Shown piece by piece: positions 1 to 64,000 of a stretch of 64,000 nucleotides of DNA. Origin of the DNA: Echinarachnius parma. Taxonomy: Eukaryota > Echinodermata > Echinoidea > Clypeasteroida > Echinarachniidae. The notes below the pieces were generated by a model. The model saw only the letters and a list, made by a program, of their open reading frames with translations, was not told where the DNA came from and did not search any database. How positions within the stretch are numbered: the stretch's first letter is position 1; each line of letters opens with the position of its first letter. The stretch is from assembly GCA_037951105.1 (NCBI GenBank), contig JBAMJV010003083.1, positions 62,001 to 126,000 on the forward strand. Reading direction: 5' to 3'. Both the position numbers and the translations under genes were made by a program.

Positions 1-1700
1 TTAGTCTTGTTTTTTAATTGAACAATACTGTAAGGCATGTAGGTGGGAAACAACATTTGATTCAAAAGATATCAAGTTTTTTTTTTTTTTCTCGCCCGGT
101 ATCAATTATGGTTTTGCTAGTCCAAACTCCAAGATTCATTTGAAGGATCAGACGGACACCTATTTGTTGAAAACTAATTTGTTATCACATTTACCTTCCC
201 ACTTATAATACATGCCATAAACCTAATATGTAGGCTTCATATTCAAGTGCAGAATCCAGTATAATTATTCAAATAATGTCCGACTTCAAACAAGAGTCAC
301 CAAATGAGCCCGAGTGTTGAGAATACCATGTACCTCAGCAGACCATGGAGAGTCAACACGAGAGCAGTGAATTACCACAGACCTGTCATGTGTACACAAC
401 AAACAACCTTTCTTTACAAACACCTTGCACAAAGGATTGAAAGGATATGTTGTGTTTGTTTGTCTGTCTGTCTGTTAGATTGTATGGATATATGTGATCA
501 GGTTCTTTTAGACCAGCATGGGTGTGTGATCTGATAACATTTTGTTGAAATACAGGTACTTTCCAACAAAATCCATTCAACCCTCTTTAAACACTCTACC
601 TTTGCAAACACCTTTCAAAAAAGCTTGGAATGTGTTGCTGTGTCTGTCTGTCTGTCTGTCTGTTAGACTATGATTACATTTGTGTTTGTCTGCATGGATA
701 TGTGATGAGATGACATCAAACACTGGATCATCAACGGCCAAACAGCTAACTGTGCATTAGCACCCAAGTTTAAAAAGTCTCAATTTTGTGTAGAAGTTGT
801 CCATAAAACTGTGCAATCACTACCTCTGCAGTCTGTATACTTGGGCTATTATTTCAACATCTAACCATTGTTTATTTTTTATAGCATCAGACATTATAAT
901 GGACTGTTCAAAATCACAAACTGAACTGTCATTAAAAGGGGATACTTTGGGGTGAAACTAGAAGGTAATTGCTGGTGATCACAGCTCCAGAGTCCAGACA
1001 GTGCAAATGTTATTATTGTACCATCAAAAGGTATAAATCAAAGAGTAAAATTTATAAGACTTCCCCTTTTCCCTTAAATTCCTTTAAATGCACTTTTAAG
1101 TGCACATCAATGTTCCTCAATGTAAGTTTTTTTTTCACCCCATGAATAGTAAAAGAACACAACTTTACTTAACATGTTCGTATTACCTTTCTATTCAAGC
1201 ATGACTTTCTATTCCCTTATTTTATTATGATTTGTCTGTACATAGTCATTCTACTCTTTGCTACTAAGTGCAGGGACCCTTCAATGTTGGTTAGCACAGT
1301 TCAGCGTATATACTATAGTAGTGATGTCTCGTGTATCATGTTTGCATGGCAAACACAGGTCGCTAGTCACTCACTACCTTATGGCAAGCCTCACTGGACA
1401 GAAAAGATGTGCTGGTTATATGTATGCAAATTACTATACTAAGTTGATATGCCAAAGCAACCAATCATCTTTCAATATTTAGCCATTTTGAAAGTGAACT
1501 TATGCCAAAAACTAAAACTAAGAATTTAAAAAAAAAGCTTCTAAAATGTTATCTATTTCAGCTACGATATATTTAAGAAATAAGGTGCGAATCATAGAAG
1601 ACTTACTTTTGATTGGTCAAATTCACTCCATATCATCGGGGAGTCTTCAGGTTTTAAAAGGTCGCTTTGCATCCTGCTTTTTAAGGTGTATGTATCTAGT
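1..1700. other. Probable CELF intronic DNA; small duplication, no gene seen
   Basis: No exon is supported. Two diverged blocks at about 411-535 and 598-713 resemble each other: both have tacaaacacctt-like starts, a (CTGT)n run ending in TTAGA, and a ggatatgtgat motif. They look like an old tandem duplication of about 190 bp. The rest is unique AT-rich sequence. Confidence 0.5.
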
Positions 1701-1705
1701 TTTAT

Positions 1706-1968
1706 ATACTTAACCAGCAAGGCCTTCCATACTAGCTTGTGTTGTCTTCATGCAGTCTGCCAGCATGGCTGAGCTAACATGAGGGACAGGTACTACTTAA
1801 CCAGCAAGGCCTTCCATACTAGCTTGTGTTGTCTTCATGCAGTCTGCCAGCATGGCTGAGCTAACATGAGGGACAGGTACTACTTAACCAGCAAGGCCTT
1901 CCATACTAGCTTGTGTTGTCTTCATGCAGTCTGCCAGCATGGCTGAGCTAACATAAGGGACAGGTACC
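1706..1968. repeat. 87-bp tandem repeat, 3 copies
   Basis: The block starting ttaaccagcaaggccttcca repeats with period 87 (ccagcaaggc at 1714, 1801 and 1888). Copies are nearly identical, differing mainly at catgaggg/cataaggg in the last. The unit length is a multiple of three, but the minus-strand frame ends in TAA in each unit, so it is not coding. Confidence 0.9.
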
Positions 1969-2689
1969 ATCCCCACACCATCAACTCGGCCTGTCAAAAC
2001 ACAGGTATGCCTATGGGATATCTTCCCCCTTACTTATCAAGCCCCACGAGTCATTGCAACAAATACAATGTAGCGCAATGCATTTATTATGTATTTATTA
2101 AACAAACCTATACCCTTCCTTTTATGCACATCAAGCTTGTATTGCTGTAATATATTTTCTTGTGTTTCATACTTTTGTTAAAGATATATTAGAAATATAC
2201 CATATGGTTGGCTCATGGACGATAAGCCCAATTTAGAACAAACCTCAGGGGGACACTGAGAACTTAATGGTGAAATATAGCATACTCTAAAAATTCCCAC
2301 AGAATGAAATTAACATGCAAAGAATTATTTCAATTTGTTCAGTTATTTTATCACTACTACCCCATAGATTTATTCAAAAGAGAGTCCTATTTTCCATCTT
2401 CCTATGTGTTTCCTCATTCTCATTACACACAAAAAAGCATTGGATAACGTTCTGCTCTGTGCTATGTAGTCATGGTTTCTGTTTGTGTAATGGATGATGT
2501 TAGGGGCAAAGAACATTCACTGATATGATAACACGTGGAAAGATTGTATTCAATCTAATAGAAATTTGAACTACATTCTAGCATTTATTAAAATGAACAT
2601 TTGCTGCGGTGAAAATTGCCCATTTTTATTTTTTAATAAACCAACAGATTTCTCACACAAATCAAATCTATAAGACAGCCCTAACCTAA

Positions 2690-2745
2690 AACCTTACCCT
2701 AAACTACCCTAAACCTAAACCTAAACCTAAACTTTCACTAAAACC
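2690..2745. repeat. Short telomere-like (CCTAAA)n tract
   Basis: A run of accctaaa and cctaaac motifs (ccctaaactaccctaaac, then cctaaacctaaac) lies about 80 bp from the 83-nt CELF exon. It is a degenerate interstitial CCCTAA-type repeat. Confidence 0.6.
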
Positions 2746-2816
2746 ATAACCTGGCCATAAACCATTAGAGGAATTGTTGCCAAAGCAAATCGTTATCAGT
2801 ATGGTGGACTACTCAC

Positions 2817-2899
2817 CCCTGGTAACACTTTTCTGTTGTGAAGTTCTTTTTGTGCCTTGTCTGCCGTTACACCGGAAAAGAATGTGACAAAACAGCAAC
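2817..2899 (-). CDS. celf: CELF1/2-like RNA-binding protein, 83-nt exon completing RRM1
   Basis: On the minus strand, acceptor gattgtttcccag is followed by 83 nt and then donor GTGAGTAG. The first two bases (GT) complete the glycine codon left open by the 3554-3773 exon. The remaining 27 codons read CCFVTFFSGVTADKAQKE, then LHNRKVLPG. This supplies RNP1 (KGCCFVTF, aromatic residues on the central beta strand) and helix 2 of RRM1. The vertebrate CELF1 counterpart is CCFVTFYTRKAALEAQ then NALHNMKVLPG, and as I recall it is also encoded by an 83-nt exon, so both length and phase (1 in, 0 out) match. It is too short to appear as a conventional ORF. The following CELF exon (PIQxKPADSE) was not found with confidence to the left and is probably outside the window. 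The 654-bp intron to the previous exon (2900-3553) contains two decayed copies of that exon. Confidence 0.93.
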
Positions 2900-3220
2900 C
2901 TGGGAAACAATCAAGATAACAAAGAAAATATATCAGTCTTAAATATTCTTTGCATTCATGAAGCAATTATATTTGACAATATTACTTAGAATTTGACACT
3001 TAGGAACAAGAATACTACAAATCCTGTTTGCTTTCATCATTTAAAGTTATAACCATTGATTCCTCACGGTTATTTTATATTTACATGACCTATTTTTGCT
3101 TGGTTCTGTAATAATCTCATTCCAATAGATACATGTACTAGTTCAATAACCTTTCCATAACATAGCTCTAAGAGGATACATTCACTAATGAATGGATTAG
3201 TTGGGCTCTATTGATAACTG

Positions 3221-3354
3221 GCCTTTACTCCCCACCCTATTCTTTTCCCTCAGCAAGTTGTGCTCATAGACAGATCATATACAATCCGAGAACATTGCTT
3301 CAATTTCATCCTCTTCTAAAGATTTGGGTATCCGTCCTACGAACATGTCAAGTT
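3221..3354 (-). pseudogene. Decayed tandem copy C of the CELF RRM1 exon
   Basis: This stretch aligns along its length with the RRM1 half of the 3554-3773 exon. On the minus strand it reads MFVGRIPKSLEEDEIEAMFS, then DCI, a TGA stop, then SVYEHNLLREKN and GSKG. The intact exon has MFVGQIPKSYEEDKLKEMFS and VYELNVLRDKK. There is a 3-nt insertion near the stop, a 1-nt loss just before the ATG, and the donor has changed from AAAG|GTGAGT to AAAGGCCAGT. The similarity continues into the flanking intron: aacctttccataac occurs near 3148-3161 and near 3507-3520. It therefore looks like a segmental tandem duplication inside intron 2 that is no longer a usable exon. Confidence 0.85.
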
Positions 3355-3393
3355 AAATAACTCAATAACATGGATCTACAAATGTTTAAATGT

Positions 3394-3484
3394 GGCATTT
3401 ACTCTCTCCCGGTCCAACTTTGAGAATATTACTAAACTTTCCCTTGTCATCAACTTGGTAACTGTCCTACAAACATCTTGAGTC
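3394..3484 (-). pseudogene. Decayed tandem copy B of the CELF RRM1 exon
   Basis: A second, more damaged copy lies between copy C and the intact exon. On the plus strand, gcatttactctctccc, ggtccaactttgagaa and tgtcctacaaacatcttgag correspond in order to three parts of the intact exon, the last without a mismatch. A block equivalent to the LRDKK region is deleted, and indels between the blocks destroy the reading frame. The donor has become AAATGCC. It is not translatable; it shows that the duplication happened more than once or involved several units. Confidence 0.75.
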
Positions 3485-3553
3485 TTGAGAGCATTAGCGA
3501 TATCCAACCTTTCCATAACTTAGTCTAATACTGGCAGTCTATCTCTCACTCAC

Positions 3554-3773
3554 CTTTACTCTCTCCTGTTTTCTTGTCCCTCAACACGTTGAGTTCGTAG
3601 ACAGGTCCAAACTCTGAGAACATTTCTTTGAGTTTATCCTCTTCATATGACTTGGGTATCTGTCCTACAAACATCTTGAGTGAGTCTGGGTCTGGCTGGG
3701 CTCCCTGGGGCTGTGCCCCCGAATCTACAGTATTCATCATCATCGGGCACTCCGGGGTGTTCGCTAGGGGTCT
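3554..3773 (-). CDS. celf: CELF1/2-like RNA-binding protein, exon encoding N-terminus and first half of RRM1
   Basis: CELF proteins bind GU-rich RNA through three RRMs and control alternative splicing, translation and mRNA decay. Read on the minus strand, this 220-nt exon is open throughout. It starts after a polypyrimidine/AG acceptor (ttgtatcttccag) and ends AAAG before GTGAGTGAG, leaving one base of a split glycine codon. It encodes RPLANTPECP, then MMMNTVDSG, a short Q/P-rich linker ending PDPDSLK, the RNP2 strand KMFVGQIP, helix 1 (YEEDKLKEMFSEFG) and VYELNVLRD, ending at ESKG. In vertebrate CELF1/2 the equivalent coding exon also breaks inside the glycine of SKG|CCFVTF. MFVGQIP and VYELNVLRD fit CELF1/2 better than CELF3-6, which have LFVGQIP and FELTVIKD. 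Translation could start at an upstream ATG (see 55389-55547) or at the ATGATGATG in this exon. The next exon is at 2817-2899. The family is certain from the motif; the exact paralogue is inferred. Confidence 0.93.
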
Positions 3774-3896
3774 CTGGAAGATACAATCACAATATGCACA
3801 AATTAATCTAACAATAAAAAAAAAAACTACAGCAATGGAAAAAACAATAGTTTATTATACAGTGCTTCTATTCTGCTTTATTTAATTTCAACAAGT

Positions 3897-3960
3897 AGTC
3901 AGCATCATGAGGGACTTGGAAGTGGTAGCTAGAGGTCTCTGAAAATTAATCACAATATTG
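3897..3960 (-). pseudogene. Decayed copy D: acceptor end of the CELF RRM1 exon
   Basis: Just upstream (in transcript order) of the intact exon, the minus strand reads ttaattttcag|AGACCTCTAGCTACC and continues with ATGATG. This matches the intact acceptor and first codons (AGACCCCTAGCGAACACC ... ATGATGATG). Translation gives RPLATTSKSLMML, then TTC and a stop. The acceptor and pyrimidine tract look intact, but the frame ends after 16 codons and no RRM part follows. It could act as a decoy acceptor. Confidence 0.65.
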
Positions 3961-6900
3961 AGAATTTCATTTGACGATACTATTATGTACAACAAGATGT
4001 ATAATGAGATGAATATAAGTTATAGAGAAATTGTACAAGCAATGCTAGATTACGTGGCTAAGTTGGAAATGCTTCATGGGGTGCAATATAGCTCTAAGCA
4101 TGGGTTGCCCTCATGTTTTTACACTAAATTGCAAGTCAAATATTCAATGTCACGCAATGATCGCATATGTTTATCAAAGCTATTAAACCGTCTTCAATGT
4201 CTCCATGGCACAAATTCTAGCATTGCCAGAAAGACATCTGAAAGACAATGTCTACATCACGACTCAAAAATAAACTTGGGGCTCAAAATAAACTAACAGG
4301 AAAGTATAACCATGACTGCTCACAATTAGGTGGCCAGAAAACATAATTTAGTAGCCCAAAACAGAGGAAATATAAGAAAGTCAGTCACATTTGGTTGCCC
4401 AGTTGTGTAAATGAAATTTGGCACTTAGTAAAATTGTAGTGGCCAGAAGCTAATTGTTATCAATCTGTAAATTCAAGTCATCTGTAAATTCAAGTCAAGG
4501 AAACATTTCCATGTCCGAGATGTTTACTCAAACAAATTAAACACGACTGGTGCAGGTAGAGGCACGAGTATGAATAATGTGCATTTCAATTCTCAGCCTC
4601 TTGATTCTATTCTATTCCTTGTACTTGTGGTGCACAAGGTAGGCAGGTATACTGAATGTAGCTTCCCCAATACACAATCAACACTTATCAACTCAGCTCA
4701 CAGTCAGACTTCTCTTCTTAATCCACTAATAGCAATTTGATTTTTGTATATACCTGTACTGTCAATACCTGTACTGACTATACCTCAACTGGTGCATTTT
4801 CAACATGTTTCTAACTACTTGCACTTAAAGAAAGGAATTATCTACCCAGGATGAATAAGGCATGATTGAATTGATATTATAATAAAATAGAAATTAATAG
4901 GGTAATGAAGAGAAATTTTGGTCTCAAAATTGTAAGGTAATTGTTGATGACCTTTTGTTAAACAGACTTGGTGTGTACCCAAATGAACTCTCCATTTGGA
5001 ATGTCCCTTCTCTCTAGTTCTGCTCACTTTCGCTTCTCCTTCTATGCTCTATTTTTAGCCAATTCACAAGATAGGGAAACAAGGACTGCAGATTGAGATT
5101 GAAGTACAACGGCTTGCTAGATGATAACAAGGCACTTAGACTACGTCGCAGGCTCAAGGCATAAATTGACTTGAAATATTGAATTTCCTCTCATCCAAAT
5201 AATGAAGAAGCTCTCGACTTTGGATGCCATAAGCGGCTTAGAATTTCATTTTGAAAGACTTCCAAAATTCAATAACTATCTGTTAGGGTCATCAGCATCT
5301 AATATTGCATCAGAGAATTGACAGGACATTATTACTAAGAAGAAATTCATGTTATCCTTGGTGAAAGGCTACAAGAAGCGGGCAATATTGCCGGGCAATC
5401 ACTAAGGTGTATGGACCCAACACTTAATGCAACTTTATTGCAATATCTCACGAGTGCGCATGCTATTGAAGACAGGGAAAATTGCTTGTGTAAATAACCA
5501 TCACAATCTGTTAGATGACATCCTACAATTGGGACAGGGTAAAGAGATTGAGAAATGTTCATTATTAAAACAAGCACGATGTGATAGTGTACAAAAGATA
5601 TTACATTCTCCTCTGTATTTTTCTGATCTCTCCTTCCGGAAAGAAACCCTATTGCCGATCGATGAAACTTGACATAAAAAATTAGTTGAAATAGATTGGA
5701 AGTAGGTGATATTTACACAGGAATAAACAGTCTCTATGTTCATAGTTCAACAAGACTAGCTCATTATTTGTATTGATTTAAGTACTGATTACATCTTCAT
5801 ATGCAGTCGTAATTGCATCATATAGCAAAAATCATAGCTAGTAATAATAAACAGTTGAATTGCAATTGACATGCAAAGTCAGGGCTTACTGTCTCATTAA
5901 GGCCTAATGCAATGCCAAGTTAATTGCTTTATACTAGCCTCCCATTAGGAAGAGCAAGGTAAAGCCACATGTAATGACAGGAGTGGGACTAAGGCAGACT
6001 CATCAGTCATCGGTGAGCCTGTAATGGGATGCAGTTTGTAATAGGATGCAGTTTGTATACACAGCTACAACCATGAGCAGCTCTTCATGACAGAGAGGTA
6101 GAATAAGAAGGCACAGTGAAGAAGAGGACACCATCCATTTCTTTTGTTTATATTTAACTTAAATATTTTAATACATCTTGTACAATGTGCATTTTCATTA
6201 TTCTCCGTTTGATGTTCACTTTAATATTTGCACAGAAAAGTATTGAAATGTCAGTAAATTTGTGACATATCACAAATGTTCATATTTTAAAAAGTAAAAA
6301 CTGGGAATCAACACTAGTACTATTGCTCTTGATACATACCAGTATAAGCATGGCTGTAATTTCTGGCTGTAGTTTTCAGTGGTGAAAGGCAAATGCAATT
6401 GACTGTTCTATTCTCTCAGCCTCTATTACTATTACTGCAGTGTTGTGCACATATGCACTATCCATTAGCTCCTTTCTGCTCTAACTAATCAACTTACAGC
6501 AGGAATGTCCATGGACCAGTGCTGTACATAGAATAACAATAGCAGATAAGGGCCTGCCACACAACTGTGCCAATGGAATGTGGGACATTCAAGGCATGTT
6601 GTAGTAATTAGCATCACAGGTTTTCAACCAACATTCCTTATTGTAAAAGTTCAGTTACTAGTACTAAGTTAAATGTGTGACTGAAAAGGGAAATGTGCAG
6701 TAACAATAAAAGTGAAAAACTTGCTTGTAAATTCATAGTTGAGGATGGTGCCTAATGAGCATGTTCTTTCAATATAAGGTTTACTCCGTAGTGTAAAGAT
6801 AGCTAATTTAGAAAAGTTGGTTTTCACACTACAAATCTATTTATCTAGGGAGCTAACCATACAATTCTGATTTGTTTGTTCAACAAGCAGCTTTGTAGGC

Positions 6901-7229
6901 GTTGTTTATACAGTTCTGAAGTAAAAACACCAAGATCAGAAGTAACAAGAAATACAAATCATCCAAACTTATCAGAGTGATTGTTGCACAACGTGTACAG
7001 TATTAAATCCTAGCTCCATACCATATAGCGTTATCTGAGAGCACACAGCCACAGGAAGGAGGTAGAGATAACCAGGAATACATGGAGGAAGATTACATAT
7101 AAACAATGTGCAATGACAATAAATTACTCCAAGGGCAGAGTGAAGATGAAGATTAGGTGTTAGATGGATGAAGGAGGGATACTACATCTAAGACTACCAC
7201 TACATGGGGAACATAGCCCCCCAGCATCA
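3961..7229. other. Intronic DNA without recognisable features
   Basis: No exon, element or tandem array was recognised beyond a short direct duplication near 4464-4500 (ctgtaaattcaagtca twice). ORFs here have no family resemblance and no splice context. Confidence 0.4.
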
Positions 7230-7475
7230 CTGGTCATGAGAAATGGGAGGAAAGGAGAATGAGGATACAGGGAGGAGGGAGGAGGGGAGGAGCCAAGGAG
7301 AAGAGAGGGGAGGAGAGAGGGGAAGGGAAGGAGGGAAGGGGAGGAGGAGGGGAGGAGGACGGAAGGGAAAAGGAAGTAGGAGGAAGGAGGGGAGAAGATA
7401 GGGTTAGTAGGAAACAAAGGGGAGGGGATGAGGGGGAATAGAAGGAGATGAGGAAGAGAAAGGAGGAGGATGGGC
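7230..7475 (+). repeat. Polypurine (GGA/GAGG) tract
   Basis: About 240 bases of the plus strand are almost pure G and A, with repeated gaggag, ggaagg and gggaggag motifs. The proline/serine-rich minus-strand ORFs here (SSPPPLPSFPS-like) are composition artefacts. In the CELF transcript this would be a pyrimidine tract. Such tracts can form triplex DNA. Confidence 0.8.
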
Positions 7476-9350
7476 AGAATTGTAGAGCAGATATCATGCA
7501 CTACCTACTCAGGGAATGCATCACTTGCATCATTAGCATTACTGGCCACATATTCAAGGTGGAAGGGGGAGGAGAAATTCAACATGCTGCATTTAACTAC
7601 TAAACAATTTTCCAACACGCAGTTTCTTTGTTCTGTTTACATGATAAGTGGTATTTTGGACATTAAATCTGGAATCATTTTTTATAGACTGCAAAACTTC
7701 TCCGGCACTTGGTACATCCATTTCTGCAATGCAAAAGTGCAAACCACAATGAATTCTAAATCAATACCTGGGAATGTCACATTGGCAAATATTTGTTTTG
7801 ACAAGAAATCAGTCCTCAAATCCTATCTATCTTGCAAAGTTATCAAATATGCAATATGAATACCACCTCAATGACCTCTTGTCACTTACTCCCTTGCCCC
7901 TAAAATGAATCACACTGCGGTTTTACAACTCTACCAAAGTTGGGCATTACAAATGTGTGAACAGAGGCATTATTCACAGAGCTAAGCAGCCATATCACAG
8001 CCATACAATCCCTGCATTCACTGCCATACAGAGTGTGGCTACTAGGCTGTGAATAACCAAAACCACAAAATGAAATAAATGCACCAAATTATCTTCATAT
8101 TTGTGAGACGTACAAAGAAAAACAAAAACATGTCATTATATTAGCTGCAAGATGAGGTAAAAACAAATAAAATACAAATCCAGTAAATAATTTATTTTTC
8201 ACAGCTTTGAAGTGTCCATGTCGAGGTTGTGAAAACAATATTTCTATTTGCTTTCGGCCTCTTCAGACATAGTCCAACACAATGTGTTAGAGCAATGGCC
8301 TCAAGCCTCTTTATTCAAACATACTAATACAAGAAATGGCCCTCTACCATTCTTCCCCCCATGCCTGAATAGCTGCTACAGAAAGGCAAGGTAATTCCAC
8401 TCTACCAATTCAATAGCACTATTGTGTAATGTCTGCCTTTGCTTTTCACTCCTTTTCTTTGAACAACAAAATTGAAGGCAGTGAGAAGCATGACGTTATA
8501 CATATTTGCAATGCACAATTCATACTTGCATGGAAGTAGGAATAACACACTTTCACATTTATAATACCTGTGTCTTAGGATAAAACTCCCAATTAAATCC
8601 TTCAATTCCTATGTTTGATCAAATACAAACAATTATTCTTATGAACACTTAGCAATATATCATGCCTATCGCAAGGGAGACTAATCTATGCACAAACACA
8701 ACATGATCTAACAATCATGAAAGAAATCCAGAGAAAAGAAACAATTAATTAACGAGACAGTGTATAGCCAGCATAAATGTACAGAAAAGCCAAGTGGGGA
8801 TAATGATGTAGAGGTTTCTATACATTGTCTGAATAGGTGCTGCAACTTCTGCTAATAATAATTTGTTTAAATCCATTTATATACTTGTATAAGAATCCAT
8901 CTCTGTATATTCGCTTTACAATAAATAATTTAGAAAATTACATAACCATTCAAATGCAAAGAAACAATGCGATCAATGTGTGGCATTACCTGAATGATTT
9001 GTATGGGTGAAGATTGAAATCAGTATTAATCCAAGGAAACAAACACCGTTTGATGGGGCAGAAACAGAAATCACGCACAAACCACAAACAAACAAACTAT
9101 TATAAGGTACAGCGATTCATGAAGTGTCCTGTTGTGTGCTATTTAGTCGACTGTTAGTACTGCATGGCCAGTTCGAAGCTGCTCTGCTGTGAGTTGTTAC
9201 AGTGAGTGTCCAGTTGTACATGTACTTGATCAACAAACAAGGTTTGATGGAAGTAATTAATCCACACAGCGAGCACCAGGACAGCTGTACCTACTAATGA
9301 CAAGCACTACAGACAGCACTAGCTCTCAACCAACATTTGACCCAACAATA
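7476..9350. other. Intronic DNA without recognisable features
   Basis: Unique AT-rich sequence. A 129-codon open frame at 7470-7859 (plus strand) has no recognisable motif and no exon context, so it is not called as a gene. Confidence 0.4.
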
Positions 9351-9464
9351 ACTCTTGGCTACAGCAGGGCTACGGCTAGGCAGGAGGAACACATTCCTAT
9401 ACATGTGGTGACCAGGGCAGGCATGGGGTACTGTGTGGTGATGTGAGCTAGGGAGGCAGGGCTA

Positions 9465-9900
9465 CTCCGTGTGATGGGAGAGAGAGGGATGGATGCCAGT
9501 GAGTGAGGGAGGGAGGGATGGGGAGAACTGATAGGGGGCTGTGCAGTCATGATGATGATAGGAGAACTGAGAGAGAAGGGTGTGAAGAGCAAGGGAGAGG
9601 AGAGAGGAGAGGGGGGGGGGAGAGGGGAATAGGGAAATGGAGGAGGGGAAGAGTGGGATAGGGAGAGGGAGGATGAGATAAGAAAGGGAGAGACTGACCG
9701 AGGGACAGAGGGCCAAGGGAGAGGGGGCAGAAGAAGGGACAGGAACATTATGAAGAGCAAGAAGGTAGTGGAGAGGGCCGGGGGGGGGGGGGGGGGGTGG
9801 TGGGAGAGAAGAAATTTGAGGGAGGGACAAATCAAATAGGGAGGACAGGAAGAGAACCAGTAGGGGATGTATGATGATGTTGGAGGGAGAGAAGAGAAAT
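9465..9900 (+). repeat. Second polypurine tract with poly-G runs
   Basis: Mostly A/G on the plus strand, including a G9 run near 9611 and a G17 run near 9781. The long minus-strand frames (up to 158 codons, SPPPPPLPS-like) reflect this bias. It leads directly into the 122-bp minisatellite, which is also purine-rich. Confidence 0.8.
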
Positions 9901-10038
9901 TATGTTAGTCAGGGGTGAAGGGGGCAGAATTGGGCATAAGAGAGAATCCGTACATAGGGGCTGTGCAATGATGACATTTGGGGAATTGTGGAAAACGAAA
10001 GTGACATGGTAGGGGGAAGGAATGAGAAGATTGGGGGA

Positions 10039-10890
10039 GAAGGGGCTGGATTGAGACTAGGAAGGGACCAGTAGGACCCTGTAGGGGGCTGCTCACTGGT
10101 AATGAGGAGGGATGGCCCCTTGGGAGAGAGGGGGATGTGGTATTAGAGGGTATCATGAGGGAAGGGGCTGGATTGAGACTAGGAAGGGACCAGTAGGACC
10201 CTGTAGGGGGCTGCTCACTGGTAATGAGGAGGGATGGCCCCTTGGGAGAGAGGGGGATGTGGTATTAGAGGGTATCATGAGGGAAGGGGCTGGATTGAGA
10301 CTGGGAAGGGACCAGTAGGACCCTGCAGGGGGCTGCTCACTGGTAATGAGGAGGGATGGCCCCTTGGGAGAGAGGGGGATGTGGTATTAGAGGGTATCAT
10401 GAGGGAAGGGGCTGGATTGAGACTGGGAAGGGACCAGTAGGGCCCTGCAGGGGGCTGCTCACTGGTAATAAGGAGGGATGGCACCTTGGGAGACAGGGGG
10501 ATGTGGTATTAGAGGGTATCATGAGGGAAGGGGCTGGATTGAGACTAGGAAGGGACCAGTAGGGCCCTGCAGGGGGCTGCTCAGTGGTAATGAGGAGGGA
10601 TGGCACCTTGGGAGAGAGGGGGATGTGGTATTAGAGGGTATCATGAGGGAAGGGGCTGGATTGAGACTAGGAAGGGACCAGTAGGGCCCTGCAGGGGGCT
10701 GCTCACTGGTAATGAGGAGGGATGGCACCTTGGGAGAGAGGGGGATGTGGTATTAGAGGGTATCATGAGGGAAGGGGCTGGATTGAGACTGGGAAGGGAC
10801 CAGTAGGACCCTGCAAGGGGCTGCTCACTAGTAATGAGGGATGGCACCTTGGGAGAGAGGGGGATGTGGTATTAGAGGGTATCAGGAGGG
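10039..10890 (+). repeat. 122-bp minisatellite, 7 copies
   Basis: The unit begins aggggctggattgagact and includes ggaccagtagg, gggggctgctcactg and gatgtggtattagaggg. Unit starts fall at 10041, 10163, 10285, 10407, 10529, 10651 and 10773, a strict 122-bp period. The last copy has a 3-bp deletion. Since 122 is not a multiple of three, each unit restarts and ends the same 68-codon frame, so these frames are not genes. Confidence 0.97.
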
Positions 10891-11483
10891 AAGGAAAAGT
10901 GCAAAAGGGGTCTACAGAAATAGTAACCTATCAACCAAATAAAATCATTCATTGAAATAAACAACCCATTCATGGACCACTGAAAACAAAACTAAATCAA
11001 TGGGTCAATAACGGTGTGGTGAGCCCTATTTTGTTCATGGCACACATATTACATAATATGAAGTAAATTGCACCCCGCTATTACATGGCCAGGTTCATTC
11101 CAATACACAGCATGTAATGTAATAGGTATAGGTCAAGAGTGTGAGCACAATTAGCAATGCATGCAGACAATATATATTTGAGTATCAGTAACAGAATAAG
11201 ATGGGATTAGATTACATACATGTATGTGTATGTATGCAATATGAAATAAATTATTTTCAGAAATATACCTTTTGCATCATACCTCATACATGTATATATT
11301 ACCTCTGAAATACATTGTAATTGCCTGTTTTTAACTAGTATTTACAAATAGTAATGCACCATGCTTCAGAAGTGATGAGAAACTGAATGAACATAACTGT
11401 GCCAAATAAATGTGCTTATTGAATGTGAAACTACCCTCAGGTGCTTTTATCTCTTATTTTAGCCCATAATCAGTGTTTGTAAA

Positions 11484-11914
11484 CATATTTGCCGCCTAAT
11501 CGCCGCACCTTTTTACCTCAAAAAAACCCTCCAAAGTTTGGGTGTGGCGCATACGCGGCGATAGTCAAATTTTCACTCTTGACTAGCCTCAAAACAACAC
11601 ATTTCAGCAGATGTGGGACGATTAGTTGTATTGCACTGTATTGTATTGTGTGATAAAACATTATAATAGCCAAATTGTTTACGTTTACCCTGGCCTAGAA
11701 CGGTTTCTCAATTAGCGTAGCAGGGTAGCCATATGATTGTTCGCGGTAAGTTCTTTAATTTTAACCCGGCTACACACAGCGATGCGTTGGCTTCTATTAT
11801 TCTTTTGTACTTATCCTAGCGCACTTTTCTCCAACTTTTTTTTTCCAATTTCAATGCTCAAAGTTGGCATGTGGCCTTTACGCGGGTGCGGCGATTACGC
11901 CGGCAAATACGGTA
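11484..11914. mobile_element. MITE-like inverted-repeat element, TACCGTATTTGCCGG family
   Basis: The left end (atatttgccgcctaatcgc, cgcacc) and right end (gggtgcggcgattacgc, cggcaaatacggta) are inverted repeats of each other. The outer motif matches the ends of the 51766-51947 element (taccgtatttgtcgg). No transposase frame is visible. The CpG content is higher than in the surrounding DNA. Confidence 0.7.
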
Positions 11915-12480
11915 TCCGTTTACTTGATAAAGGGTGTGTTCACATCTACAGCCTAGAATCAGCATTTTAATCGCATTTCAGCCTTTCAGGCTAATTATTT
12001 GAATTGTTTCAGTTTTATCTTCTTCAAGTTAAAACATTTGCCTGAAGATGATTGTGGGGCAGGCAAGTGCATTTCAATGCTTCCATTTATATATTACGCT
12101 TATTTATATAATCTATTCTATTTTCTACTTGAAATATCACTAAGGATGTAATGGATTTCAACTCCCTTTATCAACCGTCACACACAAATAATGAAAAGGG
12201 AAAATTATCATAATATTAAACATTAATGCGTACGCAGCACGTCAATGATTAGAGTGGTGTTTTTCAATTCTCCGCATATTTCCCTCCATTTTCATCCTCA
12301 AATTCGCCCAAAGCAGAGGAAATGAGTCTCATTCCTCTAATGGCCTGATAAAAAGATGTCTTCTGACATTCCACTTTTTTGCCCACTATAATCTGCATCT
12401 CCATGGGAGTATTAAACCTTTACTAGGTTGCCATAGTTAATGGGTTAAGCCCCAATCTCTGAATCTGTAGCAATAATCCT

Positions 12481-13348
12481 CCAAGGTGGATGGAGGTTGG
12501 CAGGACCCAAGGTGGATGGAGGTTGGCAGGACCCACTGACATAACTATCATGATAATCCTCCAAGGTGGATGGAGGTTGGCAGGACCCAAGGTGGATGGA
12601 GGTTGGCAGGACCCAAGGTGGATGGAGGTTGGCAGGACCCACTGACATAACTATCATGATAATCCTCCAAGGTGGATGGAGGTTGGCAGGACCCACTGAC
12701 ATAACTATCATGATAATCCTCCAAGGTGGATGGAGGTTGGCAGGACCCAAGGTGGATGGAGGTTGGCAGGACCCAAGGTGGATGGAGGTTGGCAGGACCT
12801 ACTGACACAACTATCATGATAATCCTCCAAGGTGGATGGAGGTTGGCAGGACCCAAGGTGGATGGAGGTTGGCAGGACCGAAGGTGGATGGAGGTTGGCA
12901 GGACCCACTGACATAACTATCATGATAATCCTCCAAGGTGGATGGAGGTTGGCAGGACCCAAGGTGGATGGAGGTTGGCAGGACCCAAGGTGGATGGAGG
13001 TTGGCAGGACCCAAGGTGGATGGAGGTTGGCAGGACCCAAGGTGGATGGAGGTTGGCAGGACCCACTGACATAACTATCATGATAATCCTCCAAGGTGGA
13101 TGGAGGTTGGCAGGACCCAAGGTGGATGGAGGTTGGCAGGACCCAAGGTGGATGGAGGTTGGCAGGACCCAAGGTGGATGGAGGTTGGCAGGACCTACTG
13201 ACACAACTATCATGATAATCCTCCAAGGTGGATGGAGGTTGGCAGGACCCAAGGTGGATGGAGGTTGGCAGGACCTACTGACATAACTATCATGATAATC
13301 CTCCAAGGTGGATGGAGGTTGGCAGGACCCACTGACAACTATCATGAT
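12481..13348. repeat. Two-unit minisatellite: 26-bp unit A interspersed with 28-bp unit B
   Basis: Unit A (aaggtggatggaggttggca plus ggaccc) occurs 24 times. Unit B (actgacataactatcatg plus ataatcctcc) interrupts it and contains the palindrome TATCATGATA. Starting at 12483, the runs of A between B units are 2, 3, 1, 3, 3, 5, 4, 2 and 1. B has two forms (gacataac and gacacaac), and the preceding base varies (accc or acct). Open frames on both strands (HPPWVLPTSIHLG-like, DGGWQDPRWMEVG-like) are repeat translations, not genes. Confidence 0.97.
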
Positions 13349-13849
13349 GAATGGAGCTGGGCTCCCCAGGGACCAATGTCAAGTAAAGATATCCTCAATC
13401 AAGATCACAAACAAATGGCATGTCACGTCTACAATTGTAGGTTGCACAGTAATGGGTTGCCTCTATTAGAGACAAAAACAAACAGAATACTTGAACAATA
13501 AAGTCAAGTACAAAACCTGCTTGGCAAGTAAGAAAACACTGTAATTGCATTTACCAACCCAAATTGAAGACAGCTTACTTTGGCCTATTTCTGTAGAACA
13601 TGCATACCCCATAGATTCAATCCCACCAAAACACTACATGGGTTCAGCTATTTGAAGGATACAACTTTATTTCAATCGGAATCTTTCTGTAATGGCCTGC
13701 CGCTTAAATTCCAGATCAACATTTCAACCAAACAAATATTCTAAATATAAATGTTTGCTTCCCATGCTAGAGGGAGCACAAACAGTTTTCATTCAATCTA
13801 CGTCTTACACAAGCCTGTAGGTTATGCCTCCTTGGCAGTAGAGCACAAT

Positions 13850-14045
13850 ATTGTTGGGGGCTAGTTCTCAAGCCCGACTCTGGCTAGCTAAATCATGTTA
13901 CGTCTCAAACCCTACAGTACAGGCAAATATCAAGGACTCTTCTCTGAATCGCCTAAGGCCCACTGGGGCAGCTAAGGGGCTGATTCACCTAAGCCCTGTA
14001 TATTCATATTTTCAGGGGCTATTTTTCAAGTTAGCCAGCCTTAAA
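13850..14045. other. Possible diverged copy of a 'ggggcta' repeat
   Basis: tgttgggggctagttctcaa at the left and ttcaggggctatttttcaag at the right resemble the ends of the repeat pair at 52371-52527 and 57031-57192. The interior is unrecognised. Confidence 0.3.
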
Positions 14046-14090
14046 ATAGAAAGTTGAAATTTGCTTCATAATAGAAGTGTATGAAAATGT

Positions 14091-15074
14091 ACATATGTGA
14101 CCCGTCACAATGAGAAGAACCTAAAGTCGGATAAATAATTTTCTGGATTTTTAGCTAGTTCGAATCAGCATTATCTAAGCTTTGATATGATATCAAGTTC
14201 GTCTCATAATGATTCTGCAACGCAGAGTTATTGACGTTTTTCTAAGGGTAATTTTTAACTATCTGAAAATAAAATGCCGAGAAAATCGCTCAACAAGTTT
14301 TACATCCGTTTCGAAAGTGAAATTTGCTTCCTAAGCAGGCCATACGTGAAAACGGTTGCATGAATATAATGTCGTAGCAACCTTTATCCAATTTTCTTGA
14401 AAACTTGCATATCAGTAAAACAGTATGACTTACACATTTTCCTCCAAAAATTTATGAATATAATACATGCTTTGTAGAGAAAAGTGATTTTGGAATGATA
14501 AACTCGGCCTCAAGTACACACCGCGCACAGGATACAATAGCGAGCACTTTTATTTAACAAAAGGGGGTCCGCCCCCTAGACATGCACTCGTTATTGTTCG
14601 ACTTATCAATACAGGCAGTGCAGCCATTCCTTTGATGTAACCATACCGCGATATATCACGCGTGCAGTCCTTTTGAAAAATAAAGCTGCTACGGGGCGCG
14701 CCTCACAGAACGCGTACCCCGTCCAGCCACCGATCTCTATAGAAAAAAACATTTCTATAGAGATCGGTGCGTACCGCACAAAGGGGTTGTTAAGAGGCGG
14801 AGCTTAATATCGATCGCTTTTAGGAGCAAAGAATTTTAGAAAGCAAACTTTTCAATCCCGCGAAAAACATACTTCAAAACTCTCCTTAATTTTCACCTTT
14901 CTGACTAAACATTTTAACTGGAAATTTTGCCTACCGGTTGAACAAATACCAGAGAAGGGACTGAGCCAATAATATTTTTGGGGACATTTTAATGGAATTT
15001 CAAATCAATCGTGATTTCTGAGGTTCGACCTCGCGCGACTTTAGGCTCCTCTGAAAAAGACGGGGCACATATGT
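14091..15074. mobile_element. Non-autonomous DNA element with about 40-bp terminal inverted repeats
   Basis: The left end acatatgtgacccgtcac, gagaagaacctaaagtcg mirrors the right end cgactttaggctcc, aaagacggggcacatatgt. The 984-bp interior has CpG-rich patches and a perfect hairpin (gatctctatagaaa / tttctatagagatc, about 14731-14767). No transposase frame was found. Confidence 0.75.
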
Positions 15075-15234
15075 TGGGTCCTTATATGGGGATGGGGGCA
15101 CTCTTTGGTTGCTACATTGCCATGAGCCATGTGTAATTTCACTGACTTTCACTATTCCTTGGGCTGGAATATTCTCAATGTATCCATGACCAAATTGTTG
15201 ATGGTACAGAAGTCAACTCTAAACCAAGCTTCTC

Positions 15235-15605
15235 ATATAGCCGACCCTACTAGATAATGAATCAGGTATTATAGAACCACCTTAATAACACATTATGCTT
15301 AACCCATTCAGGACTGGTCCCCAAAATATGGGTTAAAGCCAACCACAATATCATTTGTCTTGTATGGTGCGTAAGCGACCCTATGTACTACATTATGAAT
15401 CTGGTATCATACTTTACTGACCATATTAAAGTATGGATCTTGTACTACAAAAGAATCTACCCTACAACATTATAATGCTCAACCACAATATATTCCGCAT
15501 CTGCTATTATACCTAAGCGACCCTACTACATTATGCATCTGTTATTTTACCTTACTGACTCAAGACTATATTATGCATCATCAAAATATGCTGACCTTGA
15601 ATATT
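15235..15605. repeat. Degenerate minisatellite (cgaccctactacattatg-like)
   Basis: Motifs such as ccgaccctactagataatg, gcgaccctatgtactacatt and gcgaccctactacattatgc, each followed by catctg/gaatctg and a tta-rich piece, recur at irregular spacing. This looks like an old, diverged tandem array. Confidence 0.5.
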
Positions 15606-16499
15606 ATGCATATTACTACACAGATGGGAAGCAGCTTAATGCTATGTTCTCCCACGTCCAACTACCCTCTTCACATTATACACACATACATTAACCCTTT
15701 TCTAGCTATGGAACAAACTAAATGTACATGTACATGTAGCTGGCTTTTGTTTACTCAAAGAGAAAGGAGAATGAGATGGAATGATAACATTTTCTTCAGC
15801 AGTGACAAATCATTTTAAATTAGCCACATAAATAAATGTATAATACATGTTCAATGGAAAATCAAATTTTCCCAATTTAGGTAAAACTGTGAAATTTATA
15901 ATCAAGTAGAAGTAAGCTTCCATATTTACATAAAACCAGTCACACTGAAATGAATAATTCACAAACTAAATTGTATAATGTATCATTTTAAATACAGGTA
16001 ATAGAAAATGTGTTGAAGCAGAAACCAGGGATTATGGTGGGTGTATACACAGTATTACATGGTAATGTGCCCATTCTTTGTAACCCAATTGCCACGCTAG
16101 TTTTCATTACTTGTGAACTTCACTCATTCGAGGTCAAACCATCAAAACATAATATTAAATGTAGAGTTTGAAGTTATGAAACATCTTGCTACTGAAAGCA
16201 AGCCCTTTCAGTAAACAGCCTCCCTTCGTTCTATAGGGAATCGGTGTTACTTCTACTATGAACTTGGGCTGTTCAGTGATTGTTTGGAGAATCATTCACA
16301 AATAGATTGGATATGTGAAAGTAGAATATGTTGAAATATAATATTAAACATTATTATCAAGTTTAAGTACAAGTTGGTTACATGGGACAACATAATTTCA
16401 GGAACTCTTTAATTTCTAGGGGCTCTTTGGGGCATTTGGGAAGACTAAATTGCTAAGCTATGCCTATGGGTCACATTTTGTAAAAATTAAATTCACATG

Positions 16500-16926
16500 A
16501 AATGCTATATAGAGTACAGAAGCCATGACGTCATAAAAACACTTTTTTAGAATTTTAAAATTTGGACTTCATTTTCAGAAAGAGCATAACAAATAATGTC
16601 CAAATACTGAAAATAAAAGGTATAGGTTACGTATTGGCTGAGATATGCCCATCCGAATGAATTTTACTTCAATGGGCAATCAGTGTTATAGTGCACTGGT
16701 TCCTAAATTTATGAACCAGTGCACTATAACACTGATTGCCTATTGAAAAAAAAAATCATTCGGATGGGCATATCTCAGCCAATACGAAACCTATTCCTAT
16801 GATTTTCGGTATTTGGACATTATTTGTTATACTCTTTCTGAAAATGAAGTCCAAATTTGAAAATTCAAAAAAAAATGTTTATGACATCATTTATGACATC
16901 ACACTTCACCACTCTATATAGCATTT
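16500..16926. mobile_element. 427-bp foldback (hairpin) element
   Basis: The sequence reads inwards from aaatgctatatagagt and outwards to actctatatagcattt. About 205-bp arms are near-perfect reverse complements (e.g. ccatccgaatga / tcattcggatgg and ttatgaaccagtgcactata inverted at the centre). The centre is at about 16712 with almost no loop. If transcribed in the intron it would fold into a long double strand. Confidence 0.92.
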
Positions 16927-16929
16927 TAT

Positions 16930-19900
16930 TAGTTTTATAAATAGACACATGTAAATGCCCTTGAGATGTATATATTTAAATAATATTCACCCATAAAATC
17001 AATCAAATTACATCTAAGTAAAAGCACCTATCAATACCATCTTAAAAGGATTTCACCACTACTGAATATTTATGTGTAGTAGATAAGTATTTGAATACTT
17101 TAAGCTCTTTAACATTCTCACACTCATCTATTGCCCTTCCTGTTATCTGATCAGGTGACACACTTCAAATGCAGAGTGGGCCCTCAAATAACTGCGCAAC
17201 ATCTGACCGCCTTGTCATAAATTATCATCCATTTCAAGAGATCCTTCAGTATGAATACTTTAACAAATCATGTTTGTGTTATCTTTAAATCCCGATCTAT
17301 TTCAATCGGCTTCTGAAATTGGCCTGTAATTGTCTTCATATTTGAATGTGTTCATTTCAAAATAAATGCAGTTGAATTGTTTAAACATTTGCCAATGTAA
17401 CATCCCCATTATGAAATTAATTCATATTTGTACAATGCTGCACCACACTGTACAAATAGTCCCTATAGGATTCACATACCCCTAATGGAAGAGTTAAAAC
17501 TGAATCTTCATTGTACATCTACACAAACATGCTAACTATAAGAAAAAAGGTTTGATAATATAAGCATTTGGCTTTATTTGTGAGTTTGCAGACCAATAAT
17601 GTTCGTGTAGAAACCTTAGCATAAGATAATTAGAATCTCAGACATGTGACGGGCACACCAGGTATTAATCTAATATCATGCGTTCAACAAATGGTGAGCA
17701 CTCATCAGATGTAGCCCAACTAATAGCCGGCTGCACTATTATTGACACTCACTTGCTCCCACCAATACCAGCCAGCACTGCATCAGCACTGCATCATCAT
17801 CATGATTTAATTTGAAGTTGCCAACGTCATTTGCGCTTTGTATATTGTATGCAAGTGGGGCAAGCATTGCAAGCATTTGACCTTGTTAAGTCTAAAGGAC
17901 AACAACAAAGCTTTCACATGATGCCTAATCTTATAGTTTGATTTATTTTAATGAATTTCCATAACATTATCGGGTAAGAAAAGCAAAAACTTGTCATATT
18001 CTCAATTTTGAGCTCCCAAAAGCATTTGCACTACGACACTAGCAGCATTTGTGTCATTTATGAAAATATCCAGCGTTACACAAGAAAGATACTTTACATA
18101 TTGACTTTCTAGCGCTGAAAGTACAGTCTACTCGATTCATTCCACAGAGCAAAGGCAAGAGCGAAAAAATTAATGGCCAAGTTTCTCAATACTAAGTTAT
18201 AAATAACCCTGGATTAATCTCATCAGTTCACATCAGTTTTAGTAGTTCTTAGCATGAATTTGAACCAATGGACTAAATTTGGAATTACCGACAATATCCA
18301 ATCTAACTCATGGAATAAACTTAACTAGGGTTAAATTTAACTCTCTGTTGGTTACATGGGCATATATGAACAGGCCAAAATGACTTTAATTCTGCCTAAG
18401 TATTACAAACATGATAAAATGATAGCAGCTAGCTTGCAGGGGAAGTGAAACCAGGATTGCTGTACGAGCAGCAATATCAATACAGGGGGAGCTAGGTGAG
18501 ACAGACAGCGTATGCAAGGCATGTGCAATATTCTCTCTCTCTCTCCCAGTCAAAGATCATATTAAAGCTCATGTGAGGTATCCTCCCCTCATAATTTAAT
18601 ATCAACCAATATTGAGATGGAGGTTTAGAAGGGCAGATATGATAGGAGCTTTAGGCGCTACAGATTGCCAGTCTACCAGTGTTATTGATAACATCCCCAC
18701 ACTTACAGCCATTGCGGCTCCCAGCTACGCAGTCTGTCAAATCTTTCTAATTTACAGCAAGAATATTGTCATATTTTATTGATATCATCCTCACACTCAC
18801 GGTAATGCAGTGCATACTTCATCACATGAGTCTTCTCAATTTAAACAAGAACATTTGTATTAATACAAATATTTGATAATGTTGTTCAGGATAATGCTTT
18901 ATACAGCATTTAAGATAAATACACGCACACACAGACACGCACACACACACACACATTTAACCTATGAGTAGACAGTTTTAGTTAACATTTTCAGTCATAT
19001 CTCCATTTACATGAATATGCTAGAAAAAATGGGTAGCCATTTTCTTTATGTATATATAAATGGTCATTATTGCAAGCTGTTTAATTATTGAATGCAAGAC
19101 AGATGCACACATTGACAACCAAATTTGTATGCAAATTCTAGACAGTGGGCATATCAGACTAAAGGTTGGTAATAAATGTGTGAAGTATGGGAGAAATACT
19201 TGTACCTGTCCACTCCACATACCATGCATACTGGCTACCCAGTTATTTCACCCCTATTTCTTCACCCAGTCACAAAATATCCGTCCAAAATGATTACCTC
19301 CCAAGGTTACTTCAGTGCTTTAATTAAACAGCCCCTCGTGCGCAAAAAATTAGTATTGATTGTCAATTTTATGTCAATATAACTCCCCCATAACGAAGGA
19401 ATGAGGCTATACAGACTGGATGCTACAATGTCCATGCATACATTATAGCTTTACAGTGAAATAGCAAATTAGCGGCGTACATTTGAGCAGACCTTTTTAT
19501 TCTTTTAATTTGGGAAAGCACACTATCACTATTAATGTTAGCTACATTTACCTTTAGACCTTTTCCAGTTATTTGAATTACCTCTAGCAGCTAAATCTGC
19601 TAAATACTTGAATTGGTATGCCACTTGTTTAATGATTTGAAATTTTCATTTGGTTTTGTACAATTAAATAATCAGTTTGCATTAATGCAGTAATGAGAGA
19701 AGTACAGTCAATCTTCATATCGTATAACAAATGGAATGTACTTGCTTGGCCAGGCAACTCACCAAAGTTAACTTTGAGCACTGATAATAGGAAAAGTGAG
19801 ACTTTTGTGTCAAATAATGCAAATTGATCTTACATAGATTTGAAAGTGCTGGTCCTGACTAACTGATGAAGCTTAGCTGATAAAGCAATAGCTAGTTCAT

Positions 19901-22280
19901 TTTCCCTACTCTGTCAATCTGATAATCTTTCATTCTGTTTACTAGATCTGGTAAATAAAATTGAGTTTAAAATAATTGTTCATTTGATTATGAATCTGTC
20001 TCCTACATATGCACAGCTAACTTCATCAGCATCATGGAATCACCATACAAACGTAGCAAGCAGAATGACAATTTGTTTTTTGTCGGAGAAAAAAAAATGA
20101 AAAGAAGCATCTTGTCAGAAATAACAATGTGGGACAGTGGCAGGAAGGAAGGAATGAACATTAATGATTTGACATATGGGCACATTATGAACAGCATCTA
20201 TGCAAATCATCCTCATCTCTTCATCTCTCCTATAGGAGGATGACTGATGCCTCACAATGCTTGACAGCTAGTCGCTCTGTTGCTATGGCAATGCTGGAAG
20301 TCATCATAACCAGTCTTCTGTTCCAGACTCGGATCATTCATCATCTTTCATTTGCAGGTTTATTTGGCTTTGTTTCCAAGAGTACTGTATTTAATCAAAC
20401 ATGTAAGCTCCAATAAATGTAAAATGTTTACATTATTTTGCCTGTCCCTTTTCATGCAGAATTTGTTTTCTTGAGAGTGTAAATGTAGTTGCAACACATT
20501 AGCCTGGGTACACATTTATTTTCCCTATATATATGCTTTAAAAATATGTCAATGAATTGTCATTGTCTGTACTTTATTAAATGAAAGCACATACATTATT
20601 TGTTTTCTAACAGGAATTTGAAAGACGTGCAATGTAATAAAACGAAACAAAAATGGTGAAATTGAGCCATCATCTACTGCAGATATGAAAACATGTTGAA
20701 ATTACTTTTTCCAATTCTGTCCATAAAATATCTCCCATTCCTCATCTATAGGATCTTAATCCTCAAGAACTGCCAACCCTATCATCTCAAAGCCTACATG
20801 CATGCCATAATATCTAATATTCACCCTCCATCTACAAAGTGCAATAAAAAAAGCTCTCAAAACAAATTTCTGCCGCTCGTTCAAGCTCAATATCCAAATG
20901 AGCTCACAGCATAGCTTGCAATATCCCACACAGCGAGATGGCATTGCCCATTAATCACTAGCCTCGTATCTAGGCTCACCACATTTTCAGAAAAGCCACG
21001 GGGGAAATATTCCATTTGATTTTGAGGATACTTGTCAAGCCTGGTTTTAAATACCATGCAAGTTCTTCACATTTAATCCTGTGGTAATGCATTTACTCTG
21101 ACACTTCTGTGATTTTGTATGACTTTAGGGTATTGTTTAGCTTTGATTCATCCACATCCACAGTGACTGGGATGTACACTCTTGCAGTAATTGATGTTCT
21201 ACATTGTCCCATTCTACACCTTGCCAGGAGGCACTGTAAATAACTCAAACCCATCTCATCAGGAGAGAAGCACTAAGATGTAATTTGCTGCAAATGTCAT
21301 CAGTTACTAGGTTGTTTTCAGTTGTCCTAATCTATTCTACATTACATTCAAACACCCACAGCTTCAGCTACACACACACACCTTCAATCCTACTATATTG
21401 GACTCTTAAATCCCTAATTCTAGGTTGGTGCAATTGGCCCTAATCCCCTCTCACAGCTTCATCAATCCCAGCCTCAGTATGAAACATCTTCCCTACAGGG
21501 AAATGATATATCCACTCAAGATCACAGATGAGAGAACACCTCCACGCACATATTGATATATGGCTTCAATTTGTATAACACACAATCAGTTAATCACATT
21601 ATGCCAAATGCACACAGAATTTGTGTTGGGTGAGGAAATTAAGAAATACAGACGGATAAAAGACCAAACAATTCTAATGTTACAGCAACATTTTCATTGG
21701 GCCTGCGCTTTATCGGTGCCCGACAAATCAAATCAAAGAGTGGTGATTTTGTTTGGGCTGCTTTGGGCTTTGCCAGTGTGACTGGGTTACAGAGCTGGAG
21801 ATGCAATGAATACTGTATAATAATCTGCCTCTGACAGTTCAATGCAACAAACATGTACATGAGGCAGAGATTGTATTTTGTAGCGAAATGAATGCATGGC
21901 TCTCCAATATCAACTTCCGGGTTCACAATTTTCCGCATGGTAGAAAGCCATGAGCTCAAACCCTATCCTAAAATCTTTAAAACCTCCCAAAATGTCTTTC
22001 ATTCTGATATCTATATGTAGATCAAAATGTTGTCTTCAGAACGTATCATGTTGAGGTATCTATCCAAGTGGATCTTATCATTTCATATTTGTCAAAGGGA
22101 ATACCTCAAAGGGAATTTCCCTTTAATAATTCTGCTTTATTTTTGTCTTCATAAATTGAAACCATATAGTCAATTTGTATCAAACAAATGGTAAACATAT
22201 AAGGTATCAATTCGAGGTGGATCTAATCACAAATGTAATGATTAGCAGAACATTTTTTAAAATCTACCTTAACAAATAAA
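16930..22280. other. Intronic DNA; a CA run, no gene seen
   Basis: A (CA)n-like run lies at about 18920-18955 and a short (CT)n at 18530-18547. Otherwise the sequence is unique and AT-rich with no splice-flanked frame. Parts such as 17300-17450 and 17750-17900 lack repeats and could be conserved non-coding DNA; this cannot be judged without alignment. Confidence 0.4.
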
Positions 22281-22302
22281 TTGTTTAAAGGGACTTAGTA
22301 AC

Positions 22303-23620
22303 TAAGGCTGAGTCGGTTCGGTCGATCACACCGGTTACCGACCGTTTCAATCGGGACCCGGTTCGGTATATCGGGAAACAGTGCCCCGAAAAAAAAATAA
22401 TAAAAATAAAATGTTAAAAAAGAAATTAAGATTATCACAATAATGTAGCGGAATTCAAATAAAAACGGGGCAATTGATATCATTTACTTTAAAGAGTGGT
22501 TATTTTCGAGAAATTCTTGGTTCATTACTTCGTTTGACAGTCAGAAATTGAACAGGAAGCACAAAATTGCTAGTCATTTGAACGATATTGTCGGCGGATG
22601 TGCACACAATGTTAGTCCGATACTCCAGGGGAGTTGTCTGATGGATCTTTGTATGATCCAGCTGATAAGCCAGTGCATTCAAAAAGTGGCTCAAAATACG
22701 TTTTTTGGTCATTTGCACCATTTACAAATCTTTTGATATTCTACTTACATGATTTCATGGCGTTTGACAGCCGAACAGAAACAAAAATGAGCCCCAAAAC
22801 AATGAAAACAACTACTCAAAACATCGATAAAAAACGACTACATCGCTCCCATTCGCTCGTATACCCTGTGTGCAAGTTACGGGTCTCTTTTTCTTCCGCG
22901 AGATTCATACGCTGGGCCGGTGGAACTATGTTCCAGTCCGCCCTCTATCGGCAAGAGCCATCCGCCAGGAATTGGGGAAGTCCCCGGCGGATGGATCTTG
23001 CGCAAGAAAAGAGACCCCGTAACTTGCACACAGGGTATACGAGCGAATTGGAGCGATGTAGTCGTTTTTTATCAATGTTTTGAGTAGTTGTTTTCATTGT
23101 TTCGGGGCTCTTTTTTTTTCTGTTCGGCTGTCAAACGCCATTCGAAATCATGTAAGTAGAATATCAAAATGGTGTTGATTGCGAAAAGGCTAATTTATAG
23201 CCACTTTTTAAGGGCATGCAGTGGCTCACAGTCACAAGCGATCGTACATGTGATGTTTCCCCCAGACTAGCGGGCTAAGTTTCTGTGAACCGTGTTGCGA
23301 TGGGCAATGGTGAACAAACGATGAATTTACTTCGAAAAAAAAAATACTTTTCATGCGAAACTGAGTTAATTCTGGATACTGTAACTATTTTCCAGTAAAG
23401 ATTGATATGTAAATCCATTAAAGCCTCAGTATTTATTATGTTATTTGCATATAAAAAGAGCAATATAAGCCCCAAACAGTGCATTTTGCTGATGCGTGCA
23501 CGATTGCGTGATTTTACCGGTCCGAGTTTCGACGGTAAAAATTTATCGGGATACCGGTTCCCGACCAGTAAAAGTTTATCGGGACCCGGTTCCGACAATT
23601 ACCGACATGACTCAGCCTTA
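22303..23620. mobile_element. Non-autonomous hAT-like element with 8-bp target duplication
   Basis: The ends are taaggctgagtcggt and its mirror gactcagcctta. The flanks are TTAGTAAC at 22295-22302 and again at 23621-23628. The empty site (ggacttagtaacattgtcc) is present in the related element at 45927-46311, which confirms both boundaries. Eight-bp duplications are typical of hAT transposons. Subterminal regions share atcgggacccggttc motifs. The interior holds a large palindrome (22731-23167) and no transposase. Confidence 0.9.
22731..23167. repeat. Large imperfect palindrome inside the hAT-like element
   Basis: Arms of about 180 bp (gatattctacttacatgat ... gttacgggtctcttt and aaagagaccccgtaac ... 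atcatgtaagtagaatatc) flank a CpG-rich loop region near 22915-22988. The 149-codon frame running through it (22634-23083, plus) is a shadow of the palindrome. Confidence 0.9.
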
Positions 23621-24244
23621 TTAGTAACATTGTCCAAATCCTCAAAATAAAATTTTAGTTCTAGCGGTTCCCTCATACCTTGTTGTATTTGTATTAACAA
23701 TAAAATCATGGGACAGGTTTCGGTTTTTCAAATTTTCCTTTCGTTACAAAGATATGTACAATTAAAGTATTCAGATAAGAAAAACTCTGGGCGAGTTTTT
23801 CATCCCTGTACAAAGTGAATGCACTGAGTTAGTCAATATCACCCAATATGATTTTGCATTTTCGCTCATTACTTGGCCATGCAATGTCCATTTGACTTGA
23901 AATTTTCACACAATACCCTGTGGACATATGAGATAACAACACTATACATTGCAGCAACCCTTCATCACTTTTTGCACATGTCAACAAAGTTACTAGATCC
24001 CTTTAACTGCTGTCATCAAAATGATTTTTAAAAATAATATAATTTCTATAATCACTTATTCTTTATCATGGAAGGGAATTTGCCATTAAATGTGACTTAT
24101 CATGTATACAATGTGCACGGCTAAATGCATACCGGACAAATGATTACAGAGCAGTTAAGATGAATTGATGCAGACAAGCAGAAAATGCTTTATTAATGCA
24201 ATGATTACATCGGTAGCTTGCTGCCTGGCCTACACCTATTTGGC

Positions 24245-24400
24245 CTATTCATGAAAGCTAATCAGAATGTAGCCTTGGATTGGGATTAGGGATTAAGCCT
24301 TGGATTAGAATTAGGGATTACGACTAGAGTTAGAGGTTGGGATTAAGATAAGGATTAGGTTTAGGGTTGGGGGTCAAGTTTGTGATTGGGGGACAAGTTT
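24245..24400. repeat. Degenerate telomere-like (TTAGGG) tract
   Basis: Motifs gattagggatta, ggattaggtttagggttggg and similar recur over about 150 bp on the plus strand, resembling an old interstitial TTAGGG array. Confidence 0.55.
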
Positions 24401-24711
24401 TGAGTTGGGGAAATACAAGTTTGAGATATTATGCAGATGACCAACTGTGATGTAGACCAAATATGTGCAGACCAACCAAGTGAACATCAATCTTACTCTG
24501 CACTGTTCATGAGTGCAATGAAAGGCCCTACATAAATACAGACTGTCAGATGTGATTAGCATGGCACTACAGCACACAGCCAATCCTTGCATGCTCATCA
24601 GGACTTGTTCCTCTAAACCAACTCAAATTGGAGAAATCAGACAGACGTTAATGTTGAAGGGAACAATCACTCTGGATAAATGAAATAGGTTTGAGAAATA
24701 AAGACATCATA

Positions 24712-24859
24712 GGCCCCGTTGCAGAAAGAGATAAAAATCGATTGCAAGTCAGATCATGTGTTCTAAATGCAGAATTCTGATTGGTTGGAACGCATAAATT
24801 GTCTGACTTACAATCAATTGTAACTTACAATCGATTGTATCTCTTTCTGCAACATGGCC
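24712..24859. mobile_element. Foldback MITE (GGCCCCGTTGCAGAAAGAGATA family), copy 1
   Basis: The left end ggccccgttgcagaaagaga mirrors the right end tctctttctgcaacatggcc. Internal aatcgattg/caatcgatt motifs are also inverted. A related copy is at 34635-34816. Confidence 0.88.
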
Positions 24860-25625
24860 ATACTCAAACACATGCAAGCTTTCTCTCGAATCTGTATTCA
24901 TTTAAGACTAAATTGATTTTGGTATCTGTCACATAGCATTTTCAATGAACCACAACCCAAGGATTTTGTTGTATGAATGTACATGTTTTGAATGATTTTA
25001 ACTGTGTACATTGCAATATGAGCTTGCTACAGGGCCTCCTTGTTAAGTGGAATAAGATAATAGCTACATACAGTAGGACAATGCTACATTAATAAAGCTA
25101 CTTGCTAACTTAATGCATACAAATGAGCCATAACACAAATACAAATGTCTCGTTTTTCATGCCCTATTTCACAACTGGATAGTGAAACCTCACTAACAAT
25201 CAGCAATGGCTGTGCTATTTTTAGTTTTGATTCAATTATGTAGTGAATTGGTCTCACAAAGACTTGTACTTGGGATGTATTGGTATGTAATTTGTACCAA
25301 CACACCAAACTAAATCCAATATTGCTCAGCTACCTGTGCAATGAATATGCCTCACACATGTTCCAGTCAGGTTTACTAGCAGGTAATATATATATGTTGT
25401 CATGTAATCCAATCACCATGAGGACATAGAACAGGATTATAATAGTATGACATACTAAGAGACAATTTAGATTATATCCCATTATGCCAATTAGGAATCA
25501 ATACATATTTTGTTTAAGGTAAATGGATGAAAAGAATCCAAAGTTTCCATCATTGAATGATATAGACAATAATAATTGATTTTGATTTAATCTGATTTTA
25601 TAACAATAGAGCAGCATCTCTCTTT

Positions 25626-25675
25626 ACCCCCCCCCCCCCCCCCCTCCCCCCCCCTCCCCACCTCTCCCCCTAACA
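25626..25675. repeat. Poly-C tract
   Basis: More than 40 bases of nearly pure C with occasional T. In the CELF transcript strand this is a poly-G run. Confidence 0.9.
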
Positions 25676-25705
25676 ATTTTTTATATTTTTTAATACAAAA
25701 ATTGT

Positions 25706-25875
25706 TGCTAAAGATGGTGGTTACTAGTGGTTCACTAGAAGTTTCAAGTCATGGAGGTGTGCAACTGTATACTTGCACACATTAACACATCATTACAAAC
25801 AGCTAAAGATGGTGGTTACTAGTGGTTCACTAGGTGTGCAACTGTATGCTTGCACACACATCATTACAAACATAT
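25706..25875. repeat. Direct duplication of a roughly 80-95-bp block
   Basis: gctaaagatggtggttacta, gtggttcactag, ggtgtgcaactgtat and catcattacaaaca occur in the same order twice. The second copy lacks about 20 bp (agtttcaagtcatgg region). Confidence 0.85.
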
Positions 25876-26335
25876 TACCTGCTCAGCAGGCATCGTCTAA
25901 ATAGTTGGCATGACAACACCACTATTCCCATCTCCAATCAAGATCCATCACTGCACAATATTGCACATTCTTTCCCCTTGGACAACTCAAAGAAAAATAT
26001 GCTGTAATATTATGCAATAATGGGCTACTCGATCCCAATACCCTGAAGATTTGAGCGTGACTGAAATGAGAGGGTATATGAGTTACCTTGAATGGCAAGA
26101 CTGGTGTGTCAACTAGTAGTATTACTTTCATATGTGCGCGCATATTTTGGATTTTGTTAAAAGTATCGTATGATTATATTCCAAGAATATGAAACATTGC
26201 AAAATATCTCAAGTTACCTGCTATACTATCAGCATACAGTTGGTTTACATTACTTGCGTCTTGTTCTAAGCTAATCTATATTACAGGCTTCTATAAGCTG
26301 TATTCTTCATTTACACAGCTTAACCATAATAACCT

Positions 26336-26501
26336 TTAAAGGGCATCAAGCGTGGGGATGCTACACAGCGGGTCGCCATTTTGAACTGGGCCAGTTTGCG
26401 CGCACCGCATGACACTGAGCTAACGTGCATCACGCACCGTGCGCAACGTGTACTTAAGATGGCGCCGCGCATCTGATTTGACGAATCTGAAGTACCTTTA
26501 A
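26336..26501. mobile_element. CpG-rich TTAA-bounded element (family 3)
   Basis: Bounded by TTAA with ends ttaaagggcatc and gtacctttaa. The 166-bp body is unusually rich in CpG (gcgcgcaccgc, gatggcgccgcgc). It contains ggtcgccattttg and aagatggcgcc, which resemble YY1 sites. It lies at the left edge of the 63-bp minisatellite. Confidence 0.6.
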
Positions 26502-26520
26502 GAATGACTATATTCCTAGT

Positions 26521-27733
26521 CAAAGCAACACACAGTGTTCTTACTGTATAACAGGGAGGTTTACATCCTAGCAAGGAGAGGTTTAAAGCAACACACATTG
26601 TTCTTACTGTATAACAGAGAGGTTTACATCCATTCCTAGCAAGGAGAGGTTTAAAGCAACACACAGTGTTCTTACTGTATAACAGGGAGGTTTACATCCT
26701 AGCAAGGAGAGGTTTAAAGCAACACACAGTGTTCTTACTGTATAACAGAGAGGTTTACATCCTAGCAAGGAGAGGTTTAAAGCAACACACAGTGTTCTTA
26801 CTGTATAACAGGGAGGTTTACATCCTAGCAAGGAGAGGTTTAAAGCAACACACAGTGTTCTTACTGTATAACAGAGAGGTTTACATCCTAGCAAGGAGAG
26901 GTTTAAAGCAACACACAGTGTTCTTACTGTATAACAGAGAGGTTTACATCCTAGCAAGGAGAGGTTTAAAGCAACACACAGTGTTCTTACTGTATAACAG
27001 GGAGGTTTACATCCTAGCAAGGAGAGGTTTAAAGCAACACAGTGTTCTTACTGTATAACAGAGAGGTTTACATCCATTCCTAGCAAGGAGAGGTTTAAAG
27101 CAACACACAGTGTTCTTACTGTATAACAGGGAGGTTTACATCCTAGCAAGGAGAGGTTTAAAGCAACACACAGTGTTCTTACTGTATAACAGAGAGGTTT
27201 ACATCCATTCCTAGCAAGGAGAGGTTTAAAGCAACACACAGTGTTCTTACTGTATAACAGGGAGGTTTACATCCTAGCAAGGAGAGGTTTAAAGCAACAC
27301 ACAGTGTTCTTACTGTATAACAGGGAGGTTTACATCCTAGCAAGGAGAGGTTCAAAGCAACACACAGTGTTCTTACTGTATAACAGGGACGTTTACATCC
27401 TAGCAAGGAGAGGTTTAAAGCAACACACAGTGTTCTTACTGTATAACAGGGAGGTTTACATCCTAGCAAGGAGAGGTTTAAAGCAACACACAGTGTTCTT
27501 ACTGTATAACAGGGAGGTTTACATCCTAGCAAGGAGAGGTTTAAAGCAACACACAGTGTTCTTACTGTATAACAGGGAGGTTTACATCCTAGCAAGGAGA
27601 GGTTTAAAGCAACACACAGTGTTCTTACTGTATAACAGGGAGGTTTACATCCTAGCAAGGAGAGGTTTAAAGCAACACAGTGTTCTTACTGTATAACAGG
27701 GAGGTTTACATCCTAGCAAGGAGAGGTTTAAAG
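26521..27733. repeat. 63-bp minisatellite, 19 copies, open on both strands
   Basis: The unit caacacacagtgttcttact, gtataacagggaggttta, catcctagcaaggagagg, tttaaag is 63 bp, so it is 21 codons and free of stops on both strands in one frame. This yields long open frames (e.g. YNREVYILARRGLKQHTV on plus and GCKPPCYTVRTLCVALNLSL on minus). Three units carry a 5-bp insertion (catccattcc) and two lack 2 bp (caacacagtg), which break the frames. G/A variation (cagggagg/cagagagg) marks sub-types. With no initiation or splice context it is called a repeat, not a gene. Confidence 0.97.
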
Positions 27734-27751
27734 AAAAAGTACTATCACTTA

Positions 27752-27795
27752 CCTGTAATGATCCAGTCACAGACAGGGACATGCAAAGCAAACAC
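27752..27795 (-). promoter_or_regulatory. Candidate recursive (zero-exon) splice site 2
   Basis: The sense strand reads tgtttgctttgcatgtccc, then tgtctgtgactgg, then atcattacag|GTAAGTGATAG, with the junction between 27753 and 27752. It combines an acceptor-like pyrimidine-rich lead with a full consensus donor. It sits immediately next to the 63-bp minisatellite (which lies downstream in transcript order) and almost midway between site 1 and the RRM1 exon acceptor. The pyrimidine tract is weaker than at site 1. Confidence 0.35.
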
Positions 27796-27799
27796 AAAA

Positions 27800-28340
27800 A
27801 GAGAAAGTATTGTTAACCAAATGTGAGAATCATACAAATATCAGTTTGGCTCATGAATAAGTGAAATACATTTTACACAACTTCTTCATTATTTTCATGT
27901 CAAATAATCTGTCATTAATGGGATTTACATGATCAGGATAAAGTGCTAGTTGTGATATGGGTTAATTCAATTCCTTCAATTATGTCATTGAATGTGTGCA
28001 TTAAAATGATCTCTTAGTTTTGTATTCAGTAGCCATGTCAAGTCATTCTACAAAACTGTTGTCTTAATTTCTGTAACCCTAATAAAGGACTGTGCCAATA
28101 TATTTGTTTTTCGGCAGCAGATAAAAGGAGCTTGCTTTGTACATGTTTGTACATGTTTGTACAAATTGTCCATGACAGAGCATTCTTTCCATGGAAGGGT
28201 TAGTAAAGAGGGTTGATGGATTAGAGAGAACAAGTGAATTGGATAGATCCCTGAATGCAAGGCTCAACCTCCAGAATCCATCACGGTATCACCTCATACA
28301 CACCCTTATTCCTCAACTGCACCTGCACGCACATAGGCAT
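27800..28340. other. Intronic DNA without recognisable features
   Basis: Unique sequence; only a short tacatgtttg triplication near 28139-28160 stands out. Confidence 0.4.
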
Positions 28341-28349
28341 ACTTTTATT

Positions 28350-28465
28350 AGACCTCCAAACTATTACTTTTTTCTACGGACCCGTTCGGGCAGTACAATC
28401 ATTCTTTTTTAAATTGTACTTGTCAGAACTGAAAATGTACTTGCCCGAATAACAATGTGAAACAA
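28350..28465. mobile_element. Repeat fragment with cccgttcgggcagtac core, copy 1
   Basis: Contains gacctccaaac, ttttttctac, cccgttcgggcagtac and gtacttgcccgaata. The same blocks appear in inverted order at 47569-47668, so the two are copies of an interspersed repeat in opposite orientation. Confidence 0.6.
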
Positions 28466-28655
28466 ATAATGTCCCACTTGGTTCTAGTAGAGTTACATGT
28501 AATAAATAACATTTCCTCTTGTAGTTGAACAATGATTTAATTGCCTGATCAGGTATCTAAACTATATAATTATTTGAATGTTATTTGCAATTTCTACTTA
28601 TCAGGCAAGTGCTATTTTCAAGCCCTGCTTTTATGCTGAGTGGCCCTGGGCCTCC

Positions 28656-28700
28656 CCCCCCCCCCTCCCCCCCCCCCCCCCCCCCCGGGCCTCCCCCAGG
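28656..28700. repeat. Poly-C tract
   Basis: About 35 bases of C with a few other bases, between tgggcctcccccc and cccgggcctccccc. Confidence 0.85.
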
Positions 28701-29291
28701 CCAATATTCATGCGGAGCCCTGCCTATGTATGGTGCAAATACATACATGTACACAATAAGAATTTATAATGAGAAAATGTAGTAGCACCACATACAATCT
28801 TAACCCCTTGACTACAGGAACCGGATGGGTTGTGTACAAAGTCTATGGGGACTTCAGAAACTCAAGGGGAATGGGTTAACCTGTTCAAGACAATTTGATT
28901 TTGGTATAACATGCATTCTCTATGGGCCTCAGCCAGAGTATCTTCACGACCAGTCCTTCTAAACAGCTGCAACCTCACAGAGTTAATGGTGCATATGTAC
29001 AAGTCACATACAAATATAACACCGCTGTCCTTAGACATGTTTAGGGTTAAGAGTACATCCAATATGTATGTCTGAGGCCTGCTTAACATCTTTCACAGCC
29101 CGTCCATCCCCTCCCTATAGGAATTTCACAGTCATCTTGATGCATGTAACACAGCAAAGAGACACATGGAGAAAGTACAACAAACCCTGGGTAGTCTTTG
29201 CCTTCAGCCCCAATGATCTTTTAAACTCTGGACAGTCAAAGTAGATGTACATGTAGTCTTAATATGTGTGACAATACAAGACATAATTAAT

Positions 29292-30030
29292 ACCAGAACG
29301 TCAATGACGTAGCGCTCATCCGCCATCTCGCAACATCAAATATCGCAAATTTCATGTGGTACACTTTTCAACTGGTCAAAAAATAAAAATTTGATGCCCT
29401 GGAAGGGACATAAAAATAAAATTTTAAAAAATTAGAGTGAAAAAAATATAAATTTGACGCCCCGGAAGGGACATGGGAAAAAAAAATTCATATAATAATA
29501 ATAATAATAATAATAATAAATTAATTAATTAAAATAAAAACAATAAAAAAAAAACTTAAAAAAATAAAAAAAAAACAATTAAAAAAAAAAAAAAATTAAA
29601 AATTAAAAAATTAAAAAATTAAAAATTACCATAATTAATGAATGGAGAACAATTTCAAAATTCTGTGTAGAAGTTTAGTGTACCAAAGTTAGCTCTACCA
29701 GATAAAGCAAACCAAATCAAAATCGGTCGAGAAATGAAGGAGAAGAAGCATTTTTTGTGATTTCGAATACATTTGCATAAATTACCATAGATAATGAATT
29801 TCACGATTCTGTGTAGAAGTTTTAAATCCCCCTCCTAGCCCTATCTTATGAAACAATCAGAATCAAAATCGGTTGAAAAATAACGAAGAAGAAGCATTTT
29901 GAAAACTGTGGACGGACGGACGGAAGGACGGACGGAAGGACGGACGGAAGGACGGACGGAAGGACGGACGGACGACGGACGCAACGGCATGGCATAAGCT
30001 CATCGGGCCCTTCGGGCCGGATGAGCTAAA
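29292..30030. mobile_element. Interspersed element with ACGG tail, copy 1
   Basis: Begins cagaacgtcaatgacgtagc, gctcatccgccatctcgc and ends gcccttcgggccgg, atgagctaaa. Shared internal blocks with 39400-39999 are tgccctggaagggacat, attctgtgtagaagttt (twice) and cgaagaagaagcattttgaa, followed by a (GGAC)n tetramer array. The ends are loosely inverted (tagcgctcatccg / cggatgagcta). An A/T-rich variable middle (29480-29640) contains (AAT)n. No protein is encoded. Confidence 0.88.
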
Positions 30031-30040
30031 AACAACAGTA

Positions 30041-30800
30041 CAAGAAAGAGACAATCTCAGAAGGTACAACCAATCCTGTGTAGTCTTATCCACCAGCCTC
30101 AACACTATCTTGGAAAGAAGTAGTCTTGACCACCAGCCCAAACACTTATGACCATAGTTAATACCTTATCAGCAGCAACAAGAAAGAAAGGGATCAATCC
30201 TGAACACCGTTATGATGAAGTCTCAACAAATTGTTATACTTCTCTCAATGGATAAGGTGCATCCATTAAAATGTCTTTACCTCAAATTCCAAGATCGAGA
30301 ACTGCATGGACCAGTCCTGAATTGGTTCACATAAAATAAATTGAGCAAGCTTTGCTTGTTGGACAACAGTGCTCAGATAAGTTCAATACAACGGGGAGAA
30401 TTACACCTCTAAATGTGCCTCTGGGATAACCAAAGACCCATTTCAGAACAAAACTAACCAAAGCCCTCCAAGAACCCAACCCCATTAAACATCACCATGC
30501 ACATGCACTGCACTCTTGAACTACCTTGCTTTAAAACTAACAATTAAATACCCTTTCACATAATTAGTTTTAAATTTAAACCAGTTCAGATGTGGTGTGT
30601 GCAAGTCTTCTAACCTTCCTGGGCATGACACTTTGTAAGTTTGTATTCAATCACAGGCTACACTGGCGCTGTGTTGTTTCTGAATAACTTTCTACACCAA
30701 TCTACACTGTGATTCTGGCTGGAATGCTCCTCAGGGAGTATGGTGAGTGAGCATTAGTGCTGGATTGATTGTGCTAATAGTGATCAGAGTATTTACAACA
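30041..30800. other. Intronic DNA without recognisable features
   Basis: Unique sequence between the interspersed element and the composite minisatellite. No exon is supported. Confidence 0.4.
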
Positions 30801-30801
30801 G

Positions 30802-31674
30802 ATGCATGGCCCTCTGAGAGAATGGGAGAATAGTACAAAAGCACTGAAGAGTCTACCCTGGGTAAACAATGGCCCTCTGAGAGAATGGGAGAATAGTACA
30901 AAAGCACTGAAGAGTCTACCCTGGGTAAACAATGGCCCTCTGAGAGAATGGGAGAATAGTACAAAAGCACTGAAGAGTCTACCCTGGGTAAAGCACTGAA
31001 GAGTCTACCCTGGGTAAAGCACTGAAGAGTCTACCCTGGGTAAACAATGGCCCTCTGAGAGAATGGGAGAATAGTACAAAAGCACTGAAGAGTCTACCCT
31101 GGGTAAAGCACTGAAGAGTCTACCCTGGGTAAAGCACTGAAGAGTCTACCCTGGGTAGCACTGAAGAGTCTACCCTGGGTAGCACTGAAGAGTCTACCCT
31201 GGGTAAGCACTGAAGAGTCTACCCTGGGTAAGCACTGAAGAGTCTACCCTGGGTAAAGCACTGAAGAGTCTACCCTGGGTAAAGCACTGAAGAGTCTACC
31301 CTGGGTAAAGCACTGAAGAGTCTACCCTGGGTAAAGCACTGAAGAGTCTACCCTGGGTAAAGCACTGAAGAGTCTACCCTGGGTAAAGCACTGAAGAGTC
31401 TACCCTGGGTAAAGCACTGAAGAGTCTACCCTGGGTAAAGCACTGAAGAGTCTACCCTGGGTAAAGCACTGAAGAGTCTACCCTGGGTAAAGCACTGAAG
31501 AGTCTACCCTGGGTAAAGCACTGAAGAGTCTACCCTGGGTAAAGCACTGAAGAGTCTACCCTGGGTAAAGCACTGAAGAGTCTACCCTGGGTAAAGCACT
31601 GAAGAGTCTACCCTGGGTAAAGCACTGAAGAGTCTACCCTGGGTAAGCACTGAAGAGTCTACCCTGGGTAAACA
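30802..31674. repeat. Composite minisatellite: 63-bp units containing an expanded 26-bp unit
   Basis: The left part has 63-bp units (ggccctctgagagaatggga, gaatagtacaa, then aagcactgaagagtctaccc, tgggtaaacaat). The 26-bp segment aaagcactgaagagtctacc plus ctgggt is then repeated alone, roughly 25 times, to 31674. One full 63-bp unit recurs near 31045-31107. Some 26-bp units have lost 1-2 bases at the gggtaaagc junction. Confidence 0.96.
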
Positions 31675-32020
31675 AAATCAATAACAATCAATAATCTTGA
31701 CCAAGTCTCTTTCTTTTTTCTGTTTCCATCTTTTTTTTCCAAAAATTGTTTAAATTTGCCTTAATTCAAGCTAAGTTTAGAATCACAATGGGTTCTACTT
31801 GTGCAAGGTTGGCAGTCTTATTATTCCTACTTCCTGGAACATTTCAGGAACATTGACCTGTAAGTGTGAATGGGGTAGATGGTGAAAGTGACCCGGGGAT
31901 AAGATTGATCTTGGTCACGTCAAAGGGTGTTTCACGAGTGCTTAAATCAATACTGCTCTTCGCAGCTCCTTTTCCCCTTTCATTGACACAGACATCAACT
32001 GTGACCTAACAGCAGTCTTA

Positions 32021-32254
32021 TGGCCTAGTCCCACTGCACAGTTTCTCCTTCAGTTTCCTATCCGACCAAAATGTGGTAGAACGGTCAGTATCTAGCAAAT
32101 TTTGAAGTTCCATGATGTTTCGCTTCATGCAAAACAGAGCCGAATTAAAAGTATCCTACTAGTCCATTTTGAACTGAGTCCATGTCAGTTTGTTTCCTGC
32201 TACTACCTTCCGGATGTCAAACAGAAGGAGAAATGGTGCAGTGGGACTAGGCCA
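32021..32254. mobile_element. PIF/Harbinger-like MITE
   Basis: Left end tggcctagtcccactgcac mirrors right end gtgcagtgggactaggcca. TTA flanks both sides (cttaTGG ... CCAtta), as expected for the 3-bp target duplication of PIF/Harbinger elements. Further inverted pieces (tctccttc / gaaggaga) lie inside. Confidence 0.75.
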
Positions 32255-32399
32255 TTACTAAAGCCTCTAGTTACTGCACTGCAACCAGGGATGCCAGTCA
32301 GCTTGGAGGCCAGGGCCTCAAAACCAAGTCCAAATACCCCATTTGTGTGGAAAATGATTAGAATATGGAAAATACTGCTGAAAACTGCTTGTCTACTAA

Positions 32400-32475
32400 A
32401 AAATCGCCAATGTGGTAAAATGAGAGTCGTATACAGCCTAGCTTTCGATCCTAGCAGAATCTTCGTCAGGGCACA
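32400..32475 (-). mobile_element. Possible retroelement 3'-tail fragment
   Basis: The minus strand reads cctgacgaagattctgctag, gatcgaaagctaggctgta. A 'tgacgaag ... cgaaa' signature like this recurs at the 3' ends of some LINE and Penelope-like elements. No reverse transcriptase is present. The surrounding 194-codon minus-strand frame (32203-32787) has no recognisable domain. Confidence 0.3.
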
Positions 32476-33466
32476 AATGACAGTTACTACAGAAAAAACA
32501 CAGAATATATACCAACATAAACACATGTATGGAAGGGGGGGCTGGAAAGAGGAAAGGAGGCGGAGACACAAAACAATGAAAGCAACTGTGAGTGGGTGAG
32601 TGTCAGGACTGCTTGACCAATCAAAGTGAATTTCTATGTGACCATGGCCTGAATTCAGGCAAAGGTCTTCTTTTCTATCTTTCATTGAAATACTTGATTT
32701 ATGTGGAAAATGATTAGAACAAGCATTCATTTCTAGGTGACCATGGCCCGACATCCCTATGCAACACTTCTTCACATTGGTGGCCAAGTTATCTCAGGAA
32801 GCTTACTTTTAGAGGCCCTGTGTGATTTTGAAGTATATTACCAGAGTAAAGACAACAAAACGGTGTCTAGTTAAGAAATATTGAAAGGGGAAAAGATGTT
32901 CCATGAACGATCAGAGGCCACAATTCAAAGAAATCAAGAACCTTGAGCAAATCAATGACCCCAGAGCTCATTCCGACTATACGTAGACTTCCCATGCAAA
33001 AGACCATTGAAGTAAGACTTACAACAATTATAGTGCAGCATGTTTACTGTAAACTATAATGTCCAACATCCTTCAACATGAGGGCCATAGAGCAAGGATC
33101 AATAGTGTAGTGTTACCTCTCCATTCATGTTGGCTTGCTCATCATTGATTGTACCCAACAAACATGTCCTCACATGTTGTTTTTATGTTTGCACATTGTC
33201 TTCTTTAATGTCTGCTAATCTTGCGAATGGATTGACTACAAGTTACACTGACAGCAATTTAAAAAGCCATTTGTGTGGTGACCATGGGCATCCCAATTTG
33301 AATACTATTATCTGACAAGCAGCAAGTGTAGTACTCTGAACATTACATGTTATCACCTGACTTAGTAAATAAAGTACATCAGCTGCCATGTAACATTTTT
33401 GGATGTTACATGGCACTGTTACATGGCAATTGAGATGATAAAACAGAACTTTGTTAACTTTGCTGT

Positions 33467-33635
33467 CGGGAAAATCATGGAATGTTCCGCTCGGGAATTT
33501 AAAATGCTATTTCGGGAATTTAAAATGCTATTTCGTGAAGAAAATAAGTCCCTCGACTACGTCTCCGGACTTATTTACTCTTCCCTCAATAGCATTTAAA
33601 ATCCCTTGGGAGTGGAACATTCCATGCTTTTCCCT
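33467..33635. mobile_element. Foldback element with internal duplication
   Basis: The ends gggaaaatcatggaatgttc and gaacattccatgcttttccc are inverted, and the inner aaatgctatt/aatagcattt pair is also inverted. A 20-bp block (gggaatttaaaatgctattt) is duplicated in the left arm only. Confidence 0.8.
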
Positions 33636-34634
33636 CCACCACCAGTTAACAACTGTATATTAGTTCATCTTCATTTACTGAACATTGACATTTTTACTTT
33701 GTGAAGATCTTTAGGAACATAATTGCTCTTATATTATAATTCATTACTACTGTATGTAACTAGTTCAACATGAATACAAATTTTGTATCTTGTAAATGAA
33801 TGAACTACATGGCAGCCTAGAGTCTAGAGGAAAGTGCTCAACCCTCCTTGATGAACTCATCTTTATTTCACCAACCCGTTAACCCTGTCATTTGTAATTA
33901 TTCATTACAATAGGTGCATACATGTGCTAACCCAATGACATTTACATAGATTGTTGCTGAAAAGGTTAATGTATTCTTGTTAAAAGTGGAAATATTCCCC
34001 GTGGTAATCATTCAATGTGAATCCTAGTTAACAAGTGAACCGTCTCTGATCCATTGTATACATTATATATTGCACTGCTTCCACACTGAGGCAGACAGTT
34101 GCAAACTTGAGTTCACACTTGTGTATGTAACATGATGCATCTAACACATAAATACAGTGTATTTGATAATAAATCAGCATGAATTATTGAACTGCATGGA
34201 CAACTCTGGATCAGAGAAGAGCTGTACATACACAGGATATTCCAGTGCAAGATTTGCAGTAATGCAGCGAGTGCTCAATCATCCAGATCACACGTCTTGG
34301 TGCACATTTGACCCAAGCCTCAGGTTCAGACAAGCCATGTGGACACAGGGTTGGTCTCTTGTCAGTATCTGCTGAATAATGAATGAATAGTGTGCATCTA
34401 TTGTCACACTATACCACCTGGCTACCTCTTCACACATAACCCTACAGCAGCCTAAAAATAGTCATCTAAGAGATTCAGAAACATGATGAACACGTATTCC
34501 CACTTCCATCATTTTTGCTTAAAAATAGATCGTCATTATGAAGAAAAAATGAATCCCAGCACTTTCATTGCACATTTGATGGTCTATGATTGGTGTAGTC
34601 ATCTGTACTAAGACAACAAACATTGATCAGATCT

Positions 34635-34816
34635 AGGCCCCCTTGCAGAAAGAGATACAATCAATGGTAAGTTACAATCAATTGTAAGTCAGATCATGTG
34701 TTCTCAATGCACAAATCTGATTGGTTAAAACGTGAAATGTTCCGACTTAAAATTAATTGTAACTTACAATCGATTGTAACTTACAATCGATTGTATCTCT
34801 TTCTGAAACGGGGCCC
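34635..34816. mobile_element. Foldback MITE (GGCCCCGTTGCAGAAAGAGATA family), copy 2
   Basis: The ends ggcccccttgcagaaagaga and tctctttctgaaacggggcc are inverted. It is longer than copy 1 (24712-24859) through extra aagttacaatca/ttacaatcgattg units. The shared middle is agtcagatcatgtgttct ... ctgattggtt. Confidence 0.88.
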
Positions 34817-34819
34817 ATG

Positions 34820-36230
34820 AGATAAAAGAATTGACACAGTGGTGTATGTCAGTGTCACAAAGATATGAATTATGTGAAACCCATCATTGCAATTTGCAAG
34901 ACACATCTGCAGCATAATATAAATCTACATTATGACTGACATTTATAATGTAGCTCTCCTAGGGTAGCACAAATAAACATGAGATACATGTATGTAAACT
35001 TCCATACCTCCCCCCACCCCAAGTGTAGCAGTATCTCAGAACACAAAGAAATGGACTGTACATGGGAACAGAATCTTTCTTGTTTTAACTACATGTACAC
35101 TATGTTCAAGTGACCCTGTTTCAAACTAAAAATTGTTAGTATAACATTTTTGTTTCCCAGCTGTGCAATCACTAGTTGTTTTCTTTGTGGCCAAACATCA
35201 ATTTAAGGGGGCTTACACCAATGGATCAATGCTCTATATGAGACATGTAGTACATAAAGTAATGAGGCCTTTAAGCAAGACTAATTACACACATCTGCAT
35301 GTAGCTGAGAATGGGAATATGTTAATGTATTCATGGGTGAGTGTAGAATTGATTTTTGAGACAAAAGGCAAGCATCCCCACGGGGCAGACTTACCACAGA
35401 CTACACAAAAATTACACACACATACACGTAGGCAAACTTAACACTCTCACCAACATTAGCAGCTTGGCACATAATAATTCTAAAGAATTATGATATATAG
35501 TATTTTATGTCCGTGTTGCCAAGTCAAGCAAACACAATAAACCGGCAAGCAAAACTTAAGTGGTCCAATATCTGTATCCAATGGTTTCCGAACAAAGAAA
35601 TATACAAAAAGTAAGTTTAATTAAAGGGGTGTCTTGAATATTTCTAGCAAATAACTTTCCTTTTTTTTCAAATTGTAATCCATTGCTTCCATATTAGCAT
35701 GGTACAATTCAAGGCTGGTACAATTATGCACATGTGCATTTGGCTACATAAACTGGGTCTGTGTTCATTGGGTGCATATTCATGTTAGTAATTGAGCTTA
35801 ATTGAAATCAGAACAGCTCAGAATATTAAATGCAACATGCGTGCTCTGAATTAAAAATACTTGTCTAGACTCCAAATAGCACACTGTAAGTAGGCCATGT
35901 GTATTAACATGTAAGTAATAGTGACTATGTCTACTCTTGTTTTGTTGGTTGTACTTTCTTCCCTGATTCCATCCACTAGATCTACAAGTATATAAAGTTC
36001 AAGAATGACTTTCACCGCATTTGTGAAAATGTTGTGATGACAAATATGTTTGATTGTGTCATATAAGTGGGTTTTGTTATTGACATATAAATTATCCTCA
36101 GTCAAACTAATTTTGTTTTCATTGTAGAATGTGTACCTCGCCTACTGAACAAGGGAACATTCACATAGCTATTTTTATTCCATTATTGTTTTCTGTTTAA
36201 TTTATTTTTGTCTTTTTTGGGGGTTGGTTG
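34820..36230. other. Intronic DNA without recognisable features
   Basis: No element or exon recognised. A donor-like gtggtaagtctg near 35385-35396 on the minus strand lacks any coding context. Confidence 0.4.
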
Positions 36231-36235
36231 TTTGA

Positions 36236-36328
36236 ATTGTTTGTTTGTTTGTTTGTTTGTTTGTTTGTTTGTTTGTTTGTTTGTTTGTTTGTTTGTTTGT
36301 TTGTTTGTTTGTGTGGGTTTGTTTGTAT
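36236..36328. repeat. (TTTG)n microsatellite
   Basis: About 20 uninterrupted gttt units, then a slightly interrupted tail (gtgtgggtttgtttgtatg). Confidence 0.98.
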
Positions 36329-36339
36329 GTTCATAAGCA

Positions 36340-39300
36340 TGATTGTTTGTTTATTCAGATAGTATTGAATTCAGCCCTGCAGCTAGTCCTTGACTAGTGA
36401 TGCCATGTTGATTCCTAGCCAGTGTAATTGCCACATGTATGGAGCAGGAGGTGATTTGTCACAAGCAATGAGAAGGGATCAGCCGCCGTGTCAAGACCAA
36501 TTTGCTATTTCAGGGCTTTTAGCCTCTTACTTTCACTACAAATTTCCACATACTTGTGTATTACTCCAACGCCATTTATTCAAACCATTCAGAAGGTTAA
36601 ATATATGATTTACTTGCGTTGTGTGATGCTTTTTCAAATTTTCTGATTTGTTTTTAAATTAACAAATGTGTTGCAAAACTGCTGAGTGATTGTCTTAATA
36701 CTATAAGTAGTTAATTTAGTAACCTAAATTAATACTTCTAATAAATTTTAAAAAGATAAACAAGAAAATTGTGCTTTGCCATTAAGCCCAGTTTCTTTGC
36801 CCATTTTGCATTTATTTAATGTATTTCTGGTCAGCTATTTTCTCCATGTTTGAATAAATTATGAATGTACTTCACAAAGAAGACTTGGGGGGTCATTCAT
36901 GGATAGCTTTCGCTACTTCATGGCAGTATTTTGTTCTTGACCAAAAATGGCTCGTTAAAAATGATTAACTTCTTGACTGCAACACATTTCTCCCTACTAC
37001 TACTACTATTCATAAAGGTAAATTTAGCTTAAAATATCAGTCACATGGATAGGAGTGTGATCATTATAAATCACTTTCAAGAACTGTGGAGGAAGATGGT
37101 AAGATTATTTTGCTACCCTTGATGTTATCTTCCTGCATATGTACAGATCAAGTCAAGAGTAATAATTCCCCATATTTCATTCTGCCTTCTACTCCATGGG
37201 CCCCCTGATTGATTTTCATGAGATCACCATTTTTAAAGCATTGACATGGTGAACAGCCTTTGGCAAATTGGCAATGCAGTGGGAGGATGCATCTCAAGAG
37301 CCATCTTCAGACCATCTTCTCGTTCCCAAGTCAAAATAGCCCCCGGTGATAGCGGGCAACATGGCGGCCTAGATCAATATTGTCTTCATTTTGCCTGTCA
37401 CGCTGAACGTGATCCCACTCTCTCACTCCGCAGGGACAAATCTATTGCATTTTGAGCAGATATTAATGAGCAATTCCACGTTTCTCAGAAACCTAGTCAC
37501 AAATAAAAATTAACTTCATGAAATACTCGTTATCTCTCATGTACTGTGCTAAATCCTACTTTTATGAGGGATTCTACAGAAGATTTCCCAAGTTGATGCA
37601 AAAATAGATTGCTAAATAATTTACTTGAAAAGGGTTTATTTTACACCATCCCAATTAGATCCTAATCCAAGAACTAAAAATATATGCTAGTGAGTGAATG
37701 CATGTCATGCAATTTGCTTGAGTGCTGATACATGTTATTAACTTTGTAAAATTCAACCAAAATAACTTCAAGCTTTCACACTTCTCTTGTAACTTGGAGT
37801 TTGGCTTATATGTTAACAGAAGAATGAAATGGGTTTTTATTTTTCAAACGTCTCCCTAATTATGCAGATCTATATTTAAGTATGAATTTGAAAGCAGCTA
37901 TGGACGCTTTCTACCGTAGTCAAGAGTATCCATCCATAGTATCCAAATTAGGATACTTCACACTAACGATCAGGATAAAATCAGACATTGATTTTCTGTT
38001 TTCACTAGGTAAACATAATTATTTTGCTACAGAAATATCATATCACTCCGACATTCTCAAGAATCTTACAATGAAATGGGAATATGGTCGAAGTCTTAAA
38101 TATTACTTTTGGGGGCGGGGGGGGGGGGGGAAATATAAAGTTAATGGATTACTTTAAATTTACAAAATCATACCGGTACTTCCATTTGTAGTCTTTGTTT
38201 GATTTGATCATTGGGGGCTGGACATGAAAACAGCAATCCATAAAATGTTAAATCCAACATGTGTGAATATGTGGGACCTCAAACATGAATGAAGGAATGA
38301 GTAATGTGCCAAAGTACACAATCCAACAAAAGGTGCTCCAAAGGTCATCCAATATGACAAAGAGAATTTGGTGGAATTGTTATAATAGCTGGCCTAATGC
38401 AGAATACTGTACATGTTCTGCTAGGACTTCAAGAAGAAGTAGCTAGTAATGCACTTGTTTCTTTGCAGATACTTCCAGGTTTATTATATGACACAGAGAC
38501 CTTGTCTTGGCATTCTATCTACATGTAGTCATTCAGGCATGCAAACATTTCCAGAAATTAAACTAAATTTATTGAAAACTTGTCAGGCTATATAAGTTTT
38601 TTTAGCAAATCCTCACAATTTTCCCACTAGCTCAAAAAATGGGAAAATGATAAATTCAACACAGCTTTACTAGCTAATCAACCATTCCACGCCCGTGTTT
38701 AAATTGTAACTTTCCAATCATTTTTATTACTAATGCCAACGGCTATAATGTTCAATACTGATTTGCTGTTGCCATGGTAGTTACACTAATTGGAAATTTG
38801 CAAACAATTTTGTTTGATATAACAGTCTCTCACTGAACATTATTCACTCCCATGTTTATGATGACCCTTCATAAAATGATGTAGACGTAGAACTAGGAAT
38901 CTAAGATGTTCAAATAAGAGTACAGATTTCCTTTGGGCTATCAATGTAATTCAACTTTCTCCGTTCTTCTTGCCACCATTCATTCCTACACAGCCCTGCC
39001 GTGCAATCACCGATAGGATATGTTCCTTCAATTCTCTCAGCAAAAAAAAATCACATCTGCAATTCTGCAAGCCTCAAAGAAACACTTCCATCAAATAGCG
39101 GCTAATGCAGGTCACATCAATATCTAGGGCCTCCTGCATTACACAGTCAAGGGTGCAGGTCAAAATAGTCATATTCTGTACCCATTATGAAATGACCAAT
39201 CCAAAGATAGAAAAAATACGTACTTGAAGTTCTTAGGATTTGGTCAATTATTGAATAATATTCTACCCTAAAGCATCATAAAACTGTTTTTAAATAGACA

Positions 39301-39395
39301 TGAGTCAGTGATTTGTGCTGTTTTGTCTTTATGGGGTACATACGTTGTTTTTCTTCTTCTTTGATTGCTGATTTGATTCTGATCAACGACAACAA
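36340..39395. other. Intronic DNA without recognisable features
   Basis: Mostly unique sequence, with a G13 run near 38118. The 37245-37460 segment is less AT-rich and repeat-free and includes caacatggcggcc, a YY1-like motif. It could be conserved non-coding DNA. Confidence 0.35.
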
Positions 39396-39399
39396 AAAA

Positions 39400-39999
39400 A
39401 CAGAACGTCAATGATGTAGCGCTCATCCGCCATCTCGCAACATCAAATATCGCAAATTTCATGTGGTACACTTTTCAACTGGTCAAAAAAATAAAAATTT
39501 GATGCCCTGGAAGGGACATGGGGAAAAAAAACAAACAAACAAACAAACAAACAAAAAATAAATAAATAAAAATAATAAAATAAATAAATTAAAAAAATTA
39601 ATTAATTAATTAAATTTAAAAAAATTTAAAAATTAAAAATTACAATGAATGGAGAAAAATTTCAAAATTCTGTGTAGAAGTTTAGTGTACCAAAGTTAGC
39701 TCTACCAGATAAAGCAAACCAAATCAAAATCGGTCGAGAAATGAAGGAGAAGAAGCATTTTTTGTGATTTCGAATAAATTTGCATAAATTACCATAGATA
39801 ATGAATTTCACGATTCTGTGTAGAAGTTTTAAATCCCCCTCCTAGCCCTATCTTATGAAACAATCAGAATCAAAATCAGTTGAAAAATAACGAAGAAGAA
39901 GCATTTTGAAAACTGGAAGGACGGACGGACGGAAGGACGGACGACGGACGCCACGCCATGGCATAAGCTCATCGTGCCCTTCGGGCCGGATGAGCTAAA
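39400..39999. mobile_element. Interspersed element with ACGG tail, copy 2
   Basis: Same family and orientation as 29292-30030: starts cagaacgtcaatgatgtagc and ends gccggatgagctaaa. The variable A/T-rich middle here is (AAAC)n/(AAAT)n rather than (AAT)n, and the GGAC array is shorter. A poly-G run (40004-40021) follows. Confidence 0.88.
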
Positions 40000-40024
40000 C
40001 ATTGGGGGGGGGGGAGGGGGGAGG

Positions 40025-42060
40025 AGTATACTAGCAGTTCTACACAATTTTGTTTTGTGATATTGTATCCAATCAAAATATTTTTTTTAATAGAGAAGAT
40101 AATATAGTTTTATGACGAAAAATGTTTGTACTCCTAGCATATAGAGACAGTTTGAACCCTGTAATCTAAAAAAGGAAACTAAACACCCATGCACTGCAAA
40201 TATTTTGGTTCTCTCTGGCACACAGAGGTGCAAGCACTTTCTAATGATGTAAATAAATGGCCTCCATTGATATGGGTTATTTGGATACAGTTTTACAATC
40301 ATTATGTAAATGTACACCATTGAGGAAACAAATAGTGGAGATGTATCAGTCCATCTCAAACTACATGTATGATGCTTGGATAGTATCTTTATTTCAAAGG
40401 CTTGATGTGTACATGAATGCACAGGAAAAACTGTATCAAAATCAAAAAGAAAATCATTGTCATCATTCACGAGTGTCCTGAGCCCCTATACATTTCTTCT
40501 CATAAAATATGGGATGTTATCAATTGGCTTTTCAACAAAAATATCTTATCTGTTACACAGTGCTCAACCATCTTTACAGAAAATGTGTTGGTATCAAATT
40601 GTTTGCATTCGGTATGCAGTTCTGTATCTCAAAATACAAAATAATATTGACATCATATGGACTGCACTTGCCCAACAATTCTGCACAATTATCATATAAA
40701 ATGTGTTGGAATCATATGGAACGTGGACTGTTGTTCTGTACCATATTATAGAACATATGTTGGAATTGTTTTTGGTGCACAATAACATCCCACCCCAAAA
40801 AAATGTGTTAGATTTGGAAATCACTGATTTCATTCACTGCAAACCCTATACCAACTGCACTGCAAGCCAGATAGGTATGTAGTGCAGAGAAAAGTGCATT
40901 CTGAGGGCATAGGATGCATGGAGTATCATACATGTTCACCAGTGATGCCTCAGGCCGACAGTGGATATATTATCACCATCCAACTACTCCATACATTATC
41001 ATACAGATGATACACAGGCTCAAGTGCGTCAATGGAATTAAGAGGGAAAAAGAAGTGACTTTAAATGCTTAAACATGTTAAACATGTGCAGCATCAGTTT
41101 TTTACCATACGTACACACCATCATACAAATTAAAATGGCAGATAATAAGCCTACTGTACATACATGCAAACTATCCATGGTCATTAGCCAATCAGATTGC
41201 AGACAATCTTCTACCATTTTCACCATTTTGTAAAATCTGCTCCAAGACCACTGTAGTGTCAAGGATCCATGTAAATTGTTTTACTCTCATGTTTGTATTA
41301 TTGAAGGTACATACAGTATTACAGTGTTCCATGATTATTGGCATACATACAATGTATACATTGTAAAATCTTGCATGTAAAAATTGTGTTACAATCCCAT
41401 GCTCATATTCATAGGTACTGCATGTAAATAAATTTGAAGTACACACTATTCAGGTTTCTCAAACTGAAATTATAATTATGTATAATGGACTATACATTAT
41501 CAGTTGCTTAAATGCAGAGCAAATGTGTATTTAAAAAATGCCCTGTGAATGATAAGTGGACACAACAATCAAGACTCTTTGGCCTACAAACGTTCCAACT
41601 CAAGTCATATATTGTGGCAAACTCACTGAAGCAAATATTTTTCAATCTGAAAAGTAGTGATGAATGCAGTTATAGTTCTAACATATTGGAATGCAAGGTT
41701 TTTTGTACATGCTTGTACAATGTATGTCATGAAATATTATTATGGGTGTGATTGGAGTCTGATATTGAGCAGACACAAAGTCATCATTATTCACAACTCA
41801 CATCAAAACAAACCTATTAAAAGCCTTAGAGTAAGTTACCTAAGAGGCTAATCCTCCAAGTTGAAGTGTATGGCGGGATCAACAAACACATTTTAAAAGT
41901 ACCTCAGTAACCAGAATCAGCCAAGATATTGGTAAAATCTATTTATGCAAATAAAATGGTCAGGCATTCCATTGAGGAAATAGCAAGGGATAGATTTCAT
42001 CTTATTAGGGGAGACTACTTTTTTTGTTCAATCTATCTGCATTTTAAAAGTTTCTGCTGA
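40025..42060. other. Intronic DNA without recognisable features
   Basis: Unique AT-rich sequence. Overlapping short open frames on both strands (40257-40833, 41038-41446) have no motif or splice context. Confidence 0.4.
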
Positions 42061-42091
42061 AATTTGTTTCGCATTGAGCTCTATGTTACCT

Positions 42092-42136
42092 TTTTTTTTT
42101 TTTTTTGGGGGGGGGGGGGTTTGGGGGGGGGGGGGT
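42092..42136. repeat. Poly-T/poly-G junction
   Basis: About 18 T are followed by two long G runs (ttttggggg ... tttgggggg). A gcctcctga tandem (three to four 9-bp units) follows at 42172-42203. Confidence 0.9.
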
Positions 42137-42439
42137 AGCTGGAGGGTGTATGACTTTGAGTACATCCTCCTGACTCCTGAGCCTCCTGAGCCTCCTGAGC
42201 CTCATTGGTGTTTCCCTGCTGTGCCAGCCTCTGCCAAACAATATGGGAGGGGAACAAAGAAGAGGGTCATTGGGGCCTTTGGGGGCAACCCAAGAAACCA
42301 ATATTGTTGAAAATTGATGTTATGAATTCTCTATTCATATGTGCACATTTGTTACAAGGCAGAATAAATGCAAAATGCCAAAAGGAGAAGCAAGTATTGA
42401 TAGGAGGGGTTACTCTCCCCTTACCTCCCCTCTGAGCTG

Positions 42440-45400
42440 TTCTATTCTCACACCTGCTGCTTTCATTGACGGATCAATCACCATCATCTCCTCATAATAC
42501 GGCCTTGACTAGCAACAAATATAGATATGCTAGCAAAGTTACAACAATATTTGCTATACTTTCACTGTGTGATAATCATGTCTAAACTATCAACACTACA
42601 TGTACTAACTACACCACACAAAAGCAAGACCATGAACAATCCCAGTAAAAGTACCAATCGAGACATAAAAGTCATTTTTATAGAACTCATTTTCCTCCAA
42701 AACTGCTGAAAGGGTTCAAGAGATTTTGATAAATTTAAGTAATTATTGTACTTAATTCTATTTGATGAATCTCTTGAAATAAAGAAAATAAATTTACAAG
42801 AATATTAACTACTAGTACTGATTTGCATAAAAGAATTAACCAAATTAATTAGGGCTAATAATATCAACATGTCAGTGGTATTTCAGGTTTGATCCTGGTT
42901 TTACATGGAATTGGCTAACCCTATTACTTTAACACCATGGGATTTCATAAACAAAATGTTACCTTCTTAATTTTTAGCACAAAAGGGGCATTTACAAGTC
43001 CTTTATAAGCAATCTTACTATAAGGGGTCAATAGTGTTTACTATCAAAGAAAAGCCTGCAATCATTTCCAACTACAGAATAATATTTTCCTTCAAAATTG
43101 AGACATTTTCCAAAGGAAAACAACAAAGTGCCAGACATAATATTTGGGAATCCATTTTCCAAGTTGGTTTGGTATTAACCCCATAAATAGATGACCTGCC
43201 TTGGAACAGTTTGGATTTGGGAGAATTATAAGCCACAGAGGGCCAACTGGGTAATTAGGATAAGTATGAAGCCAACATGTTCAATATAATCACTGCAAAT
43301 ACAATGTATGTGGAATGGTGGCATGGTCCTGGTATGAATCATGTATTTTACCTAATGGTCCCCTAGGACTCAATACACACACCTTGTGAAAGGCCAATGT
43401 ATTGTTGGATGAATGAATAGCATGCTCTACAAAGCCATGCAGGCTGGCTACCAATAAACCCTTTCCATATCACACCATGAGATTGCCATTTATTTATTGC
43501 ACATCATATTGTGATATGGTACTAAATGGATTATTTCAGCATAACTTAGCAATGTCTGCATGGTTCAGCACATGTTTACCTGCCTATTTCAATTCAAGTA
43601 GCAAGCGAGCTTAGTCCACCCAAGTTGTGAATTGGTCCAAAAACTGCTTAAAGTTCAGATTTAGGAAAGGATCCATAAATAAGATTATATTCTTCTCATG
43701 GTGTAATCAAAGGTCAACCATTGGTGACCATCCATTTTTAATCAAAACTGTTCATGATTTTGAGGTTTCAGGTTGACCACAATTTGTGTACATATCGGAG
43801 AAGAAATATTGCCACCTCTCCTCGTCATGTAAATACAAGCAGAAAATACAATCCCCTTTTTCTTGTAGTGCACTTTCTATTTGTGAACATATCTTCTGAC
43901 ATTTCACTATCAAGAATACAAGCATACATGCGGGTAATGGCATTCATTAGGGTTTTAAACAGATAGCCAACTGCTTATTATGATGGGTTACACATTTTAT
44001 GAAATAGATGTACTTCACTGCTATACATTTTTAAAACCCAGACCTTCAGGCCATGAAGCAACCATTGAAGCAGTATGATTGCTCTTTCAAAAATGATGCG
44101 AGGCAAAATTTACGGAAAAACTTGCACCATCTCTTGGACACGTCAAAGTTGTTGATGTGAAAGGGGTGCAATGTTTGGTTGAGTGCATACCAGCCCAGCA
44201 GGTGGATTGGTCTCGTACACTACACACCCACGCAACTTATCCTCATTCGCTCAACCAGCAACACACTTTACCCGTATATACATCAAATTTACCTACATAA
44301 TCATCAGAACTGGACAAGCATGCTGCCACAGAAACTAATACATCAACAAACATCACCAAATTTACCTTTACATCAAAACAACAAAAAATGTACCCTTCAA
44401 ATAAATATTTAAAAACAGGCAATCAAATTATCTGGTGCATCGAGAGAAACTGCAACAATTTACCTGCACATCAGTCATTGTAGTACTTGAAGCTATTGTA
44501 GCTAAACCAGCAAGAAGTCAAACATGGAATTCGCCCAAAAAACACATCAACAAATTACACAAAACTTCCTCGTATCAGAATTCCGACTGTCCTAGCTTCT
44601 AATAGCACTGGAACTGAACTATATTGATTCAAAGCCAATAAGGCAATATTGGAACCAATCACGTTCACCTTTCCATCCAATGAAATTGAACATTTCCTCT
44701 AAAGTCTATCCATTCATGTGATAGCTTGAGAAGAAGAACGTGACTGAATGTGGAATGACCTGCGAACACTAAAGCTGTATGTACGACTCAGCTCTTCAAG
44801 TTCAATGCAAACAGAAATATCAGCAACAACAAAAAGGGGAACTATGCAAGGCTTTCAAACAGACTCAATATCAAGTTTCATTTTTTCTTGATCCTAAAAG
44901 CATTGTAATGCACTGAACTTGGTGTACCATCAAGTATGGTAGAGGTTATATGTGAAGTGATCTTTTCCACAAACAATTATACCAATTAATTCTCAAGGAA
45001 AACCAATTTGGAGATTTTCCTTTTAAGAACCTTCTTTTCTTCTTGATAATGATATGCACCATTCCACAGGAAAACTAATCAGGATTTATAAACTAATTAC
45101 CACAATTTGAATGCAAAACCTCTATTACATCTAGAGATTTATAAAACTTGGAAAGGTTGTTATTATTAGCACTTTAATCCATTCAACTCATTTCTAATTT
45201 TCATTTTAATATTCTCTAGATGGTAGACCATAGCCCAAGACTTTGGGCGACTGGGAATAGTCCTGAATGGGCCTAACGCTGCAAAATGAATTTATCTGCA
45301 CAATTCATACATGACCTTTACCTGACCAGCAGCGGATTGCTAAATAATGATCAATACATTCCCTGCAGGGACATGGTGGGTCCTGCATTTAGGACTGACT

Positions 45401-45920
45401 TGGATGGGGCTTGCAAAATCTAGATCTAGTGGGGAATATGTTAATTTTGTAATACTTTAAGAACTTTTAGTGCGTCATTAGGTATACCAGGGATATGGGA
45501 TTGAATTCCCATTTCCCTGGGTATACTAACTTCATACACTAACAGTCAGTCAGTATACCACTGAGAAAAGTCTCTTTGCTTCAATGCATATATTGGTGTA
45601 TTTTGGCCTATTCATGGAGTACTACACAAACTGCCAATCATTCATTCCTGCATACATTGTGTAGTAAACAGGTTTAACACTGGGGTTAGTCAACCATTCT
45701 AAAATCTCCTAATGTACTAGCCCAACAGGTAGAGTTAATAAGTCATAAGGTTTCTAGTACACAAGTATTTTCTTCTAATTATATGTATGCATGCAAATAA
45801 TCCATCATGATTTACTTATAATTTCTTGCTATGCAATAACAAAGATGCATTCAAGATATACAATTCAACAAAATATCTTGGCAAACTGAATTAATCTCTT
45901 CCACACATAATCCCTTCCCC
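42440..45920. other. Intronic DNA without recognisable features
   Basis: No exon, inverted-repeat element or tandem array was recognised in this 3.5-kb stretch. Confidence 0.4.
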
Positions 45921-45926
45921 AACACT

Positions 45927-46311
45927 TTAAAGGGACTTAGTAACATTGTCCAAATCCTCAAAATAAATTTTTTATTCTAGCGGTTCCCTTATACTTGTTG
46001 TATTCGTATTAACAATAAAATCACGGGACAGGTTTCGGTTTTTCAAATTTCCCTTTCGTTACAAAGATATGTATGATTGAAGTATTCAGATAAGAAAAAC
46101 TCTGGGCAAGTTTTTCTTCCGTGTACAAAGTGAGTGCAGTGAGTTACTGAATATCACTTTGCATTTTCGCTCATTACTTGGCCATACAATGTCCATTTGA
46201 CTTGAAATTTTCACACAATACCCTGTGGACATATGAGATACCAACAATATACATTGCATCAACCATTCATCCCTTTTTGCACATGTTAACAAAGTTACTA
46301 GATCCCTTTAA
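45927..46311 (+). mobile_element. TTAA-bounded element (family 1, copy b), uninterrupted
   Basis: Starts ttaaagggacttagtaacat and ends gttactagatccctttaa, with TTAA at each end. The interior (ggttcccttatacttgttgt, cattacttggccatacaatg, caataccctgtggacatatg) matches copies a (22285-24006) and c (54708-55102). It provides the empty site for the hAT-like insertion in copy a. TTAA boundaries suggest a piggyBac-type target preference, but the ends do not match canonical piggyBac termini. Confidence 0.9.
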
Positions 46312-46319
46312 TAGGATTG

Positions 46320-47560
46320 AATAGGATTTACATACTGTTACATAACACTGGTGACACACACTGAAACACAAATGGTTTTATCACAATGTCAGGTCAAGTT
46401 ATGTATTTTTATGTTTTACTTGATGTTATGACAATTTGTTAAATTTGTTAATTGAATTTGTGATTTTACTGTGTAACCATTTACATTGTAAACAACTCAA
46501 CTTGATGTTTTGATACAGCTGTATAGTAAATTGCATTTACTGGCATAAATAGCCAATTCAAAATGTTAATTGCTTAAAATGATGGGTTACATTACATACA
46601 AGTATTGATTTTGTAAAATAATCCCTTACATCACCCATCCGTCCCTTCAGACCAATTCTAGTAGAATACAATTGCACAGAATACATTTTGACATACAAGG
46701 TTTTTCAGTCACAGGCAAAATATTGTGGGAACGAACTGATGAGCTGAAAGGCCTGGTAATTGTTCTCTAGAGGCAATGAATGAGTAATATGGTCACCAGC
46801 AGAGCAGAGGGAACCCCTACAGAGTCTAGGCCTTATACAATAGGACCTAGACCTGATACAATAGGACCTAGATCCACTACAATAGAATCAGAGCCACCTG
46901 TGTGGAGCTACACTAAAGAACCTTCCTAACAACCTATTAACTATATAATTAACAATACACTATTTACTCAATATGTCTCATTATTTGTTCCATCAGTCAT
47001 TCACCAATTTAACAAACAAGCATACTTATATCCGATCCCCTTGCAGTGGTAAAGAATTACAGTTTTTAAAAATGCAAGTTTTAGTACCTCGGTACATGTA
47101 CTGGCAATTTTAAATGTTTTAGATATCCAGCTGAAATATGGGTAAGATTTGACAAGTTACATTTCTCCACTTACTCAGGTACTCCTGTTAAATGGGTAGA
47201 AAATGCTGTACAAAACCCTACCCAAGTGGAGACCACTGTATGATGTACAATCCGGAGACACCTTCACATAATGACCCTGATCTTGTCGTGGAGTTAGTAA
47301 GTGGAATTAGTCATGTACATGTACATAGTGTAGTAGGCTCAATGGCTATTCAACTCTGATTAGAACTGTTGACCCTTGGACTCAGATAACCAACTCAAGT
47401 AACTGAAGTAAGACTTGAGATAAGTCACTTCATAGATGCATACACAATGTACAATGTATGCCAATGCAGGAAACAAAGTAACAATGTTCATTGCAACTAA
47501 ATAATTGTTCAACTATGAGAAAACTATGTTATTTCATGTGTAATTCTCATCTAGAAGTAA
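46320..47560. other. Intronic DNA; one short tandem, no gene seen
   Basis: A short tandem (acaataggacctaga, three diverged units, about 46837-46888) is the only structure noticed. Confidence 0.4.
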
Positions 47561-47568
47561 GACTAAGA

Positions 47569-47668
47569 GGGCAAGTACATTTTATGTTGGGGCAAGTAAA
47601 ATGTCAAAATGTTTGATTTCACATTCCCGAACGGGCAGTACAGAAAAAAGTTTGTGTGGAGGCTTGTG
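47569..47668. mobile_element. Repeat fragment with cccgaacgggcagtac core, copy 2
   Basis: Inverted relative of 28350-28465: gggcaagtacatttt, cccgaacgggcagtac, agaaaaaagtttg and tggaggctt. Confidence 0.6.
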
Positions 47669-47934
47669 TAAAGCAAAGCATTTTCAGCATTATTACAGTG
47701 TATACACTTCCAAGACAGAAAACCAAAATATCTAGGCTAGGGTTGGATGATATACATACTTGGGAAATCAACTGAATCAATGGACTTCACTTCACAGAAC
47801 ACAGTGCAAGTATAGATCAAAGGATGAAAGGCAAGAAAGTTTATAAAATGGGTAGAAGAATCCCTGCATTCTGATTGGTCAATTAGCATGTAAAAGTTTT
47901 TTACTGATACATGGCTCACTTTAGTTTAATTTTC

Positions 47935-48516
47935 ATTTTTTTTTCGCTTATTTTATAAAAACTAATGCTGCACAGGGGTATTTTGTGGATTAAAAAAAAA
48001 TAATAATAATAATAATTATTATTAAAAAAAATATTTCTGTTAAAATTGATATAAATTTTTTTATTTCATCTAAAAAAAAAAAAAAGTTGTTTAAATCTGA
48101 TTTTTTTTTTCATTTTTTATTTTTAAATTAATATAAACAAAATTTTATAATAAAAAAAAAAAAAAAATTAAAATGTGAAATCAATTTTTTTTCCAGCCAT
48201 GGGTCGGTATTTTTGCAGCCATGGGTCGGTACTTTTGAAGCCATGGGTCGGTACTTTTGAAGCCATGGGTCGGTACTTTTAGCCAATTTAGCCATTACTG
48301 GGAAAAAGTCTGGTTTTCACATTTTTTCGCGCCCATTTTATAAAACAAATGCTGCACAGGCATATTTCGTGGATCGGTAAGAATTGTATGCACTCTTTTA
48401 ACTTTGGAAATGGTCTAAAACCCACTCGCTGCGCTCGTGGGTTTAAACCATACCATAGTTAAACTCGTGCATCCAATTCGTACCGATCCACTCATGCCTG
48501 TGCATCATTTGTATAA
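47935..48516. mobile_element. Compound foldback element with internal 22-bp tandem
   Basis: A strong inverted repeat spans 48337-48516 (aaatgctgcacaggcatatt, cgtggatcggtaagaattg and their mirror ccaattcgtaccgatccac, tgcctgtgcatcattt). A partial second left end occurs at 47944-47990. Between them lie an A/T-rich stretch (47985-48180) and about four units of gccatgggtcggtacttttg (48197-48285). The centre has a hairpin, aacccactcgctgcgctcgt plus gggttt. Confidence 0.75.
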
Positions 48517-48519
48517 TGA

Positions 48520-50940
48520 CACATGGAGGAATAGTCTTCACTCCCCTGGGGAGTTAATAGCTAGGAATGGGAACTACCAATCAAAGCTAACAAATTCAAT
48601 CAGTAAATTGAAAGCCTACAAATTAAATCTTTTAGATGTAGGCAACCATGGCTGTCAGGACTGTATGTAACACCCTTTGAACCAGCTTCAAGCAGTGCAG
48701 TGCAACTTAAACCCATTCAGGACTGGATACAAACAACTGTGCTGGGGTCTATGGAGAATATGTATTATACCAACATCATCCATCTTCAATGGATTGAGGT
48801 CAAACAAAAGTATGAAAATGTCATCATTTCAAACTAGATCCAAAGCAAGGGCTAATGAATTGAATATGTGAGGTTGATGCAACCTTGTCTACTCTGGTAT
48901 AACCTCTGGTAACCAGTGTAGTGTAAGGTCAAACAGAAGTATGACATTGCCACAATTAATTCCACTGCAGACTGATCTATCATGCTCCTTCAATACATGG
49001 AATGTCCATTACATCTTAGCCTTCCCACAAGACTCTCACACAAAATCTACAAGAGCAAGGCACCACAGTGCGAGAAGATTTGTCTAACAACTTGCAAATT
49101 GAACAAATACTTGGGGCTTGGTGGTTTAACCCAAAAGCATAAAAAGGGCCCCCTGCATATTATGAAATAACTTTATCAAGTATACAATTTGCAAAACAAA
49201 TCAAAGTTGAAAAATACCAAAAAATCATTTAAATTTTCCCCCTGACTTGCAGTTAAGTTTTGTTTGAGTTGTCAGTTGCAGTCCATCATATCTTGATCTG
49301 GATTACATGTATGGGCACTTTTGTACAGAATCTAAATCAATAATAGAGAAAAGGGGAGGGAGGGTAGACAGGAGTCTCATCATTTGCACATATCAGACTA
49401 GTTTGTATTCCTCAGGAGACAAAGTATTTCTCTATTCATGAATGACATCTTATCACCCCAAGGTTAAATGGGGATAAAAATATCCCTTCATGAATTATCT
49501 ATCCCAAAACAAGTGCTGAGATACACATGTATAATTCAGGCCATCAATGATAATGAAACCTGCATATATTCTCCTCTCAGGTCACCTTTACAAAGGAACT
49601 ACAAATGAGCGTTTATATTTTATGCAATCTCAGGAGTATGTCATTAGCATGCATTATGCATGAAGGTTGCGGTATTGAATACCACAGGATGCATCTTGAA
49701 GACAACAAAGACTAGCACACCTCAGCCTAAGGTCACCTTGTCAACCCTTGGGGGACACCTCAGCCTAAGGTCACCTTGTCAACCCTTGGGGGTCCTTGGG
49801 AGCCTTCCATCTTCTTGTCACCATCACCTTCAAGATACTCACACCTCCATATAGGATTAATTTTATCAACAAGAGAACTAGCTCAAATTGGTTCTTGTCT
49901 TTGCGATTGAATTAAACCACCAGTCTAATAATCCATCTAGGTCTTGGGTTCAATTCCTAGAGAAGCCAAATTTTCTTCACTCAGTTTCAATTATTTAATT
50001 CACTTCAGGTTAGTTTTTCACTGTTTAAATTTACTAAATTCAATAAGTACTAGAGAAAACAAATCAACAATATGACTGTTCATTATACCATTATGATCAA
50101 AGGAGCTATAAATTTAACGGGTATTAAACAGTACAATAATTAGGTAGTCTTGAATTCTTTCTTGCATAATACTTTCAATATCGTCCAGAATAGTGATGGT
50201 GCATAAGAAACTCCAGACTAAAACAAGTATTATTTGTTAGCTGCCACCATGGTCTAGTTCAAGCCACAAAAATTTGATAAATTTGATGATTCTTGATTTA
50301 TCTATGCCAACCCAAGCGGACCACCAGGTAATAACCTAGCTGCTAGGACTGATTTAGCTCATTTTGGACACTTTCGTGACAATGTCATTTTAAACCTGGA
50401 AAAGAGAGAGTCAATTGATAACATTGCATCTCTTTGGATCGGGTACTGTGGGGTACTATGGGGTACTGTGGTACACAGCACAAATTTGCAGTAAAGTATT
50501 ATATTTCCATGTGAGCATCCAGTTCACATGTTTTATGACCAGTCCTGGATGTAGATTAAATAAGAAGAGCCTGGACCAAGTCTAGCAGATGTTAATGAGA
50601 CATTCCAGCCAAAGGTCTTACACTCTGGCATGTAGGGCAGAGGCAACTCAAGTTCAGCTCACCACACCACATGGCACAGGGGATACCACCAACATAATGC
50701 AGCCACAACTTCAAAACAACATTCAGAATTAAGAATTGATCTGCAGAAGGTCATGAAAATATCTCAAACATGATTCAATTAGCTTGCATACGATGGTAAT
50801 CAAGAGGCCATTGGGAAGGCATAAAGTCATAAACAACTCAAGTTCAACTCATGCCAGGGTAAAAATGGACAGAAAATCAACAATAAATCTACCTGATAAT
50901 TGGAACAGGCAGGCTGGAAAAATTATTATGCGAAAGACTG
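48520..50940. other. Intronic DNA; one direct duplication, no gene seen
   Basis: A direct duplication at about 49718-49791 (acacctcagcctaaggtcac, cttgtcaacccttggggg twice) is the only structure noticed. Confidence 0.4.
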
Positions 50941-50948
50941 TAATCATC

Positions 50949-51512
50949 TTAAAGGGAAAGTTGAGTTTTGGTAGAGAGGGCGCTAGACTACTTAATTGGT
51001 TTGTGAGGTAATGAAAAACTGAGTGTAAAATTTGAAAGAGCATAATATTTAAACAATAAAATCATCTTTGTTTGATCAAAATCGGTTCAGAAACGGCTGA
51101 AATATCCATAAATATAACAATTTGTAATAAACCCGGGGCCCCGGGTTTATTAGAGAATTTTGAACCAGCCGTTAAAAATTTTTTAAAAATGCTTCCTCTT
51201 TTCAAAAAGTTACAAAATAGGTATTTAAATAGTTGTTGGTTATTTCTCTATCTAATCACTATTTCAACAAAGCATCACATGCACAATATTTTATTCAAAA
51301 TGGTTGAAACCGATGAGTGTTTAGAGAGCGCCCTCTTACGTTTTAACGGCTCTTTTTGAATGATAACATGATCTTTACTACGTCATTTGTAATTTTGTGT
51401 TCCTTTCTAGTTATAACTATTAGTTTGTAATGTAATGATGCAGGTTTTGGTTACTAAAATTCAGTTTCACTAAAACTGTACTCTCCTTACCAGAACTCAA
51501 CTATCCCTTTAA
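50949..51512 (+). mobile_element. TTAA-bounded element (family 2, copy 1) with central palindrome
   Basis: Starts ttaaagggaaagttgagttt, tggtagagagg and ends ccagaactcaactatccc, tttaa, giving inverted ends of about 28 bp with TTAA on both sides. The relative at 63231-63770 shares the interior (gtgaggtaatgaaaaactga, gaaacggctgaaatatc). At 51125-51152 there is a perfect 28-bp palindrome with arm taataaacccgggg. Confidence 0.92.
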
Positions 51513-51765
51513 GCAAGATTTCATTTTTGGAAATTTAGTGAAGGATGTGAATTAATCTTAAACATGATTTTATTTACCAACATTGTTTGCAAATTTTTAG
51601 TGAAGGAATTGACCCCGTGAAAATGTTCTGATCTTTATTTGTATGATAATTATCTGCAATTTTGGGGGAAAGCCTCAAGTCCTAAACAAAAGATCATTGT
51701 TGCTCTAAAATTGCAGAATGATCAATGAGAACCTACTAGTATTACACACTTGATCATTGGTCATC

Positions 51766-51813
51766 TACCGTATTTGTCGGTGTATTAACCGCTCCGGTGT
51801 ATTAACCGCACCC

Positions 51814-51857
<44 letters not shown>

Positions 51858-51947
51858 TGGTTAATACGGTCGTGTATTAACCGCACCCCCCTTTTTTTTT
51901 TTTTTTTTTTGAAAAAAAGTGCGGGTAATACACCGACAAATACGGTA
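51766..51947. mobile_element. MITE (TACCGTATTTG family) with long A and T runs
   Basis: Left taccgtatttgtcggtgtat mirrors right atacaccgacaaatacggta. Inner motifs (tattaaccgcaccc) are repeated. An A run of about 37 and a T run of about 20 lie inside. The outer TA could be a Tc1/mariner-type target duplication. Confidence 0.88.
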
Positions 51948-52051
51948 TCATAAACACTACATCTTTCCTTGTTTTCCAAAATATTTGGGGGATTAAAATT
52001 CACTAGATTACAATTGTAAGATTTGTTAAGGTAGTGTACTACTTTGACTTA

Positions 52052-52090
52052 CCTGAGATACCAAGTAACGCAGACAGCAGGGTAACAGCA
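52052..52090 (-). promoter_or_regulatory. Candidate recursive (zero-exon) splice site 1
   Basis: On the sense strand of the CELF gene a pyrimidine-rich stretch (ctgttaccctgctg ... ggtatctcag) runs directly into a consensus donor, giving tatctcag|GTAAGTCAAAG with the junction between 52053 and 52052. Juxtaposed 3' and 5' splice sites (AG|GTAAGT) are the hallmark of ratcheting points in long introns. An alternative is the donor of an unrecognised short 5' exon. Position and strand fit the candidate 51.6-kb intron; function is inferred. Confidence 0.4.
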
Positions 52091-52370
52091 CAGCATAGGT
52101 CAAGGGAAGTAAGATGGCCACATGAAAACAGACAACAAGGGAACAAACATCAGTTAAATGCAAAAATCAATGTAAGGATGGAAAATAATCCCTCAAATTC
52201 TGGGAAATACAGTTTTAGAACTGCGGCCCACTTTCAAGATAAAACAATTTTACATCTTTAACAACATGTCTGCAAATAAAGCATCCTTCATTTTCCATAC
52301 ACAAATCTACTGTATGATACTGTAAATGAAAATATCATTCTGTAATTAATGCAGGAATTAATTTTAATTT

Positions 52371-52527
52371 TTAGTCCCGACTACTTTTCCAATCTGATGG
52401 ATATCCAGAAATTATTCATATAATACCCTATAGATGGAAATATTAGGGGCTACCTACTTATTTTAGGGGGCTATTTTGAAAATTAGGAGGTAAAATCGCC
52501 TTCAGCCCCCGTATATTTCCTACCCTG
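52371..52527. mobile_element. Interspersed repeat, copy in reverse orientation
   Basis: Shares, in inverted order, caatctgatggatatcc, aggggctac, ttttagggggctattttgaa and cagcccccgta ... cctaccctg with 57031-57192. Function unknown; no inverted ends recognised. Confidence 0.7.
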
Positions 52528-52928
52528 TCTTTAATCTAATCAGAAAGTTGATGATGGCCTCTCAAAGTTAAAATTCTCTAGTTAAAATTTGAAATGAAAA
52601 GTCACACAATTGAACTTAGGAAGCCTTGCAGACAAGCAATACTATGAAACCATACAAAATGTAGGTCAGGACACATTTAAATCTGTGTAATTCATCTTCA
52701 ACTTATTACACGAGGGCTTCCCTTGTAATGAACACTCACAACAAGAGAACGTTACATTTTCAGGAGCTACATGTACATGTACTTTTTATGTTTGCTGGTA
52801 TAAAAAATAACCATTTAAAAAATTATAAAATGCCCCTGCAAATTATCAGTGTTTAATACTAAACACTTCTCAGAGTTGTGTTACTAGTATTGCCCTTGAA
52901 ACTAAAGAGCATTTCCCCCTGGGGTTCT

Positions 52929-53295
52929 CCTATAGCATAGCTGCCAACATTTGGAATTTTAAATTAGTAACATTTAATCAAAACTGAACATCATGTGCGC
53001 GAAGCGCACATCACGAGCGTGAATCGCGAAGTCCCTTAAGCCGGGGTCCAGGGCCCGCTTTAGGGCCCTAGAGCGTGAAGCGCGGAGTCCATTGCGGCCG
53101 GCGTCCATGGCCCTATTTTACATAATTTTTGCACAATTACCAGGTATGATTTGGTCAGATTTACGTTTAAACGTTGTCTTTTTACGTTTAAAAACGTGAA
53201 AACAAAAAAAAATAAATAAATAAATAAATAAATATATATATATATATATATATCAATTACGAATTTTTCGTAACAGTTGGCAGCTATGCTATAGG
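52929..53295. mobile_element. Inverted-repeat element with cctatagcatagctgccaac ends
   Basis: Left cctatagcatagctgccaac mirrors right gttggcagctatgctatagg exactly. Inside are gcgcgaagcgcaca-type CpG-rich motifs repeated with variation (gaatcgcgaagtccctt, gaagcgcggagtccatt), gggcccgctttagggccc, and an (AAAT)n(AT)n run at 53208-53256. No protein. Confidence 0.9.
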
Positions 53296-53299
53296 TAAG

Positions 53300-54700
53300 G
53301 TGTACCTTAAGATAGATTGGTACCCTTATTTCATTTTATTTATTTCATCATTCTTGGCACAGTGAACTCCATTCTCCAAACAAAATTGTTATCTAAAAAA
53401 TGATAATGCCCCTGAATATGAAGAATCATTTCATTATTTGTTCACAATGCATTTTCCTCTGGAATCAAATCAATCATTTAGACTTTACTATTATCTATCA
53501 AACTTTAGATCCCTGAGGCTGAAGGGGGTGGCATAACGTGGACCTTAGATTAAAGCTGTGCATACTGAACTCTATCAATATCTCTTAACCAGTTCAACAA
53601 GATTTGATCTGGTTGTAACTAAATTTAAAGTCCTGAACGAGATAACCCATAACGGAACATGAGCAAGATATTTCAATGATCCAGATATTTTGTACTTGGG
53701 TCCATGCAGAATGCATATAGACCCTGATGGGACTCGGTATTAGCACTCAAGCCTAGCCATCAGCAGTCAACCTTCTGTAACTAAGTGTAATCCATTGGGA
53801 ATGCGCAACTCAAAGGTTTCAACCTGGGCAAAATTTGACTTATGAGGGAAGAAAATAGAAAATAAATAAAAGAGAACTAGAATAGACCTTCAAATCAAGA
53901 CAATATTTAACCTATCAATTTGTTCAGTTTGGACTTCGGCTACGTTGACTGTAAGGTATACAAAATGAATCCCTATAAAGGTATTTGAAGTCAATGTTTC
54001 ATTGACGGCCTCACAACCAAAGCAATTCATATCTCTGCCCCATCGTTTAGATCATGTGCCTTAAATTAAAATTTGATTTGCTTGTCCATGATAACGAGGC
54101 AAGCTTCATTTAGCGGTATTCACGCTTCCGCTGCACTGTGCCATGCCACTGCTCAGCCGTGAACCCAGAACCTCATTAAGTATGAATGATGTTGCCTATT
54201 ACTTACACATATCTGTGCTTAAGACTCTCTAATTGGTTTCACTGGAACTACCAGTATTCACTCTAAATCCCCTCGCTCCAAATTCCCCTCGATCTCACAC
54301 ACAATTTTCACTTCACACAAGCACATGTATACTGTAATGTACACAATACCAGGGATTGAATTTAGCTCTAGCCTACTGACAAAGAACACCCAAAAATAAC
54401 AATTTAATTGTTGCAATTAATGGATATCATGACTGAAACCAGTATACATTGTCTGGCTGATCTGACAGAGCCCCATAAACCCTGTGATCAAGTGATGAAT
54501 TAAACGATATAGGGGCCCTGGAATTAGAGAAATCAGTACCAGTAGTGAACATAAAATTTTATTTTGAACAAACAAATAATGGTTGTTTCAATGGACTAAA
54601 TTTCTTTCAACATCTACAGAAAATTAATGATTGTACAATTCCATTTGCAAATAATAAGCATGACTTGAGCTTGATCTTCGTTCTCTACAGAATTAGTATT
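53300..54700. other. Intronic DNA without recognisable features
   Basis: Unique sequence. The 54000-54190 segment is repeat-free and of balanced composition and might be conserved non-coding DNA. No exon was found. Confidence 0.35.
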
Positions 54701-54707
54701 TCATTAC

Positions 54708-55102
54708 AGAAAGGGATCTAGTAACTTTGTTGATTATGTGCAAAAAGTGATATATGGTTGGTACAATGTATATTGTTGTTATCTGATATGTCCACAGGGT
54801 ATTGTGTGAACATTTCAAGTCAAATGGACGATATATGGCCGAGTTATGAGCAAAAATGCAAAGTGATATTCACTAACTCATTGCACTCACTTTGTACACG
54901 GTTTTCGCGATCCGTTGGATTATTAAACATCTGAAAACTTCAATCGTAAATATCTTTTTAACGAAAGGGAAATTTGAAAAACCAAAACCTGTCCCATGCT
55001 TTTATTGTTAATACGAATAGAACAAGGTATAACTATATAAGGGAACCGCTAGAATTCCGATTGGATTTTGAGGATTTGGACAATGTTACTAAGTCCCTTT
55101 AA
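54708..55102 (-). mobile_element. TTAA-bounded element (family 1, copy c), reverse orientation
   Basis: Starts aaagggatctagtaactttg and ends caatgttactaagtccc, tttaa; it is the reverse complement of copies a and b along its length. The left TTAA is mutated (cagaaaggg). It ends about 290 bp from the candidate 5' exon. Confidence 0.88.
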
Positions 55103-55388
55103 AGCCGTATTTATAGTAGCTTCATCATGATTAGATACTTTATGTACATACTCTGTGCATGATCTCCTTGCATACTCAATACGATAATATGATTGTGTAA
55201 TATGAACAATAGTGCACACAATGGCAGAGCAGATACTGACCATAGATAGTGCACCTGTCATGGGCAGCAGGCATGGGCGAGCATGCATACCCACACACTA
55301 CGCCTATACAATCACCACATGGTCATGGATACAGACAACCTAGGCAAATTCTCATCATGTACATACAGAGAAGGCAGGACTCACTTAC

Positions 55389-55547
55389 CATAAAAGGAAA
55401 ATCGACGTCTGTGCCGTCAAAACCTTGCAAAAGATACTGGACTTGCTCTGTTTCCCTCTCTCTCTCTCGTCTTCTTCTCTTGAGTGCCGGGTGGAGGATC
55501 GTCTGCTCTGCTCTGCTCTGCTCTGCTCTGTAATACCGGCACACGAT
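55389..55547 (-). other. celf: Candidate 5' exon of the CELF gene, ending in the initiator ATG
   Basis: On the minus strand a strong donor (TTTTATG|GTAAGTGAG) follows a stretch containing (CAGAG)n, a GA-rich run and CAAGGTTTTGACGGC. The last three exonic bases are ATG. Splicing to the 3773 acceptor gives ATG|AGA CCC..., i.e. MRPLANTPEC..., in frame with RRM1. The frame is also open upstream (ending QGFDGTDVDFPFM) with no in-frame ATG nearby, so the sequence before the ATG is most simply 5' UTR. A good acceptor-like sequence (ttgccccctcacag) ends at 55548, so this may be an internal 5' exon of 159 nt; otherwise the exon extends upstream to an unseen start site. Vertebrate CELF genes use several alternative 5' exons, and one CELF2 isoform also begins MR. 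Linkage rests on phase, donor quality and strand, not on transcript evidence. Confidence 0.5.
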
Positions 55548-57020
55548 CTGTGAGGGGGCAACCGGCAAATTGCAGATGTAGTGTCGTTAGGGTGTATTTA
55601 ACAATCCTTCAATTGATGCTTAGTCAAAAGGGGTTTACTCGTTGGAGATACCCCAAATTTACTAAAATATTGTTATGACAGGGAACTAAATTTGCCCAGG
55701 ATTGAGTAAATTTAGACTGACTTTCTGTCCTTTGGAAGAGAGAAAGGAAGATGGATGTTCGTTGGTCAGCGTGGAGCAAATGTGATGTTGAAAAGTCTTT
55801 ACCACGACACTAGATACACAGACTAGCACTGGATGCACACACAATACACACAAATGAATTTGATGGGGGGTTTCAATGCTATTATGTACAGGGGAGCATA
55901 TCTGTCTGAGTGTGTGTGTATGGTGGTGTGTGAGTAAGAGAGAGGGGGAGAGAGGAGACTGTAACAAAATGGTGCTGGGAGTGAGCGTAGGAGAGAGAGA
56001 AAGAGAGAGACTGTATTAAAATGCAATAGGTGAGCTATTACACAGAAGGCATTGGATCAATGCTGTAATGTCATAGCAGCTCAGGGTTCTCCTTGCTCTC
56101 TCATCAGGCATCTGGGCTGCTCCACTGCTCCCATAGGGGGGTTGCTGCCTTGCTGGATTGGCAGTCATGCGTGAGGGATTAGTGGCTTGGGTAAACATCA
56201 CTACATTTACAATGCGGATAATCACCAACCTCACATACAATCTAGCTAGCTAGCAATCTACTCGACACTCACATTAAAAAATACCTATCCAACACTATAA
56301 TATAAAACAAGTCTTTTTCCATATTTTCTACAATATACACTAAAGCTACTGTCATGCCCACACACCCCTCCTAGATTAAATAATACAGCTCTTGATGTTT
56401 TTTGTTGAACAGAGGACAGGAGGACGGATCAAAGTTATTGATCCGTATTGATGAGCTAGTGGTCTGACAAGGCTTGTATAATTAATGAAAGGGAACCAAA
56501 CACACTTTCACATTAAAGCATCAAGTCAACATAAAACACTTGATATGTACATTTACATGTATGTATAGTATGCTGGGCAGACATCTACATACATGTTATC
56601 ATTGCTGAACCTATATCAAATAGCACAAATTAATGAAAGTGAACCTAACACACGCCAAGTCAACATAAACTACTTAATATGCATTGTATGTATATTCAGC
56701 AGATATAAGCTCCAAAAAATAATCACATAGCATCATTATCACATCAATTTCAAAAATGACATTTGTATCTAACTGATTGAATGTCTTATGTATTTTGTAT
56801 ATAAGAATTGTTTCAAACAGGTATTTCAAACATTCCCCATCTGTCACTTTCTTACATCCTGAAAGATTACAATTTTTTAAAGAAAAAATCAAGAGAATCA
56901 TACACGTCTACACAGAACAAAGGAATAAGCATACACACTAGATTGAGGGCTACTAACTATGATCACTAGCCGGTGTCACACATACTTATCTAGATAATTC
57001 ACCTACCTATGTGACAGACA
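55548..57020. other. Region upstream of the candidate 5' exon
   Basis: If 55389-55547 is the first exon, the promoter should be here (minus strand). Pyrimidine-rich runs on the minus strand at about 55937-55958 and 55990-56011, and a less AT-rich block with an open minus-strand frame (56016-56240, PARQQPPYGSSGAAQMPDE), are the only features noticed. No TATA box or clear exon boundary could be assigned. Confidence 0.3.
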
Positions 57021-57030
57021 TGCTACAAAT

Positions 57031-57192
57031 CAGGGTAGGAAATACACGGGGGCTGAGGGCGATGTTGCCCCCTAATTTTCAAAATAGCCCCCGTAATTCA
57101 TGATTAGGTAGCCCCTAAAATGACCTAGGGTATTATAATGTTAAATATTTTGTGATATCCATCAGATTGAAAAAGCAGCCCCCTAAAATAAA
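57031..57192. mobile_element. Interspersed repeat, copy in forward orientation
   Basis: Begins cagggtaggaaatacacggg, ggctgagggcg and includes caaaatagcccccgta, gatatccatcagattgaaaa and gccccctaaaat. It is the inverted relative of 52371-52527. Confidence 0.7.
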
Positions 57193-57253
57193 AAATGTAT
57201 TTCTGCAGATAATTGGCCCCAGTGTGACATTGACTACTATGATGTTTTTACCC

Positions 57254-57334
57254 TCAAATGTAGAGGCACGGATTTTCCGCGATCGCGGAAAATCGCGGAA
57301 ATTCGCGGAATTGACCATTTGAAACGGAAAACGG

Positions 57335-57373
<39 letters not shown>

Positions 57374-57797
57374 TTATTTATTTTTTTTTTCTTTTCTTTT
57401 CTTTTTCGGAGCCCGTTCCGAAAAAAACGAAACCGGGACCTGATGGTGACGGTCGGGAACCAGTGTGACGGACTGAACCAACTCAGCCTTAATCATTAAT
57501 GAATAAATGTTAAAGATATTTACTCTCTGCCTCTGGCCTGTGGTAAGTCCTTCCTGATATCAGGCATAACACATTCCCCCCAAATTTTGATGATTTGTGG
57601 GTGAAAATCATGATTTTACCCTACTCATTGAATTTTGTATGGAGTTCTATGTAAACGGAATTTGCAGTTTTTCACATGTACAAAGTCTATGGCAAAACGG
57701 AATTTCCGTTTTTCAGGCAGGTAAAAACGGAATTCCAGATTTTCTGAAACGGAAAAGGCCTTTTTTTGAAACGGAAAATCAGTGGCCCTACAAATGT
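57254..57797. mobile_element. Inverted-repeat element carrying a nested hAT-like fragment
   Basis: Outer ends are inverted: caaatgtagaggcacgga, ttttccgcg at left and aaacggaaaatcagtgg, ccctacaaatg at right. Inside, a T run of about 32 is followed by ccgggacctg, ggtcgggaacc and ccaactcagcctta. That resembles the right end of the 22303-23620 hAT-like element, suggesting a truncated copy inserted here. Internal aaacggaattt motifs are repeated. Confidence 0.6.
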
Positions 57798-58499
57798 ACT
57801 TACTGCAAATATAGTAAAGAATTAACATACATACTAGACTGGACCACATTCATGACCCGACTTGGTTAGCATATTACAACTACTTTCCCCCATCTTGGCT
57901 GATTATGAAAATGAGAATAGTGTTTTATGGATGCTTTGAGGCATAATTTCACATAATTTCACATAATTTCACATGAAAATGAAGGTCCAATGCACAGTGA
58001 CATTCAAAACTGGTAGGGGTTTAGGGGAAAAGGCTAAAATACTAACTATGTATTTTGCTTCACTGGTTGAAATGACATACATATATGAAGGGTTGTAGAA
58101 AGGCTAGGAACTCAACACTACACAGTCAAATTCTATAGTCTGCTCTACAAATTACCAATCAAGCAATGGATGAAAGGCATAATTAAATTATCTTGTTAGT
58201 GGACATTCCAGTCCAACAATGCTGCACCGCTGGTAAAGAAGAGATGTTTGTGTGTGTATGTGTACATGTATGCTGTATGTGATTATGTATGTGTGAATGT
58301 GTTTATGTGCGTCTGTATGTGTATCTATGTTTAGTGAACAGTGTTCTATAGCTTGACCTAGATGCTGGACAGAACACAAAGAAAACCTCTGTCACATAAA
58401 TTTGTCCTCGGTCATCAAATAATGTGACCTATACGTTTAGACCATTTGACAATGAGCAATAGAGGCATAATTATATTTGTCCTCCAGAGTAAATCAAAG

Positions 58500-58577
58500 A
58501 AAGACCATACATGTGTATGTGTGATGTGATGTGTGTGTGTATTATAATTAACGTTTATGTATGTGTGCATGTGTGTG

Positions 58578-58613
<36 letters not shown>

Positions 58614-58700
58614 TAGGTACGTACGTGCGTGCGTGCGTGCGTGCGTGCGTACGTACGTACGTGCATGCGTGCGTGTGTATGTATGCGTGTGTGCTCGAGT
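58500..58700. repeat. (TG)n/(TGCG)n/(TACG)n microsatellite
   Basis: Alternating purine-pyrimidine sequence (gtgtgtgcgtgcgtgcg, gtacgtacgtgcgtgcg). Long VCVRACVRACV-like and HARTHARTH-like frames are translations of the repeat. The alternation favours Z-DNA. Confidence 0.95.
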
Positions 58701-58874
58701 TCATACAAGCAGGGAGGGGGTAGACATGAAGTGAGTTGACAGACAAGTTATTTGGACTGATTGGACCTGTCAGCACTCAACCTGGGAGGTGAACATGTAA
58801 CTCTGCAGAACCATGGCAGAACCAAGCTAGCAACTTTCCATTTCATTTCACAAGGAAACCTTCTCAATAAGCCC

Positions 58875-59123
58875 TTGTCACATATCACCGGATAGCATTA
58901 ACGGAAGCAATGGAGAGCAAAATGTTAAATCTGTTCGTCTCTGTTCTGTCTCTTGCCTATTTATTGTTCCATGAATGCGTTTGTCAGGCGATGTCCGTTG
59001 TTTTATCCGGCGGAAAGTATTGTGCATGCAGCAATGCAGGCAACTTTCACCACCGGATAATTTGATTTTGAAAATGTTCTATCTGTTGGGCATCCGTTTA
59101 CACTATCTTGGGATATGTGACAA
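58875..59123. mobile_element. MITE with TTGTCACATATC ends
   Basis: Left ttgtcacatatcaccggata and right gggatatgtgacaa are inverted. Inner accggata/tatccgg and cggataattt pieces are also mirrored. It is 249 bp and non-coding. Confidence 0.78.
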
Positions 59124-59573
59124 CACCATTAATAAGTAGCAGAATAACAGAAGTAATTGGTACATGTTAGACTTATAGTGAAAACATTATGCCATTATAT
59201 TTGTATCCTCATCATTTGTATAAATACATAACCTTTCATGCGAAGGCACTGCAACTATTTCTATCTCTCAGCCTCAGAAGACAAGAAAACATGATTACAT
59301 AACACCTCATTATGTCACCTCCTGCCTGCACAAATTATTGCAGCGTTGTCAGTAGGGGTCAAGGGGGCAATTCCCTACTCTCTCTAATAATACCCCCCCC
59401 CCCCACCCCAAATGCCCTCCAAAGGGAATGGTGGCCTGCTTCAGCTTAGATCCCCCTCCGGACTTTCGCAACCTTCCAAAGACAAGGTTGTGGACAGACA
59501 TATAGAAATGCACATGAGAATGAGATATACTCTGGCTTTTGTTCCCCGAAATATCACATGTTGATATATCAAG

Positions 59574-59793
59574 TACCGTAAACCGGGGTGACTTTGGCTG
59601 CCGGGGTGACTTTAGCTATTTTTTGAGAAGGATGTATTTTCATCAAGTCTCACTCTTTAGAACTAATTTCTGTTTCTATTCATTACCCTATAGGAATAAA
59701 TTTGAAACAATAAGAAATTTGCTCTAAAAAGTGATGCTTGACAAAAAGTGGCCAAAGTCACCCCGGCTGCCAAAGTCACCCCGGTTTACGGTA
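59574..59793. mobile_element. MITE with doubled GGGGTGACTTTGGC terminal motif
   Basis: Left taccgtaaaccggggtgact, ttggctgccggggtgacttt mirrors right aaagtcaccccggctgcc, aaagtcaccccggtttacgg, ta. Each arm holds the motif ccggggtgactttggc twice. Outer TA may be the target duplication. A frame across it (59539-59727) is an artefact. Confidence 0.9.
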
Positions 59794-59799
59794 ACTAAA

Positions 59800-61020
59800 T
59801 ATTAGAAGCACAATGTAATCCAAATTCAAAACCCTATCATAATATGTATATCATCATTCATAATATTTGTCTTAATAAATGTTTGTCTTTAGCAACATTC
59901 TCGCTATTCTTCTAATCACAGTTGTTCAGTTATACCAGAGAGGTTACCTATACTAAGAATGCTCATCTGCACAGAGGGTGTGTTGGTCTGCAGAGAGACA
60001 AAGAAGTTAGAGGGTGTTATGTAATCATGCAACAAAAATATTTTTTCAGCAGTCTAGGTAGCACACTATGTGTTTGTTAGGCAGTAGAACAAGCAGCAGA
60101 GTTTACTGTACTGTCAGTAGCGTGTTGAGGATTGGCAGTCAGTCACTGGCTAATCAAGAAACAATCCTTATCTCTATCCTAGCTGCTCAACCCATCCCAT
60201 ATACGGCAATGTTAAGTGTATGAGCGGAGCATAGTATTCACCACACATGCCTTCCTCATTAGCACTCTGTGCTCAGGCCCATCATTGTCAAAGTAACACA
60301 TTCTTTTATTGGTAAAGCACAACTACAAACAATTGATTTTTCAGCCATCATTATCACCATATTGGGAGGAAAACATGCCTTGACCATGCAAGACCAGGGG
60401 GATGAAGGGGGGGGGGGGGGGGGTGAAGAGAACGAGGAGGCTGAGGAGGAGGATGAGGAGGATGAGGACGATGGTGAGGACGAGGAGTATAATACTGTAG
60501 AAGCACAGTAATCAGTAAATATCAAAATACATAACATACAAGGAAATTAACAAATGGTTGAGGTGCCCCTTGAAAGCATAGCTTGTAAGCTGGGCACATT
60601 AAAAACCTAATAAACAAATTAACTAAATACAATTTACAAATAATTACAAAACTGAGCATAAGGCAAACAACTGACACATGGCGTACACACCATAATAGAG
60701 AAAACAGATTAGGGAATTAATTTTGTAGAACTTTATGTCTTTATACTACTTATTTATACTGTACTTTGTTTATGTACATGTCAATTCAATCACAATGTTT
60801 GCCAACTTCCTACTCACAATGAAATGCATTTACCTGAAACTCATATAAAACATTCATAAAAATAACCATCAAACACCCTAATAGCACTTAAAATTCAGAA
60901 TGCCAATAGACAAGGCATAAATACCTCAATGATATATTTTAAAATGCATGTTTAAATTCCCCCAATTAAAATCTCTTTCATAACAAGTGTCACAATCTAA
61001 ATCAAATTATATAGGGGAAA
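59800..61020. other. Non-coding DNA with a G run and GAGGAx tract
   Basis: A G17-type run at about 60406-60423 is followed by a gaggaggatgagg purine tract to 60488. It gives an acidic plus-strand frame (EEDEEDEDDGEDEE) and a serine-rich minus frame. Neither has domain or splice support. Confidence 0.4.
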
Positions 61021-61029
61021 CTGAGAGCA

Positions 61030-61092
61030 AGTTTTTTTTTTATTCTTTCTTTCTTTCTTTCTTTTTTTTTTTTGTTGGGGGGGGGGGGGGAG
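61030..61092. repeat. Poly-T/(CTTT)n/poly-G compound tract
   Basis: T-rich run with ttctttctttctttc, then T13, gtt and about 15 G. Confidence 0.9.
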
Positions 61093-61241
61093 GGTACTGC
61101 GATTAAAGATTGTCAGGCACATGAAGAGTGATTGAAATTTTAACTAGGCTAGCTCATCTTAATCATTGAATTAAGAATCTGAACCACTTGTAAGAGATTT
61201 GAAGTTAATAGTTAGACGCTTAGAGCGCAAGTCTAGTAATC

Positions 61242-61466
61242 AGGCCCCATATTCATGAAACCCTGCTAAGTGTATTTTAAATGTGCAGTTTATTGAGCAA
61301 CATACAGTTTTCCCAGTCCCCAACTAGGGTCAACTGGGTAAGCCTTTGGTACCCACTAAATTATCCTTAGTTCAACTGAAAGATCTTGTGTTTAATTCTT
61401 ATCTAAGTCATCAAAAATAGACTTAGCAAGGAGGTAAGCTAGCCGTTTTTTATGAATATGGGCCCT
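61242..61466. mobile_element. MITE with GGCCCCATATTCATGAAA ends
   Basis: Left ggccccatattcatgaaa mirrors right ttttatgaatatgggcc. Inner gctaagtgtatttt and gacttagcaagg are loosely inverted. The 225-bp body is non-coding. Confidence 0.8.
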
Positions 61467-61907
61467 GGAGGTCTTGGGTTTGGGTCACTAATTATTTGTT
61501 CATTATGCCCCTCCCCCTCAAAAAATTAGAATGTACTGTACACTATGCATGTACAAATGCAAACTTGTCACTTTTTATACAAATGGTTTAGTGTTAGTTT
61601 TTTTATGTATACATTTCTTCTTCTTCTTCTTTACTTCTTACTTTACTTTTGAGAACAGTATGACGTTCACAAGGCACAATCCTCGGGTACAACATGTACA
61701 TTTATACACAGAAAGACATGTTTTTTCACTAATTGTGCCCCCACAGTTCAACAAACAAATAAACAAACAAAATAGAAACAAAGTTGACTGTAACCTTGAG
61801 TAAATCACTAGAAATACAAGGGTTTTCAATCCTCATCATGTTTGTTGGCTTATTTGGCTTGTAAACATTACAAATAATAAATTTATAGAGATAACAAATT
61901 GCACCTC

Positions 61908-61935
61908 TAAACCAAAACTGTACTATCCCTTTAAG
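61908..61935. mobile_element. Solo terminal fragment of TTAA family 2
   Basis: aaaccaaaactgtactatcc, ctttaag matches the right end of the 63231-63770 element; the rest of the element is absent here. Confidence 0.6.
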
Positions 61936-61939
61936 TTAT

Positions 61940-63225
61940 ATCTTCTTCTTTTTGTTTGAACAAAAAATGTATCTCAAGACAAAAGACACAATCCCCAGAA
62001 TAGTAATTATTAAATCATACACCCCTTCCCCCCTTAAAAAGGGTACTGAACATGCTGACCTTGACTGTCAGTAGGGACAAAAGGAGTAACAATTCTTGAT
62101 TTCGTTTTAGCTATAGTCCCTTTCTTTTATCTTTGAAAACGATGTATCACAATATCCAGGTACCATATTAAACCACTAATTATGCCCCCTCCCCTACCTA
62201 CAAAACATATTGTACATGAATATAACCTTGAGTATGTCAGTATTAATAGAAGGGGTTTCAATCCTCATCATATATGTAGGCTTTACACAGGTGTAGCCAT
62301 CAAAGCCAGTTTGTAGCGACATGAGCTCCCCATGACACAATATGAAGGGATCTTGTTGGGAGAAATGAAAGTGATTGGAACGGCAGATGTTGAAGATTGA
62401 TCAACGCTTCTGTCATATTGATAAAGATGCTCAGGGAATAGCATTACTAGCTGCTACTATTCATTATCATATAAGATATAACAACTTAGCCATACAAACT
62501 ATACAAAATATTATAATCATATTTTAGTGAATTAAGTCTGGTAGACTAGACAATACAGCTTTAGAGGTGCAATCATACTATTTAGTGCAATGAGGATTGT
62601 TTTCAATGTCAGAAGTGTTCATGCAATCAGCATGTTCTTACATGTACATGTACCACATTACTCAGCAATATGAACTGTATTGCATAATCTTGATATCACA
62701 TGTAATACATGGGTATTCAGTATAATCTCAAGGACCAACATTGTTGGAGGTTTACAATTGATGAAATAAATGTGCATCTTTGTTTAATTGAAAGATAATT
62801 ATGATGAAGATGATCATCAGTATAATAATAATAAATCATTAAAAAAAAAATATCAATATAATCAACATATAACTCATGGAAATGTACAATCTAGACAACT
62901 ACCTAAGGCTGGGCAGCATCAAAGAAGACTTGTTTGTGCAAATAGTGTAGGTAATTTAGGTGAACACCTGCCAGCCAGCCCAATATTGTGCTCAATAAGC
63001 TTCTCCCTTCAACATCCCTCCCACAATATGTGCTTTCTGATTGCACCTCCAAATGACTAGTTCTCAATCATCTTCTCTCCTAATGAAAGATTTTGTGTTC
63101 AATGGTTTCACACTCAAAATATGTGCAGCCAAATGTTACTTTTAAAAGCATGCTTATTCTCATTTAACCTGTTCCCTTTGAAATTCTGAAATTCCCATAA
63201 TTTGTACACCAGGTTCATGTAAGCA
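61940..63225. other. Non-coding DNA without recognisable features
   Basis: Unique AT-rich sequence. The 90-codon plus-strand frame at 62788-63060 has no motif or splice context. Confidence 0.4.
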
Positions 63226-63230
63226 ATGGG

Positions 63231-63770
63231 TTAAAGGGGTAGTTTAGTTTTGGTAGAGAGGGCGCTGCACATCACAATTTTTGTGTGAGGTAATGAAAAA
63301 CTGAGTGTCGAATTTTAGAGAACATGCAATTTTCATGGCAGAATAAACTTTATTTGGTAAAAATCGACCCAGAAACAGCTGAAATATCAATAAATATATC
63401 TGATCCTATAATTATTTGGGGCCCAAATAATTAGATTTTTTCAAAAAAATTTTTAAATGCTTTCACTTTTTCCAAAAATTTCAAAAGCGTTTTTTAATTA
63501 GTTGTTGATGATCTCTCTATTTAATCATTATTTCAATAAAACATCACATGCACAATTTTGTATGAAAAATGGTTCAAACCAATGCCTTTTTCGAAAGCAC
63601 CCTCTTGTGTTTGAATGGCTCTTTTTTAATGATAACAGGCTTTTTACTTAGTCGTTTGTAATTTTGTATACCTTTCGAGCATGGTGGAGTTATAACTATT
63701 AGTTTATAATGTTACTGTCCAGGTTTGATTACTAAAGTTCAGCCTTACCAAAACTGTACTACCCCTTTAA
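63231..63770 (+). mobile_element. TTAA-bounded element (family 2, copy 2) with central palindrome
   Basis: Starts ttaaaggggtagtttagttt, tggtagagagggcgctgc and ends ccttaccaaaactgtactac, ccctttaa. Interior blocks are shared with 50949-51512. The centre (about 63409-63433) is a near-perfect palindrome with arms taattatttggg/cccaaataatta, different from the palindrome of copy 1. Confidence 0.92.
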
Positions 63771-63849
63771 CACATCTTCATTAATATACCACATTAAAGA
63801 GATGATGCTGACAAAATTGGTCCATGATCAAAAACTGAAAGCAATGTGG

Positions 63850-63945
63850 ACCTGGGTCGGAACGGTCGGAAGACCGGAATCCGTCCGGTGTGTGCGTGTT
63901 CCGGTTTGGTTTTCTCCATTCCGGTATTCCGATGAAACAATGTAA
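63850..63945. mobile_element. Possible end of another CCGG-rich element
   Basis: ggtcggaacggtcggaagac, cggaatccgtccgg, ttccggtttgg and attccggtattccg resemble the subterminal ccggttc motifs of the hAT-like element. The region is cut by the window edge, so no boundary can be set. Confidence 0.3.
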
Positions 63946-64000
63946 TACATAAAGAATATCTTATATATTTTGTAGTAGAAAACTATCAGAAGAAAACAAA

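Follow-up and report, generated by a model that had tools for sequence, protein, structure and literature searches.

Decayed partial copies of exon edges beside the first RRM1 exon of a CELF gene in Echinarachnius parma

The first RRM1 exon of a CELF gene in the Echinarachnius parma assembly (1.2 Gb, 14,790 contigs) is accompanied on its own strand by three segments that resemble it. A sequence-only reading had described these as four versions of the same exon, one intact and three decayed, and possibly as the relic of an alternative RRM1 that has been lost. The question is whether whole exons were ever duplicated here or whether the segments arose as pieces. We conclude that they are very probably what remains of two or more local tandem duplications, in each of which one breakpoint fell within the exon and the second in the intron next to it. 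Positions refer to the window, the whole stretch of 64,000 nucleotides analysed (C3082:62001-126000), unless a contig is named.

The CELF gene and its intact exon

The intact exon (B, 3554-3773, minus strand) is 220 nt long and reads RPLANTPECPMMMNTVDSGAQPQGAQPDPDSLKMFVGQIPKSYEEDKLKEMFSEFGPVYELNVLRDKKTGESK(G). Its splice sites (acceptor TTCCAG/AGACC, donor AAAG/GTGAGT) and its CELF1 and CELF2 matches agree with the earlier placement of an intact exon at these positions in a CELF gene. It codes for the first half of an RRM1 of CELF1/2 type, also matches Pfam RRM_1, and contains MFVGQI, which we take to be RNP2, and ATGATGATG, a putative translation start. The next exon, the second of RRM1, was located at 2817-2899 (minus; GCCFVTFFSGVTADKAQKELHNRKVLPG). 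The best PDB chains for the two joined RRM1 exons were those of CELF1 (E 2.9e-38) and CELF2 (E 7.9e-38). On contig C3082 the RRM1 exon occupies 65554-65773 (minus). An RRM2 half-domain (43069-42938, minus, 68% to CELF2) was found about 22 kb downstream of it, and an RRM3-like exon reading LFIYHLPQ.. (17433-17305, minus), presumably RRM3, about 48 kb downstream. Their order on a single strand is consistent with a CELF1/2-type gene.

The RRM1 peptide had 12 matches in the assembly, namely B, its partner exon, one of the fragments described below (D, with one TGA) and nine others. Since those nine were only 29-43% identical, no second close CELF1/2 RRM1 was seen in this assembly. Several RRM-bearing frames of 434-447 aa, with equal scores, were present on many contigs of the same genome and are more suggestive of a multicopy element than of single-copy host genes. 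Among ten open frames of the window the CELF exon alone passed the Pfam cut-off, and Rfam returned nothing at its gathering cut-offs. Viral contigs yielded 58 pattern matches and no relative, and a scan of prokaryote genomes gave four RRM relatives, on contigs titled as bacterial MAGs, and so no orthologous intron for comparison.

No local copy of the second RRM1 exon was found with stretch 2820-2898, nor was a copy of it detected near D (358 of 1000 shuffles as good). In the intron, just after this exon, there was a short telomere-like run of TTAGGG/TTTAGG (2679-2733, minus-strand reading). The next CELF intron contained an 87-nt unit in three copies with 99% matches (1707-1967), and this array is a very recent local duplication.

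Fragments, unit boundaries and decay

The tandem repeats at the exon are real. Local alignment scores were compared with 500 dinucleotide shuffles per pair, and each fragment scored higher against B than any of the shuffles. The scores were well beyond chance for A-B (31.5, null maximum 20.5), B-C (34.5, null maximum 16.0) and B-D (66.0, null maximum 15.5). C-D scored 19.5, just above the null maximum of 18.0. A-C (9.0) and A-D (8.0) were at chance level because A carries a different part of the exon from C and D.

Fragment A (3894-3979, minus), upstream of B, consists of 41 nt of intron end, an AG acceptor and the first 45 nt of the exon. It had been recognised as an acceptor-end fragment, correctly so, although the extent proposed for it (3897-3960) was too short. 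It was 72% identical to B 3729-3816, and unrelated sequence follows its 45 exonic nt. The AG acceptor is intact and lies 165 nt upstream of the real one; stops follow, and the frame ends after 16 codons.

The other two fragments are downstream of B. Fragment C (3398-3483, minus) represents the 3′ part of the exon, interrupted by small gaps and by one large internal deletion. A partial copy had been suggested at 3394-3484, and the match to the exon was upheld for 3398-3483, in the form of gapped pieces of the 3′ part. The first 22 nt of C are identical to B and the remainder is much diverged, an unevenness that gene conversion or differing ages could possibly explain. Its donor GT is lost (AAATGCC). 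Fragment D (3223-3353, minus) holds 131 of the 220 nt of the exon, the 3′ part alone. The sequence-only reading had a nearly full copy with a stop at 3221-3354; the stop, an in-frame TGA, is present, but the near-full length is not. D also has 3 additional nucleotides and a donor changed from GT to GC (AAAGGCCAGT). It was 73% identical to B over a 147-nt alignment, in which the sole gap within the exon is the one of 3 nt, the frame being preserved elsewhere.

The segments are thus not four versions of the same exon, as A has only the 5′ edge, C and D have only the 3′ part, and no copy is a whole exon with both splice sites. The alignments of C and D both begin at the same mid-exon base, B 3681, and exon bases 3682-3728 are absent from every copy. 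No remnant of an acceptor and 5′ half was detected before C (157 of 1000 shuffles as good) or before D (757 of 1000), and none of an exon 3′ half after A (3817-3893; 408 of 1000). A lost alternative RRM1 is not what this pattern indicates, with C and D starting at one base and the missing halves leaving no trace. Tandem duplication at the exon is upheld; duplication of the whole exon, which needs a copy that once had both splice sites, is not. A further copy downstream of D was unsupported with C, D or B as the query (138, 583 and 586 of 1000 shuffles as good, respectively), and no copies were found upstream of A (599 and 719 of 1000).

Flanking intron is common to the copies, as had been claimed: 3939-3979 matched 3774-3816, and 3148-3171 in the intron after D matched 3506-3528 in the intron after B (0 of 1000 shuffles as good). 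The intron after B (3484-3553, minus) abuts C and forms the end of the first array unit. Within the intron after D (3148-3222, minus), 3207-3222 was likewise similar to 3538-3553. Since the intron after D resembles that after B, the unit that was duplicated extended from the middle of the exon into intron sequence. The junction of C and D aligned over 40 columns with what follows D (1 of 1000 shuffles as good). Two results speak against this: compared directly, the introns before C and before D were not significantly similar (226 of 1000), and the intron before D, when taken alone, gave 8 of 1000 against the sequence after D. Most simply, the unit would be about 200 nt long, beginning within the exon and ending in the intron. 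C and D have donor changes in common at columns 135 and 136 of alignment A1, which are among 11 intronic columns in which C and D agree with each other but not with B. In its exonic columns C agreed with B in 15, D with B in 12 and C with D in 4. On the upstream side, the 77 nt between A and B (3817-3893) matched neither the 5′ half of B (350 of 1000) nor what lies upstream of A (477 of 1000), and therefore the event that produced A shows no clean unit.

Over 39 codons, with the block around the 3-nt gap and its stop excluded, D differed from B by 28 nucleotides and 15 amino acids. The differences were in excess at third positions (6, 7 and 15 by codon position), and the counted dN/dS was 0.28 (dN 0.21, dS 0.75). 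Such a value resembles constraint, yet constraint on B alone is sufficient to produce it. B was conserved and omega on D was varied in 2000 simulations. For D free and for omega of 0.3, 0.2 and 0.1, the mean number of amino-acid changes was 16.8, 11.8, 10.3 and 8.1, and at least 15 changes were obtained with probabilities of 0.87, 0.087, 0.0245 and 0.0005, respectively. Strong constraint on D (omega 0.1 or 0.2) is therefore rejected, and values from 0.3 to 1 fit. A second simulation placed the nonsynonymous share, 0.61, within the pseudogene expectation (0.67, sd 0.08); under fivefold constraint 1 of 400 runs reached it. D fits free decay; weak constraint, with omega about 0.3 or more, also fits, and a short constrained phase followed by decay is conceivable.

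Edge fragments at other exons

When a tandem duplication crosses the 3′ edge of an exon, the orphan 3′ part must come to lie downstream of the intact exon; when it crosses the 5′ edge, the orphan 5′ part must lie upstream. Decayed copies of a whole exon need not follow this side rule. Near copies were defined as same-strand matches of at least 50 nt within 1.5 kb and with E up to 0.01. By this definition 14 clusters were found in the 64-kb window, two of them at exon B, and nine in the adjoining 30 kb, of which one reaches into the RRM2 exon. There (L020, G000:C3082 about 42938-43069) the 3′ part is copied downstream, with 79% identity over 89 nt and 80% over 46 nt. For the RRM3-like exon (L083, G000:C3082:17305-17433) a repeat of the 3′ end and donor is found 49 nt downstream. 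Fragments thus accompany three of the four CELF exons that were examined. Elsewhere in the window, A-rich stretches followed by GGAC/GGAA arrays were observed at 29497-29981 and 39525-39950, perhaps two copies of one repeat family.

The side rule was examined in 60 loci (the best 30 of 143 RRM matches and the best 30 of 128 homeobox matches) and the four CELF exons. We dropped 14 redundant loci, L033 and L040, which are two RRMs on one contig stretch that matched each other, and L079, a multi-homeobox frame, leaving 47 non-redundant exons. Exon-overlapping near copies were found at ten of these. All nine 3′-edge copies were downstream and all six 5′-edge copies upstream, so that the predicted polarity was seen in 15 of 15 edge-bearing copies. 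Two internal copies were both downstream, and four more matches touched the flanks only, on the sides predicted. There were no full copies among the 47 exons, and none of the 47 had inverted copies. Setting the four CELF exons aside left 7 of 43 exons, every one with the expected polarity. Among the ten, L049 contains a stop within the stretch that was matched and may be a decayed copy in its own right, and L045 depends on a 42-nt match with E 0.001.

A clearer array was that of the homeobox exon L081 (G000:C179, 97067-97222), a young tandem array downstream of the exon. It has four copies with 84-92% identity, three of which begin at the same exon base, 152 nt apart, and TRF gave a period of 152 with 94% matches. 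The repeat unit consists of the exon 3′ part, the donor and about 66 nt of intron, and a donor-like GGTAGG or GGTAGA is found in each copy. By eye, the first unit, 183 nt ahead of the second, is made up of the exon's own 3′ part and the intron that follows. The CELF RRM1 locus resembles an older form of this array.

As controls we used 244 random 170-nt segments from one 94-kb stretch with 23 clusters, at least 200 nt away from three CELF exons. Near copies were present in 44 of the 244, and 14 of those 44 had a full copy. The segments do not form an independent sample, part of D may fall within them, and the stretch may hold unannotated exons. Polarity was mixed, with 5′ parts upstream in 24 instances and downstream in 16, and 3′ parts downstream in 24 and upstream in 17. 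Near copies are about as frequent at exons as in other DNA (21% of exons vs 18% of control segments), but at exons only arrangements with one complete exon were seen. The lack of full copies at exons (0 of 10 vs 14 of 44 controls) had a one-sided hypergeometric P of about 0.035, by hand arithmetic and with control segments that are not independent. The frequency of such copies at exons of this genome and the polarity rule, which rest on 47 exons of two domain families, might be the only points new to specialists.

Explanations and known systems

We suggest that one duplication copied the intron end, the acceptor and the 5′ edge of the exon, which would have left A as an orphan 5′ fragment upstream. 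One or more others would have copied about 70 nt of intron together with the exon 3′ part and the donor. Unit 1 of the resulting head-to-tail array would then be the 3′ part of the exon itself, with C and D as later units that lack an acceptor and do not constitute exons. The copies may have arisen by replication slippage or by unequal exchange. The locus has the in-exon boundary and head-to-tail units of a partial exon-edge duplication, except that the outer boundary of A is not clean, and with A upstream and C and D downstream it has the layout that edge-spanning duplication must give. Orphan halves could not form a complete exon. Because edge duplications leave exactly one complete exon, exon-definition splicing can probably ignore the orphans, which decay. 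Duplications that yield a second whole exon would presumably be removed by selection.

Duplication of whole exons, with loss of a mutually exclusive RRM1 exon and deletions removing the 5′ half of C and D and the 3′ half of A, would account for the intron common to the copies, the good acceptor kept in A and a frame interrupted between D and B by the 3-nt gap alone; weak constraint on D is compatible with the simulation as well. However, C and D lack the 5′ half and acceptor from the same base onward without remnants, D fits free decay, and the fragment polarity recurs at other exons. We regard this explanation as quite improbable, although a whole-exon phase that was later wholly erased is in the strict sense conceivable. 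A new whole copy inserted in the middle of an old exon, with A and D as the two halves, was also considered. It fits the layout at RRM1 but not L081 or the RRM3 exon, whose copies are plain repeats, and was rejected.

A regulatory role for the fragments, with the acceptor of A or D itself used as a decoy, poison or 5′UTR element, seems very improbable. The AG acceptor is kept in A, D has GC in the position of the donor GT, and if ATGATGATG in B does start translation, the use of A would merely lengthen the 5′UTR. Nevertheless, C and D have no matching acceptor and have lost GT, strong constraint on D was not seen, and the fold of the segment is poorer than those of its shuffled versions (z +3.45, with 20 of 20 shuffles at least as stable). 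A competing RNA structure likewise received no support from the one fold of the segment and was rejected. The window is repeat-rich, as would suit an interspersed repeat that carries an exon piece. Against this, the earlier proposal that dispersal would betray an ordinary repeat was followed up with three probes (3200-3990, 3140-3353 and 3817-4100), each of which matched only itself in the 1.2-Gb assembly; absence of a match does not prove a sequence rare, and yet we give an interspersed repeat hardly any credence.

The CELF RRM1 locus is thus most likely an ordinary, explained case of edge debris, which is also found beside other exons of the genome. The result removes a candidate alternative RRM1. 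More generally, 5′ pieces upstream and 3′ pieces downstream of an intact exon point to edge-spanning duplication and not to a dead alternative exon, and polarity could be tested first wherever a survey would score degenerate exons as lost isoforms. Tentatively, about one fifth of the exons in this genome may carry decayed edge fragments, on the splicing-silent side and never whole, with exon definition acting as a filter on intense local duplication and orphan sites as a supply of decoys, some of them, such as the acceptor of A, maybe used. If this doubtful generalisation is true, many exons have orphan acceptors on their upstream side and orphan donors on their downstream side, which together form a lasting reservoir of decoy splice sites.

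Kondrashov and Koonin reportedly described tandem exon duplication with mutually exclusive splicing in 2001. In the accessible parts of two later sources, tandem exon duplication as a route to mutually exclusive splicing is well described (PMC9013439, PMC6071210). The open-licence literature, as far as its text was available and including PMC3585155, held no description of such exon copies in a CELF gene. Exonize (PMC12343006) resembles the present case in that, in the portion available, exon pieces are matched in the gene's own introns. That portion makes no statement on fragment polarity with respect to the intact exon. With mutually exclusive tandem exons, as presented in the available parts of PMC9013439 and PMC6071210, the CELF locus has in common a local tandem duplication that touches the exon and its flanking intron. 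Unlike those copies, which are spliced as alternatives, the copies at the CELF locus comprise exon edges only, and none of them has both splice sites.
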